A DNA stretch of 64,000 nucleotides from Thermocoleostomius sinensis A174 (GTDB lineage: Bacteria > Cyanobacteriota > Cyanobacteriia > Elainellales > Elainellaceae): positions 1,837,026-1,901,025 of the forward strand of contig NZ_CP113797.1 of assembly GCF_026802175.1 (NCBI RefSeq), read 5' to 3'. Numbering within the stretch: the stretch's first letter is position 1; the number at the start of each line of letters is the position of its first letter. A model generated the notes under the pieces. The model saw only the letters and a list, made by a program, of their open reading frames with translations, was not told the DNA's origin and ran no database searches. Below are positions 1 to 64,000 of the stretch, in pieces. A program made the position numbers and the translations under genes.

Positions 1-155
1 GGTTTAACCACAGATGGTGTCGCGACAAAGCTAGATTCTAATGACACCGCTTCATCTGCTTTAGCGACTTGTTCAGTAGAGAAAATGATGCTAGAAAAAA
101 ATCCAGTTAAATATAAAACCGATAAGAGTTGTGTTTGGTGATTAAATAATTTCAT
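1..155 (-). CDS. N-terminus of an exported protein, truncated by the window edge
   Basis: The reverse strand opens with ATG at 155 and stays open for 51 codons to the window edge. The first ~33 residues (MKLFNHQTQLLSVLYLTGFF, then a Ser/Ile/Phe-rich core and AKADE) look like a signal peptide: Lys and polar start, hydrophobic core, and a polar region with an AKA-type cleavage site. The following residues are Ser/Val-rich. The function cannot be read because the mature part lies outside the window. A secreted or outer-membrane protein is the only safe statement. Confidence 0.6.
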   Translation of the reverse strand, partial: MKLFNHQTQLLSVLYLTGFFSSIIFSTEQVAKADEAVSLESSFVATPSVVK

Positions 156-780
156 TCTCTTCACTCCGATCACACTCGAAAAATAAATAAAGCAAGTCAA
201 ACAAATGAAAGAACATCTAATAGCAATGGTTGAAATTTCAGCCCTTACTATTATTGATTTAAATTGATTTAAACAGCTTATTTTCTCTGTAATTTCAATC
301 AGAGCGATCGACAGAACGCAAAGAATGAAGGCTCTTTCCAGGCGAAATTCCTCTACAATCAAGCAGGGTTTGCCCTAGGTAAGCAGAGAAGCTGTGTGCC
401 TATTTAATTACTCGCTCGATCGTTATTCTACGATTTTTTATGAAACCCAATCGCTACAACTTTGGATAGAGTTTTCGTAAAGAAATAATAACAATTGCTT
501 TTAAAAGCATCATCCTGAACTGATCAAAGAGAATTCAGGAGGACAAATCGCCTTCAATAACCGCCCGCACGGACAGCCTAACAGTATTCTCCAACCACCT
601 TCCACCCTCTCGATCGGGTTGATTTGACGAGCACTGTAGAATGAATGAGAAGTATTTAACCCATATCTTCAGCAACCATGCAGCAGCAACCCCATCCATT
701 CTTGCCACTGATTCGTTCTAGGGTACAGACCCGCTCATGCATCCTTTGCTCATTAACGTCACGATTCAGGAGAGCCGATT
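156..780. other. Gene-poor region upstream of a decayed kinase
   Basis: This 625-base AT-rich stretch lies between the divergent partial gene and the kinase relic. From about 641 a second frame reads MNEKYLTHIFSNHAAATPS, meets a TAG at 719-721 and continues as DPLMHPLLINVTIQESRL to about 780. That could be the missing PAS-domain N-terminus of the kinase relic in another frame. Otherwise I see no conserved feature; promoters for the two divergent genes must lie here. Confidence 0.4.
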
Positions 781-1611
781 ATGCTGGAGAGCGTTTATTG
801 GTGTAAGGACGGAACACTGGTTCCCGTGGAGGCAAGTATTTGCTTGTTTGAATCAGGCGCTCGGTTACTAGAGTTAGCGGTTGTGCGTGATATTCGCGAT
901 CGGAAGCAAGCCGAACAGGCCATGTCTCGACTAGCCGAAATTGGGGAACTGGCAGCCATGATTGTTCATGAAGTGCGAAACCCCCTCACAATGGTACTAA
1001 TCCTCACAACGGTACTAATGGGGTTAACGAGTTTCTGTAATCTAAACTTGATAGATTTCGCTCAACAGCGACCCAGTTTAGCTCTAGAAGAAGCAGAGCG
1101 GTTAAAGCGATTGCTGAATGAAATGTTACTGTACACCCGCCATCAAGTTTTGCAATGTGCAGAACTTGAAATCAACGAATTTGTCACCGAAATGCTAGAA
1201 GCAGTTCGGAGTCTTCCAGCAATGATGAACCGCAAAATTGAATTAATTTCTACCCTGTCAGCAGCATGGATTTTAGGCGATCGCGATAAGTTAAGACAAA
1301 TATTCATTAATTTAATTAAGAATGCGGGTGAAGCAGTAGAAGATTGAGAAATCATTACTTGGCATATTGATTCTGATTGCACTACCAATCAAATTCTAAT
1401 TAGTGTTCGCAATAGCGGTAAACTAATTCCAGCAGAAATTTTAGCAAAACTAGGAACCCCGATTTTTACCGCAAAAGCAAACGGTAATGGATTGGGTTTG
1501 GCGATGGTGCGACGAATTGTAAAAGCTCATCAGGGTCAATTGTTGATCAATTCCGATGCCCGCACAGGAACAACCGTTCGAGTTCAGTTGCCACTGGTTC
1601 GATGGAAATAA
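781..1611 (+). pseudogene. Decayed PAS/histidine kinase with in-frame TGA
   Basis: The reading frame from 781 gives the end of a PAS domain with a PAC-like segment (YWCKDGTLVPVEA, then VVRDIRDRKQAEQ). It is followed by a HisKA domain with the H-box MIVHEVRNPLT and the start of a HATPase domain with N-box residues (FINLIKNAGEAVED). TGA at 1345-1347 then stops the frame. The same frame continues without shift through the rest of the HATPase, including the G-box GNGLGLAMVRRIVKAHQG, to TAA at 1609-1611. A tandem 18-bp duplication (984-1001 and 1002-1019) adds six residues just after the H-box. TAA at 754-756 lies upstream in this frame, so the N-terminus is missing or frameshifted. Several lesions point to a pseudogene; stop-codon readthrough is the less likely alternative. 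The 3' end overlaps the convergent GNAT gene by 28 bases. Confidence 0.75.
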
Positions 1612-2144
1612 AAATCTGCTGCATTTAGATAATAAAGCTCTAGTTCTTCGTTGTAATAACAGAATACTCTCCCCCCCGGTTGCATACGCAATCGCTGCAT
1701 CACCCGAATCGATGCCTGATTTTCGGGAATAGCCACCGCATAAATTACGGGCAACTTCAGTTGGTCAAATCCGTAGGTCAACGCTACCTGTCCTGCTTCT
1801 GTGGCATATCCCTGTCCCCAAGCAGTTCTCCGCAAATGCCAACCCACCTCATAATCCTGAGTCGGATTGTTGTTGTTGTCTGGCAACTGCTTCAACAACA
1901 CTCCTCCCACAATTTCCCCGATCGATTTGTCGATAATCGCCCAAGAGCCAGTGCCGTTGTTGAGGGCGGCATACTGCGTCCTGATTGTTTCCAGATATTG
2001 TTGCACGGCGGCAATGCTTGGTTCTGGCGGACGAATAAAGTGCATCACCTCTGGATCACCATAAATGGCGAAGGCTGGGGCGGCATCTTGCTCTGGCTGC
2101 CAAGGACGAATCAGCAGGCGATCAGTTTCAAAAGTTGGATTCAT
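1584..2144 (-). CDS. GNAT family N-acetyltransferase (RimJ/RimL type)
   Basis: The protein of ~186 residues starts MNPTFETDRLLIRPW, the typical opening of RimJ/RimL-like GNAT enzymes, which acetylate amino groups using acetyl-CoA. The acceptor cannot be deduced. The acetyl-CoA loop region is visible as RRTAWGQGYATEAGQV, followed by an NQASIRVMQRL helix typical of this subgroup. I prefer the ATG at 2144 over an upstream one at 2186, because 2144 has a GGTGA-like ribosome site and begins at the family start. With that start the gene lies 25 bases downstream of the LOG gene on the same strand, so the two are probably co-transcribed. The C-terminal codons overlap the kinase relic. Confidence 0.85.
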   Translation of the reverse strand: MNPTFETDRLLIRPWQPEQDAAPAFAIYGDPEVMHFIRPPEPSIAAVQQYLETIRTQYAALNNGTGSWAIIDKSIGEIVGGVLLKQLPDNNNNPTQDYEVGWHLRRTAWGQGYATEAGQVALTYGFDQLKLPVIYAVAIPENQASIRVMQRLRMQPGGRVFCYYNEELELYYLNAADFYFHRTSGN

Positions 2145-2169
2145 CGTCAATTCACCGCTATAGGCTGAG

Positions 2170-2763
2170 TTAGCGATCGCGTACATCTAATTTATCTAAA
2201 GCCCACTTGTCCAGTGTGAGAGGTTGAAAGGCAGCAAGTTCATCTAGTAATTCGCTAGGATCTGCGGCGTCTAGCACAAGCGATCGATGCATAGGGCGAA
2301 TAAACTGTTCGGCGGTAGCATGATCCAGCATAGACAACAGTAGATCGTAAAATCCAGCCACATTGAGTAACCCACAGGGTTTTTGATGAATGCCCAACTG
2401 CGTCCAGGTTAAAACTTCGCAAAATTCTTCAAACGTGCCATATCCACCGGGCATAGCGATAAAGCCATCCGCCAGATCCGCCATCAGCGCTTTGCGTTCG
2501 TGCATGGAGGACACTAGGTGTAACTGCGATAGTCCAGCATGGGCAACTTCTTTATCCGCCAATGCTTTTGGAATGACGCCGATCGCCTTTCCTCCAGCAG
2601 CCAACACCGCATCTGCAATGATTCCCATCAGCCCAACTCTGCCACCACCATAGACCAGTTCAATCTGCCGCTGCACCAACACCTGAGCCAAGGTTTGGGC
2701 AGATTGTTGATAGATCGATCGGGCCCCAACATTAGAACCACAAAACACACAAATTCGCTGCAT
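2170..2763 (-). CDS. LOG family (TIGR00730) Rossmann-fold protein
   Basis: The 197-residue protein has the LOG/YvdD signature: an N-terminal ICVFCGSN strand, YGGGRVGLMG, and the family motif MPGGYGTFEEF near residue 103. Proteins of this family are nucleoside 5'-monophosphate phosphoribohydrolases (cytokinin-activating in plants and some bacteria) and are often mis-annotated as lysine decarboxylases. The phosphoribohydrolase residues Arg (HERKA) and the PGGxGTxxE Glu are present. It is probably cytoplasmic and its substrate in cyanobacteria is not certain. It is the first gene of a likely pair with the GNAT gene. Confidence 0.9.
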   Translation of the reverse strand: MQRICVFCGSNVGARSIYQQSAQTLAQVLVQRQIELVYGGGRVGLMGIIADAVLAAGGKAIGVIPKALADKEVAHAGLSQLHLVSSMHERKALMADLADGFIAMPGGYGTFEEFCEVLTWTQLGIHQKPCGLLNVAGFYDLLLSMLDHATAEQFIRPMHRSLVLDAADPSELLDELAAFQPLTLDKWALDKLDVRDR

Positions 2764-2875
2764 GAATGGTTTTTACGCCAAGAACAAATCGCAGTTTAGC
2801 AAAGTACGAGTGGACCCACTTCATGCTGCTGAGTGATATGTCTGCCCGATCGCTGTACCCATGGGTCTGCTCTGT

Positions 2876-2906
2876 AAAAAAATTAAGGTGAGCACTGCCC
2901 ACCTTA
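2876..2906 (-). terminator. Rho-independent terminator of hemJ
   Basis: TAAGGTG (2884-2890) pairs with CACCTTA (2900-2906), with extra GCA/TGC pairing in the loop. Read on the minus strand, the hairpin is followed by seven T residues (2876-2882). It lies 42 bases past the hemJ stop, in the right orientation. Confidence 0.8.
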
Positions 2907-2947
2907 CCTGAAATTCATCAATAGCGATCGAGCGTTCCGGATAGGCG

Positions 2948-3541
2948 CTAAGAAGCTGAGCCTTCCATCTTGCTGACATCTGTATTCAAAGCCGCCTGCT
3001 TCTCTTGATCGAGTCGTCGCTTGCGCGCATAAAGCTGGATGATAGCCGCAAAGGCAACGATCATGCCCAACACGGCCCAAGCAGTAATATCTGTTGGCAA
3101 CTGATTTTTGAATACTGCTAGTAGCACAATCACCACTAGAAAAATGGTGGGAACTTCATTCAGTCCGCGTAGCTGCTGACTGCCCCAGGTAAATTTTCCT
3201 TGCTCCATCTGTTTGATCAGACGACCACAATAATGGTGATAGCCAACCAAAAGCGCCACTAACCCTAGCTTGGCATGAAGCCAGGGTTCTTTTAAAAGCT
3301 CAGGAGCCGTAATTAACATGGCGATCGCCATAATCACCGTGAACACCATGCCCGGTGTCATGATGATCTTATATAGCCGCTTCTCCATCAATTGATATTG
3401 CTGCTGAAGAATCGTGCGAGCGGGTTCGGGTTGCTCGTTGGCTTCCCTGTGATAGACAAATAAACGCCCAATATAAAACAATCCTGCAAACCAGGCGACC
3501 ACGCCTACTATATGAAATGCTTTGAACCAAAGGTAGTTCAT
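2948..3541 (-). CDS. hemJ: Protoporphyrinogen IX oxidase HemJ (UPF0093 family)
   Basis: The protein of ~197 residues matches the HemJ/UPF0093 family, which oxidises protoporphyrinogen IX to protoporphyrin IX in tetrapyrrole synthesis and is the usual enzyme of cyanobacteria. Visible features are the start MNYLWFKAFHIVGVVAWFAG with the conserved His10-like residue, and a second helix carrying YRxxEKRLYKIIMTPGM-like sequence. WLHAKLGLVALLVGYHHYCG and the LRGLNEVPTIFLVVIV helix follow, making four or five membrane segments in all. The start could be the ATG at 3541 (chosen, family-like) or 3550. A terminator follows directly, so this looks like a monocistronic unit. It feeds both heme and chlorophyll branches, as does chlP in this window. 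Confidence 0.92.
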   Translation of the reverse strand: MNYLWFKAFHIVGVVAWFAGLFYIGRLFVYHREANEQPEPARTILQQQYQLMEKRLYKIIMTPGMVFTVIMAIAMLITAPELLKEPWLHAKLGLVALLVGYHHYCGRLIKQMEQGKFTWGSQQLRGLNEVPTIFLVVIVLLAVFKNQLPTDITAWAVLGMIVAFAAIIQLYARKRRLDQEKQAALNTDVSKMEGSAS

Positions 3542-3841
3542 AGATTGCATCCTTTTGAATTCAGCCTCATTTTACCGAATTGCCAGCCGCTTGATGACAG
3601 CAGAAACCATGCAGGAAACAGGCAATGGGCGTCTGGAGTTACAACCCCAATGGCCCATTCCCGATTCCTGTTGCAATGTAATGGTAAGAAAACTTTAAAT
3701 TAAGGCGACGATCGACTGGCTCGAAGTAACAGCAGGCGAACCGTTTCAGTGACACACAGTTGAGCAGCTTCAGGCAATCATTGGGTTTAGGCAACGATTG
3801 TTCTGGAAATCATGGCTTGAGAATCAACAGCAGATTCTAGG

Positions 3842-4066
3842 TTAAACAGCGTGCTTGAACAATGTATCGAGATAGACTCGTGCAGCCCGACGATAACTGC
3901 GAGAGGCATCTGGGGTACTGCTGTTGCCATTTTGCAGCAAAAACAGCGATAACGCCGCACAAAACACCCGATCGTGATCCCAGTCAGGGTGAGTTTCAAG
4001 AAACCCCAACAGTGATTCATGAAGTTCCTCTGGAATTTCTGCCAAGATGCTGACGGTTGCGTTCAT
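3842..4066 (-). CDS. DUF2811 family small protein
   Basis: The 74-residue product begins MNATVSILAEIPEELHESLL and continues GFLETHPDWDHDRVFCAALS, which is the DUF2811 domain found almost only in cyanobacteria. Its function is unknown. I chose the ATG at 4066, which has an AGAGGTC ribosome site, rather than the longer frame from 4171, whose extra 35 residues look non-coding. The domain resembles short helical DNA- or partner-binding modules, but that is only an impression. It stands alone, 291 bases upstream of hemJ. Confidence 0.85.
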   Translation of the reverse strand: MNATVSILAEIPEELHESLLGFLETHPDWDHDRVFCAALSLFLLQNGNSSTPDASRSYRRAARVYLDTLFKHAV

Positions 4067-4578
4067 AAAAGACCTCTTGCGCTGATTTAAGAAAAGAAAA
4101 CAGGAAACAGGATCAACCCTCCTATGGCTGGTAAACGAGCGACTTTGCATTGGCGGCTCATAGTGTGGCACGGCCCTATTTGGAGCAAAAGTGAGTAACT
4201 TCAGAGAAGGACTCCAAACTTGGCTCCAAACGATAGGTCAACGCAAACACCGCAGCTAAAAGCAGCGCCATATCCATCTCGACTACATCCGATCGCCGTA
4301 CAGAAACCCTGTGGGGCAAACGGCAGCAAAGATCAAGGCGTGCTTCATAGGTTGGTCGCATCATTTTGGCTAGTAGGGGGCAAGGCTGTCAATGCTGGCA
4401 AATTATGGCACGCAGTTCGCACTTTGAATCACCTCACGAGAGAATAAGTCTTTCCGGTTCATTTTTGTTACATCTCTCAACGAAAACTCAGCACTGAGAG
4501 AGACCCTGGTTGCAACGATCGATAATCCCCAGATTCAAGAGCAAGTACCAGCGTCTACGGGAAGAATCGTCATTCGCC

Positions 4579-4651
4579 TGTGGAAAACCGAGGCAAATCC
4601 TGTGGAAAACAACAAAGAGCCTGTGGAAACTGTGTGGAATGTGTGGGAAAA
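4579..4651 (+). promoter_or_regulatory. Array of five DnaA-box-like TGTGGAAAA sites
   Basis: TGTGGAAAA occurs exactly at 4579-4587 and 4601-4609. The near-matches are TGTGGAAAC at 4622-4630, TGTGGAATG at 4633-4641 and TGTGGGAAAA at 4642-4651. All lie in one orientation with start spacings 22, 21, 11 and 9, close to whole helical turns. The reverse complement TTTTCCACA is the cyanobacterial DnaA-box consensus. An AT-rich tract follows. This could be (part of) a replication origin or a DnaA-regulated site; dnaN and dnaA are not in the window. Confidence 0.5.
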
Positions 4652-4816
4652 CCCTAGTTAATTGATAAAAAAGATTAAGATTTAGCCGGGTATCTGGTTA
4701 AACTTAGCTGAAAATGTTGTATAGACGCTGTTTGAGCGAAAAAGTCGTGAGGTATCGAGAGTCAATCAAGTCATCATTTCGTGATGATGGATGTGACACA
4801 GACTTGAGCTTTGACC

Positions 4817-4833
4817 TTGAGAATGATTCTCAA
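4817..4833. promoter_or_regulatory. Perfect Fur-box-like palindrome
   Basis: TTGAGAATGATTCTCAA is a perfect 8-1-8 inverted repeat and fits the classical 7-1-7 Fur operator pattern (TGANAATNATTNTCA). No recognisable iron gene follows directly. The nearest open frame is the 55-codon one at 4953. Confidence 0.55.
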
Positions 4834-5301
4834 ATAATTAATTCAATGGTATTGTAGGGATCTGCGAGGCTTCGTGCTAGTTCCCGTTAATCGAATTCCC
4901 ATTACCTAGAAACTAAGAACGCTGGAAATTACAGACCAGATTGGAGTTGTGTATGGGAAACCGCTCGTTGTGGAATGAACGCCCAATCTATGCCTTTATG
5001 GGTTCTTTGGCTCAAGATCGGTTTCAGAGTTGGGTGACACCATCTGTCATCTATCACACCAATCCTCACATCAAGCGCAGCATTCCCCTCAAGATCACGG
5101 CACTGGTTTCCCTCATTTGACTTAATCTGTGGCTAAACCAACTTCCTTGCCTTATCAACCGAAGGTAGACGGCAGGTGCTCACAGTGAGCAGCCTGTTTA
5201 GGAGTTGTTCTGATTTAATGGTTCGGCCTTGCGGCCATGAATGAGCGGGGTCGTTAAGCAAGCTCTATCTCACTTTCGTTGTTCGTCCCTACGGCTGGGT
5301 C

Positions 5302-6675
5302 ATGCATACTACCAATAGACATACTACGACTGAACGTCACAATCGTCACAAGCAATCTTCTCAAGCCCATTATGCTTCCATTGTTGAATCGTCGATCGCT
5401 CACAAACAGGGTGGCACGCGATCGATCGCTCAATCTCTGTCTCAATGTGATGAGAGGCTTGTGTCTACTGGACTGACAAGTGAGTTCACAAAGAGTCTTG
5501 AAAATTCTGCTGAGCAGGGTCGTTCTGGAGCGGTTAATCACAGCTTGATGAGCGACGCGCCACCTGACATCGCTAAATCTCAGTCAGAAGCTTCCCTGTT
5601 AAGGGCGGACAATCCTCAACAGATCTTGCCTGAACGACTTTTGTTTGATGTGATGCTGAAACGGTTTAAGCGTCCGGGACTATCTGCCACTCGATCGCCG
5701 TCGCCAAACCGATCGCGAAAATTAGCACCGCGAAAATTGGTGCAGAGATCCTCGAAGCGGAAACCCACCTCAAGGCAGCCGTTGCCGTTGCCACCCATTC
5801 AACATCACCATGCCCATGTCGCTGCTTGCCTAGCAGAGAACCATTGCCCGCTTCACGCACGGGCTGTCCTCAGTGTTGCGCTAGATGAATTTGACTACAG
5901 CGAAAATGGAACTCTATGGGGAGGAGAGTTTTTCTTGGCAAACTATCGGCATTGTCAGCGGGTGGGCACGTTTAAGCCTGTATCAGTATTGAATGCCGGG
6001 CAGACGCTCGATCGACCGTGGTGCAATACCTATTCTCATCTAATTGCTGCATTCGACTGGGAAGATTTGCAGGCGGTCTATGGCGATCTGGAACTACTGC
6101 AATTTTTGAATCAGCAACCCCGCTCGGTCCTCAGCCAATTGCTGATCCAGCGAGTTCAGGCTCCCTTGACTTCCTCGGTCAGTTGCTTGTTTGATGCAGT
6201 GGCAACGGCGATTGGCATTGGTCGCAGTCAGCCCATCTGCATGGGACACGGATCGCTGGCCCTGGCAGCCTTAGTTCAGCCAGAGCATTTAGACCAAGTG
6301 CAGGATTCGTCTTATCCGTTTGAACTGAAATACTTGGGACGAGATACGGCATTGCCCTATCTAGAATCCCGATCGATGTGGCAAGCCCTGCTAGAAGATT
6401 TACTGCAACACACCCCGACTGCACTCATGGCGGCTCGGTTTCATGTTGGCTTGTCGCAGGCGATCGGGCAGATGGTTGCACATTTGCAAGAGCAGTATGC
6501 CTTTCAGCAGGTGGCACTCACAGGCAAGGTGTTCCAAAATTCGGTTCTATTGCAGCAAGTAACGCAGTGTTTATCGCAGTTGGGATTAGCTGTTTTCACC
6601 CACCGGCTGTTTCCGTGTCGTCATGCTGATCTGTTGCTGGGACAGGTGGCCATTGCTACGGCTCGATTGGTTTAA
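5302..6675 (+). pseudogene. Degenerate HypF C-terminal (Kae1-like) domain
   Basis: From about residue 165 the 457-residue frame matches the Kae1-like carbamoyltransferase domain of HypF, the hydrogenase maturation protein that makes the cyanide ligands of NiFe sites. Visible are IQHHHAHVAACLAEN, NGTLWGGEFFLANYR, a CLFDAVATAIGI segment and VALTGKVFQN. HypF is about 750-800 residues with acylphosphatase, zinc-finger and YrdC domains before this; here the first ~165 residues are low-complexity and unrelated. Key residues are changed: LDG becomes LDE, LTGG becomes LTGK, and the NDGGLALGQ metal/nucleotide motif is HADLLLGQ. The frame is intact, but loss of these residues and domains suggests a non-functional relic or a re-purposed protein. 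No other hyp or hydrogenase gene is in the window. Confidence 0.7.
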
Positions 6676-6895
6676 GGAATGAGGAGTAGGGAATGGGGGA
6701 TAGGGAAGGTACATCCCACTTTCGTCTCTGTGTGGTTGTAGGGGATGCGCCAACCCTCAACTTCCACTTCCCAACCCCCGCTTGCAAAAACTGCAAACAA
6801 GCTAAAAATCTGTTGGTTGCTCGGCAATCGGTATTTAAATGGCTACTATGGGGTAGCGATTGAACGATCGCTCAATCGATCGAGGAGCATATCCG

Positions 6896-7252
6896 ATGAA
6901 TCCAACATTTCTTCCTCCAGAAGATTTACCGCCAACCAGTGGCTTTGAGCTTGACCAAAGGCTGCATCGTCAACTGGAGGAATCCATTACGAAGCGGTTT
7001 TATGAAGCGTGTGATGGAGTGATTCAAGGATTGCTTTGTCAGTGTCAATGGCATGTGACTACTCGCGCTCGGGCCCTGACGTTGGTATTGGCTTGCCCCA
7101 ATGCAGCCGTCAACTGGCGGGTGCTGAATAACCTCATTCCCTTGGCGAATCAACTGGCTCGTTTCTGCCCCAGTGCCAAAATTCGGGTGTGTCCTCCGGC
7201 TGAGATGGGTGTGCCGTTTGAGTTGTGGATTGACGAAATTGCTATCCTGTGA
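6896..7252 (+). CDS. Conserved-looking hypothetical protein
   Basis: A 118-residue soluble protein starts MNPTFLPPEDLPPTSGFELD and has a basic, mixed alpha/beta composition with no membrane segment. The ATG at 6896 has a good GAGGAG site at 6882-6887 and is preferred to the upstream frame start at 6860. The C-terminal half (LACPNAAVNWRVLNNLIPLA, then AKIRVCPPAEMGVPFELWID) resembles a small compact domain. I do not recognise the family. It lies between the HypF relic and the repeat protein with no overlap on either side. Confidence 0.65.
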   Translation: MNPTFLPPEDLPPTSGFELDQRLHRQLEESITKRFYEACDGVIQGLLCQCQWHVTTRARALTLVLACPNAAVNWRVLNNLIPLANQLARFCPSAKIRVCPPAEMGVPFELWIDEIAIL

Positions 7253-7464
7253 CCTCTCGACTTGACTGTAAGTTTGCTATCCTGATCACCGGAACATCCT
7301 GATTTGGCTTTTGCTTCTAGAGGATTACCAAAGAAGGTGACAAGCATCTAGGTTTTTGTTGTACTGTAGCGGTACTCTAAGAAATCTATGCTTGTGCTGA
7401 TGTCAATCGTGCGGTATTGGGAAGTAGAGTGTAGGATTACGGCATTGTCGTGGTGGAGTGAGGT

Positions 7465-9744
7465 ATGACTCAAAATCATGGAACACCAGACTATCCTTCA
7501 GAGGCAGGAAACCTGGACAAGGCGCAGAGTCAGGCAAAACCTCCTGCCTCTCAATCTGGACGCGCTGGTATTCCGGCCTTTGTGCCGTTATCCCAACCTT
7601 ACACCAGCCTCTATCGCCAGTCCGCCGTCCCTCAGTCTCCAGAAGCTCGGACCAACCCTGAATATAGCGCTTCGTCTACAGCGTCCTCGCCCTCTATATC
7701 GACTTCGGCATCATCGATCGCATCTGCTGCGCCGATCGAGTTGCCCCTGGTAACAGAGTTCGATGACGCCACAAATTCTCGCTCTCGGTTTTCTCTGCAA
7801 TTTCCCAAAAACTGGCTGTTTTGGGGCATTACGTCGGCGGTTGCCTTCAGTGGCTTGGGCATTATTTCAGCCATGACGTTGTTTCGGTTGCCGTCGTTGC
7901 CCAATTGCCCTGCTATCTTTTGGCCCACTGCCTCGGCTTCGTTGCGAATCTATTGTGCTCAACTGAGTGCCGAGCGTCGCACAGTGGAGGATCTACTCAA
8001 GGCGATCGCGCTGGTGAATAGCTTGCCTGAAAATCATGCCTTGCGTCCTGAAATCGATCGCAATATTGAAGCTTGGTCGAAGGAAATCTTGGCATTGGCC
8101 GATGAAACCTTTCAGCAAGGGGATTTAGATAAGGCGATTGCCACAGCTAAACGCATTCCCAATAACACAGAAGCGGCTGGGCTTGTGACGCAACAGATAA
8201 AGGACTGGCAAACAATTTGGGCCAATGCTGAAGCCATTTATCAAGACTCGATCGATGCGCTCAAGCAACAAGACCTCCGCAAAGCGTTTTCGATCGCGAC
8301 TCGGTTGCTGGGCGTTGATAATGATTTTTGGCAAACCACGAAGTACAGAGAACTCAATACGCTGATTACTGTCACGCGGCAAGATTCTGACAAGCTGAAC
8401 AAAGCTAAAGGGTTGGCTGATCAGGGTGGACTAGACAATCTATTGGCGGCCATTAAGCTAGCCGAAGAAGTGAGATCCAGCAGTCCACTGGCGGCTAGGG
8501 CCCAGCAGGCAATCGCCGATTTTGGCGAGGCTATGCTGGATTTGGCTCAAGCGACGCTCGATCAACGCGATTATGAGGGCGCGTTGGCGGTGGTACAGCA
8601 AATTCCCGCGCGGGCTGGGGTACAGGATGAAGTGAAGGATTTTCGCTCTCTAGCAGAAGCACAAGTCCAGGCATGGGGTGGCACGACAGATGATATTCAG
8701 GCGGCTATCAGCCGTGCCCAAAGAATTGAGCGCGATCGGCCGCTTTACAACAAAGCTCAACAACTGATCAGCTATTGGCAGCTTGAAATTGAAGACGTAC
8801 AGCGGCTTGGTTCGGCTCGACAACTTGCTCAAGGTGGTTCACTAGGGGATCTGCGAGCAGCAATTGCAGAAGCGAGTTTAATTCCGTCGTTTAATCCACG
8901 TGGGGCTGAGGCGCAACAGGCTATTAATGAGTGGCAAACCACGATCGAAACGGCTGAAGATCGACCTTATCTTGATCGGGCGATGCAACTAGCAAGTCAG
9001 GGAGATATCAATTCGCTGCAAGCGGCGATCGATGAAGCTAGACGAATTGGTCACGGTCGGGCCTTGTCTGAAGAAGCCGATACCCAAATTGCCGCGTGGC
9101 GCGGGGAGATTCAGCGCATTCAAGATCAGCCGTTACTGAATCGAGCGCGATTGTTGGCCAATAATGGCAATTTGGTCGAGGCGATCGATGTTGCTGGACG
9201 CATTTCATCTGGACGAGCACTGTATGACGAGGCTCAGTCTGATATCGCGGATTGGAGTGCTCAGATGCAGCGATCGCAAGACCAGCCGGTATTAGATTTA
9301 GCAAGACAATATGCGCGACAGGGCAATTTAGCCCAGGCAATTCGTGTGGCCGAGCAAATTAGCACCGAACGGGTACTGTATGACGAAGCTCAAGCCGAGA
9401 TTCAAACTTGGCGCGGTCAGTTCTCAGAACGCGATCGGCTGCAACAGGCCTACAGCACTGCCAATGCTGGTACCCCGGCGATGCTGCTCAGCGCTATTCA
9501 ATTAGCGAATGAAGTTCCCACGAACGATTCAGTCCGGGCAGAGGCCAACCGCATGATTAGTCAATGGAGTTGGCGAATTCTGGAGATGGCGCGATCGCAA
9601 GCGAATTATGATGTAGCAGGAGCGATTGCCACCGCCCGCAGCATTCCGTCCTATGCTGAAGCTTATGCCGCCGCTCAACAGCAGATTCAGGAATGGCAAC
9701 AACGAGGACGCCAGTCTCCCTCTCCACGAGTGCGGCTGGAATAG
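7465..9744 (+). CDS. Membrane-anchored repeat protein of unknown function
   Basis: The 759-residue protein has a Ser/Ala/Pro-rich N-terminal tail (1-~110) and one membrane segment at about 115-137 (WLFWGITSAVAFSGLGIISA...). About 600 residues of degenerate helical repeats follow. Each unit, 50-65 residues, carries the pattern LA-xxG(N/D)L-xxAI-xxA-xxI, then about ten residues, then EAQxxIxxW. From about residue 430 the units are very regular, for example RARLLANNGNLVEAIDVAGR followed by LYDEAQSDIADW. TPR-like solenoid helices are likely. Cyanobacterial homologues are often labelled chromosome segregation ATPase, but there is no Walker motif here, so that label is not supported. The repeats probably lie in the periplasm or thylakoid lumen, or the cytoplasm if the topology is reversed. 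Confidence 0.75.
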   Translation: MTQNHGTPDYPSEAGNLDKAQSQAKPPASQSGRAGIPAFVPLSQPYTSLYRQSAVPQSPEARTNPEYSASSTASSPSISTSASSIASAAPIELPLVTEFDDATNSRSRFSLQFPKNWLFWGITSAVAFSGLGIISAMTLFRLPSLPNCPAIFWPTASASLRIYCAQLSAERRTVEDLLKAIALVNSLPENHALRPEIDRNIEAWSKEILALADETFQQGDLDKAIATAKRIPNNTEAAGLVTQQIKDWQTIWANAEAIYQDSIDALKQQDLRKAFSIATRLLGVDNDFWQTTKYRELNTLITVTRQDSDKLNKAKGLADQGGLDNLLAAIKLAEEVRSSSPLAARAQQAIADFGEAMLDLAQATLDQRDYEGALAVVQQIPARAGVQDEVKDFRSLAEAQVQAWGGTTDDIQAAISRAQRIERDRPLYNKAQQLISYWQLEIEDVQRLGSARQLAQGGSLGDLRAAIAEASLIPSFNPRGAEAQQAINEWQTTIETAEDRPYLDRAMQLASQGDINSLQAAIDEARRIGHGRALSEEADTQIAAWRGEIQRIQDQPLLNRARLLANNGNLVEAIDVAGRISSGRALYDEAQSDIADWSAQMQRSQDQPVLDLARQYARQGNLAQAIRVAEQISTERVLYDEAQAEIQTWRGQFSERDRLQQAYSTANAGTPAMLLSAIQLANEVPTNDSVRAEANRMISQWSWRILEMARSQANYDVAGAIATARSIPSYAEAYAAAQQQIQEWQQRGRQSPSPRVRLE

Positions 9745-9785
9745 GAGAAGCTTTGTTGGCATGGCTGCATCGAGGATTCTGACTG

Positions 9786-9906
9786 CCCCTCACCCTAGTC
9801 CTCGCCCAACTGGCGAGGCAGCGATCTGGCTTTCTGCTTCCGCTGGAAGCAGGGGTGGGGATGAGGGCAAATCCGACTTGAATTCTGACTTGAATTCAGC
9901 CACGCC
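9786..9906. repeat. Dispersed ~120-bp repeat, copy 1
   Basis: The segment begins CCCCTCACCCTAG and ends GATGAGGGCAA... ACTTGAATTCAGCCACGCC. It matches a second copy at 61286-61394 at roughly three quarters of positions and a weaker relative at 22953-23043. The ends CCCTCACC and GGATGAGGG are partly inverted. It is a non-coding dispersed repeat of the kind common between cyanobacterial genes. Confidence 0.7.
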
Positions 9907-9915
9907 GCTTTGTTA

Positions 9916-10626
9916 TTACTCTGAATTGGCTGGGCTAGCTGGATCAGTGGGAGAAGGGCTGGCTTCTACTTCACTGGGCAATGGGCTGGGTGAAGCCTCC
10001 GGAGCGGCTGATTCGGTGGACGACGGGCTAGCGTCTGGGCTAGGAGTTGGACTAGATTCTGGACTGGTCTCCTCGGTAGCTTTCCAGTCTTCCCGTGGAC
10101 GAATTACTGCATTTTCAAAATTTGGTGACACCAGAAACACCTGCAAATCTGCGTTCTCGTCTGCGGCTGGATCAACGAGCGCATAGAGAAAGCTGCGGTT
10201 AAAGTCATAGCCACCTAAAACCAGCCGATGAGTTTCCTGGTTGTCTAACGTCACATCCACCGTTGCCAACGGATCGTCCAAGCCAAAATCCGATCGCTCA
10301 TTAGCTGAGATGGTGATCGATCGGGTACTTTCCGCCGCCGCCATTTGATTTAACAGAAATGCGATCGAAGCATCGCTCGCCCGTTGCTGTTCCGGTTCCA
10401 GCATTTGCCATTGTCCTTCCTCATTGCGCTCAAACCGAAAAGACTCCGATCGGTTTTCTAGCGTAAAAGATTGCACCTGAGCTTCTTGAAACGCAAACAA
10501 ATCTTGCGGCTCACCCTCTGCCGTTTGCTCTGAGGAAGGCTGCTGCGTCTGCACCGTCAGAACCGTGATGCCCCCCAGTGCTAGCGCGGCTAACAATAGA
10601 AAAACGGTTGATTTTTTAATTTTCAT
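9916..10626 (-). CDS. DUF4340 domain lipoprotein-like subunit of an ABC system
   Basis: The 236-residue protein has an N-terminal membrane anchor or uncleaved signal (MKIKKSTVFLLLAALALGGI) and a DUF4340 domain (about 45-180; for example FTLENRSESFRFERNEEGQW and ERSDFGLDDPLATVDVTLDN). A long Ser/Pro/Glu-rich tail (about 185-236) follows. DUF4340 proteins are typically encoded beside GldG-like proteins and ABC-2 permeases, exactly as here. It is the last gene of the four-gene operon, 49 bases after the GldG-like gene. Its exact role is unknown. The tail resembles the Ser/Pro linker inside the GldG-like protein. Confidence 0.85.
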   Translation of the reverse strand: MKIKKSTVFLLLAALALGGITVLTVQTQQPSSEQTAEGEPQDLFAFQEAQVQSFTLENRSESFRFERNEEGQWQMLEPEQQRASDASIAFLLNQMAAAESTRSITISANERSDFGLDDPLATVDVTLDNQETHRLVLGGYDFNRSFLYALVDPAADENADLQVFLVSPNFENAVIRPREDWKATEETSPESSPTPSPDASPSSTESAAPEASPSPLPSEVEASPSPTDPASPANSE

Positions 10627-10674
10627 CCCTCACCCTTATCATCTTTCGCGTATCGTCTTCCGCATTTGTCTAAC

Positions 10675-12345
10675 TTATCGGCGCTTCCACCACACCCACA
10701 ACGCTGCAATGAACCCGATCGCAGGCAGAATGGCGATTGAAACGGCCGCTGCACTGAGTTGCTGTTGCGGAGACATAATAATGCGGCGATTGGTGACTTC
10801 ACGAGGGCGAATTGAAAGCAACTCATCATCCTGTTGACTCAGCCAACTGACCGAGTTGAGAAACACATCGCCATTTAACTGCTGCTCAAACACCCCATCG
10901 GCAGCAAACCCCGCGTTGCCAATTACCACTAACCGGGACTGAGGTGCCGTTGATTCGCTGGCGGTTGAGTCAGGTTCTGGACTGGGGCTAACTTCCGGGC
11001 TAGCCTCTGGAGAAGGGCTAGGACTGGCTTCTGCCTCAGGGGTAGCGGCTTCAGCGTCGGCAACCGTGCGACTGAGGGCAAGACCCAAGTTAAAAGGGCC
11101 TCTAGGATCGGTGTTGGGGTCAAACTCCAAGGCTCCCGATTCCCCCAAACGATGTGCCTCTGTACGCTCGCTGGTAATTAGCAACGAGACCGATTCCACA
11201 TCGCTAATAGGCTGTGTCTCCAGAGGACGAGCCAGCGGATAGAAGGAAATACCGTTGCCAAACCCACGGGTAATTGGGTGATCGCCATACTGATTCACGA
11301 TCGTCACGGCAGGCCCCAACCCCGACGCCTGACCAGCCGGATCGATGATAATCCGATCGCTCAAGCGCACGCCCCACCGATCTAGCAGTGGGTTCAAACC
11401 AAAATCTGTTTGGGCTGCATTTGGCTCGCCTTGGGGATCGATCAACAGCAGCACACCACCTTTCCCTTGCAAATAGGTGTCGATCGCCTGCACTTCCCGC
11501 TCTAATAGTGGTCGTTGAGGAGCCGCAATAATTAATACCGCAGCATCTTCTGGAATCACCGGATTTTCTGCCAACGACAGCGGCTCTAAGGTATAGCCCA
11601 CATCCGTCAGACTAGCTCTAGCCTGTGAGAAACCGCCTTGCCCTGGTTCCAACGAACGTTCTCCATGTCCTTGCAGAAAATAGACCGCTTGCGGCTGGGT
11701 GTTGGTGAGTTGCAGCAAGCCATTGGTCAGTTTTCGTTCAGACAGGCGCTCTTGCGTATTAATGGTTTGAATGTAACGGCGGGTTTCCCCAGCTTCTAGA
11801 TACACCTCACCAAACGACTGCACTCCAAACTGCTGAGCAATACCGGGTTCAGCTTGTGGATCAATGAACTCATAGCTGAACTGATCGTTTTGGCGACGAT
11901 AGTTTCGCAGTAGTTCTTCATCTATTGGATCGGCACTTGACGTAAAGATAACGGCTTTTACTGGCTGCTGTAACTGCTGTGCCACCAGTTGCGATTGTGG
12001 TGCCAGGGTAAAAATTTTGTTTTCAGTCAAGTCGATACGAGTCGCTTGCCGAGCCGCCAAAAAGTTCACCAATCCTAGAATAATGAGGACTGCCAAGGTG
12101 GCAATCAAGGCATTTGTACCTTCTTGGGTAGAGCGTCGTCCCCAGAAGCCCTTTTGATTAGGCCCTTCTAAAATCAGCCAAGCGATCGCTAACGCCAGTC
12201 CAGCGCCAATCAGTCCGACAGGTATTCCTTGCCAACCAGCGATCGCGCCAGCGGTCAGCCCCATGATGATGAGGACTGGACTTAGCCAGAAAAGGTATTT
12301 CCAGTTCAAAGCGTTCCAGTTGAAGGTGCTGAATTTCTGTTTCAT
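10675..12345 (-). CDS. GldG-like ABC transporter accessory protein
   Basis: The 556-residue protein has three N-terminal membrane helices (about 18-38, 42-60 and 78-98). A large outer region of the GldG/DUF4350 ABC-accessory type runs about 100-520; LTENKIFTLAPQSQLVAQQL marks its start and YFLQGHGERS is the family motif. It ends in a C-terminal membrane helix (AVSIAILPAIGFIAALWVWW) and a basic tail. A Pro/Ser/Glu-rich linker (SPSPSPEASPEVSPSPEP) interrupts the region at about 440-465. Such proteins accompany ABC-2 permeases in gliding-type (Gld) and related exporters of unknown substrate. In cyanobacteria no gliding role should be assumed from this alone. It follows the permease by 39 bases in the same operon. 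Confidence 0.88.
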   Translation of the reverse strand: MKQKFSTFNWNALNWKYLFWLSPVLIIMGLTAGAIAGWQGIPVGLIGAGLALAIAWLILEGPNQKGFWGRRSTQEGTNALIATLAVLIILGLVNFLAARQATRIDLTENKIFTLAPQSQLVAQQLQQPVKAVIFTSSADPIDEELLRNYRRQNDQFSYEFIDPQAEPGIAQQFGVQSFGEVYLEAGETRRYIQTINTQERLSERKLTNGLLQLTNTQPQAVYFLQGHGERSLEPGQGGFSQARASLTDVGYTLEPLSLAENPVIPEDAAVLIIAAPQRPLLEREVQAIDTYLQGKGGVLLLIDPQGEPNAAQTDFGLNPLLDRWGVRLSDRIIIDPAGQASGLGPAVTIVNQYGDHPITRGFGNGISFYPLARPLETQPISDVESVSLLITSERTEAHRLGESGALEFDPNTDPRGPFNLGLALSRTVADAEAATPEAEASPSPSPEASPEVSPSPEPDSTASESTAPQSRLVVIGNAGFAADGVFEQQLNGDVFLNSVSWLSQQDDELLSIRPREVTNRRIIMSPQQQLSAAAVSIAILPAIGFIAALWVWWKRR

Positions 12346-12384
12346 GAGGGTCAGGGGGTAGGAAATGAGGAGTGGGGAGTGGGG

Positions 12385-13185
12385 TTAGGAGCGTTGATAG
12401 CGGAGGGTTTCGATCGATTGGGCGGTAAGAAACAGCCCTAGGATGATATAGCTGATAAACAGAATGACGCTGCTGCTGTCGAGAATGCCTTGGGTGAGAT
12501 TGTTGTAGTTCTTGATTAGCGACAGGTGCGTGAGGGCATCACCGATCGGACCACCAATTCCTTCGGCTACTAAATCTACCACCCAGAGGAACAAAATCAA
12601 CGCAAAGGTGAGAATGGCGGCCAGAATGGTGCTGTCGGTCAAGGAAGAAATAAACATCCCTAATGACAGAATGGCGGCAGCCATTAAAATTAACCCCAGA
12701 TGGCCTAATAAAAAGACGTTGGGTTGAATCGGTGGATCGGCGGCGCTGAGGGCAATTCCTTCATAGATCAGCAAGGGCAATACCATCGTCACGAAAAAGG
12801 TGAGTACGCCCAGCAATTTGCCCAAGGCTACGGCCCAGTTAGTAACAGGAGAGGTAGCCAAAAGCTCTAACGTACCGCGCTTGCGCTCTTCTGTGTAGAG
12901 TCCCATCGACAACACGGGCAGCACAAATAACGCCAACGATCCAAGCACGCCCAAAAAGTAATTGAGAAATTGATAGGCTACATCGATCGGCGGGTCAGTC
13001 ACGCCCAATTGGTCACGCAAGGCCGCCTGAGCAATCAATCCTTGCGGGCCGAGCAAAATGGCCACAAAGAAGAAGCCGCTCAAGAGCCAAAACACACCTG
13101 CAATCACGTAGGCGAACGGCGAAGCGAAGTAGCTTTGTAGTTCTTTGCGATAAATGGCGACAATGTTAGCAATAACTGTGCGCAT
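12385..13185 (-). CDS. ABC-2 type permease (GldF-like)
   Basis: The 266-residue integral membrane protein has about six helices. It has the ABC-2 sequence YRKELQSYFASPFAYVIAG at the N-terminus and the motif MGLYTEERKRGTLELLATSP at about 97-116, typical of the NosY/GldF group. It forms the channel partner of the ATPase encoded directly upstream; the ATPase stop at 13186 abuts this start at 13185, so translation is probably coupled. The transported substrate cannot be inferred. Confidence 0.9.
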   Translation of the reverse strand: MRTVIANIVAIYRKELQSYFASPFAYVIAGVFWLLSGFFFVAILLGPQGLIAQAALRDQLGVTDPPIDVAYQFLNYFLGVLGSLALFVLPVLSMGLYTEERKRGTLELLATSPVTNWAVALGKLLGVLTFFVTMVLPLLIYEGIALSAADPPIQPNVFLLGHLGLILMAAAILSLGMFISSLTDSTILAAILTFALILFLWVVDLVAEGIGGPIGDALTHLSLIKNYNNLTQGILDSSSVILFISYIILGLFLTAQSIETLRYQRS

Positions 13186-14283
13186 CTAAGCGTCTTCTCC
13201 TCCAGACGGATGGGTTGATTCAGGTACCAGCGTGGGACTGGTCGTGGGGGTGGTTTGAGCCGCCTCTACCACCGAGTCAGAAGCGGGACTGGCAGAGTCT
13301 ACCGCTGGTTCCGTATGGATAGTTTTTTCGGCATCGATCGGCTTTTCTTCGGTGGTTAATTCCAGGAACACATCTTCCAAACTAGCCTGCACACGCCGCA
13401 TTTCGTAGAGTCCCAACCCCGACTTGACCACGATCGCCGCAATGTTTCGGCCTAAGTCTTGCCCCGGCTCTAGGCTAATGCGCAGCTTATGGCGATGCTC
13501 CGGTAAATATTGATTAGACAATTGTTCCACCCCTCTCACACCCGCTAAGCGCTGTAGATAGGTGGTGAGGTTAACAATATTGCCCTCCACTTCCAGTTCA
13601 TAGCCCGTACCTTCTGTCAACTGCTGCAACAGTTCCTCCGGGGTGTTGGTGGCCACCACTTCGCCGCGATTGATGATAGCAACGCGGTTGCAGGTCATAC
13701 TCACTTCTGGCAAAATATGTGTGGAAAGAATAATCGTATGTTCGCCTGCCAAGCTTTTGATCAAGTTGCGCACTTCGATAATCTGACGCGGATCAAGTCC
13801 GACGGTGGGTTCATCCAGAATGATGGCAGGTGGGTCGTGAACGATCGCTTGGGCAATGCCCACTCGCTGACGGAACCCCTTCGAGAGTTTGCGTATTAGC
13901 GTCTGTCGTCTTTCCTGCAAGTTGCACCGCTGTATGGCCGACTGCACTCGGTTGGCGCGATCGCCTGCTGCCACTCCTTTAATGCGGGCAACAAAATGCA
14001 GAAACCCTTCCACCGTCATATCGGGATACAGCGGCGGCGTTTCAGGCAAATAGCCAATGTGCTTGCGAACCGCCATTGAGTCTTCATGCACATCAAACCC
14101 AGCAATTCGCGCTGTTCCACTAGTAGCGGGCAAATAGCCGGTCAAGATCCGCATCGTTGTCGTTTTGCCAGCGCCGTTGGGGCCTAAGAATCCAAGAATT
14201 TCTCCTTTCTCGACGGAGAAGGTGACATCTTTGATCGCAGGCGCAGATCCGTACCGTTTGCTGAGATGTTCGACTTCAATCAT
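13186..14283 (-). CDS. ABC transporter ATP-binding protein (GldA/CcmA type)
   Basis: The 365-residue protein shows the complete ATPase set: Walker A GPNGAGKTT (about 34-42), signature LSKGFRQRVGIAQA, Walker B AIILDEP and the H-loop STH. A C-terminal DUF4162-like domain follows, and then an acidic Ser/Thr/Pro-rich tail from about 315 that is unusual in length. It is the first gene of the operon running 14283 to 9916 and powers the ABC-2 permease. A promoter should lie in the 600-base region upstream. Confidence 0.92.
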   Translation of the reverse strand: MIEVEHLSKRYGSAPAIKDVTFSVEKGEILGFLGPNGAGKTTTMRILTGYLPATSGTARIAGFDVHEDSMAVRKHIGYLPETPPLYPDMTVEGFLHFVARIKGVAAGDRANRVQSAIQRCNLQERRQTLIRKLSKGFRQRVGIAQAIVHDPPAIILDEPTVGLDPRQIIEVRNLIKSLAGEHTIILSTHILPEVSMTCNRVAIINRGEVVATNTPEELLQQLTEGTGYELEVEGNIVNLTTYLQRLAGVRGVEQLSNQYLPEHRHKLRISLEPGQDLGRNIAAIVVKSGLGLYEMRRVQASLEDVFLELTTEEKPIDAEKTIHTEPAVDSASPASDSVVEAAQTTPTTSPTLVPESTHPSGGEDA

Positions 14284-14893
14284 TGTTGAAATGGTGAGCA
14301 GTCAAAGGTTTAATGAGCACGTCTTAAAGAAGATTCAAGCCAGGATAGGGGCAGTCCGAAGTAATTGCAGAAGTAATTGCGATCGATCAAGACTCCGTTT
14401 ATCCAGTACCAGCAAATAATCTTAATCTATGTAACTCAATTTGCGGTCGATCGCCCATCGTAGACGATCGCAGTGAATTGTAGCGAAAACAACCGTAATT
14501 GTGTTGGGGTGATCTAGTCTAGCCGTATCCAAACGCGAAGCTAGCTTCATGGGTTAATGTTGCGTTTTCTCAAGCAGGGTTTCAAGCTTGTTACACAAAA
14601 ATCTGCATAAAAATAGCCTGCAATCTAGATTTGACAGGGATCACAGGCTAATGGCTTTTATTCTAATGAAAGACAAGACGTTAAGTGTTCTTGCAGCTTT
14701 GCCCAAATGGCGAGAGTCCAAACTTCAATAGAAATAACGGCATTGCGTGGCAACGATCAACGCTGACGTTTGATCCAGACGTTTTGATCCAAAAGACGGG
14801 AAGTTCACCTGTTACAGTTAGCGGATCGCTTGTTCGGTTAAACCGCTAGAGCAACCTTCATCCAACTCATCCGTCAAGCCATCTGTTGTTGCC
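14284..14893. other. Intergenic region between divergent units
   Basis: This 610-base spacer separates the ABC operon (minus) from a small plus-strand gene. It contains an inverted repeat TAGCCTG (14614-14620) / CAGGCTA (14644-14650) followed by a T-rich stretch, which could be a weak terminator or attenuator. I see no open frame worth calling. Confidence 0.5.
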
Positions 14894-15262
14894 ATGAATG
14901 CTAGCAGACGAGTTAGAAGCAATCCACCAATGAATTGGTATTCCCAACTAACACAATTGATTCTGAGCTTCTATCGAGAAGATCCGGCCCAACTTCAACG
15001 GCTAGAGTTCCTCCACCGCTGCAAAGTTTCTAGACGCTGGGGAGTGGTACGGATTCACTGTAGAGACTCTGAGACCGCGAACCTGGCGATCGCCGCTAGC
15101 TACCTGCTGAAAGAACCCATGGTGCAATTGCGACTAGCACAGGAAATCAAGGTTTTTGCAAAGGGAGAGGTTGTTCAGACCTTACCAATCGCGTCGCCTA
15201 AATTGAGGCCACAGTTTTGGATGAAGTGGGCAACCCCCACCCGACAGCGGTACGCCTCCTAG
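14894..15262 (+). CDS. Small conserved-looking hypothetical protein
   Basis: A 122-residue basic protein; the more family-like start may be the second methionine (MNWYSQLTQLILSFYREDPA, codon at 14930). Neither start has a clear ribosome site. The middle (FLHRCKVSRRWGVVRIHCRD) and the following helix look like a small alpha/beta domain. I do not recognise the function. Its last four bases overlap the 3' end of the convergent DoxX gene. Confidence 0.6.
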   Translation: MNASRRVRSNPPMNWYSQLTQLILSFYREDPAQLQRLEFLHRCKVSRRWGVVRIHCRDSETANLAIAASYLLKEPMVQLRLAQEIKVFAKGEVVQTLPIASPKLRPQFWMKWATPTRQRYAS

Positions 15263-15792
15263 CGCTCAACGGCTACTTCCTGAGCTTCCGTCATAGCAAG
15301 GGTTGCAGAAGCCACCGAGGGAGTTCCGATCGCCGCATTCAGCCACCCACCTAATAGCGCATCCACCGAGAACAAGCCTGCCCCATTGATCAAGAAGAAC
15401 AGGAAGCAGGCTGCATACAGCATGGACAATTCCAGGTAGGGAATGCTGAGTCCAGCGACCTTGACATGATGATACATCGCTACCAACATGGTGCTGAATA
15501 GCCCAGCAGCAGCCGGCCGAGTGAACAATCCCAGGGCCAACAGGGGAGCACCAATCAGTTCGGTGTAGGCAGCTACGTAACTAAAGAAAATTGGAAAAGG
15601 AAGACCGATCACTTCAACATATGCCTGGGCGAAGCTTTCGATGTTACCGAGCTTGTCTAAGCCGTTGTGAATCATGACAACACCCGCAACCACACGCAGA
15701 ATCGTCCAAGCGGCTTGAGACCAATAGTTGGGGGTTAAATTGGGTCTGAGGACAGCCGTCGCCAGAGTAGTAAGACGCTGAGCCATGTTCAT
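15259..15792 (-). CDS. DoxX family membrane protein
   Basis: The 177-residue protein has the four-helix DoxX fold: ILRVVAGVVMIHNGLDKLG (about 30-48), FFSYVAAYTELIGAPLLALG, the FTRPAAAGLFSTMLVAMYHH segment and a last helix LSMLYAACFLFFLINGAG. DoxX/DUF417-like proteins are membrane proteins linked in other bacteria to thiosulfate:quinone chemistry or redox stress; the role here is unknown. It appears monocistronic. Confidence 0.85.
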   Translation of the reverse strand: MNMAQRLTTLATAVLRPNLTPNYWSQAAWTILRVVAGVVMIHNGLDKLGNIESFAQAYVEVIGLPFPIFFSYVAAYTELIGAPLLALGLFTRPAAAGLFSTMLVAMYHHVKVAGLSIPYLELSMLYAACFLFFLINGAGLFSVDALLGGWLNAAIGTPSVASATLAMTEAQEVAVER

Positions 15793-16048
15793 TGTCCGTC
15801 CGTTAAAAAATGATGAGTGCTTTCATTAAGAAATATAACAAATTTTAATGGCTGTAAAGGGGTTCAACCGCAAACTTTGTCAGTGTTTTTGCGATTTCTT
15901 AGAAATTTATCTGCCCTGATGTAGATACTTCAAGCTAAATGTAGTTTTGCAAACATAATGGTCTGGCTATCCTGTGAGGGACATGAGCTTATGCTGCTCT
16001 GTTGGCGATCGCGGCTTACCCGCCTTCGCATGATGCATAGGATTGATA

Positions 16049-16148
16049 GGGAGTTGGGAGTCGGGAGTGGATGCATCCCAGTGCGGCCCTAACCCTATAT
16101 TTCTCTCCGACGGCTGGGCGAGGGACTTCAATCCGACTCCCCATTCCC
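16049..16148. repeat. Purine-tract inverted repeat
   Basis: GGGAGTTGGGAGTCGG (16049-16064) is the near-perfect inverse (13 of 16) of CCGACTCCCCATTCCC (16133-16148). The pair could fold into a long hairpin just after the stop of the 16158-16403 gene on the minus strand. Similar GGGAGT-type tracts occur at many gene boundaries in this window. Confidence 0.55.
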
Positions 16149-16157
16149 GCTCACCTC

Positions 16158-16403
16158 CTATCGATCGACATAGCGTTTATAGATGCGCATAATCTCTCCG
16201 GGTTCTCGCACCGTGGCTTGTTGAATCTGGGCATAGGGCAAGGCCCGCGACCAGTTTTCCACGCGGCAGTAGCCACAGTGATACAGGTGGGCAATCTCAG
16301 CCGCTACGTCTTCGGGTTGTCCAATCATCAAGATTTTGACGGCGCGGCGCTTGCTTCTGACCGATCGCGCGTCTCCCGATGGAATATCAATGAAGTCAGC
16401 CAT
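16158..16403 (-). CDS. Small protein of the leader-linked orphan family (intact copy)
   Basis: The 81-residue protein has no function known to me. Features are an N-terminal basic patch (RSVRSKRRAVKILMIG), a central PEDVAAEIAHLYHCGYCRVE with two cysteines three apart, WSRALPYAQIQ, and a distinctive C-terminus EPGEIMRIYKRYVDR. A paralogue at 49631-49879 shares RRxVxxxLxGxPEDVAxxIAxL, WSR, and PGE(I/V)MR(I/V)YKRYV. The ribosome site is AGGAG (minus strand, just after a hairpin). A 213-nt structured leader precedes it, and an equivalent leader precedes the paralogue, so expression is probably controlled at the RNA level. Confidence 0.8.
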   Translation of the reverse strand: MADFIDIPSGDARSVRSKRRAVKILMIGQPEDVAAEIAHLYHCGYCRVENWSRALPYAQIQQATVREPGEIMRIYKRYVDR

Positions 16404-16616
16404 AGCGAAAACTCCTAGTTTCAGATGAGGAAACTAGAAGCCAAATTCGATCGCCGTTGCAGCAAGATCTGTCAGCCAGGAGAAGGGTATAATTTCTCCT
16501 AGCCTTAGACCGGGCTTGATCCGGTTTAAGGTTAGCTGGTTAGGGTCGTTGGTAGCTTCCCTAATCAGCGCCTAGAACTTAGCTTCTAGGGTTGACGTTG
16601 ATGCGATGACTACCTT
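16404..16616 (-). promoter_or_regulatory. Structured 5' leader A (candidate cis-regulatory RNA)
   Basis: Reading the minus strand, AAGGTAG at 16616-16610 is followed by five helices. P1 is CCTAGAA/TTCTAGG (16590-16584 / 16577-16571). P2 is GCTG/CAGC (16538-16535 with 16569-16566) and encloses P3 TTAGGG/CCCTAA. P4 is ACCGG/CCGGT with loop ATCAAGC (16525-16509). P5 is AGGAGAA/TTCTCCT (16500-16478). Then comes a hairpin CTAGTTTC/GAAACTAG (16437-16415) touching the ribosome site. The same order of elements and length exists at 49418-49630. Confidence 0.65.
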
Positions 16617-16623
16617 TGACAGA

Positions 16624-16654
16624 GAAAAAGATAGCCTCGATTCCTGAGGCTATC
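16624..16654 (-). terminator. Rho-independent terminator after the dihydropyrimidinase gene
   Basis: GATAGCCTC (16630-16638) and GAGGCTATC (16646-16654) form a perfect 9-bp stem with a 7-base loop. On the minus strand it is followed by TTTTTCTC. It sits 185 bases past the dihydropyrimidinase stop and immediately before leader A, so it insulates the two units. Confidence 0.85.
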
Positions 16655-16838
16655 ACTTTGCTATGAAATAATCAAGTTATTTGTGAACAATCTAATGAAG
16701 CGGCGACTGACTATCTAGGAAGGAATAGCTAGGAAGGAATAGAGGAAAGAGAGGATAAACAATGAAGAGTAGAAAGAATAAAAGATAAGAAAAACCAAAC
16801 ATCTTCCCACTCCCGATTCCCCACTCCCTACTCTCCAC

Positions 16839-18251
16839 CTACAGCACTCGCCCAGAGGCAGATCGTTTCTGAAACCGTCCCGCCCCAGTAGAACCCAGCC
16901 ATTGATCGCCATCAACGATCAGTTGACCACGCAGAAATACCTTTTTCACTTTGCCCGTTACCGACCGTCCTTCATAGAGTGAGTAATCCACGTTGGAGTG
17001 ATGAGTGCTGGCGCTGAGGGTATGCACTTGCGTGGGATCAAACAGCACCAGATCGGCATCACTGCCCACGGCGATCGTGCCTTTGCGTGGAAATAGCCCA
17101 AACATCTTCGCAGGAGCCGTTGCCGTCAGTTGCACAAACCGATTTAGGGTAATTTTGTTGCCGTGTACTCCACCGTCAAATAGCAGCGGAATCCGCAGTT
17201 CAACACCCGGTGCGCCGTTGGGAATTTGCTCAAAGTTATCGCGCCCCAGTTGTTTGGAGCGGTTGATGCCATAGGGGTTTTCGTTGAAGCAAAAGGGACA
17301 GTGATCGGTGGAAACCACCTGCAAATCATCAAATCGGAGTCCGCGCCATAGGGCATGTTGACATTCGTGTTCGCGCAATGGTGGCGTCATCACATATTTC
17401 GCAGCTTCAAATCCCGGTCGATCGTACTCCTCAATGGTTAGAAACAGATAGTGGGGACAGGTTTCGGCAAAGGCAGGAATGCCGCGATCGCGAGCTTCTA
17501 CAATGGAATCAAGGGCTTCTTTAGCCGACAAATGCACCATATACACCGGCACTTCCGCGAGTTCGGCTAGGCGAATGGCGCGATGGGTGGCTTCGGCTTC
17601 CATGATGCGCGGTCGGGTCAGGGCATGATATTTAGGAGAGGTGTTGCCCTGCGCTAAGGCTTCTTCGATTAAAACTTGAATCACTTCGCCGTTTTCGGCA
17701 TGAACTGTCACCATGCCACCCTGCGAGCCAACCGTTCGCATCGATCGAAAAATTTCGGCATCGCTGACCATCAACACACCTGGATAAGCCATAAACATTT
17801 TGAAGCTGGAAATACCATCTTGATTAATCAGATCGGGTAATTCAGACAGCGTTTCTGGGGTGACATCGGTGAGAATGATGTGAAAACTGTAGTCCACGCA
17901 GGCTTGTGGTTCCGCTAGGGCTAACCGTCGATCGAGGGCTTGCTTGGGCGATTCGCCTTTTTTCTGCAAGGCAAAATCGATGATTGTGGTAGTTCCGCCA
18001 AACGCCGCCGATCGAGTTCCAGTTTCGTAGGTATCGCAGGTTTGCGCCATTCCCAGGTCAAATTCCATATGCGTGTGCACATCCACACCCCCTGGCATCA
18101 CCAACAACCCAGCAGCATCGTGAAGAATGGCTGTCTCTGAGGTAATTTCGCGGGCGATCGTGTCAATACATCCATCCCGAATTAGGATATCTGCGTCGTA
18201 ATCATCCACAGCGGTAACAATGCGTCCCCCTTTTATCAGCACCTCAGTCAT
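16839..18251 (-). CDS. Dihydropyrimidinase / D-hydantoinase
   Basis: The ~470-residue amidohydrolase opens rings of dihydropyrimidines or hydantoins. It carries the metal-binding HTH motif (GGVDVHTHMEFDLG), the carboxylated lysine in SSFKMFMAYPG, VTVHAENG and VYMVHLSAKEAL histidines, and the STDHCPF aspartate, all in the order and spacing of dihydropyrimidinases. The start is the ATG at 18251 (MTEVLIKGGRIVTAVDDYDA); 18257 is an alternative. It is transcribed away from a secreted amidohydrolase at 18587 and ends in a strong terminator. Pyrimidine catabolism partners (preA/preT, beta-ureidopropionase) are not in the window, so the physiological substrate is uncertain. Confidence 0.9.
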   Translation of the reverse strand: MTEVLIKGGRIVTAVDDYDADILIRDGCIDTIAREITSETAILHDAAGLLVMPGGVDVHTHMEFDLGMAQTCDTYETGTRSAAFGGTTTIIDFALQKKGESPKQALDRRLALAEPQACVDYSFHIILTDVTPETLSELPDLINQDGISSFKMFMAYPGVLMVSDAEIFRSMRTVGSQGGMVTVHAENGEVIQVLIEEALAQGNTSPKYHALTRPRIMEAEATHRAIRLAELAEVPVYMVHLSAKEALDSIVEARDRGIPAFAETCPHYLFLTIEEYDRPGFEAAKYVMTPPLREHECQHALWRGLRFDDLQVVSTDHCPFCFNENPYGINRSKQLGRDNFEQIPNGAPGVELRIPLLFDGGVHGNKITLNRFVQLTATAPAKMFGLFPRKGTIAVGSDADLVLFDPTQVHTLSASTHHSNVDYSLYEGRSVTGKVKKVFLRGQLIVDGDQWLGSTGAGRFQKRSASGRVL

Positions 18252-18257
18252 GAACAT

Positions 18258-18586
18258 TTCCCCCAGAATGTAATAATGCGGATTCTGAATTGTACTCTGC
18301 CTCCATGATTTAGGCAGAGATCAGTAGAATGTGACGAAATGCAACACCCTTTGAACGCAACACAATTCTGACGTGCAGAAGTACATAAGATGTATATCAG
18401 TCGATCGCCTTAGACCAACGAACAAAGACGGCTAGCTTACAAAATGTAAAGAGTGTTTATGGCAAACAAGGGGCACTGATAAACTCTGGTAAGCCTGTAC
18501 AAGAGGTTTCAAGGCTGAGTTTTAACCCTGGGTATTTCAATGAACGAATTAATTTTTGAACATGCTGTGTATATAAGGATACCCAC
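18258..18586. other. Divergent promoter region with an 8-bp dyad
   Basis: The 329 bases between dihydropyrimidinase and the secreted amidohydrolase contain a perfect inverted repeat CTCTGCCT (18295-18302) / AGGCAGAG (18312-18319) with a 9-base spacer, 44 bases upstream of the minus-strand start. It may be an operator. Nothing else stands out. Confidence 0.5.
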
Positions 18587-19975
18587 ATGCGGTTGCATTA
18601 CTCGATTGTCTTAGGAACTCTGCTGCTACTGCTAACTGGATTTATTACACAAACAGGATTTGCGCAAGGTCAATCATCTACTGAAACCCAAAGCCAGGAA
18701 CTTACCAGCGTCTTGTTCGAGAATGTGCGAATCTTTGATGGCATTTCTGAGCAACTGTCTGCCCCCTCCAATGTGTTAGTAGCAGGCAACAAAATTCAAA
18801 CCATTTCTACTGCATCAATTGCTGCACCCGAAAGCGGCGTTACCCGCATTAATGGTGAGGGGCGGGTGCTGATGCCCGGACTGATTGATGCCCATGTTCA
18901 CCTAATTATGGAAACGACCCCTGTCGAGCAACTCCTCTCTCCCGATACTTCTGTGGAAACGGTGTTCAAGCAAGGGGAGGCAAACGCCACAGCCATGTTG
19001 ATGCGGGGATTCACCAGTGCCCGTGATGTGGCGGGGCCGGTGTTTCAGTTAAAGCGATCGATCGATCGGGGGGATGTGGTTGGGCCGCGCATCTGGCCAT
19101 CAGGGGCAATGATTTCGCAAACGGCCGGACACGGTGATTTCCGTTCCCTCACAGAGATTCCGAGAACCCCGTCTAGCCCGCTCAGCCGCGCAGAACAATA
19201 CGGAGTGGGGGCGATCGCCGATGGTGTGGATGAAGTCCTCCGTAAAACCCGCGAGCAACTGATGCAGGGAGCTAGTCAGATCAAGCTGGCAGCAGGTGGC
19301 GGCGTAGCCTCAGCTTATGATCCATTAGATGCCAGCCAGTACACGGAAGCCGAGTTTAAAGCGGCTGTGGATGCGGCTGCAAACTGGAATACCTATGTGA
19401 CCATCCATGCCTATACCCCTACTGCGATTCAAACAGCCATTCGGGCTGGTGTGAAGTGCGTTGAACATGGTCAATTAATGGATGAGGAAACCGCTCGGTT
19501 GATGGCAGAGAAGGGCGTTTGGTTGAGTATACAGCCATTTCTGGACGATGAAGATGCCAATCCCTATCCAGAAGGTTCTGAGAATCGGGCAAAGCAACTT
19601 CAGGTGGCAACAGGAACCGACAACGCCTACAACCTGGCGAAAAAATACAACCTCAAAACGGCCTGGGGTACGGATAACTTATACAGTGCCCAAGGAGCCG
19701 CTCGTCGGGGGGCAAAACTGGCAAAACTGGTGCGCTGGTACACGCCTGCTGAAGTGCTACGGATGGCAACGAGTAGCAATGCTGAATTATTAGCCATGTC
19801 TGGGCCGCGCAATCCCTATCCCGGCAAGTTGGGGGTTGTGGAAGAGGGAGCATTGGCGGATCTGCTGCTGGTAGATGGCAATCCGCTGGAGAACATTCAG
19901 TTGATTGAAGATCCAGCCAAGAATTTTGTGGTGATCATGAAAGACGGCAAAATTTACCAGAATCTTCTCAATTAA
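18587..19975 (+). CDS. Secreted metal-dependent amidohydrolase
   Basis: The 462-residue protein has a signal peptide (MRLHYSIVLGTLLLLLTGFI..., cleavage likely after GFAQ, about residue 27). The amidohydrolase core has the HVH metal site in LMPGLIDAHVHLIME, the bridging-lysine segment QIKLAAGGGV, TIHAYT and VEHGQL histidines, and the aspartate in AWGTDN. It resembles the exported imidazolonepropionase-like/prolidase-like subgroup that hydrolyses X-Pro dipeptides or similar amides. The substrate is not resolved by sequence. It would act in the periplasm, and has its own promoter region facing the hydantoinase gene. Confidence 0.88.
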   Translation: MRLHYSIVLGTLLLLLTGFITQTGFAQGQSSTETQSQELTSVLFENVRIFDGISEQLSAPSNVLVAGNKIQTISTASIAAPESGVTRINGEGRVLMPGLIDAHVHLIMETTPVEQLLSPDTSVETVFKQGEANATAMLMRGFTSARDVAGPVFQLKRSIDRGDVVGPRIWPSGAMISQTAGHGDFRSLTEIPRTPSSPLSRAEQYGVGAIADGVDEVLRKTREQLMQGASQIKLAAGGGVASAYDPLDASQYTEAEFKAAVDAAANWNTYVTIHAYTPTAIQTAIRAGVKCVEHGQLMDEETARLMAEKGVWLSIQPFLDDEDANPYPEGSENRAKQLQVATGTDNAYNLAKKYNLKTAWGTDNLYSAQGAARRGAKLAKLVRWYTPAEVLRMATSSNAELLAMSGPRNPYPGKLGVVEEGALADLLLVDGNPLENIQLIEDPAKNFVVIMKDGKIYQNLLN

Positions 19976-20751
19976 TTGCAGCGAATCGTAGATTCATCGG
20001 GATTGTAATTTTTTGAGTGCGACCGTCTCAGTCGCGTCCCTGAACCGAAGGCAATCTGCGATCGAGACGATCGCACCGACACAACATTATGGACATATCC
20101 GATTCAATCGGATTGTTTTTCGGGTAGTCACAAGCTTTGATTCAGGTAAAACCTGGATCTATTCAATATCTTTTTGAGTTTTGCCGTCTATTCCCTGTTC
20201 ACCATGATTCACGTATCCAAGTATTTTAGTGCGATCGCCCGTTCGCTTGCCCTGGTTACCACCAGCCTCGCTCTATTTTTGAGTGTAGCTGATGGCGGTG
20301 GGAGGAACTGTGGGTGCCAGTCCTTAGCAAGGCGGAGCGGTTTCGGTCAATGGAGGCGGTGTTGTTGCTCGTAACGACAGCAGCCCAGAAGGATGGCAGG
20401 TCAGGGTGATTTTGACTCAGTCCTTTTGAACTGGGATAGAGGCATCCAAAGTCTTCATTTCCAGTTTGATTTAATTTGCAAGCCTAGCCAATGCAGAAGA
20501 CTTTGATATGTTTTACACTTCAATGACTTCAGAACATGATACACGCTTAATCCCAAACCAGGGACTACTGATCGTACCAAAGCACAACACTCAGCAGGAT
20601 CTCTAAAAGTACCCTTGAGGGGAATGGCAGTCAAAATGATGTTCTGTAGTATGGAAATCAAATGTTAAACAAACAAAATCACCATCACTATAACTATCAC
20701 TGAAGCATTCCTTCACCGTTATTTTTACCATACGTTAGGGAGAAATTAAAG
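19976..20751. other. Gene-poor region containing a broken small gene
   Basis: The stretch holds the relic at 20204-20429 and otherwise no frame that looks coding. The AT content is high toward 20650-20750, where the promoter of the small gene at 20752 must lie. Confidence 0.5.
20204..20429 (+). pseudogene. Relic of a small exported protein
   Basis: ATG at 20204 opens a signal-peptide-like sequence (MIHVSKYFSAIARSLALVTT, SLALFLSVADG) that then degenerates. In another frame from about 20307 a plausible mature part reads TVGASP, is cut by TAG (20325-20327), and continues QGGAVSVNGGGVVARND then EGWQVRVILTQSF to TGA at 20427-20429. One frameshift and one stop would explain it. The evidence is only composition and plausibility. 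Confidence 0.35.
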
Positions 20752-20952
20752 ATGTTTCGATGTGTTCGAGATTGCATACGAAGAAGATTAGGACGGTGGG
20801 CAGCCATTTCTCTGGTTTTTTTCATCGCTGCATTACTTGCAACTGGGGGAAATGCCATACTGGCCGCCGCTATTGCCGGAGTCACGTTGGGTGTCGGAAC
20901 ATTGACCATTGCTGCAAACTGTTACTTACAGTGCCGTCCTCAAGTGGGATAA
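20752..20952 (+). CDS. Small membrane peptide with a Gly-Gly site
   Basis: The 66-residue peptide starts MFRCVRDCIRRRLGRWAAIS, with a GGGAGAAA ribosome site about 8 bases before the ATG. It has a strongly basic N-terminus, a hydrophobic segment (about 18-32), then ATGG followed by a second Ala/Gly/Val-rich hydrophobic half (NAILAAAIAGVTLGVGTLTI) and a short tail with two cysteines. It might be a small membrane protein or a bacteriocin-like peptide with a double-glycine site, but no ABC peptidase/exporter gene is nearby. I do not recognise it. It converges on the LivF-type gene. Confidence 0.5.
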   Translation: MFRCVRDCIRRRLGRWAAISLVFFIAALLATGGNAILAAAIAGVTLGVGTLTIAANCYLQCRPQVG

Positions 20953-20977
20953 CGCATCAGGGGCAAGGGATTAGAGA

Positions 20978-21718
20978 TTAAGCGTTGCCTAACGTGCGCC
21001 CGCCCCCCAAATACAGTTCTCCCACCTTAGGGTCATTTAGCAACGCTAGCCCTGGACCTTCAAATCGATCGCGTCCGGCTTCCAAAACATAGCCGCGATC
21101 GGCCATTGCCAACGCTTTGCGAGCATTCTGCTCTACCAAAATAATCGAAATTCCCTCTTGGTTGATGCGCTGAATCAATTCAAATACGCTATTCACCAGT
21201 ACCGGAGACAGGGCCGCCGACGGTTCATCTAAAATTAGCAAACTCGGTTGCAGCATCAGCGCCCGCCCCATTGCCAGTTGTTGCCGTTCTCCTCCGGATA
21301 GCGTCCCTGCGCGTTGACGGCGTCGTTCCAACAAGCGGGGAAACAGATCAAAAATGCGATCTTTTGCTTGTTTCAGCGAACCACTGCGAATAAACGCTCC
21401 CATCTCTAAGTTTTCTTCCACGGTGAGGGATGGAAACACATTAGCGATTTGCGGCACATAGCACATGCCCCGTTGCACAATTTGGTTTGGTCTCAGCCCC
21501 ACAATATCGTTGCCATTGAAGCGGATGCTGCCTTGATGGGGTGTCAGTAGCCCAAACACTGTCTTCGCCAGCGTGGACTTCCCCGCTCCATTCGGCCCAA
21601 TCACAACGACTAACTCGCCGGGATAGAGCTTGAAATTAACTCCCTGGAGGATATCCAAATCCTTGACATACCCCGCATAAACATCTTCAACCTGTAATAG
21701 AGGAACACGATCGGACAT
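20978..21718 (-). CDS. ABC transporter ATP-binding protein, LivF type
   Basis: The 246-residue ATPase belongs to the LivF/NatE/UrtE group, which powers branched-chain or neutral amino-acid or urea uptake. It shows Walker A GPNGAGKST (about 38-46), the group-typical GMCYVPQIANVFPSLTVEEN, signature LSGGERQQLAMGRAL, Walker B LLILDEP and the EQN switch region. Partner genes (LivG/H/M, binding protein) are not adjacent, so it is an orphan ATPase, as is common in cyanobacteria. A NatE identity is plausible but not proved. Confidence 0.87.
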   Translation of the reverse strand: MSDRVPLLQVEDVYAGYVKDLDILQGVNFKLYPGELVVVIGPNGAGKSTLAKTVFGLLTPHQGSIRFNGNDIVGLRPNQIVQRGMCYVPQIANVFPSLTVEENLEMGAFIRSGSLKQAKDRIFDLFPRLLERRRQRAGTLSGGERQQLAMGRALMLQPSLLILDEPSAALSPVLVNSVFELIQRINQEGISIILVEQNARKALAMADRGYVLEAGRDRFEGPGLALLNDPKVGELYLGGGRTLGNA

Positions 21719-21823
21719 AGCAAGAAACGGGAAAGGACAAAAGCGAAAGGCTAAAAATAGAGCGTCACGCTTTAAATTTATCCTTTATCTCTCGTCCTTC
21801 AGTCTTGGTTTACTCAAGTTTAT

Positions 21824-22048
21824 TCAAGGTGTATTTTGCAGGTCTGGGCGTTCTTCCGGAACGATCGCTCCTTCAACGGGGCAGACTTGCAAGCAAATAC
21901 CACAGTCAATGCAGGTGGCAAAGTCAATCCAGTACCAATCTGTACCTTTAGTGTTTTTGCCCGGGCCGTCGTGAATGCAAGCAACGGGGCAGGCATCTAC
22001 GCAATCGGCAACGCCCTCACAAGTGTTTGTAACGATCGTATGTGGCAT
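21824..22048 (-). CDS. Bacterial-type two-cluster ferredoxin
   Basis: The 74-residue ferredoxin has two cysteine motifs: CEGVADCVDACP (residues 10-21) and CIDCGICLQVCP. The first (Cx5CxxxCP) and second (CxxCxxCxxxCP) motifs, plus DWYWIDFATC between them, match seven- or eight-iron ferredoxins that carry electrons in the cytoplasm. Whether the first site is 3Fe-4S or 4Fe-4S cannot be decided here. It is divergent from the cupin gene, with an operator-like dyad between them. Confidence 0.92.
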   Translation of the reverse strand: MPHTIVTNTCEGVADCVDACPVACIHDGPGKNTKGTDWYWIDFATCIDCGICLQVCPVEGAIVPEERPDLQNTP

Positions 22049-22364
22049 AGGGTTCTCTCTTCAATCGGCAATGCCTAATAGTTGCTAGATTTATAATGTC
22101 TAAATGACTAGACAGTCAGAGTGTCTAGACTAGCAGCCTAACGCTATTTCAGCACCATTTCAACGCTCTACTCCAACAATAGCGGGTGAATGCGGTTCAC
22201 TGCCAAAAAATCTGGCGTTGCTGATTGGATGGATTTTGTCAGGGCGTTTCGCGAAATGCCCTAACAGTGACAGTGACACTCTTTGGACTTAGAGACACAA
22301 TGGGTTCTGAGAGCTAAAGAAGGCATATGAGTGTGTAACAGTTCTGAGTTGTAAGAGGTGTTCA
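22049..22364. promoter_or_regulatory. Divergent promoter region with overlapping dyads
   Basis: Between ferredoxin and cupin lies CTAGACA (22108-22114) / TGTCTAG (22122-22128), a perfect inverted repeat with a 7-base spacer. It overlaps a second dyad GTCTA (22098-22102) / TAGAC (22109-22113). An arrangement of tandem TCTAGAC half-sites suggests a dimeric regulator (TetR or MarR type). The regulator is not encoded next to it. Confidence 0.55.
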
Positions 22365-22859
22365 ATGTCTATTGATGAAAATCTATCTGCCACTACTGCC
22401 CCTGCATCCGAACAAATACCTGAGCACACTGCACCGGAAAAATTTGCGAAAAATCTGCCAGAAATCATTACTGTTCGTCCTGACGCCGAGACTTTAACTC
22501 GTCAACACTTACCCTATTTTGTTGGTATTTCGCAGGCAACTGCTGGAGCTAAGGGCATTGCGATGAATCTGGTCATCATTCCACCGGGTGGTTCGGCGAA
22601 GCCGCATTTCCACCGAGATTATGAAACTGCGATTTATCTAGTGAAGGGACGGGTGGAAACCCGCTATGGGCACGGATTGAAGCAAACTATCATCAATGAA
22701 CCAGGTGATTTTATTTTTATTCCTCCGGGCGTTCCACATCAGCCGTTTAATTTAAGTGACACGGAGCCAGCCCACGCGATCGTGGCTCGCAATGATCCCA
22801 ATGAACAAGAAAATGTTGTGTTGTATGATGCAACTGCAAAGATTGAAATAGATTCATGA
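22365..22859 (+). CDS. Cupin domain protein
   Basis: The 164-residue protein has a single cupin barrel: motif 1 KPHFHRDYETAIYLVKGRVE (about 84-103) supplies two histidines and a glutamate, and motif 2 PGDFIFIPPGVPHQPFN (about 121-137) supplies the second histidine, so a metal site is complete. The first 40 residues are disordered and acidic. Cupins of this size may be dioxygenases, isomerases or sensors; nothing identifies the substrate. It is transcribed divergently from the ferredoxin and probably shares regulation with it. Confidence 0.88.
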   Translation: MSIDENLSATTAPASEQIPEHTAPEKFAKNLPEIITVRPDAETLTRQHLPYFVGISQATAGAKGIAMNLVIIPPGGSAKPHFHRDYETAIYLVKGRVETRYGHGLKQTIINEPGDFIFIPPGVPHQPFNLSDTEPAHAIVARNDPNEQENVVLYDATAKIEIDS

Positions 22860-23203
22860 AAGGCCCACTATCTTACTCATCACTGTGCTCATCACTTTTA
22901 GGTCACATTGATGCGTTAGATTGAAGACTGGGGAAGACTGTCACATTTGTCGCCCTCACCTCAATGTCACTCTTAAAGAGCGAGGGGACTCGATCTGGGT
23001 TCCCTACTCACCGCCTAGGAGAAGAGGTTGGGGAATGAGGGGAAACTTGCAACTGTGACATTCCCCGATGGACAGTGAGGCAGAAATGCGATCGAGTTTG
23101 AGGAGCCGCTTCCGGTTTGTTCAGTCTGTGCCTTCAATTGTTCTGCCTGTTTGATACGCTAACCATAGCGACGCACTAAACCCAAGTTCAGAGGAAAACA
23201 AGA
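22860..23203. other. Spacer with a relative of the dispersed repeat
   Basis: 22953-23043 (CCCTCACC ... GGAGAAGAGGTTGGGGAATGAGGGG) is a diverged relative of the repeats at 9786 and 61286. The rest shows no feature beyond the ribosome site AGAGGAAAAC before the rhomboid gene. Confidence 0.5.
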
Positions 23204-23905
23204 GTGGTTCCCCTACGCGATGACAATCCAGTCAGCATTACACCGATCGTTACCTACGCCATCATTGCTATTAACATCGTTGTGTTTGTGTATGAACTTA
23301 GCCTGTCGCCTCAGCAACTTGAAAGTTTGTTTCAAACCTATGCGCTTGTACCCCAAGATCTGACCGTCGCGCTGCAAAGTGGGGACGCTGGACAAATTAT
23401 CGCGCAATCGCTGACCTTAATTACCTCTCAATTTTTGCACGGAGGTTTTTTGCATATTGGCGGCAACATGCTGTTTTTGTGGGTATTTGGTAACAATATC
23501 GAGGATCAGTTAGGACATGTTCGATTTCTAATTTTTTACTTGCTGTGTGGGGCGTTAGCCGGCCTAGCACAGTGGTTTTTCTCGATAGACTCTCCGATTC
23601 CCACCCTGGGAGCTAGTGGTGCGATCGCTGGGGTCTTGGGAGCCTATATCCTTCGCTTTCCGCGAGCTAGAATTTTAACCCTTGTGCCGTTGGGATTCTT
23701 TCTCACCACCTTTCGCATTCCAGCGATTTTCTTTCTGGGCTTTTGGTTTTTTCAACAAGCACTCTACAGCATCGCGAGTTTGCAAGCCACAGCCGATATG
23801 GGAAGTGGTGGTGTGGCCTATTGGGCCCATGCTGGTGGCTTTGTATTTGGAGCCATTCTCGGCCCCATATTTGGGTTGTTCTCCTCTAAAACTCCCTATT
23901 CTTAG
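23204..23905 (+). CDS. Rhomboid family intramembrane serine protease
   Basis: The 233-residue protein has six to seven membrane helices and the rhomboid catalytic set. These are the HGGFLHIGGNMLFLWVFGNN helix with His and Asn, the catalytic serine in LGASGAIAGVLGAY, and the partner histidine in WAHAGGFVFGA. Rhomboids cut membrane proteins within the bilayer; the substrate is unknown. Translation starts at GTG (23204, VPLRDDNP), supported by the AGAGGAAAAC site and by the family-like N-terminus. It appears monocistronic. Confidence 0.93.
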   Translation: MVPLRDDNPVSITPIVTYAIIAINIVVFVYELSLSPQQLESLFQTYALVPQDLTVALQSGDAGQIIAQSLTLITSQFLHGGFLHIGGNMLFLWVFGNNIEDQLGHVRFLIFYLLCGALAGLAQWFFSIDSPIPTLGASGAIAGVLGAYILRFPRARILTLVPLGFFLTTFRIPAIFFLGFWFFQQALYSIASLQATADMGSGGVAYWAHAGGFVFGAILGPIFGLFSSKTPYS

Positions 23906-24375
23906 GCAAAAACTTTAGAAAATCATTTTTACGTCACATTTGCGCGAAATACTGAGGGTAAGAAGACATATTTGGAGAATCAGGTGAAGTTGCGCTGTTC
24001 GGCGTCTGTCAAAAGATCCCAAGGCTGGTTCTATCTTCACACTGAGACATCGATCGTCACGTTATTGATTCGTTCACTGAAAGCTTTTATTCACTGAGAG
24101 ACATCAATGGCGATCGGTCACTGCAATGGGTCAATTGGCTGGGTTGCGGATTCCTGCTTGTGGGTTACTCCATCCATCTTCTCGCCCTAAGTATCGGACC
24201 ATGGGGTTCAGGTTTTAGTATCTGAATCGCGACCAACGCAGCCCTGACCACTGCTTGATTTTCCAATTTCATTGTCTGTTGTCATTATCTGCACTAGATC
24301 GCAGTTCCTGAAGGCGATCGAGTGCTCTTTCATCCATTGACGTATTCATTGACGCAGTTGATTCCGGAGCCTATT
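23906..24375. other. Intergenic region, nothing recognised
   Basis: The 470 bases between the rhomboid and the surface-protein gene contain only a short direct repeat (TTCACTGAAAG / TTCACTGAGAG near 24075-24102). I see no open frame or clear hairpin. Confidence 0.5.
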
Positions 24376-25008
24376 ATGACTTGTCTAATCAATCGGAAAC
24401 GTTACAACTATCTCGCTAGTTTATTGGGTGTAGCGACCCTGTCCGTTTTAATATCTACGTCGGTTCAGGCACAAACAACCGATCCCGATGTCTCTGCACC
24501 CTCAACATCTGCCAGCGATTTACAACCTGTGGCTCAAAGCCTAGAGGAACCCACCGATACTCAGGGCGTACCAATCGCTCAGCAAATTGCCCCCGGTCGG
24601 GCTACTCGATCGGGACCCAGCTACATTGGGATTGGCGGTAACATTGGATTTGGCGGAGATACGGCCCTTGGCGAAGGCAGCTTTGTGGTATTCAGCAAAG
24701 TGGGGCTGACGCCCAATTTCTCCTTGCGTCCGGGTGTAGCCATTAATGACGATCCAACAGTGCTGATTCCTGTGACAGTTGATTTCCCAGTCGATCCGAT
24801 CAGCGAAACTGTTCCATTTGATGTAGCCCCTTATGTGGGCGGCGGCGTTGCTATTTCTACTGGAAGCGACAGCTTGGTAAGACCGTTGATCACAGGCGGA
24901 TTAGATGTGCCTTTGTCAGAGCAATTCACTGCCAATGCGAACGTCAATGTTGCTTTCTTCCGCGATACCGAAGTGGGACTGATTTTGGGAGTGGGTTATA
25001 ACTTCTAG
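24376..25008 (+). CDS. Exported, probably outer-membrane beta-barrel-like protein
   Basis: About 210 residues start MTCLINRKRYNYLASLLGVA with a signal peptide ending near VQAQ (about 33). A Ser/Thr/Pro-rich linker follows, and then alternating hydrophobic/polar strands (YIGIGGNIGFGGDTALGEGS, VGLILGVGYNF). Ending on an aromatic residue after a beta strand is typical of outer-membrane barrels of the OmpW/OprF-like size class. I prefer ATG 24376 to 24322, because it is directly followed by the basic signal-peptide start. No specific function is assigned. Confidence 0.75.
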   Translation: MTCLINRKRYNYLASLLGVATLSVLISTSVQAQTTDPDVSAPSTSASDLQPVAQSLEEPTDTQGVPIAQQIAPGRATRSGPSYIGIGGNIGFGGDTALGEGSFVVFSKVGLTPNFSLRPGVAINDDPTVLIPVTVDFPVDPISETVPFDVAPYVGGGVAISTGSDSLVRPLITGGLDVPLSEQFTANANVNVAFFRDTEVGLILGVGYNF

Positions 25009-25064
25009 GTGAATTCTAGGTTGAATTTCAGACTGAATTCCAGGTTAATTCGATTACTTCCACA

Positions 25065-25095
25065 AAAAATTAGGGTGAGCTAACAACTCACCCTA
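25065..25095 (-). terminator. Terminator of chlP (bidirectional hairpin)
   Basis: TAGGGTGAG (25071-25079) and CTCACCCTA (25087-25095) form a perfect 9-bp stem with a 7-base loop. On the minus strand it is followed by ATTTTTTG, fitting termination of chlP; on the plus strand a weaker TTAATTAT follows. Upstream (25012-25053) is a short imperfect direct repeat GAATTCTAGGTTGAA / GAATTCCAGGTTAA. Confidence 0.85.
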
Positions 25096-25145
25096 TTAAT
25101 TATCACGTTAGCAAAACTGAACCCGTTGACCTGTGGAGCTAAGAA

Positions 25146-26369
25146 CTATGGAGCCAACGCATTACCGCGTAACAGACTACCGATCGTCTTGGCAGTAATC
25201 TTTAGCTGCACCAATGGATTGGCAGGCACCACTGTTTTGTACAAATAGCTATCAAACGTCAGCTTTTGTACGTCAATATCGGCGCACATTTCCACAAAGG
25301 CTTCACGGGTGGCATCCGATCGATAAAACACTGTTTGTAACAGATCGAGTACCTTATAGGTTGCGCCATATTTGCGATCCCAGCGCTTCAGGTAAACTTT
25401 CAAATCGTCTTCGGTGGGAATTCGTTGACCGTTGTTGGATAATTCCACGATCGTTTCGGCACACATGCGACCCGACTTGGCCGCAAAGTAAATTCCTTCT
25501 CCTGAAGACTTGGTGACATAACCAGCCGCATCACCCACTAGGGCCACCCGCCCCACTACTCGGCGCGGTCTAGGATGCTCAGGAATGGGATGCGCTTCTA
25601 CTTTGATGATTTCGCCCCCCTCAAGGCGCTTGGCTGCTCGGGTTCGGATACCCGCTTGCAGGTTCTTAATCAAGGCTTTGTTCACCTTCATGGTGCCGGT
25701 GCCAACCGCCACGTGATCGTATTTGGGAAAGACCCAGGCATAGAAGTCGGGAGAGACATCATCGCCCACATACATCTCGGCTAGTTCTTCGTAGTAGGCC
25801 ATTTTGTCTTCCGGCAACCGAATCCGCTCTTGGAAGGCAATCGCGTAGTTATAGTCACCAGCATCGATCGCTTTGGCTATGCGAGAATTTGCCCCATCCG
25901 CGCCAATCACTAGATCTACTTGCAGAGACTTGGCTACACCCTCCAAGCTGCCATCTGAATGATCGGCATAGTGTAAGGTATAGGCTCCTGTGCCGTTAGA
26001 CGGAATATCTAGCCCATGCACTGTGCCATTAATTAGTTTGGCTCCACACTGTGCCGCTCGATTGCGCAAGAAACCGTCCAACACCTCGCGACGGCACATA
26101 CCAATATATTCGTCATCCTTTAGTGTGCTGCCGATATTGACCTCAATATTCGACGGCGAGATCATCTTCATCTTGCGAACCCGCCGATCGATGATTTCTG
26201 GAGGAAGGTCAAACTCGCCCACCATGCAAAGCGGGATTGCCCCACCACAAGGCTTGGCATTATCTAACTTCCGTTCAATTAAATACGTTTCAATTCCAGC
26301 TTTTGCTAATGTCTCGGCAGCCGAAGACCCTGCCGGACCTGATCCAACAACAGCAACCCGTAGTGTCAA
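25146..26369 (-). CDS. chlP: Geranylgeranyl reductase ChlP
   Basis: The 407-residue flavoprotein reduces geranylgeranyl groups to phytyl for chlorophyll and tocopherol synthesis, using NADPH, and acts at thylakoid membranes. The N-terminal FAD-binding site is VAVVGSGPAGSSAAETLAKA, followed by the family segment ERKLDNAKPCGGAIP. A second FAD motif VVGRVALVGDAAGYVTKSSG (about 275-295) is present, and a C-terminal FDSYLYKTVVPANP is typical of ChlP. Length and order match the cyanobacterial enzyme. It stands alone and ends in a strong terminator. Confidence 0.95.
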   Translation of the reverse strand: MTLRVAVVGSGPAGSSAAETLAKAGIETYLIERKLDNAKPCGGAIPLCMVGEFDLPPEIIDRRVRKMKMISPSNIEVNIGSTLKDDEYIGMCRREVLDGFLRNRAAQCGAKLINGTVHGLDIPSNGTGAYTLHYADHSDGSLEGVAKSLQVDLVIGADGANSRIAKAIDAGDYNYAIAFQERIRLPEDKMAYYEELAEMYVGDDVSPDFYAWVFPKYDHVAVGTGTMKVNKALIKNLQAGIRTRAAKRLEGGEIIKVEAHPIPEHPRPRRVVGRVALVGDAAGYVTKSSGEGIYFAAKSGRMCAETIVELSNNGQRIPTEDDLKVYLKRWDRKYGATYKVLDLLQTVFYRSDATREAFVEMCADIDVQKLTFDSYLYKTVVPANPLVQLKITAKTIGSLLRGNALAP

Positions 26370-26594
26370 AGGTATATCTCCTGCTCTCCGTAGGCTACGA
26401 ATCGCATCCTATCATGGACGTTCAGCCTCTTTTCGACGAAGCTTGTCAGATCCAGCCGAATTGAAACAGACTGTAATATTTCTTGGGGAAATATCATGAA
26501 GAAGATAGAGAAGAAAGCATAAAGGATAACGTGTAATTCGGTTAGCTTTTGTCCTTGTGTGCCTTAGCCTTTGTGTTCCCTAACTTCCCAATTC

Positions 26595-26786
26595 CTACTC
26601 CACCGCCATCATCGGCAACAGTCCGATAAACTTGACTAAATCCTCTAGTCGATCGAAGGGTCTACCGATGAAAACCTGGTTTTCAACCCAGTACAGTGGA
26701 TACTCATCCGATTGAAGAATTCGCAAAACACAACCGCGATCTTGAGCTAATTTAGAGACTTCGAGAGTGCTAATTTCTACTTGCAT
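26595..26786 (-). CDS. Small conserved hypothetical protein
   Basis: The 63-residue product (MQVEISTLEVSKLAQDRGCV, then DEYPLYWVENQVFIGRPFDR) is compact, acidic and without membrane segments. Another ATG at 26795 adds MVP. It resembles short cyanobacterial proteins of unknown role. Support is the intact frame and codon use. Confidence 0.55.
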   Translation of the reverse strand: MQVEISTLEVSKLAQDRGCVLRILQSDEYPLYWVENQVFIGRPFDRLEDLVKFIGLLPMMAVE

Positions 26787-26795
26787 TGGAACCAC

Positions 26796-27199
26796 GACGA
26801 TTGGTATAAATTACTGCCACCTGAGGTGGATAAAGCATCAATACCTCAATTGTTCAGATTTTTTCAGAACTCTGTTTCGGTGTTTTTCCGGGACTTTTTT
26901 ATATCTTTAGTTCGAACTGAGACCAATTTCCGCAACTTCAATTACGTGATTTATGCGGTTGTTGATGTTCACTACATAAACCGTTGTAGATCAGATAGTT
27001 TGTTGAAGATATGTTGAAACTCTATAGAGTTATTTATAAAGTTATTTGCAAATCAGTAATGATTTCGATCGAAGCGATGTGTGCGAGCGGATGCCCTGTC
27101 ACTAAAATCAGCTAAGCAAGTGATAGCAGGATGGGAGATAATTCGTTAGCGCATTCGCTAACTAGCAGCTACGTGCTCCTCACTCTTGCTTCTACAGCT
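26796..27199. other. AT-rich intergenic region
   Basis: The 404 bases are AT-rich. They include a perfect 14-base palindrome AACTCTATAGAGTT at 27018-27031, which could be an operator or simple promoter feature for the NurA gene. No small gene is supported. Confidence 0.5.
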
Positions 27200-28369
27200 A
27201 TGACCTTGAAACTTTCGCAAATCCAAGAAATTTTGAATACAAAACGGGCTGAATTTACAGCCTTCAGCCAAGAAACGCGGCAGTTGTTGCAGCAATATCG
27301 TCATGCGTTAACCCATATATCGGCTCAAGGAGAGCCAGACTTGTTGAAGCGACTAGAAGCAATATCGACGGATCGAGGGGCTAGTTTGTTGGAGTCGTTG
27401 GGTAAGGCCAATCATGGTGTAATTCCCTTTAAGCTCACCTGGCAAAATCGCGAACAAAGCTTGTCGTGGGTGCGCGATCGCTTGACAGGCATTACCACCT
27501 TTGCGGTAGATGGTTCGCAAATCTACCCCGGCAAAGATTTGTCGATTCCGGTGGCGCTGGTGCAAATTGGTTGGTTTGAGAATTTGCATTTACCGACAGG
27601 CGGGTACGAAAAAGACGTGATGGTGGATATCTTGACGCCAAGAGATTTGCAAGCGGGTCACAGTGGAGAACCAGTCGATCGGCGGGTGAACATGCGGCGG
27701 TTTCAGTTAGAAACTCAGCGGTTGGTGGAATATATGCAGGCTCACGCCCACGCCGAAGATTGCCTGGTATTTCTAGACGGATCGCTAGTCGCCACCTTTG
27801 CCGAAGCGTTTGATGCCAAGGGGCGCCAGTTTTATGTCGAATGTTTGTTAGATCTGCTGCGCACCAGCGAAGCTTGTCGGGTTCCCCTAATTGCCTATAT
27901 CGATACCTCCTATGCGCAAGATTTGACCGTGATGCTGCGATCGGTGTTTGAGTTGCCCGAATCAAACTCGATTCACGATGCTCAACTGCTCAACAAATTC
28001 ATGGAGTGGGGCGATCGAACCCCCGTATTTTTGTGTGAGCGGACAGGCATTCTGGAAGACTACAGAGAACAGCGCCACCAAATTGCCTTTACTTACCTGA
28101 AAACCACCCGCGAAGGGCTGCCTGCCCGCTTGGAAATGCCTGTTTGGATGGTGGAAGCCAACATCATCGATCGGGTTCTGGACTGGGTACGCGGCGAGGT
28201 GATCATTGGCAGTGGCTACCCCTATGTGATTGAAACGGCTGACCAAACCGCTGTGCTGCAAGCCGACGATCGCCAAGCGTTTTATCGCATTCTGCAAGAC
28301 TGGGCTGAAAACCAAGGCTTAGATCTGCGCTTTTCTCGCAAAATGGTCAGCAAAGTGCGACGACGGTAG
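27200..28369 (+). CDS. NurA-domain nuclease
   Basis: The ~389-residue protein has the NurA domain, whose archaeal members are 5'-3' nucleases working with the HerA helicase in DNA end resection. Metal-binding acidic residues are visible in the order of the family: FAVDGSQIYPG, VFLDGSLVATF, AYIDTSYAQDL, and a C-terminal IGSGYPYVIETADQTAVL. The ATG at 27200 (MTLKLSQIQEILNTKRAEFT) fits the family start; an upstream frame from 27131 looks like leader sequence. No HerA-like helicase is encoded in the window, so the partner is unknown. Confidence 0.88.
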   Translation: MTLKLSQIQEILNTKRAEFTAFSQETRQLLQQYRHALTHISAQGEPDLLKRLEAISTDRGASLLESLGKANHGVIPFKLTWQNREQSLSWVRDRLTGITTFAVDGSQIYPGKDLSIPVALVQIGWFENLHLPTGGYEKDVMVDILTPRDLQAGHSGEPVDRRVNMRRFQLETQRLVEYMQAHAHAEDCLVFLDGSLVATFAEAFDAKGRQFYVECLLDLLRTSEACRVPLIAYIDTSYAQDLTVMLRSVFELPESNSIHDAQLLNKFMEWGDRTPVFLCERTGILEDYREQRHQIAFTYLKTTREGLPARLEMPVWMVEANIIDRVLDWVRGEVIIGSGYPYVIETADQTAVLQADDRQAFYRILQDWAENQGLDLRFSRKMVSKVRRR

Positions 28370-28383
28370 AAACGATCGACCGA

Positions 28384-30042
28384 TCACGATCGGCTGCGAC
28401 GGGACGATCGCCATGTGGTAAAAATCAACCACAGTCCCAGCAGGCTAGCCGCTACGAAAAATCCATTGCCAATGAGTTGCGATTGTGACGTTTGTTGTCC
28501 GGTGGAAATGATAGCGGCTCCGATAATCAGGGCACTGGCTACAGTGCTAATCGATCGACGGCTGGCAGCATCATCGATCGTGCGGCGCATGGCGTTTAAA
28601 TCTTGCAGCACCAGATTCAGCTTCAGAGTTTCGGAACTGAGGCGATCAAGCAAAAACCCCACCTGACGCGGCGATTCCAGGGAAAGCTGCTTAAATTCCA
28701 GCGCCGTTCGCAGAATCGATCGAGCCGGATCTTCGCCCACTAGTTGTCGCCGAAACAAATCGGTCATCAACGGCCGCACTTCTTCCATAGCATTAACAGC
28801 CGGATCAAACTCGCGTCCGGCTCCTTCTAAATTGACGATCGATTTGGTTAACAGTCCAATATTGCTGGGCAATCGCAAATTGTTGAGCCGTGCTGCTTCC
28901 AAAATTTGCCCAAATGCTTCGCCAATGTTCAAGTTTGACAAACTCAAGTTGTAATAGCGTCGTAATAGCCGATCATAATCCGCTCGCATTTGTGCCAAGT
29001 TGATCGGTCGCCGCATGTCCATTGGGTCAGCTAGTTGTAGCGTTAATTGGGTGCAGCGATCGGCATCTAGATCCATAATTGCCAAAACCAGTTCCACAAT
29101 CACCGATTGCATTCGCGGATTCAGCACACCGGTCATGCCACAATCGAGTACGCCAATGCGGCCATCACGGAGATAAAACAAATTGCCTGGGTGCGGATCA
29201 GCATGAAAGAAGCCATCAATCAAATACTGCTGAAAAAAGGCGCGAAACAACAAAGTAGAGATGGCATGGCGTTCGGCGTCACTATCTCCTCCATAATTCT
29301 TTCCGTCAAGTTTTGCTTTGAGAATTGGAACGCCATCCAGCCATTCCAGCACCAGGATTTTTTTGTTTGATAAATCGTGATAGATTTTGGGTACAATGAT
29401 TTGCTCTGGATCAAACCAGCGGCTAGTCGATAAATTCTTTCGAAGTTGTTCCGTATATTGAGCTTCTTGGGTAAAATCTAATTCATTTTGTAAGGAACGC
29501 CCAAATTCATCCGCTAGGGACACGACATTGTAGCGTTTACCAAAATCCGTGGCCGATAATAATCCAGCAATTTGGTTGAAGATGGCAATATCGCGAGCCA
29601 CGATCGCCTCAATGCCCGGTCGCTGTACCTTAATCGCCACAGGTTCGCCCGATTTCAGTGTGGCGCGATGCACCTGCGCAATTGAACCGGCCGCTACGGC
29701 TTGTTCATCGATCGTTTCAAAGATTTGGTCGATCGGCTGCGAAAACTGATTCCGAATCACAATCTCAATTTCTGTCCAACCGACGGGGGGCACATCCGAC
29801 TGCAAATGACTCAGTGCTTCCACGTAAGCAGGCGGCAGTAAGTCTGGGCGCGTACTGAGCAACTGCCCTAACTTGACATACACTGGGCCCAGATCGGTCA
29901 AAATGTTGCACAGAATTTCGGGCGTGGGAATTTCGGGTTCATCGCCTTTGCCCAAGGTCAGCAGTTGGCGCATGTAGTCCCAACCATAACGAACAAAAAC
30001 CTCAACAATCTCACGCTGACGAGAACTGACGATCGCAGTCAT
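28384..30042 (-). CDS. AarF/UbiB/ABC1 family kinase-like protein
   Basis: The ~552-residue protein belongs to the ABC1/UbiB atypical kinase family linked to quinone biosynthesis; many cyanobacteria have several. Visible are the KxGQ motif (YVKLGQLLSTRPDLLPP), the VAIKVQRPGIEAIVARDIAI lysine segment, ELDFTQEAQYTEQL, and the catalytic loop HADPHPGNLFYLRDGRIGVL with DCGMTG. Two C-terminal membrane helices end in an Arg/Ser tail. I chose the ATG at 30042 (MTAIVSSRQREIVEVF) over a TTG at 30057. It stands alone between NurA and the DUF1822 gene and probably faces the membrane. Confidence 0.9.
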   Translation of the reverse strand: MTAIVSSRQREIVEVFVRYGWDYMRQLLTLGKGDEPEIPTPEILCNILTDLGPVYVKLGQLLSTRPDLLPPAYVEALSHLQSDVPPVGWTEIEIVIRNQFSQPIDQIFETIDEQAVAAGSIAQVHRATLKSGEPVAIKVQRPGIEAIVARDIAIFNQIAGLLSATDFGKRYNVVSLADEFGRSLQNELDFTQEAQYTEQLRKNLSTSRWFDPEQIIVPKIYHDLSNKKILVLEWLDGVPILKAKLDGKNYGGDSDAERHAISTLLFRAFFQQYLIDGFFHADPHPGNLFYLRDGRIGVLDCGMTGVLNPRMQSVIVELVLAIMDLDADRCTQLTLQLADPMDMRRPINLAQMRADYDRLLRRYYNLSLSNLNIGEAFGQILEAARLNNLRLPSNIGLLTKSIVNLEGAGREFDPAVNAMEEVRPLMTDLFRRQLVGEDPARSILRTALEFKQLSLESPRQVGFLLDRLSSETLKLNLVLQDLNAMRRTIDDAASRRSISTVASALIIGAAIISTGQQTSQSQLIGNGFFVAASLLGLWLIFTTWRSSRRSRS

Positions 30043-30124
30043 GATGCTGGTGCCCAAAGAGCTTTACGGAACGTAACACCCCTATTGTGAAGTAAAAAAT
30101 ACGTTTTGGTGGGGATATCGTTGA

Positions 30125-31297
30125 TCAAAACCGTAAAATCTCGCGCTGATAACCCTCTGGTGTTGGTTCCACTTCCCACACCAAGCCTTCGCCAGGAGTC
30201 AGTGCTACTACGATGTACAGCCGATCGACCGTTGTCTGAGCCGTCGCTTCGTTATTGTCAAATGGCTGCAAATCTTCGGTCAGTAATCGCAATTTTGTAC
30301 CTTGAGGAATAGACGGAGAGTCCGTTTCTGCTGAAGTGGGCAATCGCCGCAATTCAAATCGCCAGATATTCTGCTCCATTGCCCCTTCCGGAAAAATTTG
30401 CAATTGATAGGATTGCTCGGCAATGTGGAGCGATCGCGAGAGCAAGACCGAGGAGGTTCGATCGCCGCTGCCGCGTGCCCCTGCCATCGAGCCAACTTCA
30501 ATCCGCTCCCAACCAGCCTGCTCTGCCAGTTGCGACACCTGAACCGTTAGCCATTGCCGCACTGACCACTGTTCTGGCAAGCCCACCCGTCGTTGATACA
30601 GCCGTTGTCGCCAGCCTCCATGCTCCAACAATGCTCCCCACTGGGCAAAGGGAAGTTCAAACTGTGGTAACACGATTTCTGGAGACCCCAAGCGTGCAAT
30701 CAAATTCTCGGCTTGAGCCAAGGATAGAGGCGGTAAGGCAGCCAAGGGAACTTGCGCCAATTCTTGGGGGCATAACTCATAGGCTTCCCACAACACATTC
30801 ATATCCTGAATCAGTTGCTCGGCAGTAACTGCATAGGTGCGATCGCCCGCATCATAGACCCCTTGCTGCTTTAATCGCCGATGAGTGACAAATCCCCAAA
30901 CCCGCATCCAACCGTCATCCGGCTCCACTTGTACTGGTAAGTAACAATGCCCGACCCAACTGGGAAGATCGACCCATTCCTGTGCCACCCGCAACTCGCT
31001 AGTGTCGAGGGCGGTACTGGGAATGAACACCAGCCGCAACGGATGGGTAGTGCGATCCAACTCGACGGCGCAGCCATCCACAAATTCCCAATAGCTGACT
31101 TGGTTGATAGGAGTTGCGATCGCCCGCGGATAGTCTGTCCGTAGCCATTGCAAAACGGCATCTAGGCAAAGTTGATGGATCTGAGCCATCCAACGACGAC
31201 TCGATCGAGAGCATAATGGAGCTACCTGCTGCCATGCTGTTGGGGAGGGCGTCAGATAAATGTCGGTGGGTTCTGCTGCAAACACGGGAGATATCAT
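30125..31297 (-). CDS. DUF1822 family protein
   Basis: The 390-residue soluble protein matches DUF1822, a family restricted to cyanobacteria. Characteristic segments are YWEFVDGCAVELDRTT near residue 70, WVDLPSWVGHCYLPVQV, and the C-terminal EGLVWEVEPTPEGYQREILRF. No catalytic motif is known. It lies 38 bases downstream of a sigma-factor gene on the same strand and probably forms an operon with it, so a link to the sigma regulon or to control of the sigma factor is possible. The ribosome site GAAAGG lies just before the ATG. Confidence 0.85.
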   Translation of the reverse strand: MISPVFAAEPTDIYLTPSPTAWQQVAPLCSRSSRRWMAQIHQLCLDAVLQWLRTDYPRAIATPINQVSYWEFVDGCAVELDRTTHPLRLVFIPSTALDTSELRVAQEWVDLPSWVGHCYLPVQVEPDDGWMRVWGFVTHRRLKQQGVYDAGDRTYAVTAEQLIQDMNVLWEAYELCPQELAQVPLAALPPLSLAQAENLIARLGSPEIVLPQFELPFAQWGALLEHGGWRQRLYQRRVGLPEQWSVRQWLTVQVSQLAEQAGWERIEVGSMAGARGSGDRTSSVLLSRSLHIAEQSYQLQIFPEGAMEQNIWRFELRRLPTSAETDSPSIPQGTKLRLLTEDLQPFDNNEATAQTTVDRLYIVVALTPGEGLVWEVEPTPEGYQREILRF

Positions 31298-31335
31298 CCT
31301 TTCGCTTCCTGTTTTGGGGTTGACCGGGTCAATGA

Positions 31336-32517
31336 CTAGCCAAGTGAACTAGCCAAGTGAACAGACAGCCATTCATCTAAAGCTGTGCTCACGGATTCAA
31401 GTACGTCAAGGTTGGCAGAATTATGCAAGGTCTCTTGGCTCCATTCCAGCAGCCGACGTTGCAGCGATCGTTTGATCCGGCTAATTTGGCGACAGATGGT
31501 GTACTGTTGCACCCCCAACTGTTGCGCAATCTGTTGTTGCGTTAGGCCTTGCACATAGTACAAATGCAGCAGCGTTTGTGCGGATGGCTCTAATTGATCG
31601 ATCGCCACTTGCAACACTTGACTGACTTGATCGGCTTGCAGCCTAGTTTCCTGAGCTTCTAAGCCAGCCAGGGTAGTGTCGGTATCCAGTTGTCCCAAGG
31701 CATCGAGAAATTCACTATCCTCTTGTCTGGGTTTGGGAGCATTCATCGACACCCAAGTGGGATAAAGATACTGTCGGGCGGCAGTCGCACAAGTCATCAA
31801 CCACTGCTCGAGGGTATCGGGCGAGACCCGCGATCGATCGGTCAACTGGGCTGCTCGTTGATGATAAAGGGTGGTGATGGCGTCCCAGGTGGTGCGATTG
31901 GGCTTAGAAAGTTTGCGCGTACTGGTTGCAGGAGCAGCCGGGGCATACAGTGCCTTGAAACAGTCCCACGCCAACACATAGCGCTGTGTTGTGTCAGCCG
32001 ATACTCCTGCGGTTTGTAGCGCCTCCACCAAGCGACGTTTGCTTAGTTTCAGCAACAGCGCCCAAGGGGTGCAAATGTCAACCACTCGCCGCTGCCGCAG
32101 GGTGTCTTTCAGCAGGCTGTTGAACTTAAGATTAGCGTAGCTTTTGAAGGAAAAATGGCGCTTAGCATCAAACCCCTGCAATACTTTGTCGAGTTGTGCG
32201 ATCGTGGTTTGAAAACAGTCAGAGATTGTATCAGGCGATCGCTCTAAATAGGCGGTTGCTTTGTGGGCAACCCAATAGCAAACCTCTTGCACATAGGCAG
32301 CCAAATGATCACGGGCCAGGCGATCGGTTTGGGTTTGCCAGGCTTTGTGCCAGTACACTCCCCAGAAAGCATCGGACGTAGGAGGCGAGGCTGATTCAGT
32401 CAAACAGCGTTCCATTCGACGCCGCAACCTTGCATCAGCGACCCATCCCTGAACGCGATCGGCATCAAAAGCTAGAAAGGTGGAAAATAACTCAACCAAA
32501 CCTTGGCGGGGGCGCAT
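31336..32517 (-). CDS. Sigma-70 family RNA polymerase sigma factor
   Basis: The ~393-residue protein starts best at MRPRQGLVELFSTFLAFDAD (ATG 32517); a longer frame reaches 32601. Sigma region 2-like sequence lies around SFKSYANLKFNSLLKDTLRQ. Region 4 with a helix-turn-helix is clear near the C-terminus: QTLLHLYYVQGLTQQQIAQQ followed by LGVQQYTICRQISRIKRSLQ. This is a non-essential alternative sigma factor of the type found in cyanobacteria. Its stop codon lies inside a 13-bp tandem duplication (31335-31360), which changed the last residues. It is followed by DUF1822. Confidence 0.87.
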   Translation of the reverse strand: MRPRQGLVELFSTFLAFDADRVQGWVADARLRRRMERCLTESASPPTSDAFWGVYWHKAWQTQTDRLARDHLAAYVQEVCYWVAHKATAYLERSPDTISDCFQTTIAQLDKVLQGFDAKRHFSFKSYANLKFNSLLKDTLRQRRVVDICTPWALLLKLSKRRLVEALQTAGVSADTTQRYVLAWDCFKALYAPAAPATSTRKLSKPNRTTWDAITTLYHQRAAQLTDRSRVSPDTLEQWLMTCATAARQYLYPTWVSMNAPKPRQEDSEFLDALGQLDTDTTLAGLEAQETRLQADQVSQVLQVAIDQLEPSAQTLLHLYYVQGLTQQQIAQQLGVQQYTICRQISRIKRSLQRRLLEWSQETLHNSANLDVLESVSTALDEWLSVHLASSLG

Positions 32518-32683
32518 ACCGCAATGGGAAGTAGACACAGCAACATTCAACTGTAACACCAGTTTAAAAGGCAGAGACAAAGGCTTTATTACCTTGTCCA
32601 TCCTGTTCAGGTTTTTACGGTGTTGGCCTTCGGTCAGTTGGGTTTCTAGTTACTCTTCTACCCATGCACTTACCCATGCACGT

Positions 32684-34630
32684 CTATGGACGCACAAAAT
32701 TCGCCGCTGGCTTAAAGTTTTCCACCGGAACGCCTTGTAGGGCTTGCAACATAAAGTTACGCCAAATCGGAGCCACGTAAGTTCCACCCGTCGCACCAAT
32801 GCCCAGTGGGCCATAGTCATCGCGTCCAATCCATACGGCAACGGAAAGCTGTGGCACATATCCTACAAACCAAATATCGCGCTCCGAGGAGGTCGTTCCT
32901 GTTTTGCCAGCCGCTGGACGATCGATGCGGGCAGCGGTGGCTGTACCACTAGTAATGACCGATTGCAGCACATCGTTAAGGGTGGCTGCTGCCCATGGAT
33001 CAAGCACCAGTTGAGGATTGGGCGTGTTGTCGAGTAATACATTGCCCTGGGAGTCTAACACTTGCACAATCGTAGTGGTATCTGAATGCCAGCCATTGTT
33101 GGCAAAGGTGGCATAGGCTCCGGCCATTTCCAAGGGCGTCAGATCGACGGCTCCCAACGGGAGTGAGGTGACTGGTTCCATCGGACTCTTGATTCCCAGC
33201 GTGCGGCAAACTTCAATCACTCGGTTAATGCTGACTTCTTGTCCCAAGCGAATAGCTGGAATGTTGCGCGACACGGCTAAAGCTTGCCGAATCGACATAG
33301 CCCCACCAAAGCTGCCGTCATAGTTTTGCGGTGTGTAGTAGCCATCGCCATCGGGATAACTGACTGGCGTGTCCATAATGGTGGTGTTGGCGTCATACTT
33401 GCCCGTAGCAAAAGCGGTGTAGTACACAAAGGGTTTAAAGGCTGATCCGGGCTGTCGGAGGGCTTGTATCGCGCGATTATATTGGCTTTGCTCATAATCC
33501 ACCCCGCCCACCATCGCCTTGACAAAGTGGGTGCGCGGATCGACAGCAACCAGGGAAATTTGATCGGCATACACCCCTTGATACTGCACCGAGGCCAACC
33601 CGTCACGGGCTACGGTTTCGGCCAAGCGCTGCATGTTGAGGTCGATCGTGGTTTGTACCCGCATTCCGCCCTTCAACACCGCATCCTGTCCAAACCGCTC
33701 GGTCAATTCTTGCACCACCGCATCGGTAACGTAAGGAACTTGGCTGCCGCTGAAGGAGGTAATTTGTCCTAACAGAATTGGTTGTCCCTTGGCGATCGTT
33801 TCATCTTCAGCCGAAATCCAACCGAGCCGCTGCATTCGATCGAGCACGATCGCTTGGCGTTGCTTAGCCGTTTGGTAATTAACAAAGGGGCTATATTCTT
33901 CTGGAGCTTGAATCAAACCCGCCATCATCGCCGCTTCGGCCAGGGTTAAATCGGACGCGGGTTTATTGAAATAGCTCCTCGCCGCTGTTTCGACGCCATA
34001 GTTATTGTGTCCCCAGTACACCTGATTCAGGTACATTTCCAAAATCTGATCTTTGGAGAACACCTGCTCTAGGCGCAACGCCAACACCGCCTCTGCCAAC
34101 TTGCGACTCACCGATCGCTCGGGCGAGAGAAACAAATTCTTGACCAACTGCATCGTGACGGTCGAACCCCCTTCCACCGTCTCACCTTCTTTGAGATTAG
34201 CCAGAAATGCTCGTGCCACGCTGGAAGGATTAATGCCGTGATGAGAGAAAAAGTAACTGTCTTCGATCGCCAGCACTGCTCGCTTTAAGTCCGGCGAAAT
34301 TTCATCGAGATCCACGACCTCACGGTTGGCCTCATCGTGAATGCTCGAGAGTAGTGTGCCGTTGGCATCATAGATATAACTGGTTTCAGACGGGATATAA
34401 TTTCGCAGCAAGCGCACATCCGGCAAATTACGGAAACTCAGCGCCAACCCAACCAGCCCCCCGGCCACCACAGAACTGGTCAACATTGTCAGGGTCAACA
34501 GCGTGCCGGCTGTTGCTTGAGCAACACCCACACAATAGTTCATGACCGAATTGGCAGACTTGCCCTTTCCAGGTTGCCGCGACGGCGTAGACGGATTGAT
34601 CTGGTTTGATCTGACAGGATTAGATGACAC
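32684..34630 (-). CDS. Class A penicillin-binding protein (PBP1a type)
   Basis: The 648-residue bifunctional enzyme polymerises and cross-links peptidoglycan in the periplasm. A Ser/Pro/Gln-rich cytoplasmic tail (1-~30) and a membrane anchor (about 31-68) come first. The glycosyltransferase domain follows with LAIEDSYFFSHHGINPSSVA (catalytic Glu) and GGSTVTMQLVKNLFLSPER. The transpeptidase has the serine motif PGSAFKPF, the SRN motif (VSRNIPAIRLGQE) and KTGTT. All three transpeptidase motifs are intact. It reads away from tyrS, with a short divergent promoter region. Confidence 0.93.
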   Translation of the reverse strand: MSSNPVRSNQINPSTPSRQPGKGKSANSVMNYCVGVAQATAGTLLTLTMLTSSVVAGGLVGLALSFRNLPDVRLLRNYIPSETSYIYDANGTLLSSIHDEANREVVDLDEISPDLKRAVLAIEDSYFFSHHGINPSSVARAFLANLKEGETVEGGSTVTMQLVKNLFLSPERSVSRKLAEAVLALRLEQVFSKDQILEMYLNQVYWGHNNYGVETAARSYFNKPASDLTLAEAAMMAGLIQAPEEYSPFVNYQTAKQRQAIVLDRMQRLGWISAEDETIAKGQPILLGQITSFSGSQVPYVTDAVVQELTERFGQDAVLKGGMRVQTTIDLNMQRLAETVARDGLASVQYQGVYADQISLVAVDPRTHFVKAMVGGVDYEQSQYNRAIQALRQPGSAFKPFVYYTAFATGKYDANTTIMDTPVSYPDGDGYYTPQNYDGSFGGAMSIRQALAVSRNIPAIRLGQEVSINRVIEVCRTLGIKSPMEPVTSLPLGAVDLTPLEMAGAYATFANNGWHSDTTTIVQVLDSQGNVLLDNTPNPQLVLDPWAAATLNDVLQSVITSGTATAARIDRPAAGKTGTTSSERDIWFVGYVPQLSVAVWIGRDDYGPLGIGATGGTYVAPIWRNFMLQALQGVPVENFKPAANFVRP

Positions 34631-34768
34631 AGCCGTGTTACTTCCTCAAGCGTGTTGCAATTATAGTAGGTTGGTTGCTGGGTGGAAAACCACACCAGAA
34701 TTGTTGTATGTAAATGTTGTATCTAATTGGCAGTGAGTGTAACGAATTTAGTGAACAATGTGCCAAGT

Positions 34769-35998
34769 ATGGCTTCTGATTCCATTCAAACTGTAACGCA
34801 ATCTCTTTCGTGGCTCTATAGAGGAACAAGCGAAATCTTTCCAAATCAGCCAAATTCTGCCGATCCGAACGAAAATTTGGCGGCTCGGATTGAGAAGACC
34901 GATCGTCCCTTGCGGATTAAGTTTGGCATTGACCCTACCGGAGCCGAAATTCACCTGGGGCATAGTATTGTCATTCGCAAACTGCGAGCGTTTCAAGACG
35001 CTGGACATAAGGCGATTCTCCTAATCGGTGACTTTACGGCTCGCATTGGCGATCCCAGCGGTAAATCGGAAGCCCGCAAGCAACTGACTGCCGAACAAGT
35101 GAAAGCCAACGCCCAAACCTATCTCGATCAAGTGCGTCCTATTCTAGATTTTTCACCGGAAAAATTAGAGATCCGCTACAATTCCGAATGGCTTTCGGGG
35201 TTAGATCTAGCCCAAATCTTGGAGATCCTAGCTACAACCACGGTGGGGCAGATGCTTGCAAAAGAAGGCTTCGCCGAACGCTATGCTAAAGAGAACCCGA
35301 TTTACATCCACGAGTTCCTCTACCCACTGATGCAGGGCTACGATTCGGTGGCGCTAGAGGCAGACGTAGAACTGGGCGGCACAGATCAGAAATTTAACTT
35401 GGCGATCGGGCGCGATCTTCAGCGGCATTTTGGGCAGCCGCCGCAGTTTGGCTTGCTGTTGCCGATTTTGGTTGGGACAGACGGGGTGCAGAAAATGTCG
35501 AAATCCTTGGGCAACTATGTGGGGTTACTCGATAGCGCTCAGGATATGTATAACAAATTACAAAAAACACCCGATCATTTAGTGGAGCAATATTTTGAAT
35601 TGTTGACAGATTTGCCGCTAGACCAACTGCCTGAAAAGGCCCGCGATCGACAAGAACTACTGGCGCTTGAAGTTACCACACAGTATCACGGCAAAGAAGC
35701 AGCCCTGACTGCCCAACAAGCGGCCAGGGCCGTGGCCGGAGGCCGTCCCGAAGATGCAGCCAATGCGGTAGCATTCTCCCTGGCGTCCATTCAATTTCCC
35801 GCCAAGCTGTTCTATATTCTCAATGCGGCTGGGTTATGCAGCAGCAGTTCCGAAGCGCGACGGCAAATTCAGGGAGGAGCCGTGCGGCTAGATGGGGAGC
35901 CTGTCAAAGCCGTCGATCGGACATTTGAAAGTGCGGATGAACTGGAGGGGAAAGTATTGCAGGTAGGTAAGCGCAAATTTGTGCGACTGGTTGCGTAG
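34769..35998 (+). CDS. tyrS: Tyrosyl-tRNA synthetase
   Basis: The ~409-residue class I synthetase charges tRNA-Tyr. The HIGH-type motif is HLGH within [19 protein letters not shown], and the KMSKS motif is present in [14 protein letters not shown]-terminal S4 RNA-binding domain follows ([20 protein letters not shown]). The sequence fits the TyrZ-like bacterial subtype. I prefer the ATG at 34769 ([19 protein letters not shown]); the frame also opens at TTG 34727 and GTG 34733, which would add residues without homology support. It is divergent from the PBP gene. Confidence 0.93.
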
Positions 35999-36710
35999 GT
36001 GAGGCAATCTGTTCAACTGAACCCATCATCGCCTGACTCATTTTATATGAGTATATGGGGCAGTTCAGTCATTCCTATAATGGTGGCACTAGGGGAAGAA
36101 GATCTGTTTGGTCCTACTAACTCGATCAGGAAGTCTACATCGTGATCGAGTCAGGACTGCAACAGAGGATGCCTAGATTTGAGCGTTTGCACTTAATTTC
36201 GCTAGAGCGGAAGGAGTCCGTTAAGATAGCGGTAGTAGGCTGCCTAACAAGCGTTTGGAGACTTTAAAAAAGTTTGTAAACTTTAAAAAAGCTTCTCGGC
36301 ACTTCATCGCCAATTGATTACGATTCGTAAGATTATTGCTTGATGCGGGCTGCGTTGTTTGCCCTACTTTCTGTGGCAAAAGGCTCTGCCTAAGAGTTCG
36401 TTTGATGGACCAATCGGTTTGATGGATCTTGTTTGATGGATCTTGTTTGATGGATCTTGTTGATGAATCCTGTAGTGGTTCTGTTTCGGCAGTTAATTGT
36501 CGAGCACTTTACCTGTTCAGGCTGAAGTTGCAGCATCACTCAACGCTCAGAGCCAGCCCACATCCGATCGTCGTGTCATGTGTGATAAGCCCTCGATCGC
36601 TTGACTCCGTTTCCTTGATTGCCGAGTTTTCTGACACTCAGTTTATCTGAAACTCAGCTTGTAGTACTAGTTTTTACGCACTGACCTCGATAATTTCTGG
36701 GGAAGCAGCA
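35999..36710. other. Intergenic region with several dyads and a minisatellite
   Basis: This 712-base gap holds a long stem-loop (36111-36157), a nested hairpin (36200-36231), an AAAGTTT/AAACTTT dyad (36269-36284) and a 14-bp tandem repeat (36418-36459). There is no convincing gene. Part of it may be an untranslated leader of the sensor kinase or an independent RNA. Confidence 0.5.
36418..36459 (+). repeat. 14-bp tandem repeat, three perfect copies
   Basis: TTTGATGGATCTTG is repeated at 36418-36431, 36432-36445 and 36446-36459, flanked by degenerate copies (TTTGATGGAC at 36401 and TTGATGAATCCTG at 36460). The total span is about 70 bases. It lies 250 bases before the sensor kinase and is probably variable in length. 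Confidence 0.9.
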
Positions 36711-39700
36711 ATGACAGAGAACCCTCTAGAGCCTCCGTTAGAGCACGCCCATCAATCCCATAATGCTCCTGACGCTGATATGTCTCGCGAGCAGTTGATG
36801 GCCGAACTGGAAAGATTGCGAAGTCGAGTTTCCGAGCTAGAAGAGTCGGTAACTAAACCTACGGTAACTGCCGCCGTTTCTCCTGATGAATTGGTGCTAC
36901 AAGCCTATGAGGAACGGTTTCGACAGCGATTTTCGCGAGCGTTTCGATTTAGCCCCGATGCGATGTCACTGATCGATTTAGAGAGTGAAAAGTTTTTAGA
37001 TGCAAATAATAGCTTCTTAGGTCTGTTTGGGTTTACTCGCGAGGAAGTACTTGGGCGCACTAGTTTGGAATTGGGAATGTGGGTTAGCTCGGTTGAGCGG
37101 GCTAATGCCATTAGCTTATTAAAAAGTAGCCGCGAATTATGTAACTTTGAATGTAGTTGTCGCACTAAGCAGGGTGACACGAAGACACTGTTGGCCTCTT
37201 GCGAAATCATTACGCTAGACGGGCGCGATTGCATCTTAACGCTTGCCAAAGATATCACCGAACGCAAACAAGCAGAACGCCATTTGCAAGAAGCCCTATT
37301 GCGAGAACAGCAGGCAATTGAACGCGAACGCCTCATTGCCAAAATTGCCCACAATATCCGTCGCTTTCTAGATTTGCAGCAAATTCTCACGATCGCGGTA
37401 AAAGAAGTTCGCCACTTCTTGCAGGTCGATCGCGTGGTGATCTATCAGTTTCACAGCGATTGGAGCGGACAGATAGTAGCAGAATCAGTCAGTGATTCTA
37501 CCTTTTCACTGCTTAATCGAGTCATTCACGACCCCTGTTTTGGCGGGTCAATGCTAGATCCCTATCGCAACGGACGCATTCACTGGATTGATGATGTAAC
37601 CGCTGCCAATCTAACGCCTTGCTATCAAGACCTGTTGATGAACCTCAATGTCCGAGCAGCGTTGGTGTTGCCGATTTTGGTGCGACAAGAACTATGGGGA
37701 TTATTAGCTGCTCATCAGTGTACAGAACCCCGTCGCTGGCAAGAGTTTAATTGGTTGCTGTTACAACAGCTAAGCACCCAACTGGCGATCGGGATTTATC
37801 AAGCCAATCTTTATCAACAGCTTCAACAACAAGCCCAACGAGAGCAGGCTCTCAATCAAGTGATTCAAGATATTCGCAATTCGTTAGATCTCAATACGAT
37901 TTTTGCGACAGCCACGTCCGAAGTGGGATCTTTGCTTCAGGTCGATCGGGCTGAAATTGTTCAATATTTACCGGATCAAGCTATTTGGCTGAATGTATCG
38001 AGCTATCGCCGTACCGCTAATTTGCCCAATGCCTTGGGACTGCGTATTCCCGATACCAACAATTCGATCGCCGCTCAGCTAAAAGCGAATCAAATTGTGC
38101 AGGTGATAGACTACGGCAAAGAGGCTGATTGTACTAATCAACCCCTAGCACAGCAATATCCAGGATCGTGGGTGTTAGTGCCCCTCAATGTGGGAGACAT
38201 CGTATGGGGAAGTTTGAGTCTCAATCGTTGTGATCCGCAGTGGCAATGGCAAGAATGGGAACTGGACTTGGTTCGGGCGGTGGCCAATCAATTAGGAATT
38301 GCCATTCAACAATCCCAGCTTTATACAGAAATTCAGGACTTCAACGAACAGCTAGAAGATTTAGTGCAGTTTCGCACTGCTCAGTTGCAAAAAGCATTGG
38401 AATTTGAAGCTTTGCTTAAACGTATGACCGATCGCGTTCGCGATAGCCTCGATGAACAGCAAATTTTGCAATCGGCTGTAACAGAATTAACGCAAGGACT
38501 CACGTTGTATGGCTGTGGTACGGCGCTTTATGACTTGGAAAAACAAATTTCCACTATCTGTTTTGAACATATAGAAACGGAACTGCCGACGGCGCATGGT
38601 CGGGCATTGCCAATGTCTGATTTACCAGATTTGTATCGGCAATTGCTGCAAGGGCGACCTGCACAGTTTTGCCACCCTCGTATACCGGACAATCCTTCCG
38701 AAGTGCCTCGATCGGGGTTCGCTATTCTTGCCTGTCCTATGATTGATAATGGTCAGGTTATAGGCGATATGTGGCTGTTCAAAGCGTCGGAGGCAGTCTT
38801 CGATACTTTAGAAATTCGGTTGGCTCAACAGGTTGCTAATCAATGCGCGATCGCGCTCCGGCAATCTCGACTGTATCAAGCGGCACAAGCTCAAGTACAA
38901 GAATTAGAGCGGTTAAATCGGCTGAAGGATGATTTCCTTAGTACGGTTTCCCACGAATTGCGCACCCCTATGTCTAGCATTAAGATGGCGACGCAAATGC
39001 TGGAGGTGTTGTTGTTTGAGACAACACCCAGTGCCGTCTTAGCGACCCGATCGCACCAGCGGTGGGAAACTACCGTTACAGATCCGTCTCGCTCTACCGG
39101 GTTAGATCTGCAAAAAATTGAGCGGTATTTTCACATCCTCCAAGACGAATGCGATCGAGAAATTCGTCTTATTAACGACTTGCTCGATCTCTCACGGTTG
39201 GATGCTGGAACTGAGCCACTGATGCTAATGACGATCGATCCCAACATTTGGATTCCTCATATTGCCGAACCGTTTGTCGAGCTTGCCCATCGCCAACAGC
39301 AGCAACTAGAGTTCCATTTGCTCAACGATTTGCCCACCCTGACAACCGATCTGTCTGATCTAGAACGAGTATTCACAGAACTTCTCAATAATGCCTGTAA
39401 ATACAGTCCACCAGGAGCGCGAATTATTGTTGCCGCTACCGTAGAGACAGCGGCCGAACCAGAAATCTTACTGGAAGCAATACCGAATACAGAAGCTAAT
39501 ATTCACTGTGCTTCACAAGCAAATCAACCTTGGCTATGGCTGAGTGTAACCAATACCGGCGTAGAAATTCCTAAACACGAGCAATACCTAATTTTTGAAA
39601 ACTTCTACCGCATTCCCAATAATGATCCTTGGAAACACGGAGGAACAGGATTAGGATTAGCTTTGGTCAAGAAATTGCTACACCGATTGCAAGGACGAAT

Positions 39701-39767
39701 TCATGTAGACAGTGGATTGAATCAAACAACGTTTACAATTCAACTGCCCCTACGAATAGAGGGTTGA
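36711..39767 (+). CDS. Sensor histidine kinase with PAS and DXCF cyanobacteriochrome GAF
   Basis: The 1018-residue protein reads: short N-terminus with coiled coil (25-48), PAS (about 75-185), GAF1 (about 215-365), GAF2 (about 385-535), coiled coil, GAF3 (about 575-720), HisKA with H-box SHELRTP (His748), and HATPase with N-box (LLNNACKYSPPG) and G-box (GGTGLGLALVKK). GAF1 has the DPCF motif (Asp274-Cys276-Phe277) and the canonical bilin cysteine Cys304 in NLTPCYQDLL, plus LVLPILVRQELWGLLAAHQC. This is the pattern of DXCF cyanobacteriochromes, which bind phycocyanobilin through two cysteines and sense violet/blue versus green or related colours. GAF2 and GAF3 lack the paired cysteines. No transmembrane segment is seen, so it is cytoplasmic. 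No response regulator is adjacent. Confidence 0.9.
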   Translation: MTENPLEPPLEHAHQSHNAPDADMSREQLMAELERLRSRVSELEESVTKPTVTAAVSPDELVLQAYEERFRQRFSRAFRFSPDAMSLIDLESEKFLDANNSFLGLFGFTREEVLGRTSLELGMWVSSVERANAISLLKSSRELCNFECSCRTKQGDTKTLLASCEIITLDGRDCILTLAKDITERKQAERHLQEALLREQQAIERERLIAKIAHNIRRFLDLQQILTIAVKEVRHFLQVDRVVIYQFHSDWSGQIVAESVSDSTFSLLNRVIHDPCFGGSMLDPYRNGRIHWIDDVTAANLTPCYQDLLMNLNVRAALVLPILVRQELWGLLAAHQCTEPRRWQEFNWLLLQQLSTQLAIGIYQANLYQQLQQQAQREQALNQVIQDIRNSLDLNTIFATATSEVGSLLQVDRAEIVQYLPDQAIWLNVSSYRRTANLPNALGLRIPDTNNSIAAQLKANQIVQVIDYGKEADCTNQPLAQQYPGSWVLVPLNVGDIVWGSLSLNRCDPQWQWQEWELDLVRAVANQLGIAIQQSQLYTEIQDFNEQLEDLVQFRTAQLQKALEFEALLKRMTDRVRDSLDEQQILQSAVTELTQGLTLYGCGTALYDLEKQISTICFEHIETELPTAHGRALPMSDLPDLYRQLLQGRPAQFCHPRIPDNPSEVPRSGFAILACPMIDNGQVIGDMWLFKASEAVFDTLEIRLAQQVANQCAIALRQSRLYQAAQAQVQELERLNRLKDDFLSTVSHELRTPMSSIKMATQMLEVLLFETTPSAVLATRSHQRWETTVTDPSRSTGLDLQKIERYFHILQDECDREIRLINDLLDLSRLDAGTEPLMLMTIDPNIWIPHIAEPFVELAHRQQQQLEFHLLNDLPTLTTDLSDLERVFTELLNNACKYSPPGARIIVAATVETAAEPEILLEAIPNTEANIHCASQANQPWLWLSVTNTGVEIPKHEQYLIFENFYRIPNNDPWKHGGTGLGLALVKKLLHRLQGRIHVDSGLNQTTFTIQLPLRIEG

Positions 39768-39794
39768 CACAATTCAACGCTTTTTGCCCCCAAT

Positions 39795-39847
39795 CCCTAA
39801 ATTTAAGAGAACCGAACTAAAATCCTCGAGATTGAGGGAATTTAGGG
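39795..39847. terminator. Possible bidirectional terminator stem
   Basis: CCCTAAATT (39795-39803) is the inverse of AATTTAGGG (39839-39847). The 35-base loop is long for a terminator. It lies between the convergent kinase and glycine-zipper genes, where one is expected. Confidence 0.35.
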
Positions 39848-39903
39848 GACAAATGCATAAGTCTTGAAATGGTAGACAAACCCTAACATCAATTGCCCTA
39901 CCA

Positions 39904-40572
39904 TCAGTTGAGCGTGAAATCGGACTGTAGCCGCACATCTAACTCGTTAGGACGAACGACAACTACTTCCACTTCCCGGCGATTACGTAACAAGAAGATC
40001 TCAGCCAAAACGCCTACTCCGGCTCCAGCTAACACTTCCAGAAAGTCAATACGACCAAAGATTTCTCCTAGAATGGCTCCGGCGGCTGCACCCACAACTG
40101 CACCTCGCAGAATATCTGGATTGTCACGTCTGCTGATTACATCCGTTTCAGTGACAATATTCGATACTGCATCGATTCGCCGATTGGTTCCATTGGGAAG
40201 GGTAATGGATTCCGCTACAAACTGCGTTCCACCTCTAGCCGGACGTAATTCACCCGTAATTTCGCTGTCTCTTGGAATGACCACTCTGCGGCTACTGTTG
40301 ACGATATCACGAGTCACAATTAGAGTGACAGAAGCGGTTTCATCGGGTGTCACCAAAATTCGATCGGCATCATCATTTTCATATCTCACTGGAATCGGAG
40401 TTCCCGCAGGCAGGCTGCTGCGCCAAGAGTCTGGGAAGCGTTGCCCGACAAGATAGGGACTGGGAGATGCAACTCCAGATTCAGTGAATGTCAACGGTAG
40501 AGCCAGTGTTGAGGTAAATCCGAGAGCCAAAAATAGAGCAGTTCGAGACTGCCAAGCTTTTGAAGATAGCAT
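39904..40572 (-). CDS. Exported glycine-zipper protein
   Basis: The ~222-residue protein starts at ATG 40572 with a GGAGG site 11 bases before it (MLSSKAWQSRTALFLALGFT, signal peptide to about residue 35). The mature part has a beta-rich TrbI/VirB10-like region (GTPIPVRYENDDADRILVTP, VVIPRDSEITGELRPARGGT). A glycine-zipper membrane segment (RGAVVGAAAGAILGEIFGR) and a second Gly/Val/Ala helix follow. Cyanobacterial relatives are often labelled conjugal transfer TrbI, but no conjugation genes are near, so that name is not supported. It is probably a cell-envelope protein. Confidence 0.75.
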   Translation of the reverse strand: MLSSKAWQSRTALFLALGFTSTLALPLTFTESGVASPSPYLVGQRFPDSWRSSLPAGTPIPVRYENDDADRILVTPDETASVTLIVTRDIVNSSRRVVIPRDSEITGELRPARGGTQFVAESITLPNGTNRRIDAVSNIVTETDVISRRDNPDILRGAVVGAAAGAILGEIFGRIDFLEVLAGAGVGVLAEIFLLRNRREVEVVVVRPNELDVRLQSDFTLN

Positions 40573-40822
40573 TGAACTAAATTCCTCCAAAACCAGGGAT
40601 AAGCACCAATCGGCGATCGTTGAAACACGAGCTTATCGACAGACCAACTGCAATGGAAGCCTCAGCAGCCTGTAGCAGCTAATCCTCGTAGTCTCGCCAA
40701 GTGGGTCTCGCCAAGTGCGTCTCACCTTAAGAGATTGCACCAACAATTGTACTGACCTCGTTTTAGTGGTAAAGTTCCCCATTTTCTCTGAAATTCAGCA
40801 CCACTCTTTTTGACGTGCTTGG

Positions 40823-41785
40823 CTACCAACCGGGCAAATGAGACTCATGCGCAACGCTTTGCGGCAAAATTAACCAACTTACGTTGGGCTGCCCCAGATG
40901 CAGTGGTTTAACTTTGGCATCTTCTAAGTTTGCCCCTCGTAGAATTGCCGAACTGAGATCAACATCGGTCAAAATAGCGCCATGCAGAACAGCACCACTC
41001 AAGTTTGTTCCTTGTAAACTGGCCCAACTGAGATCGGCTTCTGTCAGATTCGCCACAATCAGTTCTGCCCAATCTAATCTGACCCCTCGCATTCCTGCCA
41101 ACATCAGTTTTGCCTGAATTAAATTTGCCCGTTGCAGGTTTGTTCCAGTCAAATTAGCTCCCTCTAAATTAGCTTGCCGTAAGTTAGCCGCAGTGAAGTT
41201 GACCGCTTCCAGATTTGCCCGATCGAGATCTACCTCGACCAGATTGGCAGTTGTGAAATCGGCGCATTCCAAGTCGGCAGCCCGCATCGTAGCCCGGATG
41301 AAGGAAGCGTTTCGCCCCACCGCCCGATTAAGCTTGGCTTCAGACAAAATAGCATCCGTAAAATTGGCTTGGCTACAATCTATGCGGCTTAAATTCGCTC
41401 CCGTTAAAGTTGCCTGAGTGAAATTGGCTTCGTGGAGATGCGCCCCAGTCAAATCTGCTCGGCTCAACTCTGCTTTTCTGAATTTAGCCCTCCAGAGGTT
41501 GCTGCCGCTAAGGTCTGCCTGAGTGAAATTGGCTTCAAAGCAATCAGTTCCAGCTAATCTGGACCCACTCAAACATGCCCCTGACAAGTCTGCTTGCCTC
41601 AGAACCGCACCTGTTAAATCTGCTTCGATGAACTGGGCATTGCTTAACGTTGCCTCAAACAAAATTGCTTTTTTTAAACTGATGCCGCTAAGGTTGGCTC
41701 GCGGTAAAGTAATGCCACTTAAATCAACCGTATTGAAATTGCGTTCTCCTGCGGCATAGCGCTTCAGGAGGTCGTGAGCGTCCAT
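40823..41785 (-). CDS. Pentapeptide repeat protein
   Basis: The 320-residue protein is almost entirely A(D/N)LxX pentapeptides, from about residue 17 to 300 (for example ANLSGISLKKAILFEATLSN, LTGAHLHEANFTQATLTGAN). These fold as a right-handed quadrilateral beta-helix. The N-terminus MDAHDLLKRYAAGERNFNTV is typical of the cyanobacterial group, of unknown function. It has no signal peptide, so it is cytoplasmic. It is monocistronic; the repeated DNA (AAATTGGC/TCTGC units) is expected from the protein repeats. Confidence 0.92.
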   Translation of the reverse strand: MDAHDLLKRYAAGERNFNTVDLSGITLPRANLSGISLKKAILFEATLSNAQFIEADLTGAVLRQADLSGACLSGSRLAGTDCFEANFTQADLSGSNLWRAKFRKAELSRADLTGAHLHEANFTQATLTGANLSRIDCSQANFTDAILSEAKLNRAVGRNASFIRATMRAADLECADFTTANLVEVDLDRANLEAVNFTAANLRQANLEGANLTGTNLQRANLIQAKLMLAGMRGVRLDWAELIVANLTEADLSWASLQGTNLSGAVLHGAILTDVDLSSAILRGANLEDAKVKPLHLGQPNVSWLILPQSVAHESHLPGW

Positions 41786-42366
41786 AAAGACACCTACAGC
41801 GATCGGGTTTTTGTTATCTGGTTTCGTGCTGTCTAAGTTTCATTGTGTAAGAAGCCGAACTAAATCAGTCACAGTATTTATATTTATTCATGCTCATTAC
41901 GACTATGAGGAATTATTTCCTGAATCAGTAGAGCCAACTCAGAACAGGTGCGCATTATTACGAATTTTGAGTAGCATAAGATGACACAGGTCTCAAAACG
42001 GCTGAAGGGACTGAATTTTATGGCTCCCAAATTAGGTATTCTTGAGCGAGTTGAACGAGCCGAAAGTTGTCTTTACAGTCACCAATCTTGATCCCATTCC
42101 CATGTTTATTGTTTAGATAATAGGTAGCTGTTTGATGTTAGGGTAGAACTGCCAGTTGAAATCATCACCTTACCGTGGTAAAGCAACTATTTGGACTAAA
42201 AGTTATTGACTACAGCATGGAGTTCTTCGCCCACAAACATCCACTTAGTTCTCCCCAGTAAGCTTTAAGCATAAAAGAGAATAACCGGATAGACGAGGTT
42301 GTTACTCTGGCTTTCAACCCCCAATTCCCGACTCCCTGTCCCCTGTTCCCTCTTCCCCACCCATCT
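41786..42366. other. Intergenic region, no gene recognised
   Basis: The 581-base AT-rich region between the pentapeptide gene and rnc has no credible frame. A pyrimidine tract of the dispersed CCCGACTCCC type lies at about 42305-42360, just before rnc. Confidence 0.5.
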
Positions 42367-43089
42367 GTGATTTCCGATCCGCGTCGTGACAAGCAATTGC
42401 GCCAGTTTATTGACCGACTGGGTATCCCATCCCCTGCGCCGATTCGGTGGGACTTATTGGACTTAGCCTTAACCCATCCCACGATCGCCCCCGATGCCAA
42501 CTACGAGCGCTTAGAGTTTGTAGGAGATGCGGTCATTCGGTTAGCCGCCGCAGAATTTCTGTTTGAGTTCTATCCTAATTCGCCTGAAGGTCAGCTTTCA
42601 GCCATTCGCAGTGCCTTGGTGAGCGATCGCCTGTTGTCTCAAATTGCCGATCGCTATGGCTTCGATCGGTTCTTGCTAGCAGCAAACAGTGCTTTGGCAG
42701 ATAAAACAGGACGAGAAACGCGATTAGCAGCAGCATTTGAGGCGGTTCTCGCAGCACTATACCTCAGCACGCACAATTTAGATTTAATTCGAGTTTGGCT
42801 TGATCCGCACCTTCAGCAGCTAGCCGAAGCGATTTGCCAAGACCCAGCCTTGAATAACTATAAAGGCGCACTACAAGCCTGGACACAAGCCTATTATCAA
42901 CGTTTGCCTGAATATCGAGTCACCGAAGTGGGGCAAGCCTATGGAGATTTAGAGCGGTTTGTAGCAGAGGTATGGTTCCAAGGCAAATTGTGGGGAAAGG
43001 GGAAAGGGCCGTCGAAGAAAGCAGCCGAGCAAGCTGCTGCCCAAATTGCATTTCTAGCCTTGCAGGAGACCCAAAAGCCACCACAGTAG
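42367..43089 (+). CDS. rnc: Ribonuclease III
   Basis: The 240-residue enzyme has the RNase III domain (signature NYERLEFVGDAVIRLAAAEF) and a C-terminal double-stranded RNA-binding domain (about 160-230, ending GKGKGPSKKAAEQAAAQIAF). It cleaves double-stranded RNA in rRNA and mRNA processing. The second metal-binding motif, usually ADxxEALxGA, reads RLAAAFEAVLAALYL: the glutamate is kept but the aspartate position is Ala. Activity may be altered. Translation appears to start at GTG 42367 with no strong ribosome site; a nearby pyrimidine tract precedes it. It is followed by a Gfo/Idh gene, 111 bases on. Confidence 0.88.
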   Translation: MISDPRRDKQLRQFIDRLGIPSPAPIRWDLLDLALTHPTIAPDANYERLEFVGDAVIRLAAAEFLFEFYPNSPEGQLSAIRSALVSDRLLSQIADRYGFDRFLLAANSALADKTGRETRLAAAFEAVLAALYLSTHNLDLIRVWLDPHLQQLAEAICQDPALNNYKGALQAWTQAYYQRLPEYRVTEVGQAYGDLERFVAEVWFQGKLWGKGKGPSKKAAEQAAAQIAFLALQETQKPPQ

Positions 43090-43200
43090 TCTTTTATCAC
43101 ACGATTTTTATGAATTCAACGGTGTGCTGTTGGATGTTTTGGGAATTCTATAACCGTAGCGCTGCGTTGATTGGTGGTGGATGCGGTTATGGGAGAAAAA

Positions 43201-44241
43201 ATGAATGTGGCGCTCTTGGGCGTCGGGCGCTGGGGCACGCATTTGTTGCGTAATCTTCTAACTGATCCACAGACGCGGGTGATGGCAATCGCTGATCCGT
43301 GCAGCGATCGGTTGAGTGCTCTGGCTACTACTCTCAGTTGTCGATCGACGGAGCAGGAGCCACTATTGAGCAGCGATTGGCAATCTGTTCTAAACTTGCC
43401 CGACCTCGATGCGGTGATTGTGGCCACACCCGCTGTCACCCACTACTCCTTGATTCGATCGGCCTTGGAACAAGGGTTACACGTGTTGGCTGAAAAACCG
43501 TTGACCTTAACCGTTAGTGAAGCTCAAGAACTCTGTCAGATAGCGCTTCAGCAGCAATGCCAGCTGGTGGTTGACCATACTTATCTGTTTCACCCAGCCA
43601 TTCAACGCGGTCGGCGTGCGGTTCAAGCTGGGCAGTTAGGAGACTTGCGCTATGGGTATGCGGCTCGAACTCACTTGGGCCCGGTTCGTTACGATGTAGA
43701 TGCGCTATGGGACTTAGCGATCCACGATATTGCTATCTTTAACAACTGGTTGAATCAAACCCCCGTTCAGGTGCAAGCGCAAGGCTCAGTCTGGCTGCAA
43801 CTGGATACCTCATTGCCGATCGCAACAACTTCCACAGGGCTATCAGATCTCGTGTGGGTGCGGCTCACTTATCCTAGCGGTTTTCAAGCAACAATTCATC
43901 TGTGCTGGGCCAATGCTGACAAACAACGCCGCCTCAGCATCGTTGGGAGCCGAGGCACCCTGACGTTTGACGAACTCGCACCGACACCGCTGACCTTATT
44001 TCAAGGCAGATTAGAAGGCACCGATCGCCTATTCACCCCCGTTGATCAACATCATCGCATTCTAGAGTGTGAGACGATCGAACCGCTTCAGGCTGTCTGC
44101 GCTCATTTTCTTAACTGCGTCCAAGCGAATAGTCCTTCTCAGATTTCTTCTGGATGGGTCGGCGCAGAGCTAGTCGCGGTGTTAGCCGCGTTGACGCAAT
44201 CGATGGAACAGGGCGGCGTCCCTGTAGACTTACTGCCCTAG
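43201..44241 (+). CDS. Gfo/Idh/MocA family oxidoreductase
   Basis: The 346-residue NAD(P)-dependent dehydrogenase has the Rossmann start MNVALLGVGRWGTHLLRNLL, the AEKPLTLTVSEAQEL motif (EKP) and HTYLFHPAIQ. The catalytic-region segment DLAIHDIAIFNNWL (usually H-D/H-x) is typical of the family. Substrates are commonly sugars or sugar nucleotides, unidentified here. ATG 43201 is preferred, with a GGGAGAAAAA site. Its last four bases overlap the convergent PRC-barrel gene. Confidence 0.9.
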   Translation: MNVALLGVGRWGTHLLRNLLTDPQTRVMAIADPCSDRLSALATTLSCRSTEQEPLLSSDWQSVLNLPDLDAVIVATPAVTHYSLIRSALEQGLHVLAEKPLTLTVSEAQELCQIALQQQCQLVVDHTYLFHPAIQRGRRAVQAGQLGDLRYGYAARTHLGPVRYDVDALWDLAIHDIAIFNNWLNQTPVQVQAQGSVWLQLDTSLPIATTSTGLSDLVWVRLTYPSGFQATIHLCWANADKQRRLSIVGSRGTLTFDELAPTPLTLFQGRLEGTDRLFTPVDQHHRILECETIEPLQAVCAHFLNCVQANSPSQISSGWVGAELVAVLAALTQSMEQGGVPVDLLP

Positions 44242-45200
44242 TAATCCGTTTCTTCCTCGTACTCCACCACCCGCTTGCGCTCAGGAATATTCACCTGAGG
44301 AGCGCGATAGGGTGTGGGATTTTCGTCATCCTCCCAGGGATCTTTGGGGACTTCCTCTTCTTGCACTGCGTATTCAACCTGACGATTCTCGACCCGAACT
44401 TCTTCGTACTCTACATCTTGAGCATCGTCCCAATTAGCTTCTTCATATTCGGGCAACGGCTCGGGTTCGCGCATAGCCCGCACTTGCGGACGGGCCTGAG
44501 CTTCTTGCCAATTATCTTCATCCCAAGTTTCTTCAGCAACCGGAGTACGAGTACGAATCGGTTCGACTGGGGTTCGGACCCCTGACGGTAACTGATTGGT
44601 GGTGGAAGTTGGGGTGGGGTAGTAATCTACATCATCGCGTTCCCAGGGTGGACGACCGATGCCCACTCGTTCTAACAAGCCCACCGATAGTTGATTCAGC
44701 TTTTCTTCGGCTCCTTCAAAGACAATGAGGCGATCTGGCCCACTGCTGACCACTTCGTCCATCGACAGTTCGTAGGTGCTGATTAGCTGATCGGGAATTT
44801 GAGGGACGCCTAACGAGGCAATCACGATCGACTCGACCCGACCGTCAACCGTGTGAAACTTAAATCCCCGCACCTTACCGAGCATATCTCCTGTCTCGGT
44901 AATCACTTCGCTGCCGACTAGCTTACTGTAGGCTTCGGTATTAAAATCATCCTCAATGACGTTAGCATCATCCACCAAAACCACATCTCCAATCTGGCGG
45001 ACATTGCTGAGCAACATCGTCTGTTGAATATTTGAGAGGACGCCCGATAGCATACTGGCACGGATTCCAAACGCAACGACCTCACGGCGATCGACATCAA
45101 CCCAAATTTGGCTAACAATACCCAGCCTTCTACCACCATCTCGGGTGATCACCTGCGTTCCAATTAGATCAGCGCGTTGACAATATTGTTCAAAGGTCAT
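44238..45200 (-). CDS. PRC-barrel domain protein
   Basis: The 320-residue protein has two PRC-barrels: about 6-75 (LIGTQVITRDGGRRLGIVSQ) and about 90-165 (LVGSEVITETGDMLGKVRGF). A long disordered acidic, Glu/Arg/Pro-rich C-terminal half follows (about 200-320). PRC barrels occur in photosynthetic reaction-centre H subunits and in RimM; cyanobacterial two-barrel proteins are of unknown role. It lies 211 bases downstream of smc on the same strand, separated by two large dyads. Confidence 0.9.
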   Translation of the reverse strand: MTFEQYCQRADLIGTQVITRDGGRRLGIVSQIWVDVDRREVVAFGIRASMLSGVLSNIQQTMLLSNVRQIGDVVLVDDANVIEDDFNTEAYSKLVGSEVITETGDMLGKVRGFKFHTVDGRVESIVIASLGVPQIPDQLISTYELSMDEVVSSGPDRLIVFEGAEEKLNQLSVGLLERVGIGRPPWERDDVDYYPTPTSTTNQLPSGVRTPVEPIRTRTPVAEETWDEDNWQEAQARPQVRAMREPEPLPEYEEANWDDAQDVEYEEVRVENRQVEYAVQEEEVPKDPWEDDENPTPYRAPQVNIPERKRVVEYEEETDY

Positions 45201-45231
45201 TTTAGAGTCCCGATCCCGAGGCTGCTTACTA

Positions 45232-45261
45232 TATCAGCAAATAATCTATCAGCAAATAATC
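45232..45261 (-). repeat. 15-bp tandem duplication
   Basis: TATCAGCAAATAATC occurs twice in tandem (45232-45246 and 45247-45261), just upstream of the PRC-barrel start at 45200 on the minus strand. It is perfect, so probably recent. Confidence 0.9.
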
Positions 45262-45273
45262 CAGTGTTCTGCC

Positions 45274-45300
45274 CTGATATCCAAAGCGTTTGGATATCAG
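45274..45300. promoter_or_regulatory. 12-bp perfect dyad between smc and the PRC-barrel gene
   Basis: CTGATATCCAAA and TTTGGATATCAG are perfect inverse repeats around GCG. No T-run follows on either strand, so an operator or RNA-processing hairpin is more likely than a terminator. A second 9-bp dyad, ACAGGACAG / CTGTCCTGT, lies at 45348-45373. Confidence 0.55.
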
Positions 45301-45411
45301 TCCTAATTGAAAGATTACACGGGATTATACCAGGGCTTGTCGCATTCACAGGACAGATCTTTGGCTGTCCTGTCATCTTCATCATGACTGGCGATGAGAG
45401 AATGTGACCTG

Positions 45412-48400
45412 CTATACAGAAGCACTTTGTGGCTGTAAGTCTAATCCCAGAACTTGTGTGTAGGCTCCCCGTGCTTGGGTGACGCCGATCGTGCGTTGAG
45501 CCGACTCAATCATAGGACGGCGAAGACTTACCACGATGAATTGCGCTTGCTGTGCCTGATGTTTAATCATTCTAGCTAATCGTTCTACGTTTGCCCCGTC
45601 TAAAAACATATCCACTTCATCAAATGCATAAAATGGAGAGGGGCGATAGCGTTGCAGCGCAAAAATAAAGCTGAGGGCGGTTAGAGATTTTTCACCCCCC
45701 GACATGGAAGCCAAGCGGCGCACGGGTTTTCCTTTGGGATGAGCCACCAAGTTCAGTCCGCTAGCAAAGGGATCTTCCTGGTTATCTAGTTGCAGATAGC
45801 CATCGCCATCCGAAAGTTCAGCAAAGATGGATTGAAAATTTTTGTTGACGGCATCAAAGGCTTCTTTGAAAGCTCGCCGCCGCAAAGTTGTGAAGTTTTC
45901 AATTCGCAGCAGCAATTCTGATCGCTCTTCATCGAGTGTGCCCAACTTTTCGCTCAATTCTTCCAGACGAGTTTGAGTGCGCTCATATTCTTCTAGCGCT
46001 AGCATATTCACGGGTTCCATCGCTTGTAACCGTTTTTGCATCGATCGCAATTCTTGTTGCAATTGCTCTAGCGCCAAATTTTCGGGAAGTTCAGGCAATG
46101 GATCGGGAAGTTCTGCCCGTTGAGCCGCTAGCTGTTCCTGCAAGTCTGCCTGCTGTTGTCGCTGTGCGGCTTGGGTTTCGATCGTCTTCTGCCGCTGCCA
46201 TTCCAACTGCTGTTGTTGGGTTTGTTGCTCGCGCAGTTGTCGCTCTGCTCGATCGCGCTCCTGTTTTTCGGCTGCTAGGGTTTGGTCTAGTCCAGCTAGG
46301 GCTGTTTGGGTTTCAGTAATTTGCTCGGTCAGAGTGGCCGCTTGAGTGCCCAATGCTGAATGCTGATTCAGAAGGGTGGTCTGTTGAGTGCGACATTCTT
46401 GCAGTCGATCGCGAGCCTGATTGATGCGCTCCTGAATGCGATGCCGCTGGTTGTCGAGATCTTGAAGCCGCTGTTCGGCTGATTGCAGCGCTAGTTGCCG
46501 CTGACTCAGTTCTGCTTCCTGAACGCGAATATTGGCTTGAATCTGCTGCCATTCGCTGTGGGTTTGGGACTGTTCTAACTCCCCTAACGTTTGGCGTAGC
46601 TGTTGTAGGTTGGTTTCCTGCCCTGGGAGTTGCTGTTCCAATGCCTGCAAGCGCGTTTGGGCCGTCGCCAGTTCCTGCTGCTGTTGAGCTAGCTGCGATC
46701 GAAGCTGACCATCCTGCGTTGTCAGGCTCATAATGCGAGCTTGCAACTGCTCGGCTTGAAGCTGAATTTCTCGATGCTGTTGCCGGGCTTCGATCAGGGC
46801 TTGAGAGGCTTGCTTCACGTCCAGCGCTGCCTTACCGATCGCCTGCTCACAGCGAGATAAGACGCGATCGATTTCCTGGAGACGTTCCCGTAGGGCTATC
46901 GCTTCAGCCGATTCAGCGGGTTCCACAGTGCCAAAGTGCAAAGCTCCCTGACGTGAGGAGACGCTACCGCCAGTCATGGCGCCGCTCGTTTCTAGCAGTT
47001 CTCCGTCTAGGGTGACAATCCGGTATTCGCCCATCTGTCGCCGCGCGGCATCGAGCGTTGTAAACACCACCGTATTGCCAAACACGTAGGCGAACACATC
47101 CCGATAGCGATCGTCGCACTCAATCAAATTGCTGGCATAGTCCACAAAACCATCGGGTCGATTCCATAGGGGCAGGGGCGTGAAGTGGGGCGATCGAATT
47201 TTGTTGAGGGGAAGAAACGTGGCTCGGCCGCCACGCTGTCGTTTCAGCAGTTGAATTCCGGCCGCCGCCACACCGTCATCTTCTACCACCAGATGGGCTA
47301 ACCTCCCACCTGCGGCGATTTCCAGCGCTAACTGATACTGCGGATCGACCCGACCCAATTGCGCCACCAAGCCGCAAATGCCCGATAGTCCAGAATTTTG
47401 CAACAGTTGAATTACACCAGTTCCTTGGGCCTCCTGCAAAGCCTGGGCTTGGGCTTCCAGCTTATCTAACTGACGCTGTTTCTCACGCTGTTCTTGCAGC
47501 AGGCGAGTTTGGGTTTCCTGTTGAAGGCGTAGTTCCCGTTCGGCGGATATCACCGACTGTTGCAGCGCATCCACCTGTTGGCGTGCTTCTCCCAAGCGAC
47601 CAATGATATCAGTGTAGGCGTGCTGTTTTTCGGTGGTTTCAGCCTCCACCGCTGCCAAGGCTTGCGCTTGCTCCGCGATTTTGGTTTGCAGTTGCGCCGA
47701 TCGCTCTTGCAGCCGAACCTGCTCGGTGCGCTGCGGTTCAATTATGTTCAGCAAATCTTCAATTTGGTGGCGCAGGCGGGTTTGTTCTTGCACCCAAGCT
47801 TCCGACGCAGCGGCGATCGTGCTGGCGGACTCCCGACGGCGATCGAGTTCCTGTTGGGCAACTTCCTTGGCTTGACGTAGCGATACTAACTCCTGAGTTT
47901 CCACCTGATGGTGCTCTTGGGAAATTTGCTCTAGGATTTGAATCTGTTCCTGAATATCCTGCTGAGTACGCTCCAGATTGACCGTAATATCGCGGCTAGA
48001 GGCAATCAACTCTTGTTCTTGGCGTTGCAATTGCCGCAGTTCGGCTTCGCGGGTGGCTAGGGTGGCTTGCAAGGCTAACAGTTCATCTTCACCCAAAGCT
48101 TTCACCCGTGCGTTTAGCTCCTCCAGATGAGCCGTTGCCTGTTGAATCTCACTGGAGAGGGCAACCAGTTGATGGTTGAGAGCGGCAATCGCCCGATCGC
48201 CCGCCTCAATTTGTCCCTGGATCTGCTGCGCTTGCCGCTCTTGCCCCCGCCACACCAACACCGCTTCCCACTGGCTTTTATCTTGCAGTTCCGCTCGCAG
48301 TCGTTGATATTTCTCGGCTTTAATCCGATCTTGCGCCAATCGATCGCGCTGCTCGATCAATTCCTTTTCCACAATGCGGAAGCGTTCTTCCCGTTCCTTC

Positions 48401-49137
48401 ACCGCATCCAGTTTTTCCTTAGCCTGGATAATTTTGCGATCGAACGCGGCCACCCCCGCTAACTCATCAATAATTTCGCGCCGCTCTCGCGAGTTCATGG
48501 AGATGATGCTGGTTACGTCCCCCTGTAGGACAACGTTGTAGCCTTCGGGGTAAACACGAAACTTGTGCAGTTGCTCGTGCAGTTCCGTCAGGGTGCAGGG
48601 TTGCCCATTGATATAGTAATTCGAGGTATACGTGCCTTGCTGAGTAACGCGCAGTTTGCGCATCACCGTCCATTCGGTCAGGGCTTGTAGGTCTGATGTC
48701 TGTGGCTCGAACTCGGTGGTGTGTCCATTACTGGTGTGCCCATTGCCATTGGGCCCATCGCTAACATCGATCGATGCTTCTGTCTCGTCTAGGGTTGGCT
48801 CCCCATCCTCTTCGCTAGCGGCAGTCTGACTGTCTAGCTCGTCTTCTTCCAATGCCCGCAGATCGCCCGGTTCAATGGCAAACGTCACGGTAACACTGGC
48901 CTCCACCATCGATCGCCCTCGTCCGGCTGTTTGATTTTGGTTGACCAAATCTGGCAAGCGCTCGGCTCGCATTCCCTTGGAACTGGACAAGCCCAACGCA
49001 AACAGCAGCGCATCAAGAATATTGGACTTACCAGACCCATTGGGGCCAGAAATGACCGTGAACCCTGGCAACAGAGGAACGCTCGTCGTGCCGCCAAACG
49101 ATTTGAAGTGGGTTAGCTCAACACGCTTAATGTACAC
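45412..49137 (-). CDS. smc: Chromosome segregation protein SMC
   Basis: The 1241-residue SMC ATPase organises and separates chromosomes. The N-terminal head has Walker A in ISGPNGSGKSNILDALLFAL (about 29-48) and an acidic low-complexity insert at about 105-165. Two long coiled coils flank a hinge (about 570-730, with QYQLALEIAAGGRLAHLVVE). The C-terminal head has the signature SMSGGEKSLTALSFIFALQR and Walker B PFYAFDEVDMFLDG. Length fits the family. The partners ScpA and ScpB are not in the window. The next gene on the strand is the PRC-barrel protein, after two dyads. Confidence 0.96.
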   Translation of the reverse strand: MYIKRVELTHFKSFGGTTSVPLLPGFTVISGPNGSGKSNILDALLFALGLSSSKGMRAERLPDLVNQNQTAGRGRSMVEASVTVTFAIEPGDLRALEEDELDSQTAASEEDGEPTLDETEASIDVSDGPNGNGHTSNGHTTEFEPQTSDLQALTEWTVMRKLRVTQQGTYTSNYYINGQPCTLTELHEQLHKFRVYPEGYNVVLQGDVTSIISMNSRERREIIDELAGVAAFDRKIIQAKEKLDAVKEREERFRIVEKELIEQRDRLAQDRIKAEKYQRLRAELQDKSQWEAVLVWRGQERQAQQIQGQIEAGDRAIAALNHQLVALSSEIQQATAHLEELNARVKALGEDELLALQATLATREAELRQLQRQEQELIASSRDITVNLERTQQDIQEQIQILEQISQEHHQVETQELVSLRQAKEVAQQELDRRRESASTIAAASEAWVQEQTRLRHQIEDLLNIIEPQRTEQVRLQERSAQLQTKIAEQAQALAAVEAETTEKQHAYTDIIGRLGEARQQVDALQQSVISAERELRLQQETQTRLLQEQREKQRQLDKLEAQAQALQEAQGTGVIQLLQNSGLSGICGLVAQLGRVDPQYQLALEIAAGGRLAHLVVEDDGVAAAGIQLLKRQRGGRATFLPLNKIRSPHFTPLPLWNRPDGFVDYASNLIECDDRYRDVFAYVFGNTVVFTTLDAARRQMGEYRIVTLDGELLETSGAMTGGSVSSRQGALHFGTVEPAESAEAIALRERLQEIDRVLSRCEQAIGKAALDVKQASQALIEARQQHREIQLQAEQLQARIMSLTTQDGQLRSQLAQQQQELATAQTRLQALEQQLPGQETNLQQLRQTLGELEQSQTHSEWQQIQANIRVQEAELSQRQLALQSAEQRLQDLDNQRHRIQERINQARDRLQECRTQQTTLLNQHSALGTQAATLTEQITETQTALAGLDQTLAAEKQERDRAERQLREQQTQQQQLEWQRQKTIETQAAQRQQQADLQEQLAAQRAELPDPLPELPENLALEQLQQELRSMQKRLQAMEPVNMLALEEYERTQTRLEELSEKLGTLDEERSELLLRIENFTTLRRRAFKEAFDAVNKNFQSIFAELSDGDGYLQLDNQEDPFASGLNLVAHPKGKPVRRLASMSGGEKSLTALSFIFALQRYRPSPFYAFDEVDMFLDGANVERLARMIKHQAQQAQFIVVSLRRPMIESAQRTIGVTQARGAYTQVLGLDLQPQSASV

Positions 49138-49417
49138 GCAACCTCTGCTCGAAGAACGGCGTCAACTTAAGTACAACACAAAATAAGTACAAATATACTA
49201 GCGATTTCAAGTTTTGAACACTAATTCTAGCCAAAATTAGCAAAAAAACTGGAGTTCGCCTTAACTGTACTGAAAAAGTTTCGTTTTGGAACGCAGAGTT
49301 TGGGGAATGGGGGGGTGAGGGTGGGGAGAAGGGAAGGAGAGAATGTAGTAATTTTGACTTGCTAAACAGAGTGGGTTTTGGTAGGCTGATGCGTTAGAGC
49401 TATCTGAATCTTGCGTG
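49138..49417. other. smc promoter region with a purine tract
   Basis: The region upstream of smc is AT-rich near 49190-49260. A G-rich tract (about 49310-49340, GGGGGGGTGAGGGTGGGG-like) resembles the dispersed purine tracts at other gene boundaries. Confidence 0.45.
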
Positions 49418-49630
49418 AAGGTAGCCAATTTACCTAGAGACGAATTCTCTAGCGCTAGCTCAGGCGTTCACCGCCAAGTAAAACACCTGAACTAGCTGAC
49501 CTCAGACTGATAGAGCCAGTCCAAGGCTAGGGTGATTATATCGCCCTGTGCTTTCAGCTTGCGCTGTCTGAGTGGGTTGAGAGCGAGTCTCTAGGGTTTC
49601 TTCAACCCTAGAACAAACGAGGTTATTTTT
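49418..49630 (+). promoter_or_regulatory. Structured 5' leader B (candidate cis-regulatory RNA)
   Basis: AAGGTAG (49418-49424) is followed by P1 CTAGAGA/TCTCTAG (49434-49440 / 49446-49452) and P2 GCTAG/CTAGC (49454-49458 / 49492-49496) enclosing P3 TCAGG/CCTGA (49460-49464 / 49486-49490). Next come P4 GACTG/CAGTC with loop ATAGAGC (49505-49521), the block AAGGCTAGG, and P5 AGGGTGA/TCGCCCT (49529-49547) with loop TTATA. A hairpin CTAGGGTT/AACCCTAG (49591-49611) sits before the CGAGGT ribosome site. It matches leader A element by element and in total length. Confidence 0.65.
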
Positions 49631-49879
49631 ATGGCTGATAAATTGATTTATACCCCCGGATCTGACGATCGCCCCTATAGATCCGGCAGACGCAGCGTGC
49701 GAAATTTCCTGCTGGGTGCTCCAGAAGATGTGGCAGAGACGATCGCGGAGTTACACGTCAAACAATTTGCCGAAGCCAACCTGTGGTCACGATCGCTCAC
49801 CTTCCCCGAAATTCAGCGAGAATTCCTCTTGTAACCTGGTGAAGTGATGCGCGTCTACAAACGCTATGTCTCACGGTAG
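49631..49879 (+). pseudogene. Second copy of the leader-linked small protein, with in-frame TAA
   Basis: The frame gives 67 residues (MADKLIYTPGSDDRPYRSGR ... WSRSLTFPEIQREFLL) and then TAA at 49832-49834. The same frame continues PGEVMRVYKRYVSR to TAG at 49877-49879, exactly the conserved C-terminus of the intact copy (EPGEIMRIYKRYVDR). The two cysteines of the intact copy are absent. One base change has therefore removed the last 14 residues. Either the gene is decaying, or the short form works, or the stop is sometimes read through. Leader B in front of it is intact. Confidence 0.75.
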
Positions 49880-50333
49880 AGAGCACTCTGGAGAGTTTTC
49901 AGGGAATAAAGTCTATTTAGATGCTTAGTCATGGGTAATTGGTAAGCATGATTCATTATTTATCACCTTTTACCCGTGACTCTAGCTCTTGGCAATCTCG
50001 ATCGGGGTTCAAATTGCATCCCTCCGGTAACTTCGTTTTGCAAAGCTTGGCAGAACTGAGTTGTTCTTCAGTCCAGTTTTTAACATAGCCCTAACGGCTA
50101 GAACCGTTCTGCCTGCGATCGACCCTTATTCTACAGCAGCACCGCATCTGTAAGGCTAATCTACTTGTGCAATAACTTGCGCGATTTCTTGAGGAGTTGC
50201 GCCGATCGCCAACATCGCCCGAATTAGCAGTTCGATTGACACTGAATCTGATAGATTTGCTCGATCGCCGCATCCCAACAATTATTGGGGTGCAAACGCT
50301 AAACTACTTAACGATCGCTCTCACTGTCCTCGC
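49880..50333. other. Intergenic region with a short coding-like remnant
   Basis: On the minus strand 50242-50156 reads VSIELLIRAMLAIGATPQEI AQVIAQVD and then stops, which looks like the end of a helical protein but is only 28 codons long with no clear start. The rest shows no feature. It may be a gene remnant. Confidence 0.35.
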
Positions 50334-51545
50334 ATGGTTGAACAACTGAAGCCTCGCTACTCCGTTTCCTGGATTGACAACATTGCTGATATCCCTCAGA
50401 TAGAATGGGATGCCATGGCCACGCCGTTGAAAACACCCTTTCTAGAGTGGGAATGGCTGCGCAATATGGAAACCTCTGGCAGTGCCACTGCAAAAGCCGG
50501 ATGGGTTCCGCGTCACCTGACGGTATGGCGCGATCGATCGTTGATTGGCGCGGCTCCAATGTATGTCAAAGGGCACAGCTTTGGCGAATTTGTCTTTGAT
50601 CATCAGTGGGCAGATATCTCCGAGCGCTTAGGCGTGCGCTATTACCCGAAACTATTGGGTATGTCGCCCTTTACGCCAGCAGAAGGTTATCGCTTTTTGA
50701 TTGCTCCCGGTGAGGACGAAGACGAAATTACTGAAATCATGGTGGGGGCGATTGATCATTTCTGTATGCGCCACCAGATTTCTGGCTGCAATTTCTTGTA
50801 TGTCGATCCAGAGTGGCGGCGGCGGATGGAGCGACATGGCTTTGTCAGTTGGCTGCATCACAGTTTTGTCTGGTCAAATCAAGGCTTTCAAACTTTTGAT
50901 GATTACCTGGCTGTCTTCAACGCGAATCAGCGGCGCAACATTAAACGTGAACGCAAAGCTGTGGCTCAGGCTGGGTTGCGCCTGCAAGCTCTAACTGGCG
51001 ATGAAATTACCAAACCGTTGCTAGCGAGTGTGTATCACTTCTACTGCGACACCTGTGACAAATTCGGTTGGTGGGGTAGTAAGTATCTGACGCCCAAGTT
51101 TTTTGATCAACTCGCTCCTAACTATATCCATCGGGTGGTGGTATTTGCGGTTTATCCCGAAGACAGCGATGACTATCCTGTCGGCATGTCGTTCTGCGTG
51201 ACGAAGGGCGATCGGCTGTATGGGCGCTATTGGGGGGCAACACAGGATTTTGATAACTTGCACTTCGATGCGTGCTACTACACGCCGATTGAATGGGCGA
51301 TTGCCAACAACATTCAACTATTTGATCCAGGGGCAGGCGGGCGTCACAAAAAGCGGCGCGGCTTTCCAGCGATGCCCAATCACTCGCTGCATCGGTTCTA
51401 TAACGATCGCCTTCAGCAAATTTTGCAAACCTACATCGGTCAGGTTAACCAAATGGAACGGCAGGAGATGGACGCTATCAACGCTAACTTACCCTTTAAG
51501 CAACAATCAACAACACAACAGCAAAACAATAAAGGCTGTGATTGA
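50334..51545 (+). CDS. COG3146-type GNAT/FemAB-like protein
   Basis: The 403-residue protein belongs to the peptidogalycan-synthesis/GNAT-fold family (COG3146, DUF482). It shows PQIEWDAMATPLKTPFLEWE, a central RRNIKRERKAVAQAGLRLQA region, and a C-terminal YYTPIEWAIANNIQLFDPGA with AGGRHKKRRGFPAMPNHSLH. FemAB-like proteins transfer amino acids or acyl groups; the substrate here is unknown. The start is the ATG at 50334. It converges with birA. Confidence 0.85.
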   Translation: MVEQLKPRYSVSWIDNIADIPQIEWDAMATPLKTPFLEWEWLRNMETSGSATAKAGWVPRHLTVWRDRSLIGAAPMYVKGHSFGEFVFDHQWADISERLGVRYYPKLLGMSPFTPAEGYRFLIAPGEDEDEITEIMVGAIDHFCMRHQISGCNFLYVDPEWRRRMERHGFVSWLHHSFVWSNQGFQTFDDYLAVFNANQRRNIKRERKAVAQAGLRLQALTGDEITKPLLASVYHFYCDTCDKFGWWGSKYLTPKFFDQLAPNYIHRVVVFAVYPEDSDDYPVGMSFCVTKGDRLYGRYWGATQDFDNLHFDACYYTPIEWAIANNIQLFDPGAGGRHKKRRGFPAMPNHSLHRFYNDRLQQILQTYIGQVNQMERQEMDAINANLPFKQQSTTQQQNNKGCD

Positions 51546-51550
51546 ACGGT

Positions 51551-52426
51551 TTACGGGTTCATTGTTGCCTGCTGTGAGGTAGATGTGGCATAGCTCAAAC
51601 GTACTCGATCGGCTCCCAGATAAATTTCAGTGGCGGCCGAGTGCAGCCATACGCGCAATTGTCCTAGGGCTGTCACTCCTACGATCGTTCCGACTTGTCC
51701 CTCGACTGTAATTGGATGACCACAATTCACACAAAGTTGCTCGTAGGCCGCCACTAAGCTGTTGCTGCCGCGCTGTTGCCAATGGAGATATCCCAATTTC
51801 AACCCGTGTAGGACGAGTGCTGCCAAACCTTCAAGGCTGTCGATTGAAGGGCGATCGATCTTCTCAAGCAACTCGTTACTAGCCAAAACTTGCCGCAAGT
51901 TAACAGCCAATTCTGGTACAGGATTCCTCCAATTCAAACCTACTCCAATTACTGCTTGCTGAATCTGCTCGCCAGCGACTCGGGTTTCGGTTAAAATTCC
52001 GCCAAGCTTATAACCATCGACAACCAAATCATTCAACCACTTAATTCCAACGGGAACTCCATAGCCGCGTAATATTGCCGCAATGCCCCAAGCACTACCC
52101 AAGGTTAGTTGCCCTGCCTGAGCAACGGGAAACTGGGGAGTAAGCCCCAACGATAGATACAGCCCGCCGGGTTCTGAACACCACTGATGTCCCCGCTGAC
52201 CCCGCCCCGCCTGTTGTTGCAACGCGATGACTACCGTCCCGGCGGCTCCCTGCCGCAACCGTTCCCACACGATCGTATTGGTCGATGAAACGGTTTCAAA
52301 CACCTGAATTTGAAACGCTGGAAAATCGCTGTTTTTCAACTGAAGTTGGTAGGACTCAGCCAGCAAGTTGATCATCACAGGTGTATTGTTCAACGATCGC
52401 TCCAACTGTTGCAAATCAAAGCTCAT
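51551..52426 (-). CDS. birA: Biotin--[acetyl-CoA-carboxylase] ligase
   Basis: The ~291-residue ligase activates biotin with ATP and attaches it to the biotin carrier protein of acetyl-CoA carboxylase. The catalytic domain has VSSTNTIVWERL, the biotinyl-AMP loop QQAGRGQRGHQW and the lysine motif IKWLNDLVVDGYKLGGI. There is no N-terminal repressor helix-turn-helix, so it is the monofunctional type. ATG 52426 (MSFDLQQLERSLNNTP) is preferred to 52441. Confidence 0.9.
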   Translation of the reverse strand: MSFDLQQLERSLNNTPVMINLLAESYQLQLKNSDFPAFQIQVFETVSSTNTIVWERLRQGAAGTVVIALQQQAGRGQRGHQWCSEPGGLYLSLGLTPQFPVAQAGQLTLGSAWGIAAILRGYGVPVGIKWLNDLVVDGYKLGGILTETRVAGEQIQQAVIGVGLNWRNPVPELAVNLRQVLASNELLEKIDRPSIDSLEGLAALVLHGLKLGYLHWQQRGSNSLVAAYEQLCVNCGHPITVEGQVGTIVGVTALGQLRVWLHSAATEIYLGADRVRLSYATSTSQQATMNP

Positions 52427-52568
52427 GCTGTAATCATTCACCTTTCTAGCTCAAGATCAAAATTAAGAGTCGCAAACTTACACAATTGTGCCATGCGGTA
52501 GCATAAACAGAGTTCGTGATGCCTCCTCAGTTCCCAACCCCAACCTCCTAACCCCCAAATCCCCAACC

Positions 52569-53423
52569 ATGCATACTTGGCACTGGCACACCTGGCAAGG
52601 ACGGTCTTACCTCACCTGTAGCTTATTAAAAGACTGGCAACATGGTTTTTTTACCCAACAGTTTTGGGCGCAAACGCCGTTTGAACTAGTGGCGGCCCTA
52701 AGTCCGACCGCCAATGTCTACCAAGTAAAACAAGTTCACGGCAATACGGTCCTCAGTTCTTCCGAGGTAGAACGATCGTTAGCAGAAGAGCCTGCTGCCG
52801 CAGATCCAGAGAACGATCGGGTGGTGTTTCCTGATGCTGATGGGCTGATGAGTCAGCAAGCCAACCAAGCGGTGTGGGTTTGTACGGCTGACTGTACCCC
52901 TGTCTTGATTGCCGATGATGAAACTGGGCAAGTGGCGGCTGTCCATGCGGGTTGGCGTGGCACAGCGTTAGGCATTGTACAAAAGGCGGTCGATCGGCTG
53001 TTGGCACAAGGCAGTCAGATTAAAAATCTGCGGGTGGCGATGGGCCCAGCGATTGCAGGCGAAGTGTATCAAGTCTCAACGACCGTGGCGGCTCAAGTGG
53101 GAGCGACAATCGTACAGCCACCCGACATCTCGGCATCACCGCTAGCAACCGTCGATTCACTGGATGAATCGATCGCCACGTCTGATGAAATTTTGGAGAA
53201 GTTGCGACAGTTGCCCAATTCTCCGGTGTTTGACGATCCACAACCCGGACGAGTGCGCTTAGATGTGCGGCGGGTGAATGCGCTTCAGCTAGAGCAACGG
53301 GGAATTGCGCCAGACCAAGTGGCGATCGCGCCCTACTGTACCTACCAAAACCCAGAATTGTTCTTTTCTTACCGGCGAGAACGGCAAAAGAAAGTGCAGT
53401 GGTCTGGAATAGTGAGTACGTAA
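52569..53423 (+). CDS. pgeF: Peptidoglycan editing factor PgeF (laccase domain)
   Basis: The ~284-residue protein (MHTWHWHTWQGRSYLTCSLL) is of the YfiH/PgeF multicopper-oxidase-like family, which removes mis-incorporated amino acids from peptidoglycan precursors. The metal-binding motifs are YQVKQVHGN, WVCTADCTPVLIAD and AAVHAGWRGTALGI; a late IAPYCTYQNPELFFSYRRE is also typical. An inserted acidic segment (about residues 75-95) and another at about 195-225 make it somewhat long. The gene converges with the dihydroorotase gene. Confidence 0.9.
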   Translation: MHTWHWHTWQGRSYLTCSLLKDWQHGFFTQQFWAQTPFELVAALSPTANVYQVKQVHGNTVLSSSEVERSLAEEPAAADPENDRVVFPDADGLMSQQANQAVWVCTADCTPVLIADDETGQVAAVHAGWRGTALGIVQKAVDRLLAQGSQIKNLRVAMGPAIAGEVYQVSTTVAAQVGATIVQPPDISASPLATVDSLDESIATSDEILEKLRQLPNSPVFDDPQPGRVRLDVRRVNALQLEQRGIAPDQVAIAPYCTYQNPELFFSYRRERQKKVQWSGIVST

Positions 53424-53428
53424 ACACG

Positions 53429-54766
53429 CTACTGAGTAAATGTTAGGGCTTGTCCCCGGACATCCGTGTTGAGTTGCCCGTGGTCGTACACCACTTGCCC
53501 ACCCACGATCGTGACAACCGGAAAACCCGTCAATTCCCAGCCCTCAAATGGACTCCAGCCACACTTGGTCATCAGGTCTTCCCGCTTCACCGGGCGATAG
53601 GTGTCGAGATCGACTAGAACTAAATCAGCGTCATAGCCTGGTGCAATTTTGCCTTTATTGGGAATGCCATAGGCCTTGGCCACCGCTGTAGACATCCAGT
53701 TGGATACCTGCGCCACCGTACAGCGCCCCTGCATCGCCTGGGTCAACATCACAGGCAGCGAGGTTTCCACACCAGGCATTCCGGAAGGAGTATTGGGGTA
53801 GCCTTTCGCTTTTTCCTCTAGCGTGTGCGGAGCATGATCGGTGGCAATGAAGTCAATCACACCATCGCGTAGGGCTTGCCACAGCACTTCGTTATCGTGG
53901 GGCGATCGCAATGGCGGGTTCATCTGGGCCAAGGTGCCGATCGTTTCATAGGCGCTAGTGTTAAGGACTAAGTGCTGCGGTGTGACTTCTGCTGTCACCC
54001 AAGCGGGCTTGTCTTGGCGCAACAGGTCAGCTTCTTCAGCCGTGGACATGTGCAAAATGTGCAGCCGTCGCTGGTATTTCTTTGAAAGTTTGAGCGCTAA
54101 CTGCGTCGCTTGCAAGGCCGCCTGATTGTCTTGAATTTGGGAATGAATTGCCGGATCGGTAATCCCTGCAAACTGTTCGCGCCGTTGGCGAATGCGCGCT
54201 TGATCTTCAGCATGAACTGCAATCAGCCGTTTCCCCTTGGAAAAAATCCGCTCTAGGGCTTCATCTTGATCCACTAAAAGTGCTCCATGCATCGATCCCA
54301 TAAAAATTTTGATGCCCGGTGTTGGGTTAGCTTCCAGCAAATCGGGCAGTGCTTCTGCCGTTGCACCCATAAAGAAACCATAGTTAACCAGACATTTTTC
54401 CGATGCTCGGCGCAGCTTATCGTCCAGGGCTGCCTGGGTTGTGGTCAACGGCTTTGTATTGGGCATTTCCAAAAACGACGTAACGCCGCCTTTGGCACAG
54501 GCGCAACTGGCAGTAAACAAGTCCTCCTTATATTCCAATCCTGGCTCGCGGAAATGCACCTGTGGATCGATAACACCGGGCAACAACGTCAGCCCGTGTC
54601 CGTCAATCTCTCTACTGTTTGCCGTTTGACTGTCTGCCACTGGAAGTTGGGGAGCCACTTGCACGATTTGACGATCGCGAATTTCCACATCTCCTACCAA
54701 AAAATCGCCCGTTGGCATCAGAATCCGGGCCTGACGAATGTATAGGGAAGGAAGAGAATCAGCCAT
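53429..54766 (-). CDS. pyrC: Dihydroorotase (class I type)
   Basis: The 445-residue amidohydrolase makes dihydroorotate in pyrimidine synthesis. It has VIDPQVHFREPGLEYKEDLF, the carboxylated-lysine region GIKIFMGSMHG, VHAEDQAR, LHILHMSTAEEA, and DFIATDHAPHTLEEKAKG. The first metal motif reads Q-V-H rather than the usual H-V-H, so one zinc ligand is replaced. The other ligands are intact. The protein length is normal for the class. It converges with pgeF, 5 bases apart. Confidence 0.88.
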   Translation of the reverse strand: MADSLPSLYIRQARILMPTGDFLVGDVEIRDRQIVQVAPQLPVADSQTANSREIDGHGLTLLPGVIDPQVHFREPGLEYKEDLFTASCACAKGGVTSFLEMPNTKPLTTTQAALDDKLRRASEKCLVNYGFFMGATAEALPDLLEANPTPGIKIFMGSMHGALLVDQDEALERIFSKGKRLIAVHAEDQARIRQRREQFAGITDPAIHSQIQDNQAALQATQLALKLSKKYQRRLHILHMSTAEEADLLRQDKPAWVTAEVTPQHLVLNTSAYETIGTLAQMNPPLRSPHDNEVLWQALRDGVIDFIATDHAPHTLEEKAKGYPNTPSGMPGVETSLPVMLTQAMQGRCTVAQVSNWMSTAVAKAYGIPNKGKIAPGYDADLVLVDLDTYRPVKREDLMTKCGWSPFEGWELTGFPVVTIVGGQVVYDHGQLNTDVRGQALTFTQ

Positions 54767-55090
54767 AATAGATAGAACTCAAGGAGCGTATCTCTATCCT
54801 ATGCTGTTAGTCCTCCATTCTTCCGATTCTGAGGTATGCTTCGATGGAACTGGGTTCACGTCATCAAACGATAGAAAACAGTCGTCTTCCACGAGCCGGC
54901 CGGGTCAGTGCACCAATAGGTTCCATAGAATTGCATAGACTAGAATTTTGCTGATGAACTTGCGCCGATCGTTCGTGGTTGCTTTGATTAAGATCTGAAA
55001 TAGTCAGTGCCCAATTTGTGTCAGATGCTGCATTATCCAGCGTGCTCAATGTCCACCCCCTAGAATGGGGCTGATCTCTGAAAACACCCC
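54767..55090. other. Divergent promoter region, nothing specific
   Basis: The 324 bases between pyrC and lepB carry a tiny CCCC/GGGG hairpin at about 55056-55070 and no other obvious element. Confidence 0.45.
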
Positions 55091-55792
55091 ATGCCGATTA
55101 ACCCAAATCAAAAACCGTCTTCTCCAAAACCTGACGATTCTCGTTCTGCTAGACCTGCCAACCCAATGAGCCAACCCAATAGTGCCGATCGTCCACCTGC
55201 TGTTGCTCAACACAATCAGCCGCCCAAGCATACCGAAAACCCGTGGACTGAAGCGTTAAAAACGATCGGACTCAGTTTGGTGTTAGCGCTTGGAATTCGG
55301 CATTTTGTAGCAGAGGCCCGCTACATTCCCTCCGAGTCGATGGTTCCTACCTTAGAAGTCAACGATCGGCTGATTGTGGAAAAAATTAGCTATCTGTTCA
55401 ACCCACCGCAGCGGTATGACATCATTGTCTTCATTCCCCCTGAAGCAGCAGGACAAGCATGTTTAGGCTTGGCAAGCCCAGGAGGCAGAATTAAAGATGC
55501 CTTTATTAAGCGCGTAATCGGGTTGCCCGGTGAAGAAATTGCAGTGAGAAATGGGCAAGTTTTTGTCAATGGTCAACCGCTGCAAGAAAATTACATCAGC
55601 GCCCCTCCTAACTATCAATGGGGACCCCAAGTCATCGATGATAACTCGTATCTAGTACTCGGCGATAACCGCAACAATAGCTGCGATGGTCACTTTTGGG
55701 GGCCGGTTCCCCGCGAAAATATTATTGGTCGGGCTGTCTTTCGGTTTTGGCCGCCTGGACGAGTTGGCGGCATTAGCCCTCAAACTCCTTGA
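55091..55792 (+). CDS. lepB: Signal peptidase I
   Basis: The 233-residue protease removes signal peptides at the cytoplasmic or thylakoid membrane. A Ser/Pro/Asn-rich tail (1-~52) precedes the membrane helix (about 58-76). The catalytic serine is in PSESMVPTLEVNDRL, the catalytic lysine in FIKRVIGLPGEEIAV, and the box E region in YLVLGDNRNNSCDGHFWGPV. It lies 130 bases upstream of psbQ on the same strand, whose product is itself exported. Confidence 0.93.
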   Translation: MPINPNQKPSSPKPDDSRSARPANPMSQPNSADRPPAVAQHNQPPKHTENPWTEALKTIGLSLVLALGIRHFVAEARYIPSESMVPTLEVNDRLIVEKISYLFNPPQRYDIIVFIPPEAAGQACLGLASPGGRIKDAFIKRVIGLPGEEIAVRNGQVFVNGQPLQENYISAPPNYQWGPQVIDDNSYLVLGDNRNNSCDGHFWGPVPRENIIGRAVFRFWPPGRVGGISPQTP

Positions 55793-55922
55793 CTGTAAGC
55801 GGTTTAGCATTGAGATTTTGGATTAAGATCTTTGAGGCGTTTGTCAGAGGACAGTAGACTTGGCTCGCTTGCCTCTCAGCCACTTCATCATTCAATTTCT
55901 TAAGTAGGTAAAAGATCTCACT

Positions 55923-56375
55923 ATGCTACGTTTTCGGTCTCTCTTGGCTGCGGTTTTAACAGTTACCCTTGCCTTTCTTCTGTGCAGTGGCACTCCAGCC
56001 TTGGCCGCTAAGGCCACGAAAGCTCCTAGCTATACTCCGGCGCAACTTGAACAAATCCAGCGATATGCAACCAGTGTGGAAGAATTGCAAAATCGCATGG
56101 TCGAAATTCCAACCTTGATTCAACAGCAACGCTGGGTAGATCTGAAGACCTTCATCCATGGACCGCTGGGAGAATTGCGCATCCGTATGGCCAGATTGGC
56201 TCGCTCCTTAGCACCGCAATCGCAAAAAGTGGCTCAACAGCGAGCTAAAGATGTATTTGAGCATTTAGTGGCGATCGATGAAGCGGCGGATTTAGGCGAT
56301 GCAACCAAGGCATTTCGCAACTATAACGAGGCTTTGAAAGATTTAGATGCATTTTTTAGCCTGTTACCTTCTTAA
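55923..56375 (+). CDS. psbQ: Photosystem II protein PsbQ (CyanoQ)
   Basis: The 150-residue protein has an N-terminal signal (MLRFRSLLAAVLTVTLAFLL) followed by a four-helix bundle (for example YTPAQLEQIQRYATSVEELQ, FIHGPLGELRIRMARLARSL), as in the lumenal extrinsic protein that stabilises the oxygen-evolving complex. CyanoQ is usually a lipoprotein; here FLLCSG is a poor lipobox, and an ALA-AK signal peptidase I site (about 27-29) is also possible. Length and helix pattern match cyanobacterial PsbQ. Confidence 0.9.
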   Translation: MLRFRSLLAAVLTVTLAFLLCSGTPALAAKATKAPSYTPAQLEQIQRYATSVEELQNRMVEIPTLIQQQRWVDLKTFIHGPLGELRIRMARLARSLAPQSQKVAQQRAKDVFEHLVAIDEAADLGDATKAFRNYNEALKDLDAFFSLLPS

Positions 56376-56465
56376 ATGGACTAGGGTACTAGGGTAGGAG
56401 TAGTCCAGTTAGCCATCAAGTCGGTTCCGTCGTCTACATAACCCTACCCTTATAGAAGAGACTTC

Positions 56466-57611
56466 ATGACGAAGGTTACTATTGTAGGCTGTGGGGTAGT
56501 AGGAGCGACGATCGCCTACGAACTCAGCCGGATTCCTGACTTGCAAGTGACGGTTCTCGATCGTCAACCGCCAGCCCAAGCAGCCACCGGAGCCGCTTTG
56601 GGAGTGCTGATGGGAGCCATCAGCCAAAAAACAAAGGGTCGAGCCTGGCTCATGCGTCAAGCGAGTCTCCAGCGCTATGAAACGCTGATTCCGGAGCTGG
56701 TGGCCACGACAGGGCAAGCCATTCCCTGGAATCGACAGGGCATTGTGCTACTGTGTTTTGAACCAGATAGTCGCTCGCGCTGGCAGTCTTTGGTCGATCT
56801 GCGCCGAAGTCAGGGTTGGGAATTGGAGCTTTGGACCGCAGAACAAGTTCGATCGCACTGTCCCCAACTTGATCCACCCCGGTTAGCACTGGCAGTCTAC
56901 TCACCTCACGATCGCCAAGTCGATCCCACAGCCTTAACCTTGGCACTGGTACAAGCCGCCCAGAAAAACGGAGTTGTGTTTCATTTTGATTGCGAGGTTA
57001 CAGGGTTTGAGTGTGCGCAGCAGGACACCGATGCCGGTCAAACGTGTCACCACATCTTAACCACTACGCAGTCGATCGCTACCGATTGGGTGGTGGTGTC
57101 TGCTGGCTTAGGATCAACGCCTTTAACAGAAACGGCAAAGCATCCGATTCCCATTCGTCCCGTTCTAGGACAAGCCTTAGAAGTGCAATTAGACCACCCT
57201 TTGGGTCATGCCCAATTTCAACCTGTGATTACAGGCGAGGACGTGCATATCGTGCCGTTGATGGGCAACCACTCAGAAAGACGCTATTGGATTGGAGCCA
57301 CCGTTGAATTTCCTGCCACTGTCGATACCGACGAGATTGCAGCCAACTCCGATCGCCTACAAGAAATTTGGCAAGCCGCCATGGCTTTCTGTCCTGCCCT
57401 CCAGCATGCAACCATCTGCAAAACCTGGTCAGGCTTACGCCCCCGCCCCAGCGATCGAGCCGCTCCGGTCATTGAGCGACTCAATCGCTATCGCAATGTT
57501 TTAGTAGCAACCGGACATTACCGCAACGGCGTACTACTCGCTCCAGCTACAGCCCTAGCAATTCGAGAAACAATCTTAGGTGGTGCAAAAGAGGGAATAG
57601 AAGAAACCTAG
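56466..57611 (+). CDS. FAD-dependent oxidoreductase (DAO/ThiO family)
   Basis: The 381-residue flavoprotein starts MTKVTIVGCGVVGATIAYEL with the FAD dinucleotide motif. It then shows the DAO-family segments GAALGVLMGAISQ, WVVVSAGLGSTPL, and the C-terminal WSGLRPRPSDRAAPVIERLN with VATGHYRNGVLLAPATA. That pattern resembles glycine oxidase ThiO and D-amino-acid oxidases, which oxidise amines. A thiamine role is possible, but no thiamine gene is adjacent. It follows psbQ by 90 bases. Confidence 0.88.
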   Translation: MTKVTIVGCGVVGATIAYELSRIPDLQVTVLDRQPPAQAATGAALGVLMGAISQKTKGRAWLMRQASLQRYETLIPELVATTGQAIPWNRQGIVLLCFEPDSRSRWQSLVDLRRSQGWELELWTAEQVRSHCPQLDPPRLALAVYSPHDRQVDPTALTLALVQAAQKNGVVFHFDCEVTGFECAQQDTDAGQTCHHILTTTQSIATDWVVVSAGLGSTPLTETAKHPIPIRPVLGQALEVQLDHPLGHAQFQPVITGEDVHIVPLMGNHSERRYWIGATVEFPATVDTDEIAANSDRLQEIWQAAMAFCPALQHATICKTWSGLRPRPSDRAAPVIERLNRYRNVLVATGHYRNGVLLAPATALAIRETILGGAKEGIEET

Positions 57612-57693
57612 AAGCAGGATAGAAGCATGATCTAAAGACAAAGAGCCTCTAGCCCTCTGACTCCCCCGACTCCCTATCCCCAATTCCTTCCAT

Positions 57694-58470
57694 CTAGCGA
57701 TAATACCGCCGATAATTGACTTGTGCTCTAAAACCAACCCCTTCTAGTAAATCTACTGTGCGAGCGGCTGTGGCATAGTCGTCAAACTGTCCAGCATTAA
57801 TGAAACTACCTGCTAGCGTCGCATCAGGGAAGGCGGTGGGCACATATCGCCGTACTTGCGTTAAACTTTCTGGAGTGCCGTTAGGAACGACCACCACGTA
57901 TTGTCCCCCTGTATAGGCACGGGACGGAAAGCGATTGCCAAATTGATTAATGCGATTGGGCGGATAGCAAGGGAACCCTTCTTCGCAATCGTCGCTGCTG
58001 CGGCGTTCGTCATAATAGCCGTCATAATCTCCTGAGGCGCAGGGGTCGGCACATGGATCAATGCAAGGATCGGTACAGACATCGGCAATGGGTTGATGCC
58101 CAGAACATCTGCCGCCAAACAGCGCGCTCAAGGTTTGTGGCCCAGCAATGCCATCTACATGTAGACCACAGGCTCGTTGAAAAGCAGCTACTGCTGAAGC
58201 CGTCTGCCGTCCAAATAGTCCATCCACATGAATTCCGAGCGCTGCTTGCAGACGAGCGACTTCCGGTCCTGCCGAGCCAAGTTTGAGTACGCCTCTTGCC
58301 ACTGCTTCCGGCGTAATGCTAAGCACAGCTACGATCGCCGCGATGCACATTGCCCCCTTCCAGAGTACGCTTGACAATTTCCCGCGCTGCGAATTAAATG
58401 GCTTCAGTTTAGGAGGTACTCCTGAGTCTCCACTGTGAAAAGCGGAGGATACAAATCTCAGCGATTTCAT
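57694..58470 (-). CDS. Peptidoglycan-binding / SPOR-like exported protein
   Basis: The 258-residue protein has a late membrane or signal segment (WKGAMCIAAIVAVLSITPEA, about 38-57). A PG_binding_1 domain follows (about 62-118: LKLGSAGPEVARLQAALGIH, VDGIAGPQTLSALFGG), then a Cys/Asp-rich stretch with CTDPCIDPCADPCASGDYDG. A C-terminal SPOR-like fold follows (about 175-258: NAGQFDDYATAARTVDLLEG ending FRAQVNYRRYYR). It probably binds the cell wall in the periplasm. The DP-Cys repeat in the middle is unusual and could bind metal or form disulfides. Confidence 0.82.
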   Translation of the reverse strand: MKSLRFVSSAFHSGDSGVPPKLKPFNSQRGKLSSVLWKGAMCIAAIVAVLSITPEAVARGVLKLGSAGPEVARLQAALGIHVDGLFGRQTASAVAAFQRACGLHVDGIAGPQTLSALFGGRCSGHQPIADVCTDPCIDPCADPCASGDYDGYYDERRSSDDCEEGFPCYPPNRINQFGNRFPSRAYTGGQYVVVVPNGTPESLTQVRRYVPTAFPDATLAGSFINAGQFDDYATAARTVDLLEGVGFRAQVNYRRYYR

Positions 58471-58945
58471 AGTTTTCTCGCTTCCTTTACTTAAGGTTCA
58501 TGCCTGTCAAAACGTTCAATTAACCGCCAGGTAGGAAGTTAAGAGGCTCAAAGGGTTCAAGGCAGAAGCTTGATCTGATCCATCAAGCTTTTGCCTTTTG
58601 TAGGTTCTAACGAATTAGAATCATGGTTGGTTGATTTGCCTCCTCCTCTGTTGACTGACGATCGGAATGAGAGGATGCCATAGATTTACTTTATTTAATT
58701 TTTATTTTCTCCTGGAAATTCTCAATACGCTAGATGCAGCAAGATTGAGAAGCTGCGATATAATACGGTGCCCTACTATATGTAGAGGTGACTAACCGCA
58801 AAAATCCGGAAGTAATAGCTATCCTTAGCGTTATTGATTTTTTTTGCAAAAAATATAATTTATTAGCGGCCGCATCACTGCACGCTAGAACAGTTTTGGT
58901 TAAAACAGTTCTCAAACTTTTTCGCAAACGCTAAGATTCAAGTGC
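58471..58945. other. Intergenic region with an orphan terminator
   Basis: The region between two minus-strand genes contains the plus-strand terminator at 58561-58599 and, further on, an AT-rich promoter-like stretch (58680-58870). No coding frame is supported. Confidence 0.5.
58561..58599 (+). terminator. Strong terminator hairpin without an upstream gene
   Basis: GGCAGAAGCTTGAT (58561-58574) pairs over 14 positions (one G-U) with ATCAAGCTTTTGCC (58582-58595), then TTTTG follows. The nearest plus-strand gene ends at 57611, behind a minus-strand gene. A small RNA starting near 58480-58520 would explain it; on the minus strand no T-run follows. Confidence 0.7.
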
Positions 58946-60274
58946 TCAATCGAGCGATGAGGCAGGTGAAATGGTCGATCGACTCGGGGAATGACGAGGA
59001 CGAGTTGGAGTCTGCTGATTGCGATTGCGATCGGCTCTACGCGGTGATGCAGAAAATTCGGTTGACACAGGGATGTCAGACTCCACCGGAGCAATTCCAG
59101 TCTCAAGAAGAGGAAGGTTTGTTGGCTGCCATGGGGACGAACGAAGCGTGACATCGGCTGAATCCAGCATTTGAGCTAATTGGGCCCGCTGTTGCAGGGT
59201 TTGGGTCGCAGACATCAAATTGCTGAGATTATTAATCAAATCGCGCACATCATCCCGAAAATTGGGATCACCCGTCAATTCATCTAAATCTGCCGTAATT
59301 TTTTGCACATTTTGAAACGTGGCGCGGGCCGAATCAAGGGTTTGTTGCAGCAGCAGTAGATTTTCGGAACTGCCTACGGCTTCGGTTAGGTTGCGCAAAT
59401 TCGTTGACGCTTCGGCCGCATTGATCGACAACGATTCTAGATTAGTGACGAATCCGCCTTCTTCTAGCATGGGCGACAAACTACCTAAAATTGTTTGCAG
59501 TTCTTGCGTGGTGCCGTTGATATTGTCCAGGGTACTGATGAGAACGGTACGGTTACTGGTAATTAATTCATCAACTTGAGCGGCTGTCAGAGCGATCGTA
59601 TCAGCAGCGCGTCCCACCGAGGCTACGCTACCATTGGCTGTATCCGACAGTTGCCCTAACTCCTGCCTCACCACTTGAGACAAGCTAGACACCTCGCGAG
59701 ACAACTCAGCCACACCATCGGCTGCGTCGGCCGAGTTGCGCGTTAACGTGCGAATCTCACCGACAATTTCAGGATTGGAGAATAAATTGGTGAAGCGGGT
59801 GATGGAACCAATCAGTTCACTGAAATTCACACCCGACAATCCTTCTAGTCGATCGCCATTACAAATCACTGTGCTACTGTCGCAGGTATCGGACAAAGGA
59901 TTGCTCGCCACCATATCGGGGGGCAAACTAACCTGCGGCTCAATGTCAATGTAGGTTTCGCCAATCAAGCCTGTTTGAATCACCTGAATGATGGAGTTTT
60001 GAGGAATCAGTAAGGTGGCTGGTTTGACTTCTACATCCACCGCCACAATGTTGGCAGCGGGACGTACAGCCACCGTTCTGCCCACGGCCACGCCACGATA
60101 CCGCACCGGGGCCCCCAATTCCATTCCAGCGATATTTGTGAATTCGATCGTGAAACGGTAGCCCCGTCGATTCAAATCAAAGCCTCGAATCCAGAGGATG
60201 AGTCCGCCGAATAGCGTCAATCCCAACAAAAACAATAACCCAACTGAGCCTTCTCGAATCGTTCGCGATCGCAT
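58946..60274 (-). CDS. MCE/MlaD domain protein
   Basis: The 442-residue protein has one N-terminal membrane helix (about 8-30) and an MCE domain (about 35-115: GYRFTIEFTNIAGMELGAPV, YRGVAVGRTVAV). Long amphipathic helices follow (about 150-390, with LTRNSADAADGVAEL-type repeats), and then a disordered tail. MlaD/MCE proteins form lipid-transport channels between membranes. It lies 15 bases after a MlaF-like ATPase and is probably co-transcribed, but no MlaE permease is in the window. Confidence 0.9.
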   Translation of the reverse strand: MRSRTIREGSVGLLFLLGLTLFGGLILWIRGFDLNRRGYRFTIEFTNIAGMELGAPVRYRGVAVGRTVAVRPAANIVAVDVEVKPATLLIPQNSIIQVIQTGLIGETYIDIEPQVSLPPDMVASNPLSDTCDSSTVICNGDRLEGLSGVNFSELIGSITRFTNLFSNPEIVGEIRTLTRNSADAADGVAELSREVSSLSQVVRQELGQLSDTANGSVASVGRAADTIALTAAQVDELITSNRTVLISTLDNINGTTQELQTILGSLSPMLEEGGFVTNLESLSINAAEASTNLRNLTEAVGSSENLLLLQQTLDSARATFQNVQKITADLDELTGDPNFRDDVRDLINNLSNLMSATQTLQQRAQLAQMLDSADVTLRSSPWQPTNLPLLETGIAPVESDIPVSTEFSASPRRADRNRNQQTPTRPRHSPSRSTISPASSLD

Positions 60275-60289
60275 GATTTCCCCTTTCCT

Positions 60290-61072
60290 CTAGCTCATCA
60301 CTTGAATAGGCCCCTCCACGCTGCCACTGAAGAATTGTTGAACGGCAGGATCATCTGTTGTATCAACATCCTCGACTTGCCCTTGCCACTTCACTTTACC
60401 TTGGTAAAGAAACACGATGCGATCGGTCGCGCGACGAATGGTGCTGTGTTGATGCGTCACAATCGCATACGTACCGCAGCCGCCTTGCCGATGTTGCAGA
60501 TCGCGAATCAGGTCTTCAATAATGGTAGAGGCGATTGGATCGAGTCCGGCCGTTGGCTCATCATAGAGCAAAACTTCCGGATTCTCAGCCGGATTCTCTG
60601 GGTTTTCCATGATGGCGCGGGCCAAACTCACTCGCTTTCGCATTCCTCCCGATAATTCTGCTGGATAGAGATGCCCTGTTCCCGGTAGTCCTACCATTTC
60701 CAATTTGTCTTCCACTAGTTGTCGAATTCGATGGCGGGGCAAATGAGAATGTTGATAGAGCAGAAACCCGACATTTTCATCCACCGTTAAGGAATCAAAC
60801 AGCGCAGAATTTTGAAAGACCAAACTGATGCCAAGGCTTCCTCGACTGTCTTCTACCAACCCTCGGCGCAACTGTCCCCGAAGGTAGATTTCCCCTGAAT
60901 CAGGTTCCAACAATCCAGCCATGACCCGCAAGATTGTGGATTTTCCTGTACCCGATGGGCCAATGATTCCCAGCGCTTCACCTCGATAGATCGTTAGATT
61001 GACTTGATCTAACACAACATTGTTCCCGAAGGCTTTGCTTACATCCCTCAGTTCAATTAGTGGTTCGGCCAT
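60290..61072 (-). CDS. ABC transporter ATP-binding protein, MlaF-like
   Basis: The 260-residue ATPase has Walker A GPSGTGKST, the group-typical LSGGMRKRVSLARAIMENPE, Walker B EVLLYDEPTAGLDPIA and an H-loop (THQHS). MlaF drives lipid transport through the MCE partner encoded next to it. The stop-to-start spacing of 15 bases supports an operon. A cyanobacterial lipid carrier role (thylakoid or outer membrane) is an inference. Confidence 0.92.
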   Translation of the reverse strand: MAEPLIELRDVSKAFGNNVVLDQVNLTIYRGEALGIIGPSGTGKSTILRVMAGLLEPDSGEIYLRGQLRRGLVEDSRGSLGISLVFQNSALFDSLTVDENVGFLLYQHSHLPRHRIRQLVEDKLEMVGLPGTGHLYPAELSGGMRKRVSLARAIMENPENPAENPEVLLYDEPTAGLDPIASTIIEDLIRDLQHRQGGCGTYAIVTHQHSTIRRATDRIVFLYQGKVKWQGQVEDVDTTDDPAVQQFFSGSVEGPIQVMS

Positions 61073-61644
61073 AAATTTTAGATGGAGATGAACAGGCTAA
61101 AGGTGCGGCGCAGCCCATCATGAGGCGGTTTTAGCATCGATCGACGAGATCTTTTACAAGAAACAGATGAATGCATAGGTTCAGTTGTAGCTTAGATTGG
61201 TATTCTTTTGCTTGGGTTGAGATACCTAGCAGTTGCTTGAAAAGATAGTAGGCATGGCTAATCGAGATACTGAATCTGACCAGATCCCCTCACCCTGGAC
61301 CTCTCCGAACACGGTGGAGAAGCGATCCGGCTCTCTGCTCCCTCCGGAGAAGAGCTAGAGATGAGGGCAACTCCAACTTGAATTCAGCCACGCCAAAGAT
61401 TAATTATTCTGCTACAGTTCATAGCTCTACTCTCGAACCCCCATTCCCCCCACCTGCGCTGATTTACTGAAGAGTTGCTAAAGTTACTCAGATGTTCTGG
61501 AAAGAAGTTAATTCTCCAGATATATACGTAGTGAACGGTTAGGATCGATCACTTTTAGATCACTTCACGTTGAGACTTTGATGACCAGATTCCTTAAACC
61601 AGGCTCAACCGTCAACCCTTCTACGCTTTCATCCCTCATCCGCT
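61073..61644. other. Intergenic region with a dispersed repeat
   Basis: The 572-base region contains the repeat at 61286-61394 and a pyrimidine tract around 61435-61455 just before the YvcK gene. No gene is supported. Confidence 0.5.
61286..61394. repeat. Dispersed ~110-bp repeat, copy 2
   Basis: It begins CCCCTCACCCTGGACCTCTC and ends GATGAGGGCAACTCCAACTT then GAATTCAGCCACGCC. It matches the copy at 9786-9906, with the identical 19-base end ACTTGAATTCAGCCACGCC. Confidence 0.75.
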
Positions 61645-63009
61645 ATGTCAAACGGTCTTATTAAACAAGCTCTAGCTGTCCTTAAACAAGAGTCTCGCTC
61701 CCGAACTCCTCATCGCGTTAATCGTTGGTTTAAGTGGCTAGCCCCCGGATTACTCATCAAGCGATGGCTGTTGATAAGTGCGGTAGGATTTGTGTTTGTG
61801 GGGTTAGGTCTGGCAATTTGGTCAAACCTGACCCCGATTTTCTATCTCAGTGAACTAATTCGCTATTTGCTGCGAGAACTGACTGAACTATTGCCCAATT
61901 ATGTCAGCGGGCCGATCGCCGTTATTGCTGGATTGTTGCTAATTTTTTGGGGACAGACCCGCAGCCTTGGGGCCATTACCGAAGTCCTCATGCCGGAGGG
62001 TGATGAAGAACTAGTCGATCGCCTCATGGCCCATCGTCGGTTGCATCGCGGCCCCAAAATTGTGGTGCTGGGTGGTGGCACTGGGCTTTCCACATTGCTG
62101 CGTGGACTGAAAACCTACAGTGCTAATATTACGGCGATTGTCACGGTAGCGGATGATGGTGGGTCATCAGGACGCTTGCGGCGAGAAATCGGCGTGTTGC
62201 CACCGGGCGATATTCGCAACTGCTTGGCAGCACTAGCCGATGAAGAAAAATTGCTGACGGAACTGTTTCAATATCGGTTTCGAGCGGGTGAGGGGCTGAA
62301 CGGCCATAGCTTTGGCAACTTGTTTTTGACGGTGATGAGTGAAGTAACGGGCGATCTGGAGCAAGCGATCGCCGCGAGTTCAAAAGTCCTGGCAATTCGT
62401 GGTCAAGTCTTGCCCTCTACCCTTACCGACATGCGGCTGTGGGCCGAACTGGCAGATGGACGCATTATCGAAGGAGAATCCAACATTACCAAAGCGGCTG
62501 GCAAAATTGTACGCATTGGTTGCACACCGACCAATCCACCAGCCCTCCCCAAAGCCCTGCAAGCCATTGCTGAAGCTGATTATATTGTTATCGGCCCTGG
62601 TTCGCTTTATACCAGCATTATTCCGAATCTATTGGTTCCAGACATTGCTGCCGCGATCGCTCGCCGCAAAGTTCCACGGGTGTATGTCTGCAACATCATG
62701 ACGCAACCGGGTGAAACCGATGGCTTTACGGTCTCAGATCACATCCGTACAATTGATGAAGTTTGCGGTGCCCAATTGTTTGATGTGGTGCTGGTACAGA
62801 AAACCTCTCCATCTGCCCAGTCCCTCATTCGCTATGCTCAAGAAGGCTCCCATCCAGTCTATTTTGATCGGGAAGCAGTGGGCTTGTTAGGACGACGGGC
62901 TATTGTGGCCAATGTCATGGATGAAGATGAACAAGGATTGCTGCGGCATAGCTCTGAGCGCTTAGCCCGAATTTTGCTGCGTTGGTACACTCGAACTCAA
63001 GGGTTGTAG
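61645..63009 (+). CDS. YvcK/CofD-like family protein with N-terminal membrane region
   Basis: The 454-residue protein has two N-terminal membrane helices (about 43-63 and 83-106) before the YvcK/UPF0052 domain. Motifs include [74 protein letters not shown] and [12 protein letters not shown]. In other bacteria YvcK is needed for growth on gluconeogenic carbon and for cell shape and binds UDP-sugars. The membrane anchor is typical of cyanobacterial versions. The ATG is at 61645. It is followed by the DUF3177 gene. Confidence 0.92.
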
Positions 63010-63208
63010 TATCAGTGAATGGGCAAAAGTGAACGGGCAAATGAGTTGACGAGGGATGGGTAGTGACCCTGATTCATCAATTTCAATAGCAGCGCGTAAA
63101 ATGGAAGCCTGATTCTGGCATTAGGGATGGTCAAGGTAGTATGGGCTGTTTACAAGCCGAGCAAAACTGGTAGGTGGAAAGAAGGTTGAGAAAATAAGGT
63201 TAAAAATT

Positions 63209-63805
63209 ATGTCTGAGGCGTTGTTGCGATCGTTGGTTTGGATGGATTATCGCCTAGCGGTCTTGTTTACAGTGATTTTTCCGCTGGTTTTGCTGATTTG
63301 GGCCCTTGTGAAACGGGCAGAAGCGATGCAGCGGCTGCTGATTATCTACTGGCGTGTGGCCAGTTTACTCGCTATTACTATCTATCTGATGATTGGTGGA
63401 TTTCCATTTAGCTTTATTCCAGCCGTGGCGGCCCGGGTGCTGATTCCGATCGGGCTATGGTTTTGGGTAGATCTCAACGAAGAAATTGACGATCAACGCC
63501 GCACTCCGCTGAAGCTAGCGTTCACCTCGTGGCGATGGGCGGTTACGGTCTACTGTGTGTTAGGTGTGTTGGCGACCCTTCCATTTCTTCAGTGCGCCTT
63601 TTCTACCGAAACGTTTGCCTCACCGTTTTGTCAAGTGTGGCTGGAGGCACCAATCGGCTTCAAGAATTTCTTCCATCCCAAAGTCAATAATGAAGGCTTT
63701 TTAGGGTTTCTCGGAATTGTAGGATTAATTATCTATGTCCTCTACCTGTCCTATTTTGTGGTCTTCCGGTTAGGCAAGCAAGGACGCACAGCGGTAGAGC
63801 AGTAG
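63209..63805 (+). CDS. DUF3177 family membrane protein
   Basis: The 198-residue protein has five membrane helices (for example LAVLFTVIFPLVLLIWALV, GFLGIVGLIIYVLYLSYFVV). Conserved-looking loops are FWVDLNEEIDDQRRTPLKLA and FKNFFHPKVNNEG. This is DUF3177, a cyanobacterial and plastid-related family of unknown function. The ATG is at 63209. It lies 199 bases after the YvcK-like gene on the same strand. Confidence 0.85.
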   Translation: MSEALLRSLVWMDYRLAVLFTVIFPLVLLIWALVKRAEAMQRLLIIYWRVASLLAITIYLMIGGFPFSFIPAVAARVLIPIGLWFWVDLNEEIDDQRRTPLKLAFTSWRWAVTVYCVLGVLATLPFLQCAFSTETFASPFCQVWLEAPIGFKNFFHPKVNNEGFLGFLGIVGLIIYVLYLSYFVVFRLGKQGRTAVEQ

Positions 63806-63861
63806 TTGATAGTTGAGCGTTGAGCGTTCGAATGAGGGGTTAGCAATGGGGAGAGAGACTG

Positions 63862-64000
63862 ATGAACAGGTCGATCGGATTTCGCTTAGAGCAATACACG
63901 CTGAAGCGCCCGCAAGAAGTGCTGTTGGTGACGGCTGAAATAGCGGGTGAACGAGATCAGGTGGCCATTTTTCGTGGGTTTTCCAGTTCACTGATGCGCT
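63862..64000 (+). CDS. N-terminus of a DUF7734-like protein, cut by the window edge
   Basis: ATG at 63862 follows a GAGAGAGA site. The visible 46 residues read MNRSIGFRLEQYTLKRPQEV, LLVTAEIAGERDQVAIFRGF and SSSLMR, which resembles a small conserved cyanobacterial/plastid family (DUF7734). The gene runs on beyond the window, and the family call is tentative. Confidence 0.6.
   Translation, partial: MNRSIGFRLEQYTLKRPQEVLLVTAEIAGERDQVAIFRGFSSSLMR

Follow-up and report, generated by a model that had tools for sequence, protein, structure and literature searches.

The genome of Thermocoleostomius sinensis A174 carries small genes preceded by similar structured leaders, which raises the question of which RNA is structured here, on which strand it folds and what it does. 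Two such leaders, copies A and B, lie in the window, the whole 64,000-nt stretch of contig NZ_CP113797.1 that was analysed; coordinates are window positions (Table 1). The original prediction was of a structured mRNA leader, not matched to several known riboswitches, ahead of an orphan protein. Both leaders are found where it placed them, each 213 nt long directly before an ATG, with the quoted stems. AAGGTAG is common to the two, each has a ribosome-site hairpin, and both are more stable than all 200 dinucleotide shuffles (z of −4.8 and −5.5). The equal length and the AAGGTAG hold for copies A and B and do not extend to a general rule, as other copies differ; some are of another length (L042 and the 73-aa type of genome G044). 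Our preferred reading of the sequence comparisons, to which we give a probability of roughly 0.7, is that a cis-encoded antisense RNA of ~72–78 nt with two hairpins would control the small gene, whose leader would switch between a long-range helix, P1, and a hairpin at the Shine–Dalgarno sequence.

Table 1. Positions of the leaders, predicted RNAs and reading frames of copies A and B in the window
Feature	Position	Strand	Basis
Copy A mRNA leader, 5′ of 81-aa ORF	16404..16616	-	sequence and folding
Copy A predicted antisense RNA, hairpins H1 and H2	16500..16571	+	-40.9 kcal/mol vs -27.5 sense; strand test
Copy A antisense hairpin H1 (P4 as originally drawn plus UAGCC/GGUUA)	16500..16534	+	folding
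Copy A hypervariable 7-nt loop, sense ATCAAGC	16514..16520	.	loop comparisons
Copy A antisense hairpin H2 (P2 and P3 as originally drawn)	16535..16569	+	folding
Copy A second variable loop, sense CTACCAA, antisense UUGGUAG	16549..16555	.	loop comparisons
Copy A antisense -10-like TATAAT (sense ATTATA)	16488..16493	+	motif count
Copy A long-range P1, 5′ strand (also in the local P1 originally drawn)	16582..16590	-	
Copy A long-range P1, 3′ strand (GCTTCTAG)	16434..16441	-	
Copy A hairpin adjoining Shine–Dalgarno, bases in common with P1 3′ strand	16412..16437	-	folding
Copy A 81-aa orphan protein P0001	16158..16403	-	
Copy B mRNA leader	49418..49630	+	sequence and folding
Copy B predicted antisense RNA	49452..49529	-	-43.5 kcal/mol vs -25.9 sense
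Copy B hypervariable 7-nt loop, sense ATAGAGC	49510..49516	.	
Copy B antisense -10-like TATAAT (sense ATTATA)	49535..49540	-	motif count
Copy B long-range P1, 5′ strand	49433..49441	+	
Copy B long-range P1, 3′ strand	49587..49595	+	
Copy B hairpin 5′ of start codon, overlapping P1 3′ strand	49591..49611	+	folding
Copy B ORF related to that of copy A, broken by in-frame TAA 49832-49834	49631..49879	+	

A recurrent element ahead of small proteins

A covariance model built from seven leaders (R1) matched the element ahead of distant protein relatives in other genera, and a segment of leader A also matched elsewhere in the genome, where the same element precedes a second, 66-aa protein subfamily. 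The proposal of a new structured RNA gains further copies with covariation (below): this genome has 27 in all, copies A and B included, along with one weak antisense match (model R2), and there are more across the class. With up to 28 candidates scored per genome, R2 (E ≤ 0.01) located the element across the class in 37 of 145 genomes, counting this one, and in 27 of 88 genera; a draw from the phylum with model R3 (E ≤ 0.001), for which just 10 candidates per genome were scored, gave 14 of 386 genomes and 9 of 143 genera. Full scoring of five positive genomes yielded 73, 46, 21, 7 and 4 matches. Both leaders fall within a large cyanobacterial family, as yet unnamed, with copy numbers in the tens in some genomes. 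Aligning all subfamilies jointly with MAFFT misplaced P2, and the models were not built from that alignment.

At gathering thresholds the window is without a match in Rfam 15 on either strand. Copies A and B gave chance matches alone (E of 1 or worse), and in 20 related loci nothing in Rfam matched the element on either strand; the rows returned for these loci are one chance match, a group II intron by L131 and two intron families that overlap. The group II intron match (57 bits, L131:90-166) lies ~220 nt upstream of the copy in genome G016. The original failure to match the element to riboswitches agrees with this lack of an Rfam match, and we found no description of this family in the open-access literature searched.

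The downstream protein had been taken for a lone orphan, but in this genome the element precedes a member of one protein family in 27 of 27 copies. Two of these genes are broken, that of copy B by a stop and that of L038 by a frameshift. In copy B the family C-terminus resumes in frame past the TAA, and the gene is probably a decayed copy; the L038 ORF copy (L038:2372-2620, own genome 4419871) is frameshifted mid-gene. At E ≤ 1e-11 this genome holds 13 matches to the 81-aa copy A protein, two of which are halves of one frameshifted copy; the protein is predicted to adopt a beta-alpha-beta fold (mean pLDDT 79). Foldseek returned no fold match at E ≤ 0.001, Pfam and NCBIfam no family at the limits used (best NCBIfam match TIGR01756, E 0.23, far below cut-off), PHROGs no family better than E 0.059 and the PDB sequence search nothing better than E 0.2; PADLOC gave no match for four proteins, and P0001 was not found in phage records. 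The toxin of a type I toxin–antitoxin system is a small, usually hydrophobic peptide. The protein here may be type I toxin-like, or it may limit the copies of a mobile module.

Two weak members of the protein family lie elsewhere in the genome (1474720-1474932 on the minus strand and 2627419-2627529 on the plus strand, genome positions), one with a sub-threshold element match nearby (E 0.25) and the other with none. Family proteins without a detected element also exist, for example on Nostocales plasmids; L107, L108 and L109 are such plasmid relatives (Trichormus, Scytonema, Nostoc), one of them near parG on a 27 kb plasmid. In G044 the element stands ahead of several ORF types that are unlike one another by eye (a 'MWTTFG' type and types of 116, 73 and ~108 residues). 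Elsewhere, single copies are followed by genes for a likely DNA methyltransferase (L088) and a coiled-coil-like protein (L154), both named from their translations. Each ORF type is paired, by eye, with its own element subfamily, which argues against recent exchange.

Strand preference of the helices

Compensatory changes in the stems had been read as selection on RNA structure, and the larger alignment bears this out. Across 85 distinct sequences, P2–P3–P4 contain 82.9% standard pairs (62.8% shuffled) and 384 double-change cells, in which both sides of a pair are altered (132 ± 15 shuffled), and score 0.493 for covariation against at most 0.092 for slid pairings, in an alignment that was fitted to the P2–P4 structure, and so favours it, and that includes one false row (L170:550-644). 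This row and a second false one (L179:1560-1633) were left out of the pair-type, P1, −10 and H2-loop/promoter counts.

The strand under selection is reflected in the intermediates between standard pairs: a functional sense fold passes through G.U, whereas a functional opposite strand leaves A.C on the sense strand. Non-Watson–Crick pairs of P2–P4, read on the sense strand, are A.C or C.A in 326 cases and G.U or U.G in 42 (150 rows), and the 51 non-redundant rows give 114 A.C against 16 G.U. The A.C excess is present in both orientations, and A.A (112) exceeds U.U (11). Of 150 unique cores, 143 fold to a lower energy as antisense; the means are −34.4 for antisense and −24.9 for sense, and the median advantage is 10 kcal/mol. 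The mean strand difference of −9.5 compares with −3.75 ± 4.1 for composition shuffles and −1.2 for neighbouring segments; composition accounts for part of the asymmetry in folding, and this asymmetry and the A.C count are not independent of each other. Folding and loop counts cover the copies in which P4 was placed by an automatic search that took its loop as 7 nt (91 of 139; 165 of 203 rows, 150 unique cores).

Because A.C pairs outnumber G.U and the antisense folding energy is lower, we take P2–P4 to be constrained on the antisense strand. Both the pair types and the folding place the conserved structure on the strand opposite the target, as antisense control predicts. The original drawing, in which the mRNA leader itself is the structured molecule, must be revised accordingly for P2–P4, which tolerate A.C on the sense strand and fold better as antisense. 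The conserved blocks described as unpaired also need redrawing, since on the opposite strand sense TAACC and GGCTA pair with each other and close hairpin H1 as GGUUA/UAGCC.

P1 follows the reverse pattern. This long-range helix closes the whole leader domain, and its counts of 176 G.U and 37 A.C, against 289 and 209 in mispaired controls, are of the sense type (86 helices kept out of 117 non-redundant copies). Its 3′ strand falls outside the predicted antisense RNA. The local hairpin originally drawn as P1 competes with the long-range helix, which had been missed. Hairpins of the P5 region (99 G.U to 49 A.C) and at the 3′ end (111 to 82) were counted without a mispaired control; among the helices tested, only the long-range P1 gives a clear sense-strand pattern against its control. 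The P1 3′ strand extends into sequence able to pair beside the Shine–Dalgarno, most clearly by eye in L239, and as this strand is common to the Shine–Dalgarno hairpin, P1 and the ribosome-site hairpin compete for bases.

The sense-type changes in P1 and its sharing of a strand with the Shine–Dalgarno hairpin could also describe a sense-strand riboswitch or translational leader, in which a P1-closed multi-helix aptamer sets the Shine–Dalgarno hairpin and the opposite strand is irrelevant; the presence of one element ahead of several dissimilar small ORFs in G044 fits this as well. Such a leader does not account for the A.C excess in P2–P4 or for the antisense folding advantage. A metabolite riboswitch would have a conserved sense-strand aptamer core, and P2–P4 are instead constrained on the opposite strand.

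A −10-like motif and hypervariable loops

A conserved sense AUUNUA/ANNNTA corresponds to a −10-like TANNNT on the opposite strand. The bottom-strand TANNNT is present in 161 of the 165 rows counted (out of 168), compared with 28% of shuffled windows, and 151 of the 161 lie 5–9 nt from a conserved GGCT-type block, before the predicted antisense 5′ end. Three fixed bases of the motif are imposed by the search pattern; the inner bases, which are free of it, are A-rich, and about half have T at −3 and about half G at −2 (logo of 151 rows, 71 representatives). A −35 element is not conserved (best matches 2.66 of 6, 2.73 shuffled), and a generic consensus promoter scan of copies A and B gave no promoter. 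No uniform antisense terminator was found: T-runs of at least five follow H2 in 24.5%, against 3.6% shuffled, in a test that overlaps the A-run of P1. Sense promoters were judged by eye. A terminator-like hairpin with a T-run (16625-16654, minus strand), kept in the six subfamily A copies, follows the likely sense promoter and precedes the leader.

We propose that the sense transcript begins upstream and carries the 5′ leader, and that the −10-like element inside the leader drives an antisense RNA of ~72–78 nt from the opposite strand. Two long hairpins would make up this RNA: H1, in which UAGCC/GGUUA closes P4, and H2, which comprises P2 and P3. It would be complementary to the central part of its own leader, with which it would probably begin to pair by loop–loop contact. 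The P1 3′ strand would have two alternative partners, the P1 5′ strand and the sequence beside the Shine–Dalgarno, and antisense pairing may shift this balance, or block or destabilise the mRNA. Loop diversification would let each antisense RNA act mainly on its own gene, like the incompatibility loops of ColE1-type plasmids, and we suggest that the loops diversify because tens of similar loci coexist in one cell.

The loops change fast between copies. In four paralogue groups (11, 6, 4 and 15 copies), whose pairs are not mutually independent, the fraction of differing sites is 0.50, 0.57, 0.29 and 0.58 in the P4 (H1) loop, compared with 0.145, 0.17, 0.11 and 0.32 for four-fold sites and 0, 0.046, 0 and 0.08 in the remaining core. 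The P3 (H2) loop differs at 26–40% of sites between near-identical paralogues. There are 127 distinct P4 loops among 150 unique cores, and the H1 and H2 loops reassort between copies by eye. Because the P4 loop changes faster between copies than four-fold sites do, a metabolite riboswitch is disfavoured; the TANNNT conserved on the other strand also weighs against a purely sense-strand leader, and we consider that explanation unlikely.

YUNR occurs in 82 of 119 antisense H2 loops (119 of the 168 rows); the sense strand has it in 44 and shuffled loops in 32. The YUNR U-turn motif is described as ubiquitous in a recognition loop of loop–loop antisense systems (PMC4485353). Complementarity of the P4 loop to the upstream 110 nt is depleted (21 5-mers against 44 ± 8), and the loop therefore seems to be kept free; the stretch from +180 to +420 is not depleted (114 against 98 ± 12, a slight excess that is not significant), and neither P4 loop self-complementarity nor kissing between the P3 region and the P4 loop within one molecule is in excess. 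By analogy with such systems, the loops may set the copy-specificity of antisense action. Both loops are identical within L063 and L065, within L069, L071 and L074, and within L007 and L037, so specificity is not absolute.

Other roles for the loops were also considered. As a guide to cis DNA, the P4 loop showed no consistent excess over permuted loops in its own flanks and transcript (7-, 6- and 5-mers in both orientations; the sole low value among 30 tests was p 0.03, for same-sense 6-mers). Readings of the 7-nt loops as tRNA anticodon mimics or as T-box-like were set aside without a formal test. Autoregulation, with the small protein binding its own leader and the RNA structure serving as the binding site, would explain why element and protein family are constantly paired in this genome, but dissimilar ORFs follow the same element elsewhere, and L053 and L054 encode identical proteins and carry different loops. 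We regard it as very improbable.

Probable mobility, integron integrases and known systems

Within subfamilies of this genome the copies share a unit of ~560 bp, from the promoter region to just beyond the ORF, between unrelated flanks. Six copies of the 66-aa type also have an integrase remnant in common farther upstream, and several pairs in genome G010 share another 200–300 nt downstream, so the ends of the unit are not uniform. Sequence of an integron integrase adjoins copies (TIGR02249, 347 bits, cut-off 265). This genome has nine integrase matches in six places, all of them no more than 1.5 kb from a copy; a random place would have a 1.3% chance of this. The six places probably go back to a single ancestor. 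Decayed integron-integrase genes lie 5′ of L063, L065, L069, L071, L074 and L075, several with a similar internal deletion. Integrase genes or fragments adjoin copies, in tandem or convergently, in genomes G007, G010, G011, G012, G022, G044, G051, G068, G101 and G148. The element is present in 9 of 18 regions around integrase genes or fragments, which is not a rate because many of the regions were chosen for adjacency already known. Integrases without an element beside them are three genes of G030, those of G002, G003 and G132, and one of G101. One integrase gene of G010 ends its contig, and in G137 a family ORF follows the integrase with no element detected. The family is probably mobile.

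The attC sites of integron cassettes fold from the bottom strand, and their R boxes read RYYYAAC and GTTRRRY. The element might accordingly be a single-stranded DNA recombination site for the integron integrase, folded from the bottom strand like attC, and not an RNA: integrase genes or remnants adjoin copies in several genomes, the modules are dispersed between unrelated flanks, and the bottom strand is the one under folding constraint in P2–P4. We judge this improbable, as the R-box pattern (AAC/GTT) is not conserved by eye and TAACC alternates with TGACC, P1 is biased to the sense strand, a recombination site does not predict a −10-like motif, and the three integrase genes of G030 stand without the element. 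The modules resemble integron gene cassettes in being small orphan ORFs near an integron integrase, but their structured element lies 5′ of the ORF, without attC boxes by eye, and they are scattered singly, apparently each with its own promoter (by eye).

Returning to the antisense reading, we put forward tentatively, at somewhat less than even odds, a wider picture of high-copy mobile chromosomal modules that spread at least partly with integron integrases. Each would have its own two-hairpin antisense RNA and small protein, and diversifying selection on the loops would keep tens of pairs orthogonal (27, 46 and 73 matches in three genomes). To our knowledge, the known examples of antisense control with specificity loops are mainly those of plasmids and of a few toxin–antitoxin families. 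Tens of similar antisense–target pairs with diverged loops, seemingly in one genome, would be a natural experiment on the evolution of RNA–RNA orthogonality. The reading also gives a testable label to unannotated cyanobacterial small-protein families and ties some of them to integron integrases. As a practical lesson, the count of A.C against G.U tells which strand of a structured leader is selected.

Type I toxin–antitoxin systems with paralogues, such as Ibs–Sib and Zor–Orz, are described as likewise pairing paralogous small genes with RNA antitoxins. These enterobacterial families have many fewer copies than the family here. The protein here is, in addition, predicted to be beta-alpha-beta and not a typical membrane peptide. 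In the OrzO work, as excerpted, a variable region sets target choice (PMC3919570).

Closer in phylogeny, the candidate type I system msoT1/msoA1 of Microcystis also joins a cyanobacterial small ORF to a cis antisense RNA (PMC12390103). It differs in encoding a 63-aa predicted membrane protein and in that the predicted target of msoA1 is the 3′ UTR together with the coding region's 3′ end, and the passages of that report cited here do not mention a hypervariable-loop family (PMC12390103). In Synechocystis PCC 6803, asRNA1 of pSYSA is a stem–loop antisense RNA that overlaps the mRNA of a small protein, ssr7036, and is likened in its description to ColE1 RNAI (PMC9978351); unlike the RNA proposed here, it is described as overlapping the coding sequence of a plasmid replication locus (PMC9978351). 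No homology to this system was found for either RNA or protein: the pSYSA stretch around ssr7036 does not match model R3 (best 3.6 bits) and Ssr7036 does not match the protein profile (−1.9 bits).

In ColE1 RNAI/RNAII, too, a structured leader is the target of a short antisense RNA with hairpins. ColE1 origins whose loops have diversified and that are compatible with the wild type are reported to be selectable, although in the same account loop divergence by itself is not sufficient for compatibility (PMC9458437). Here, by comparison, tens of chromosomal copies stand before protein-coding ORFs, with no Rfam match. The proposed control is of a kind already known from ColE1 RNAI, pSYSA asRNA1 and type I toxin–antitoxin systems; what is new is the copy number, the loop divergence among chromosomal paralogues and the integron-integrase neighbours.
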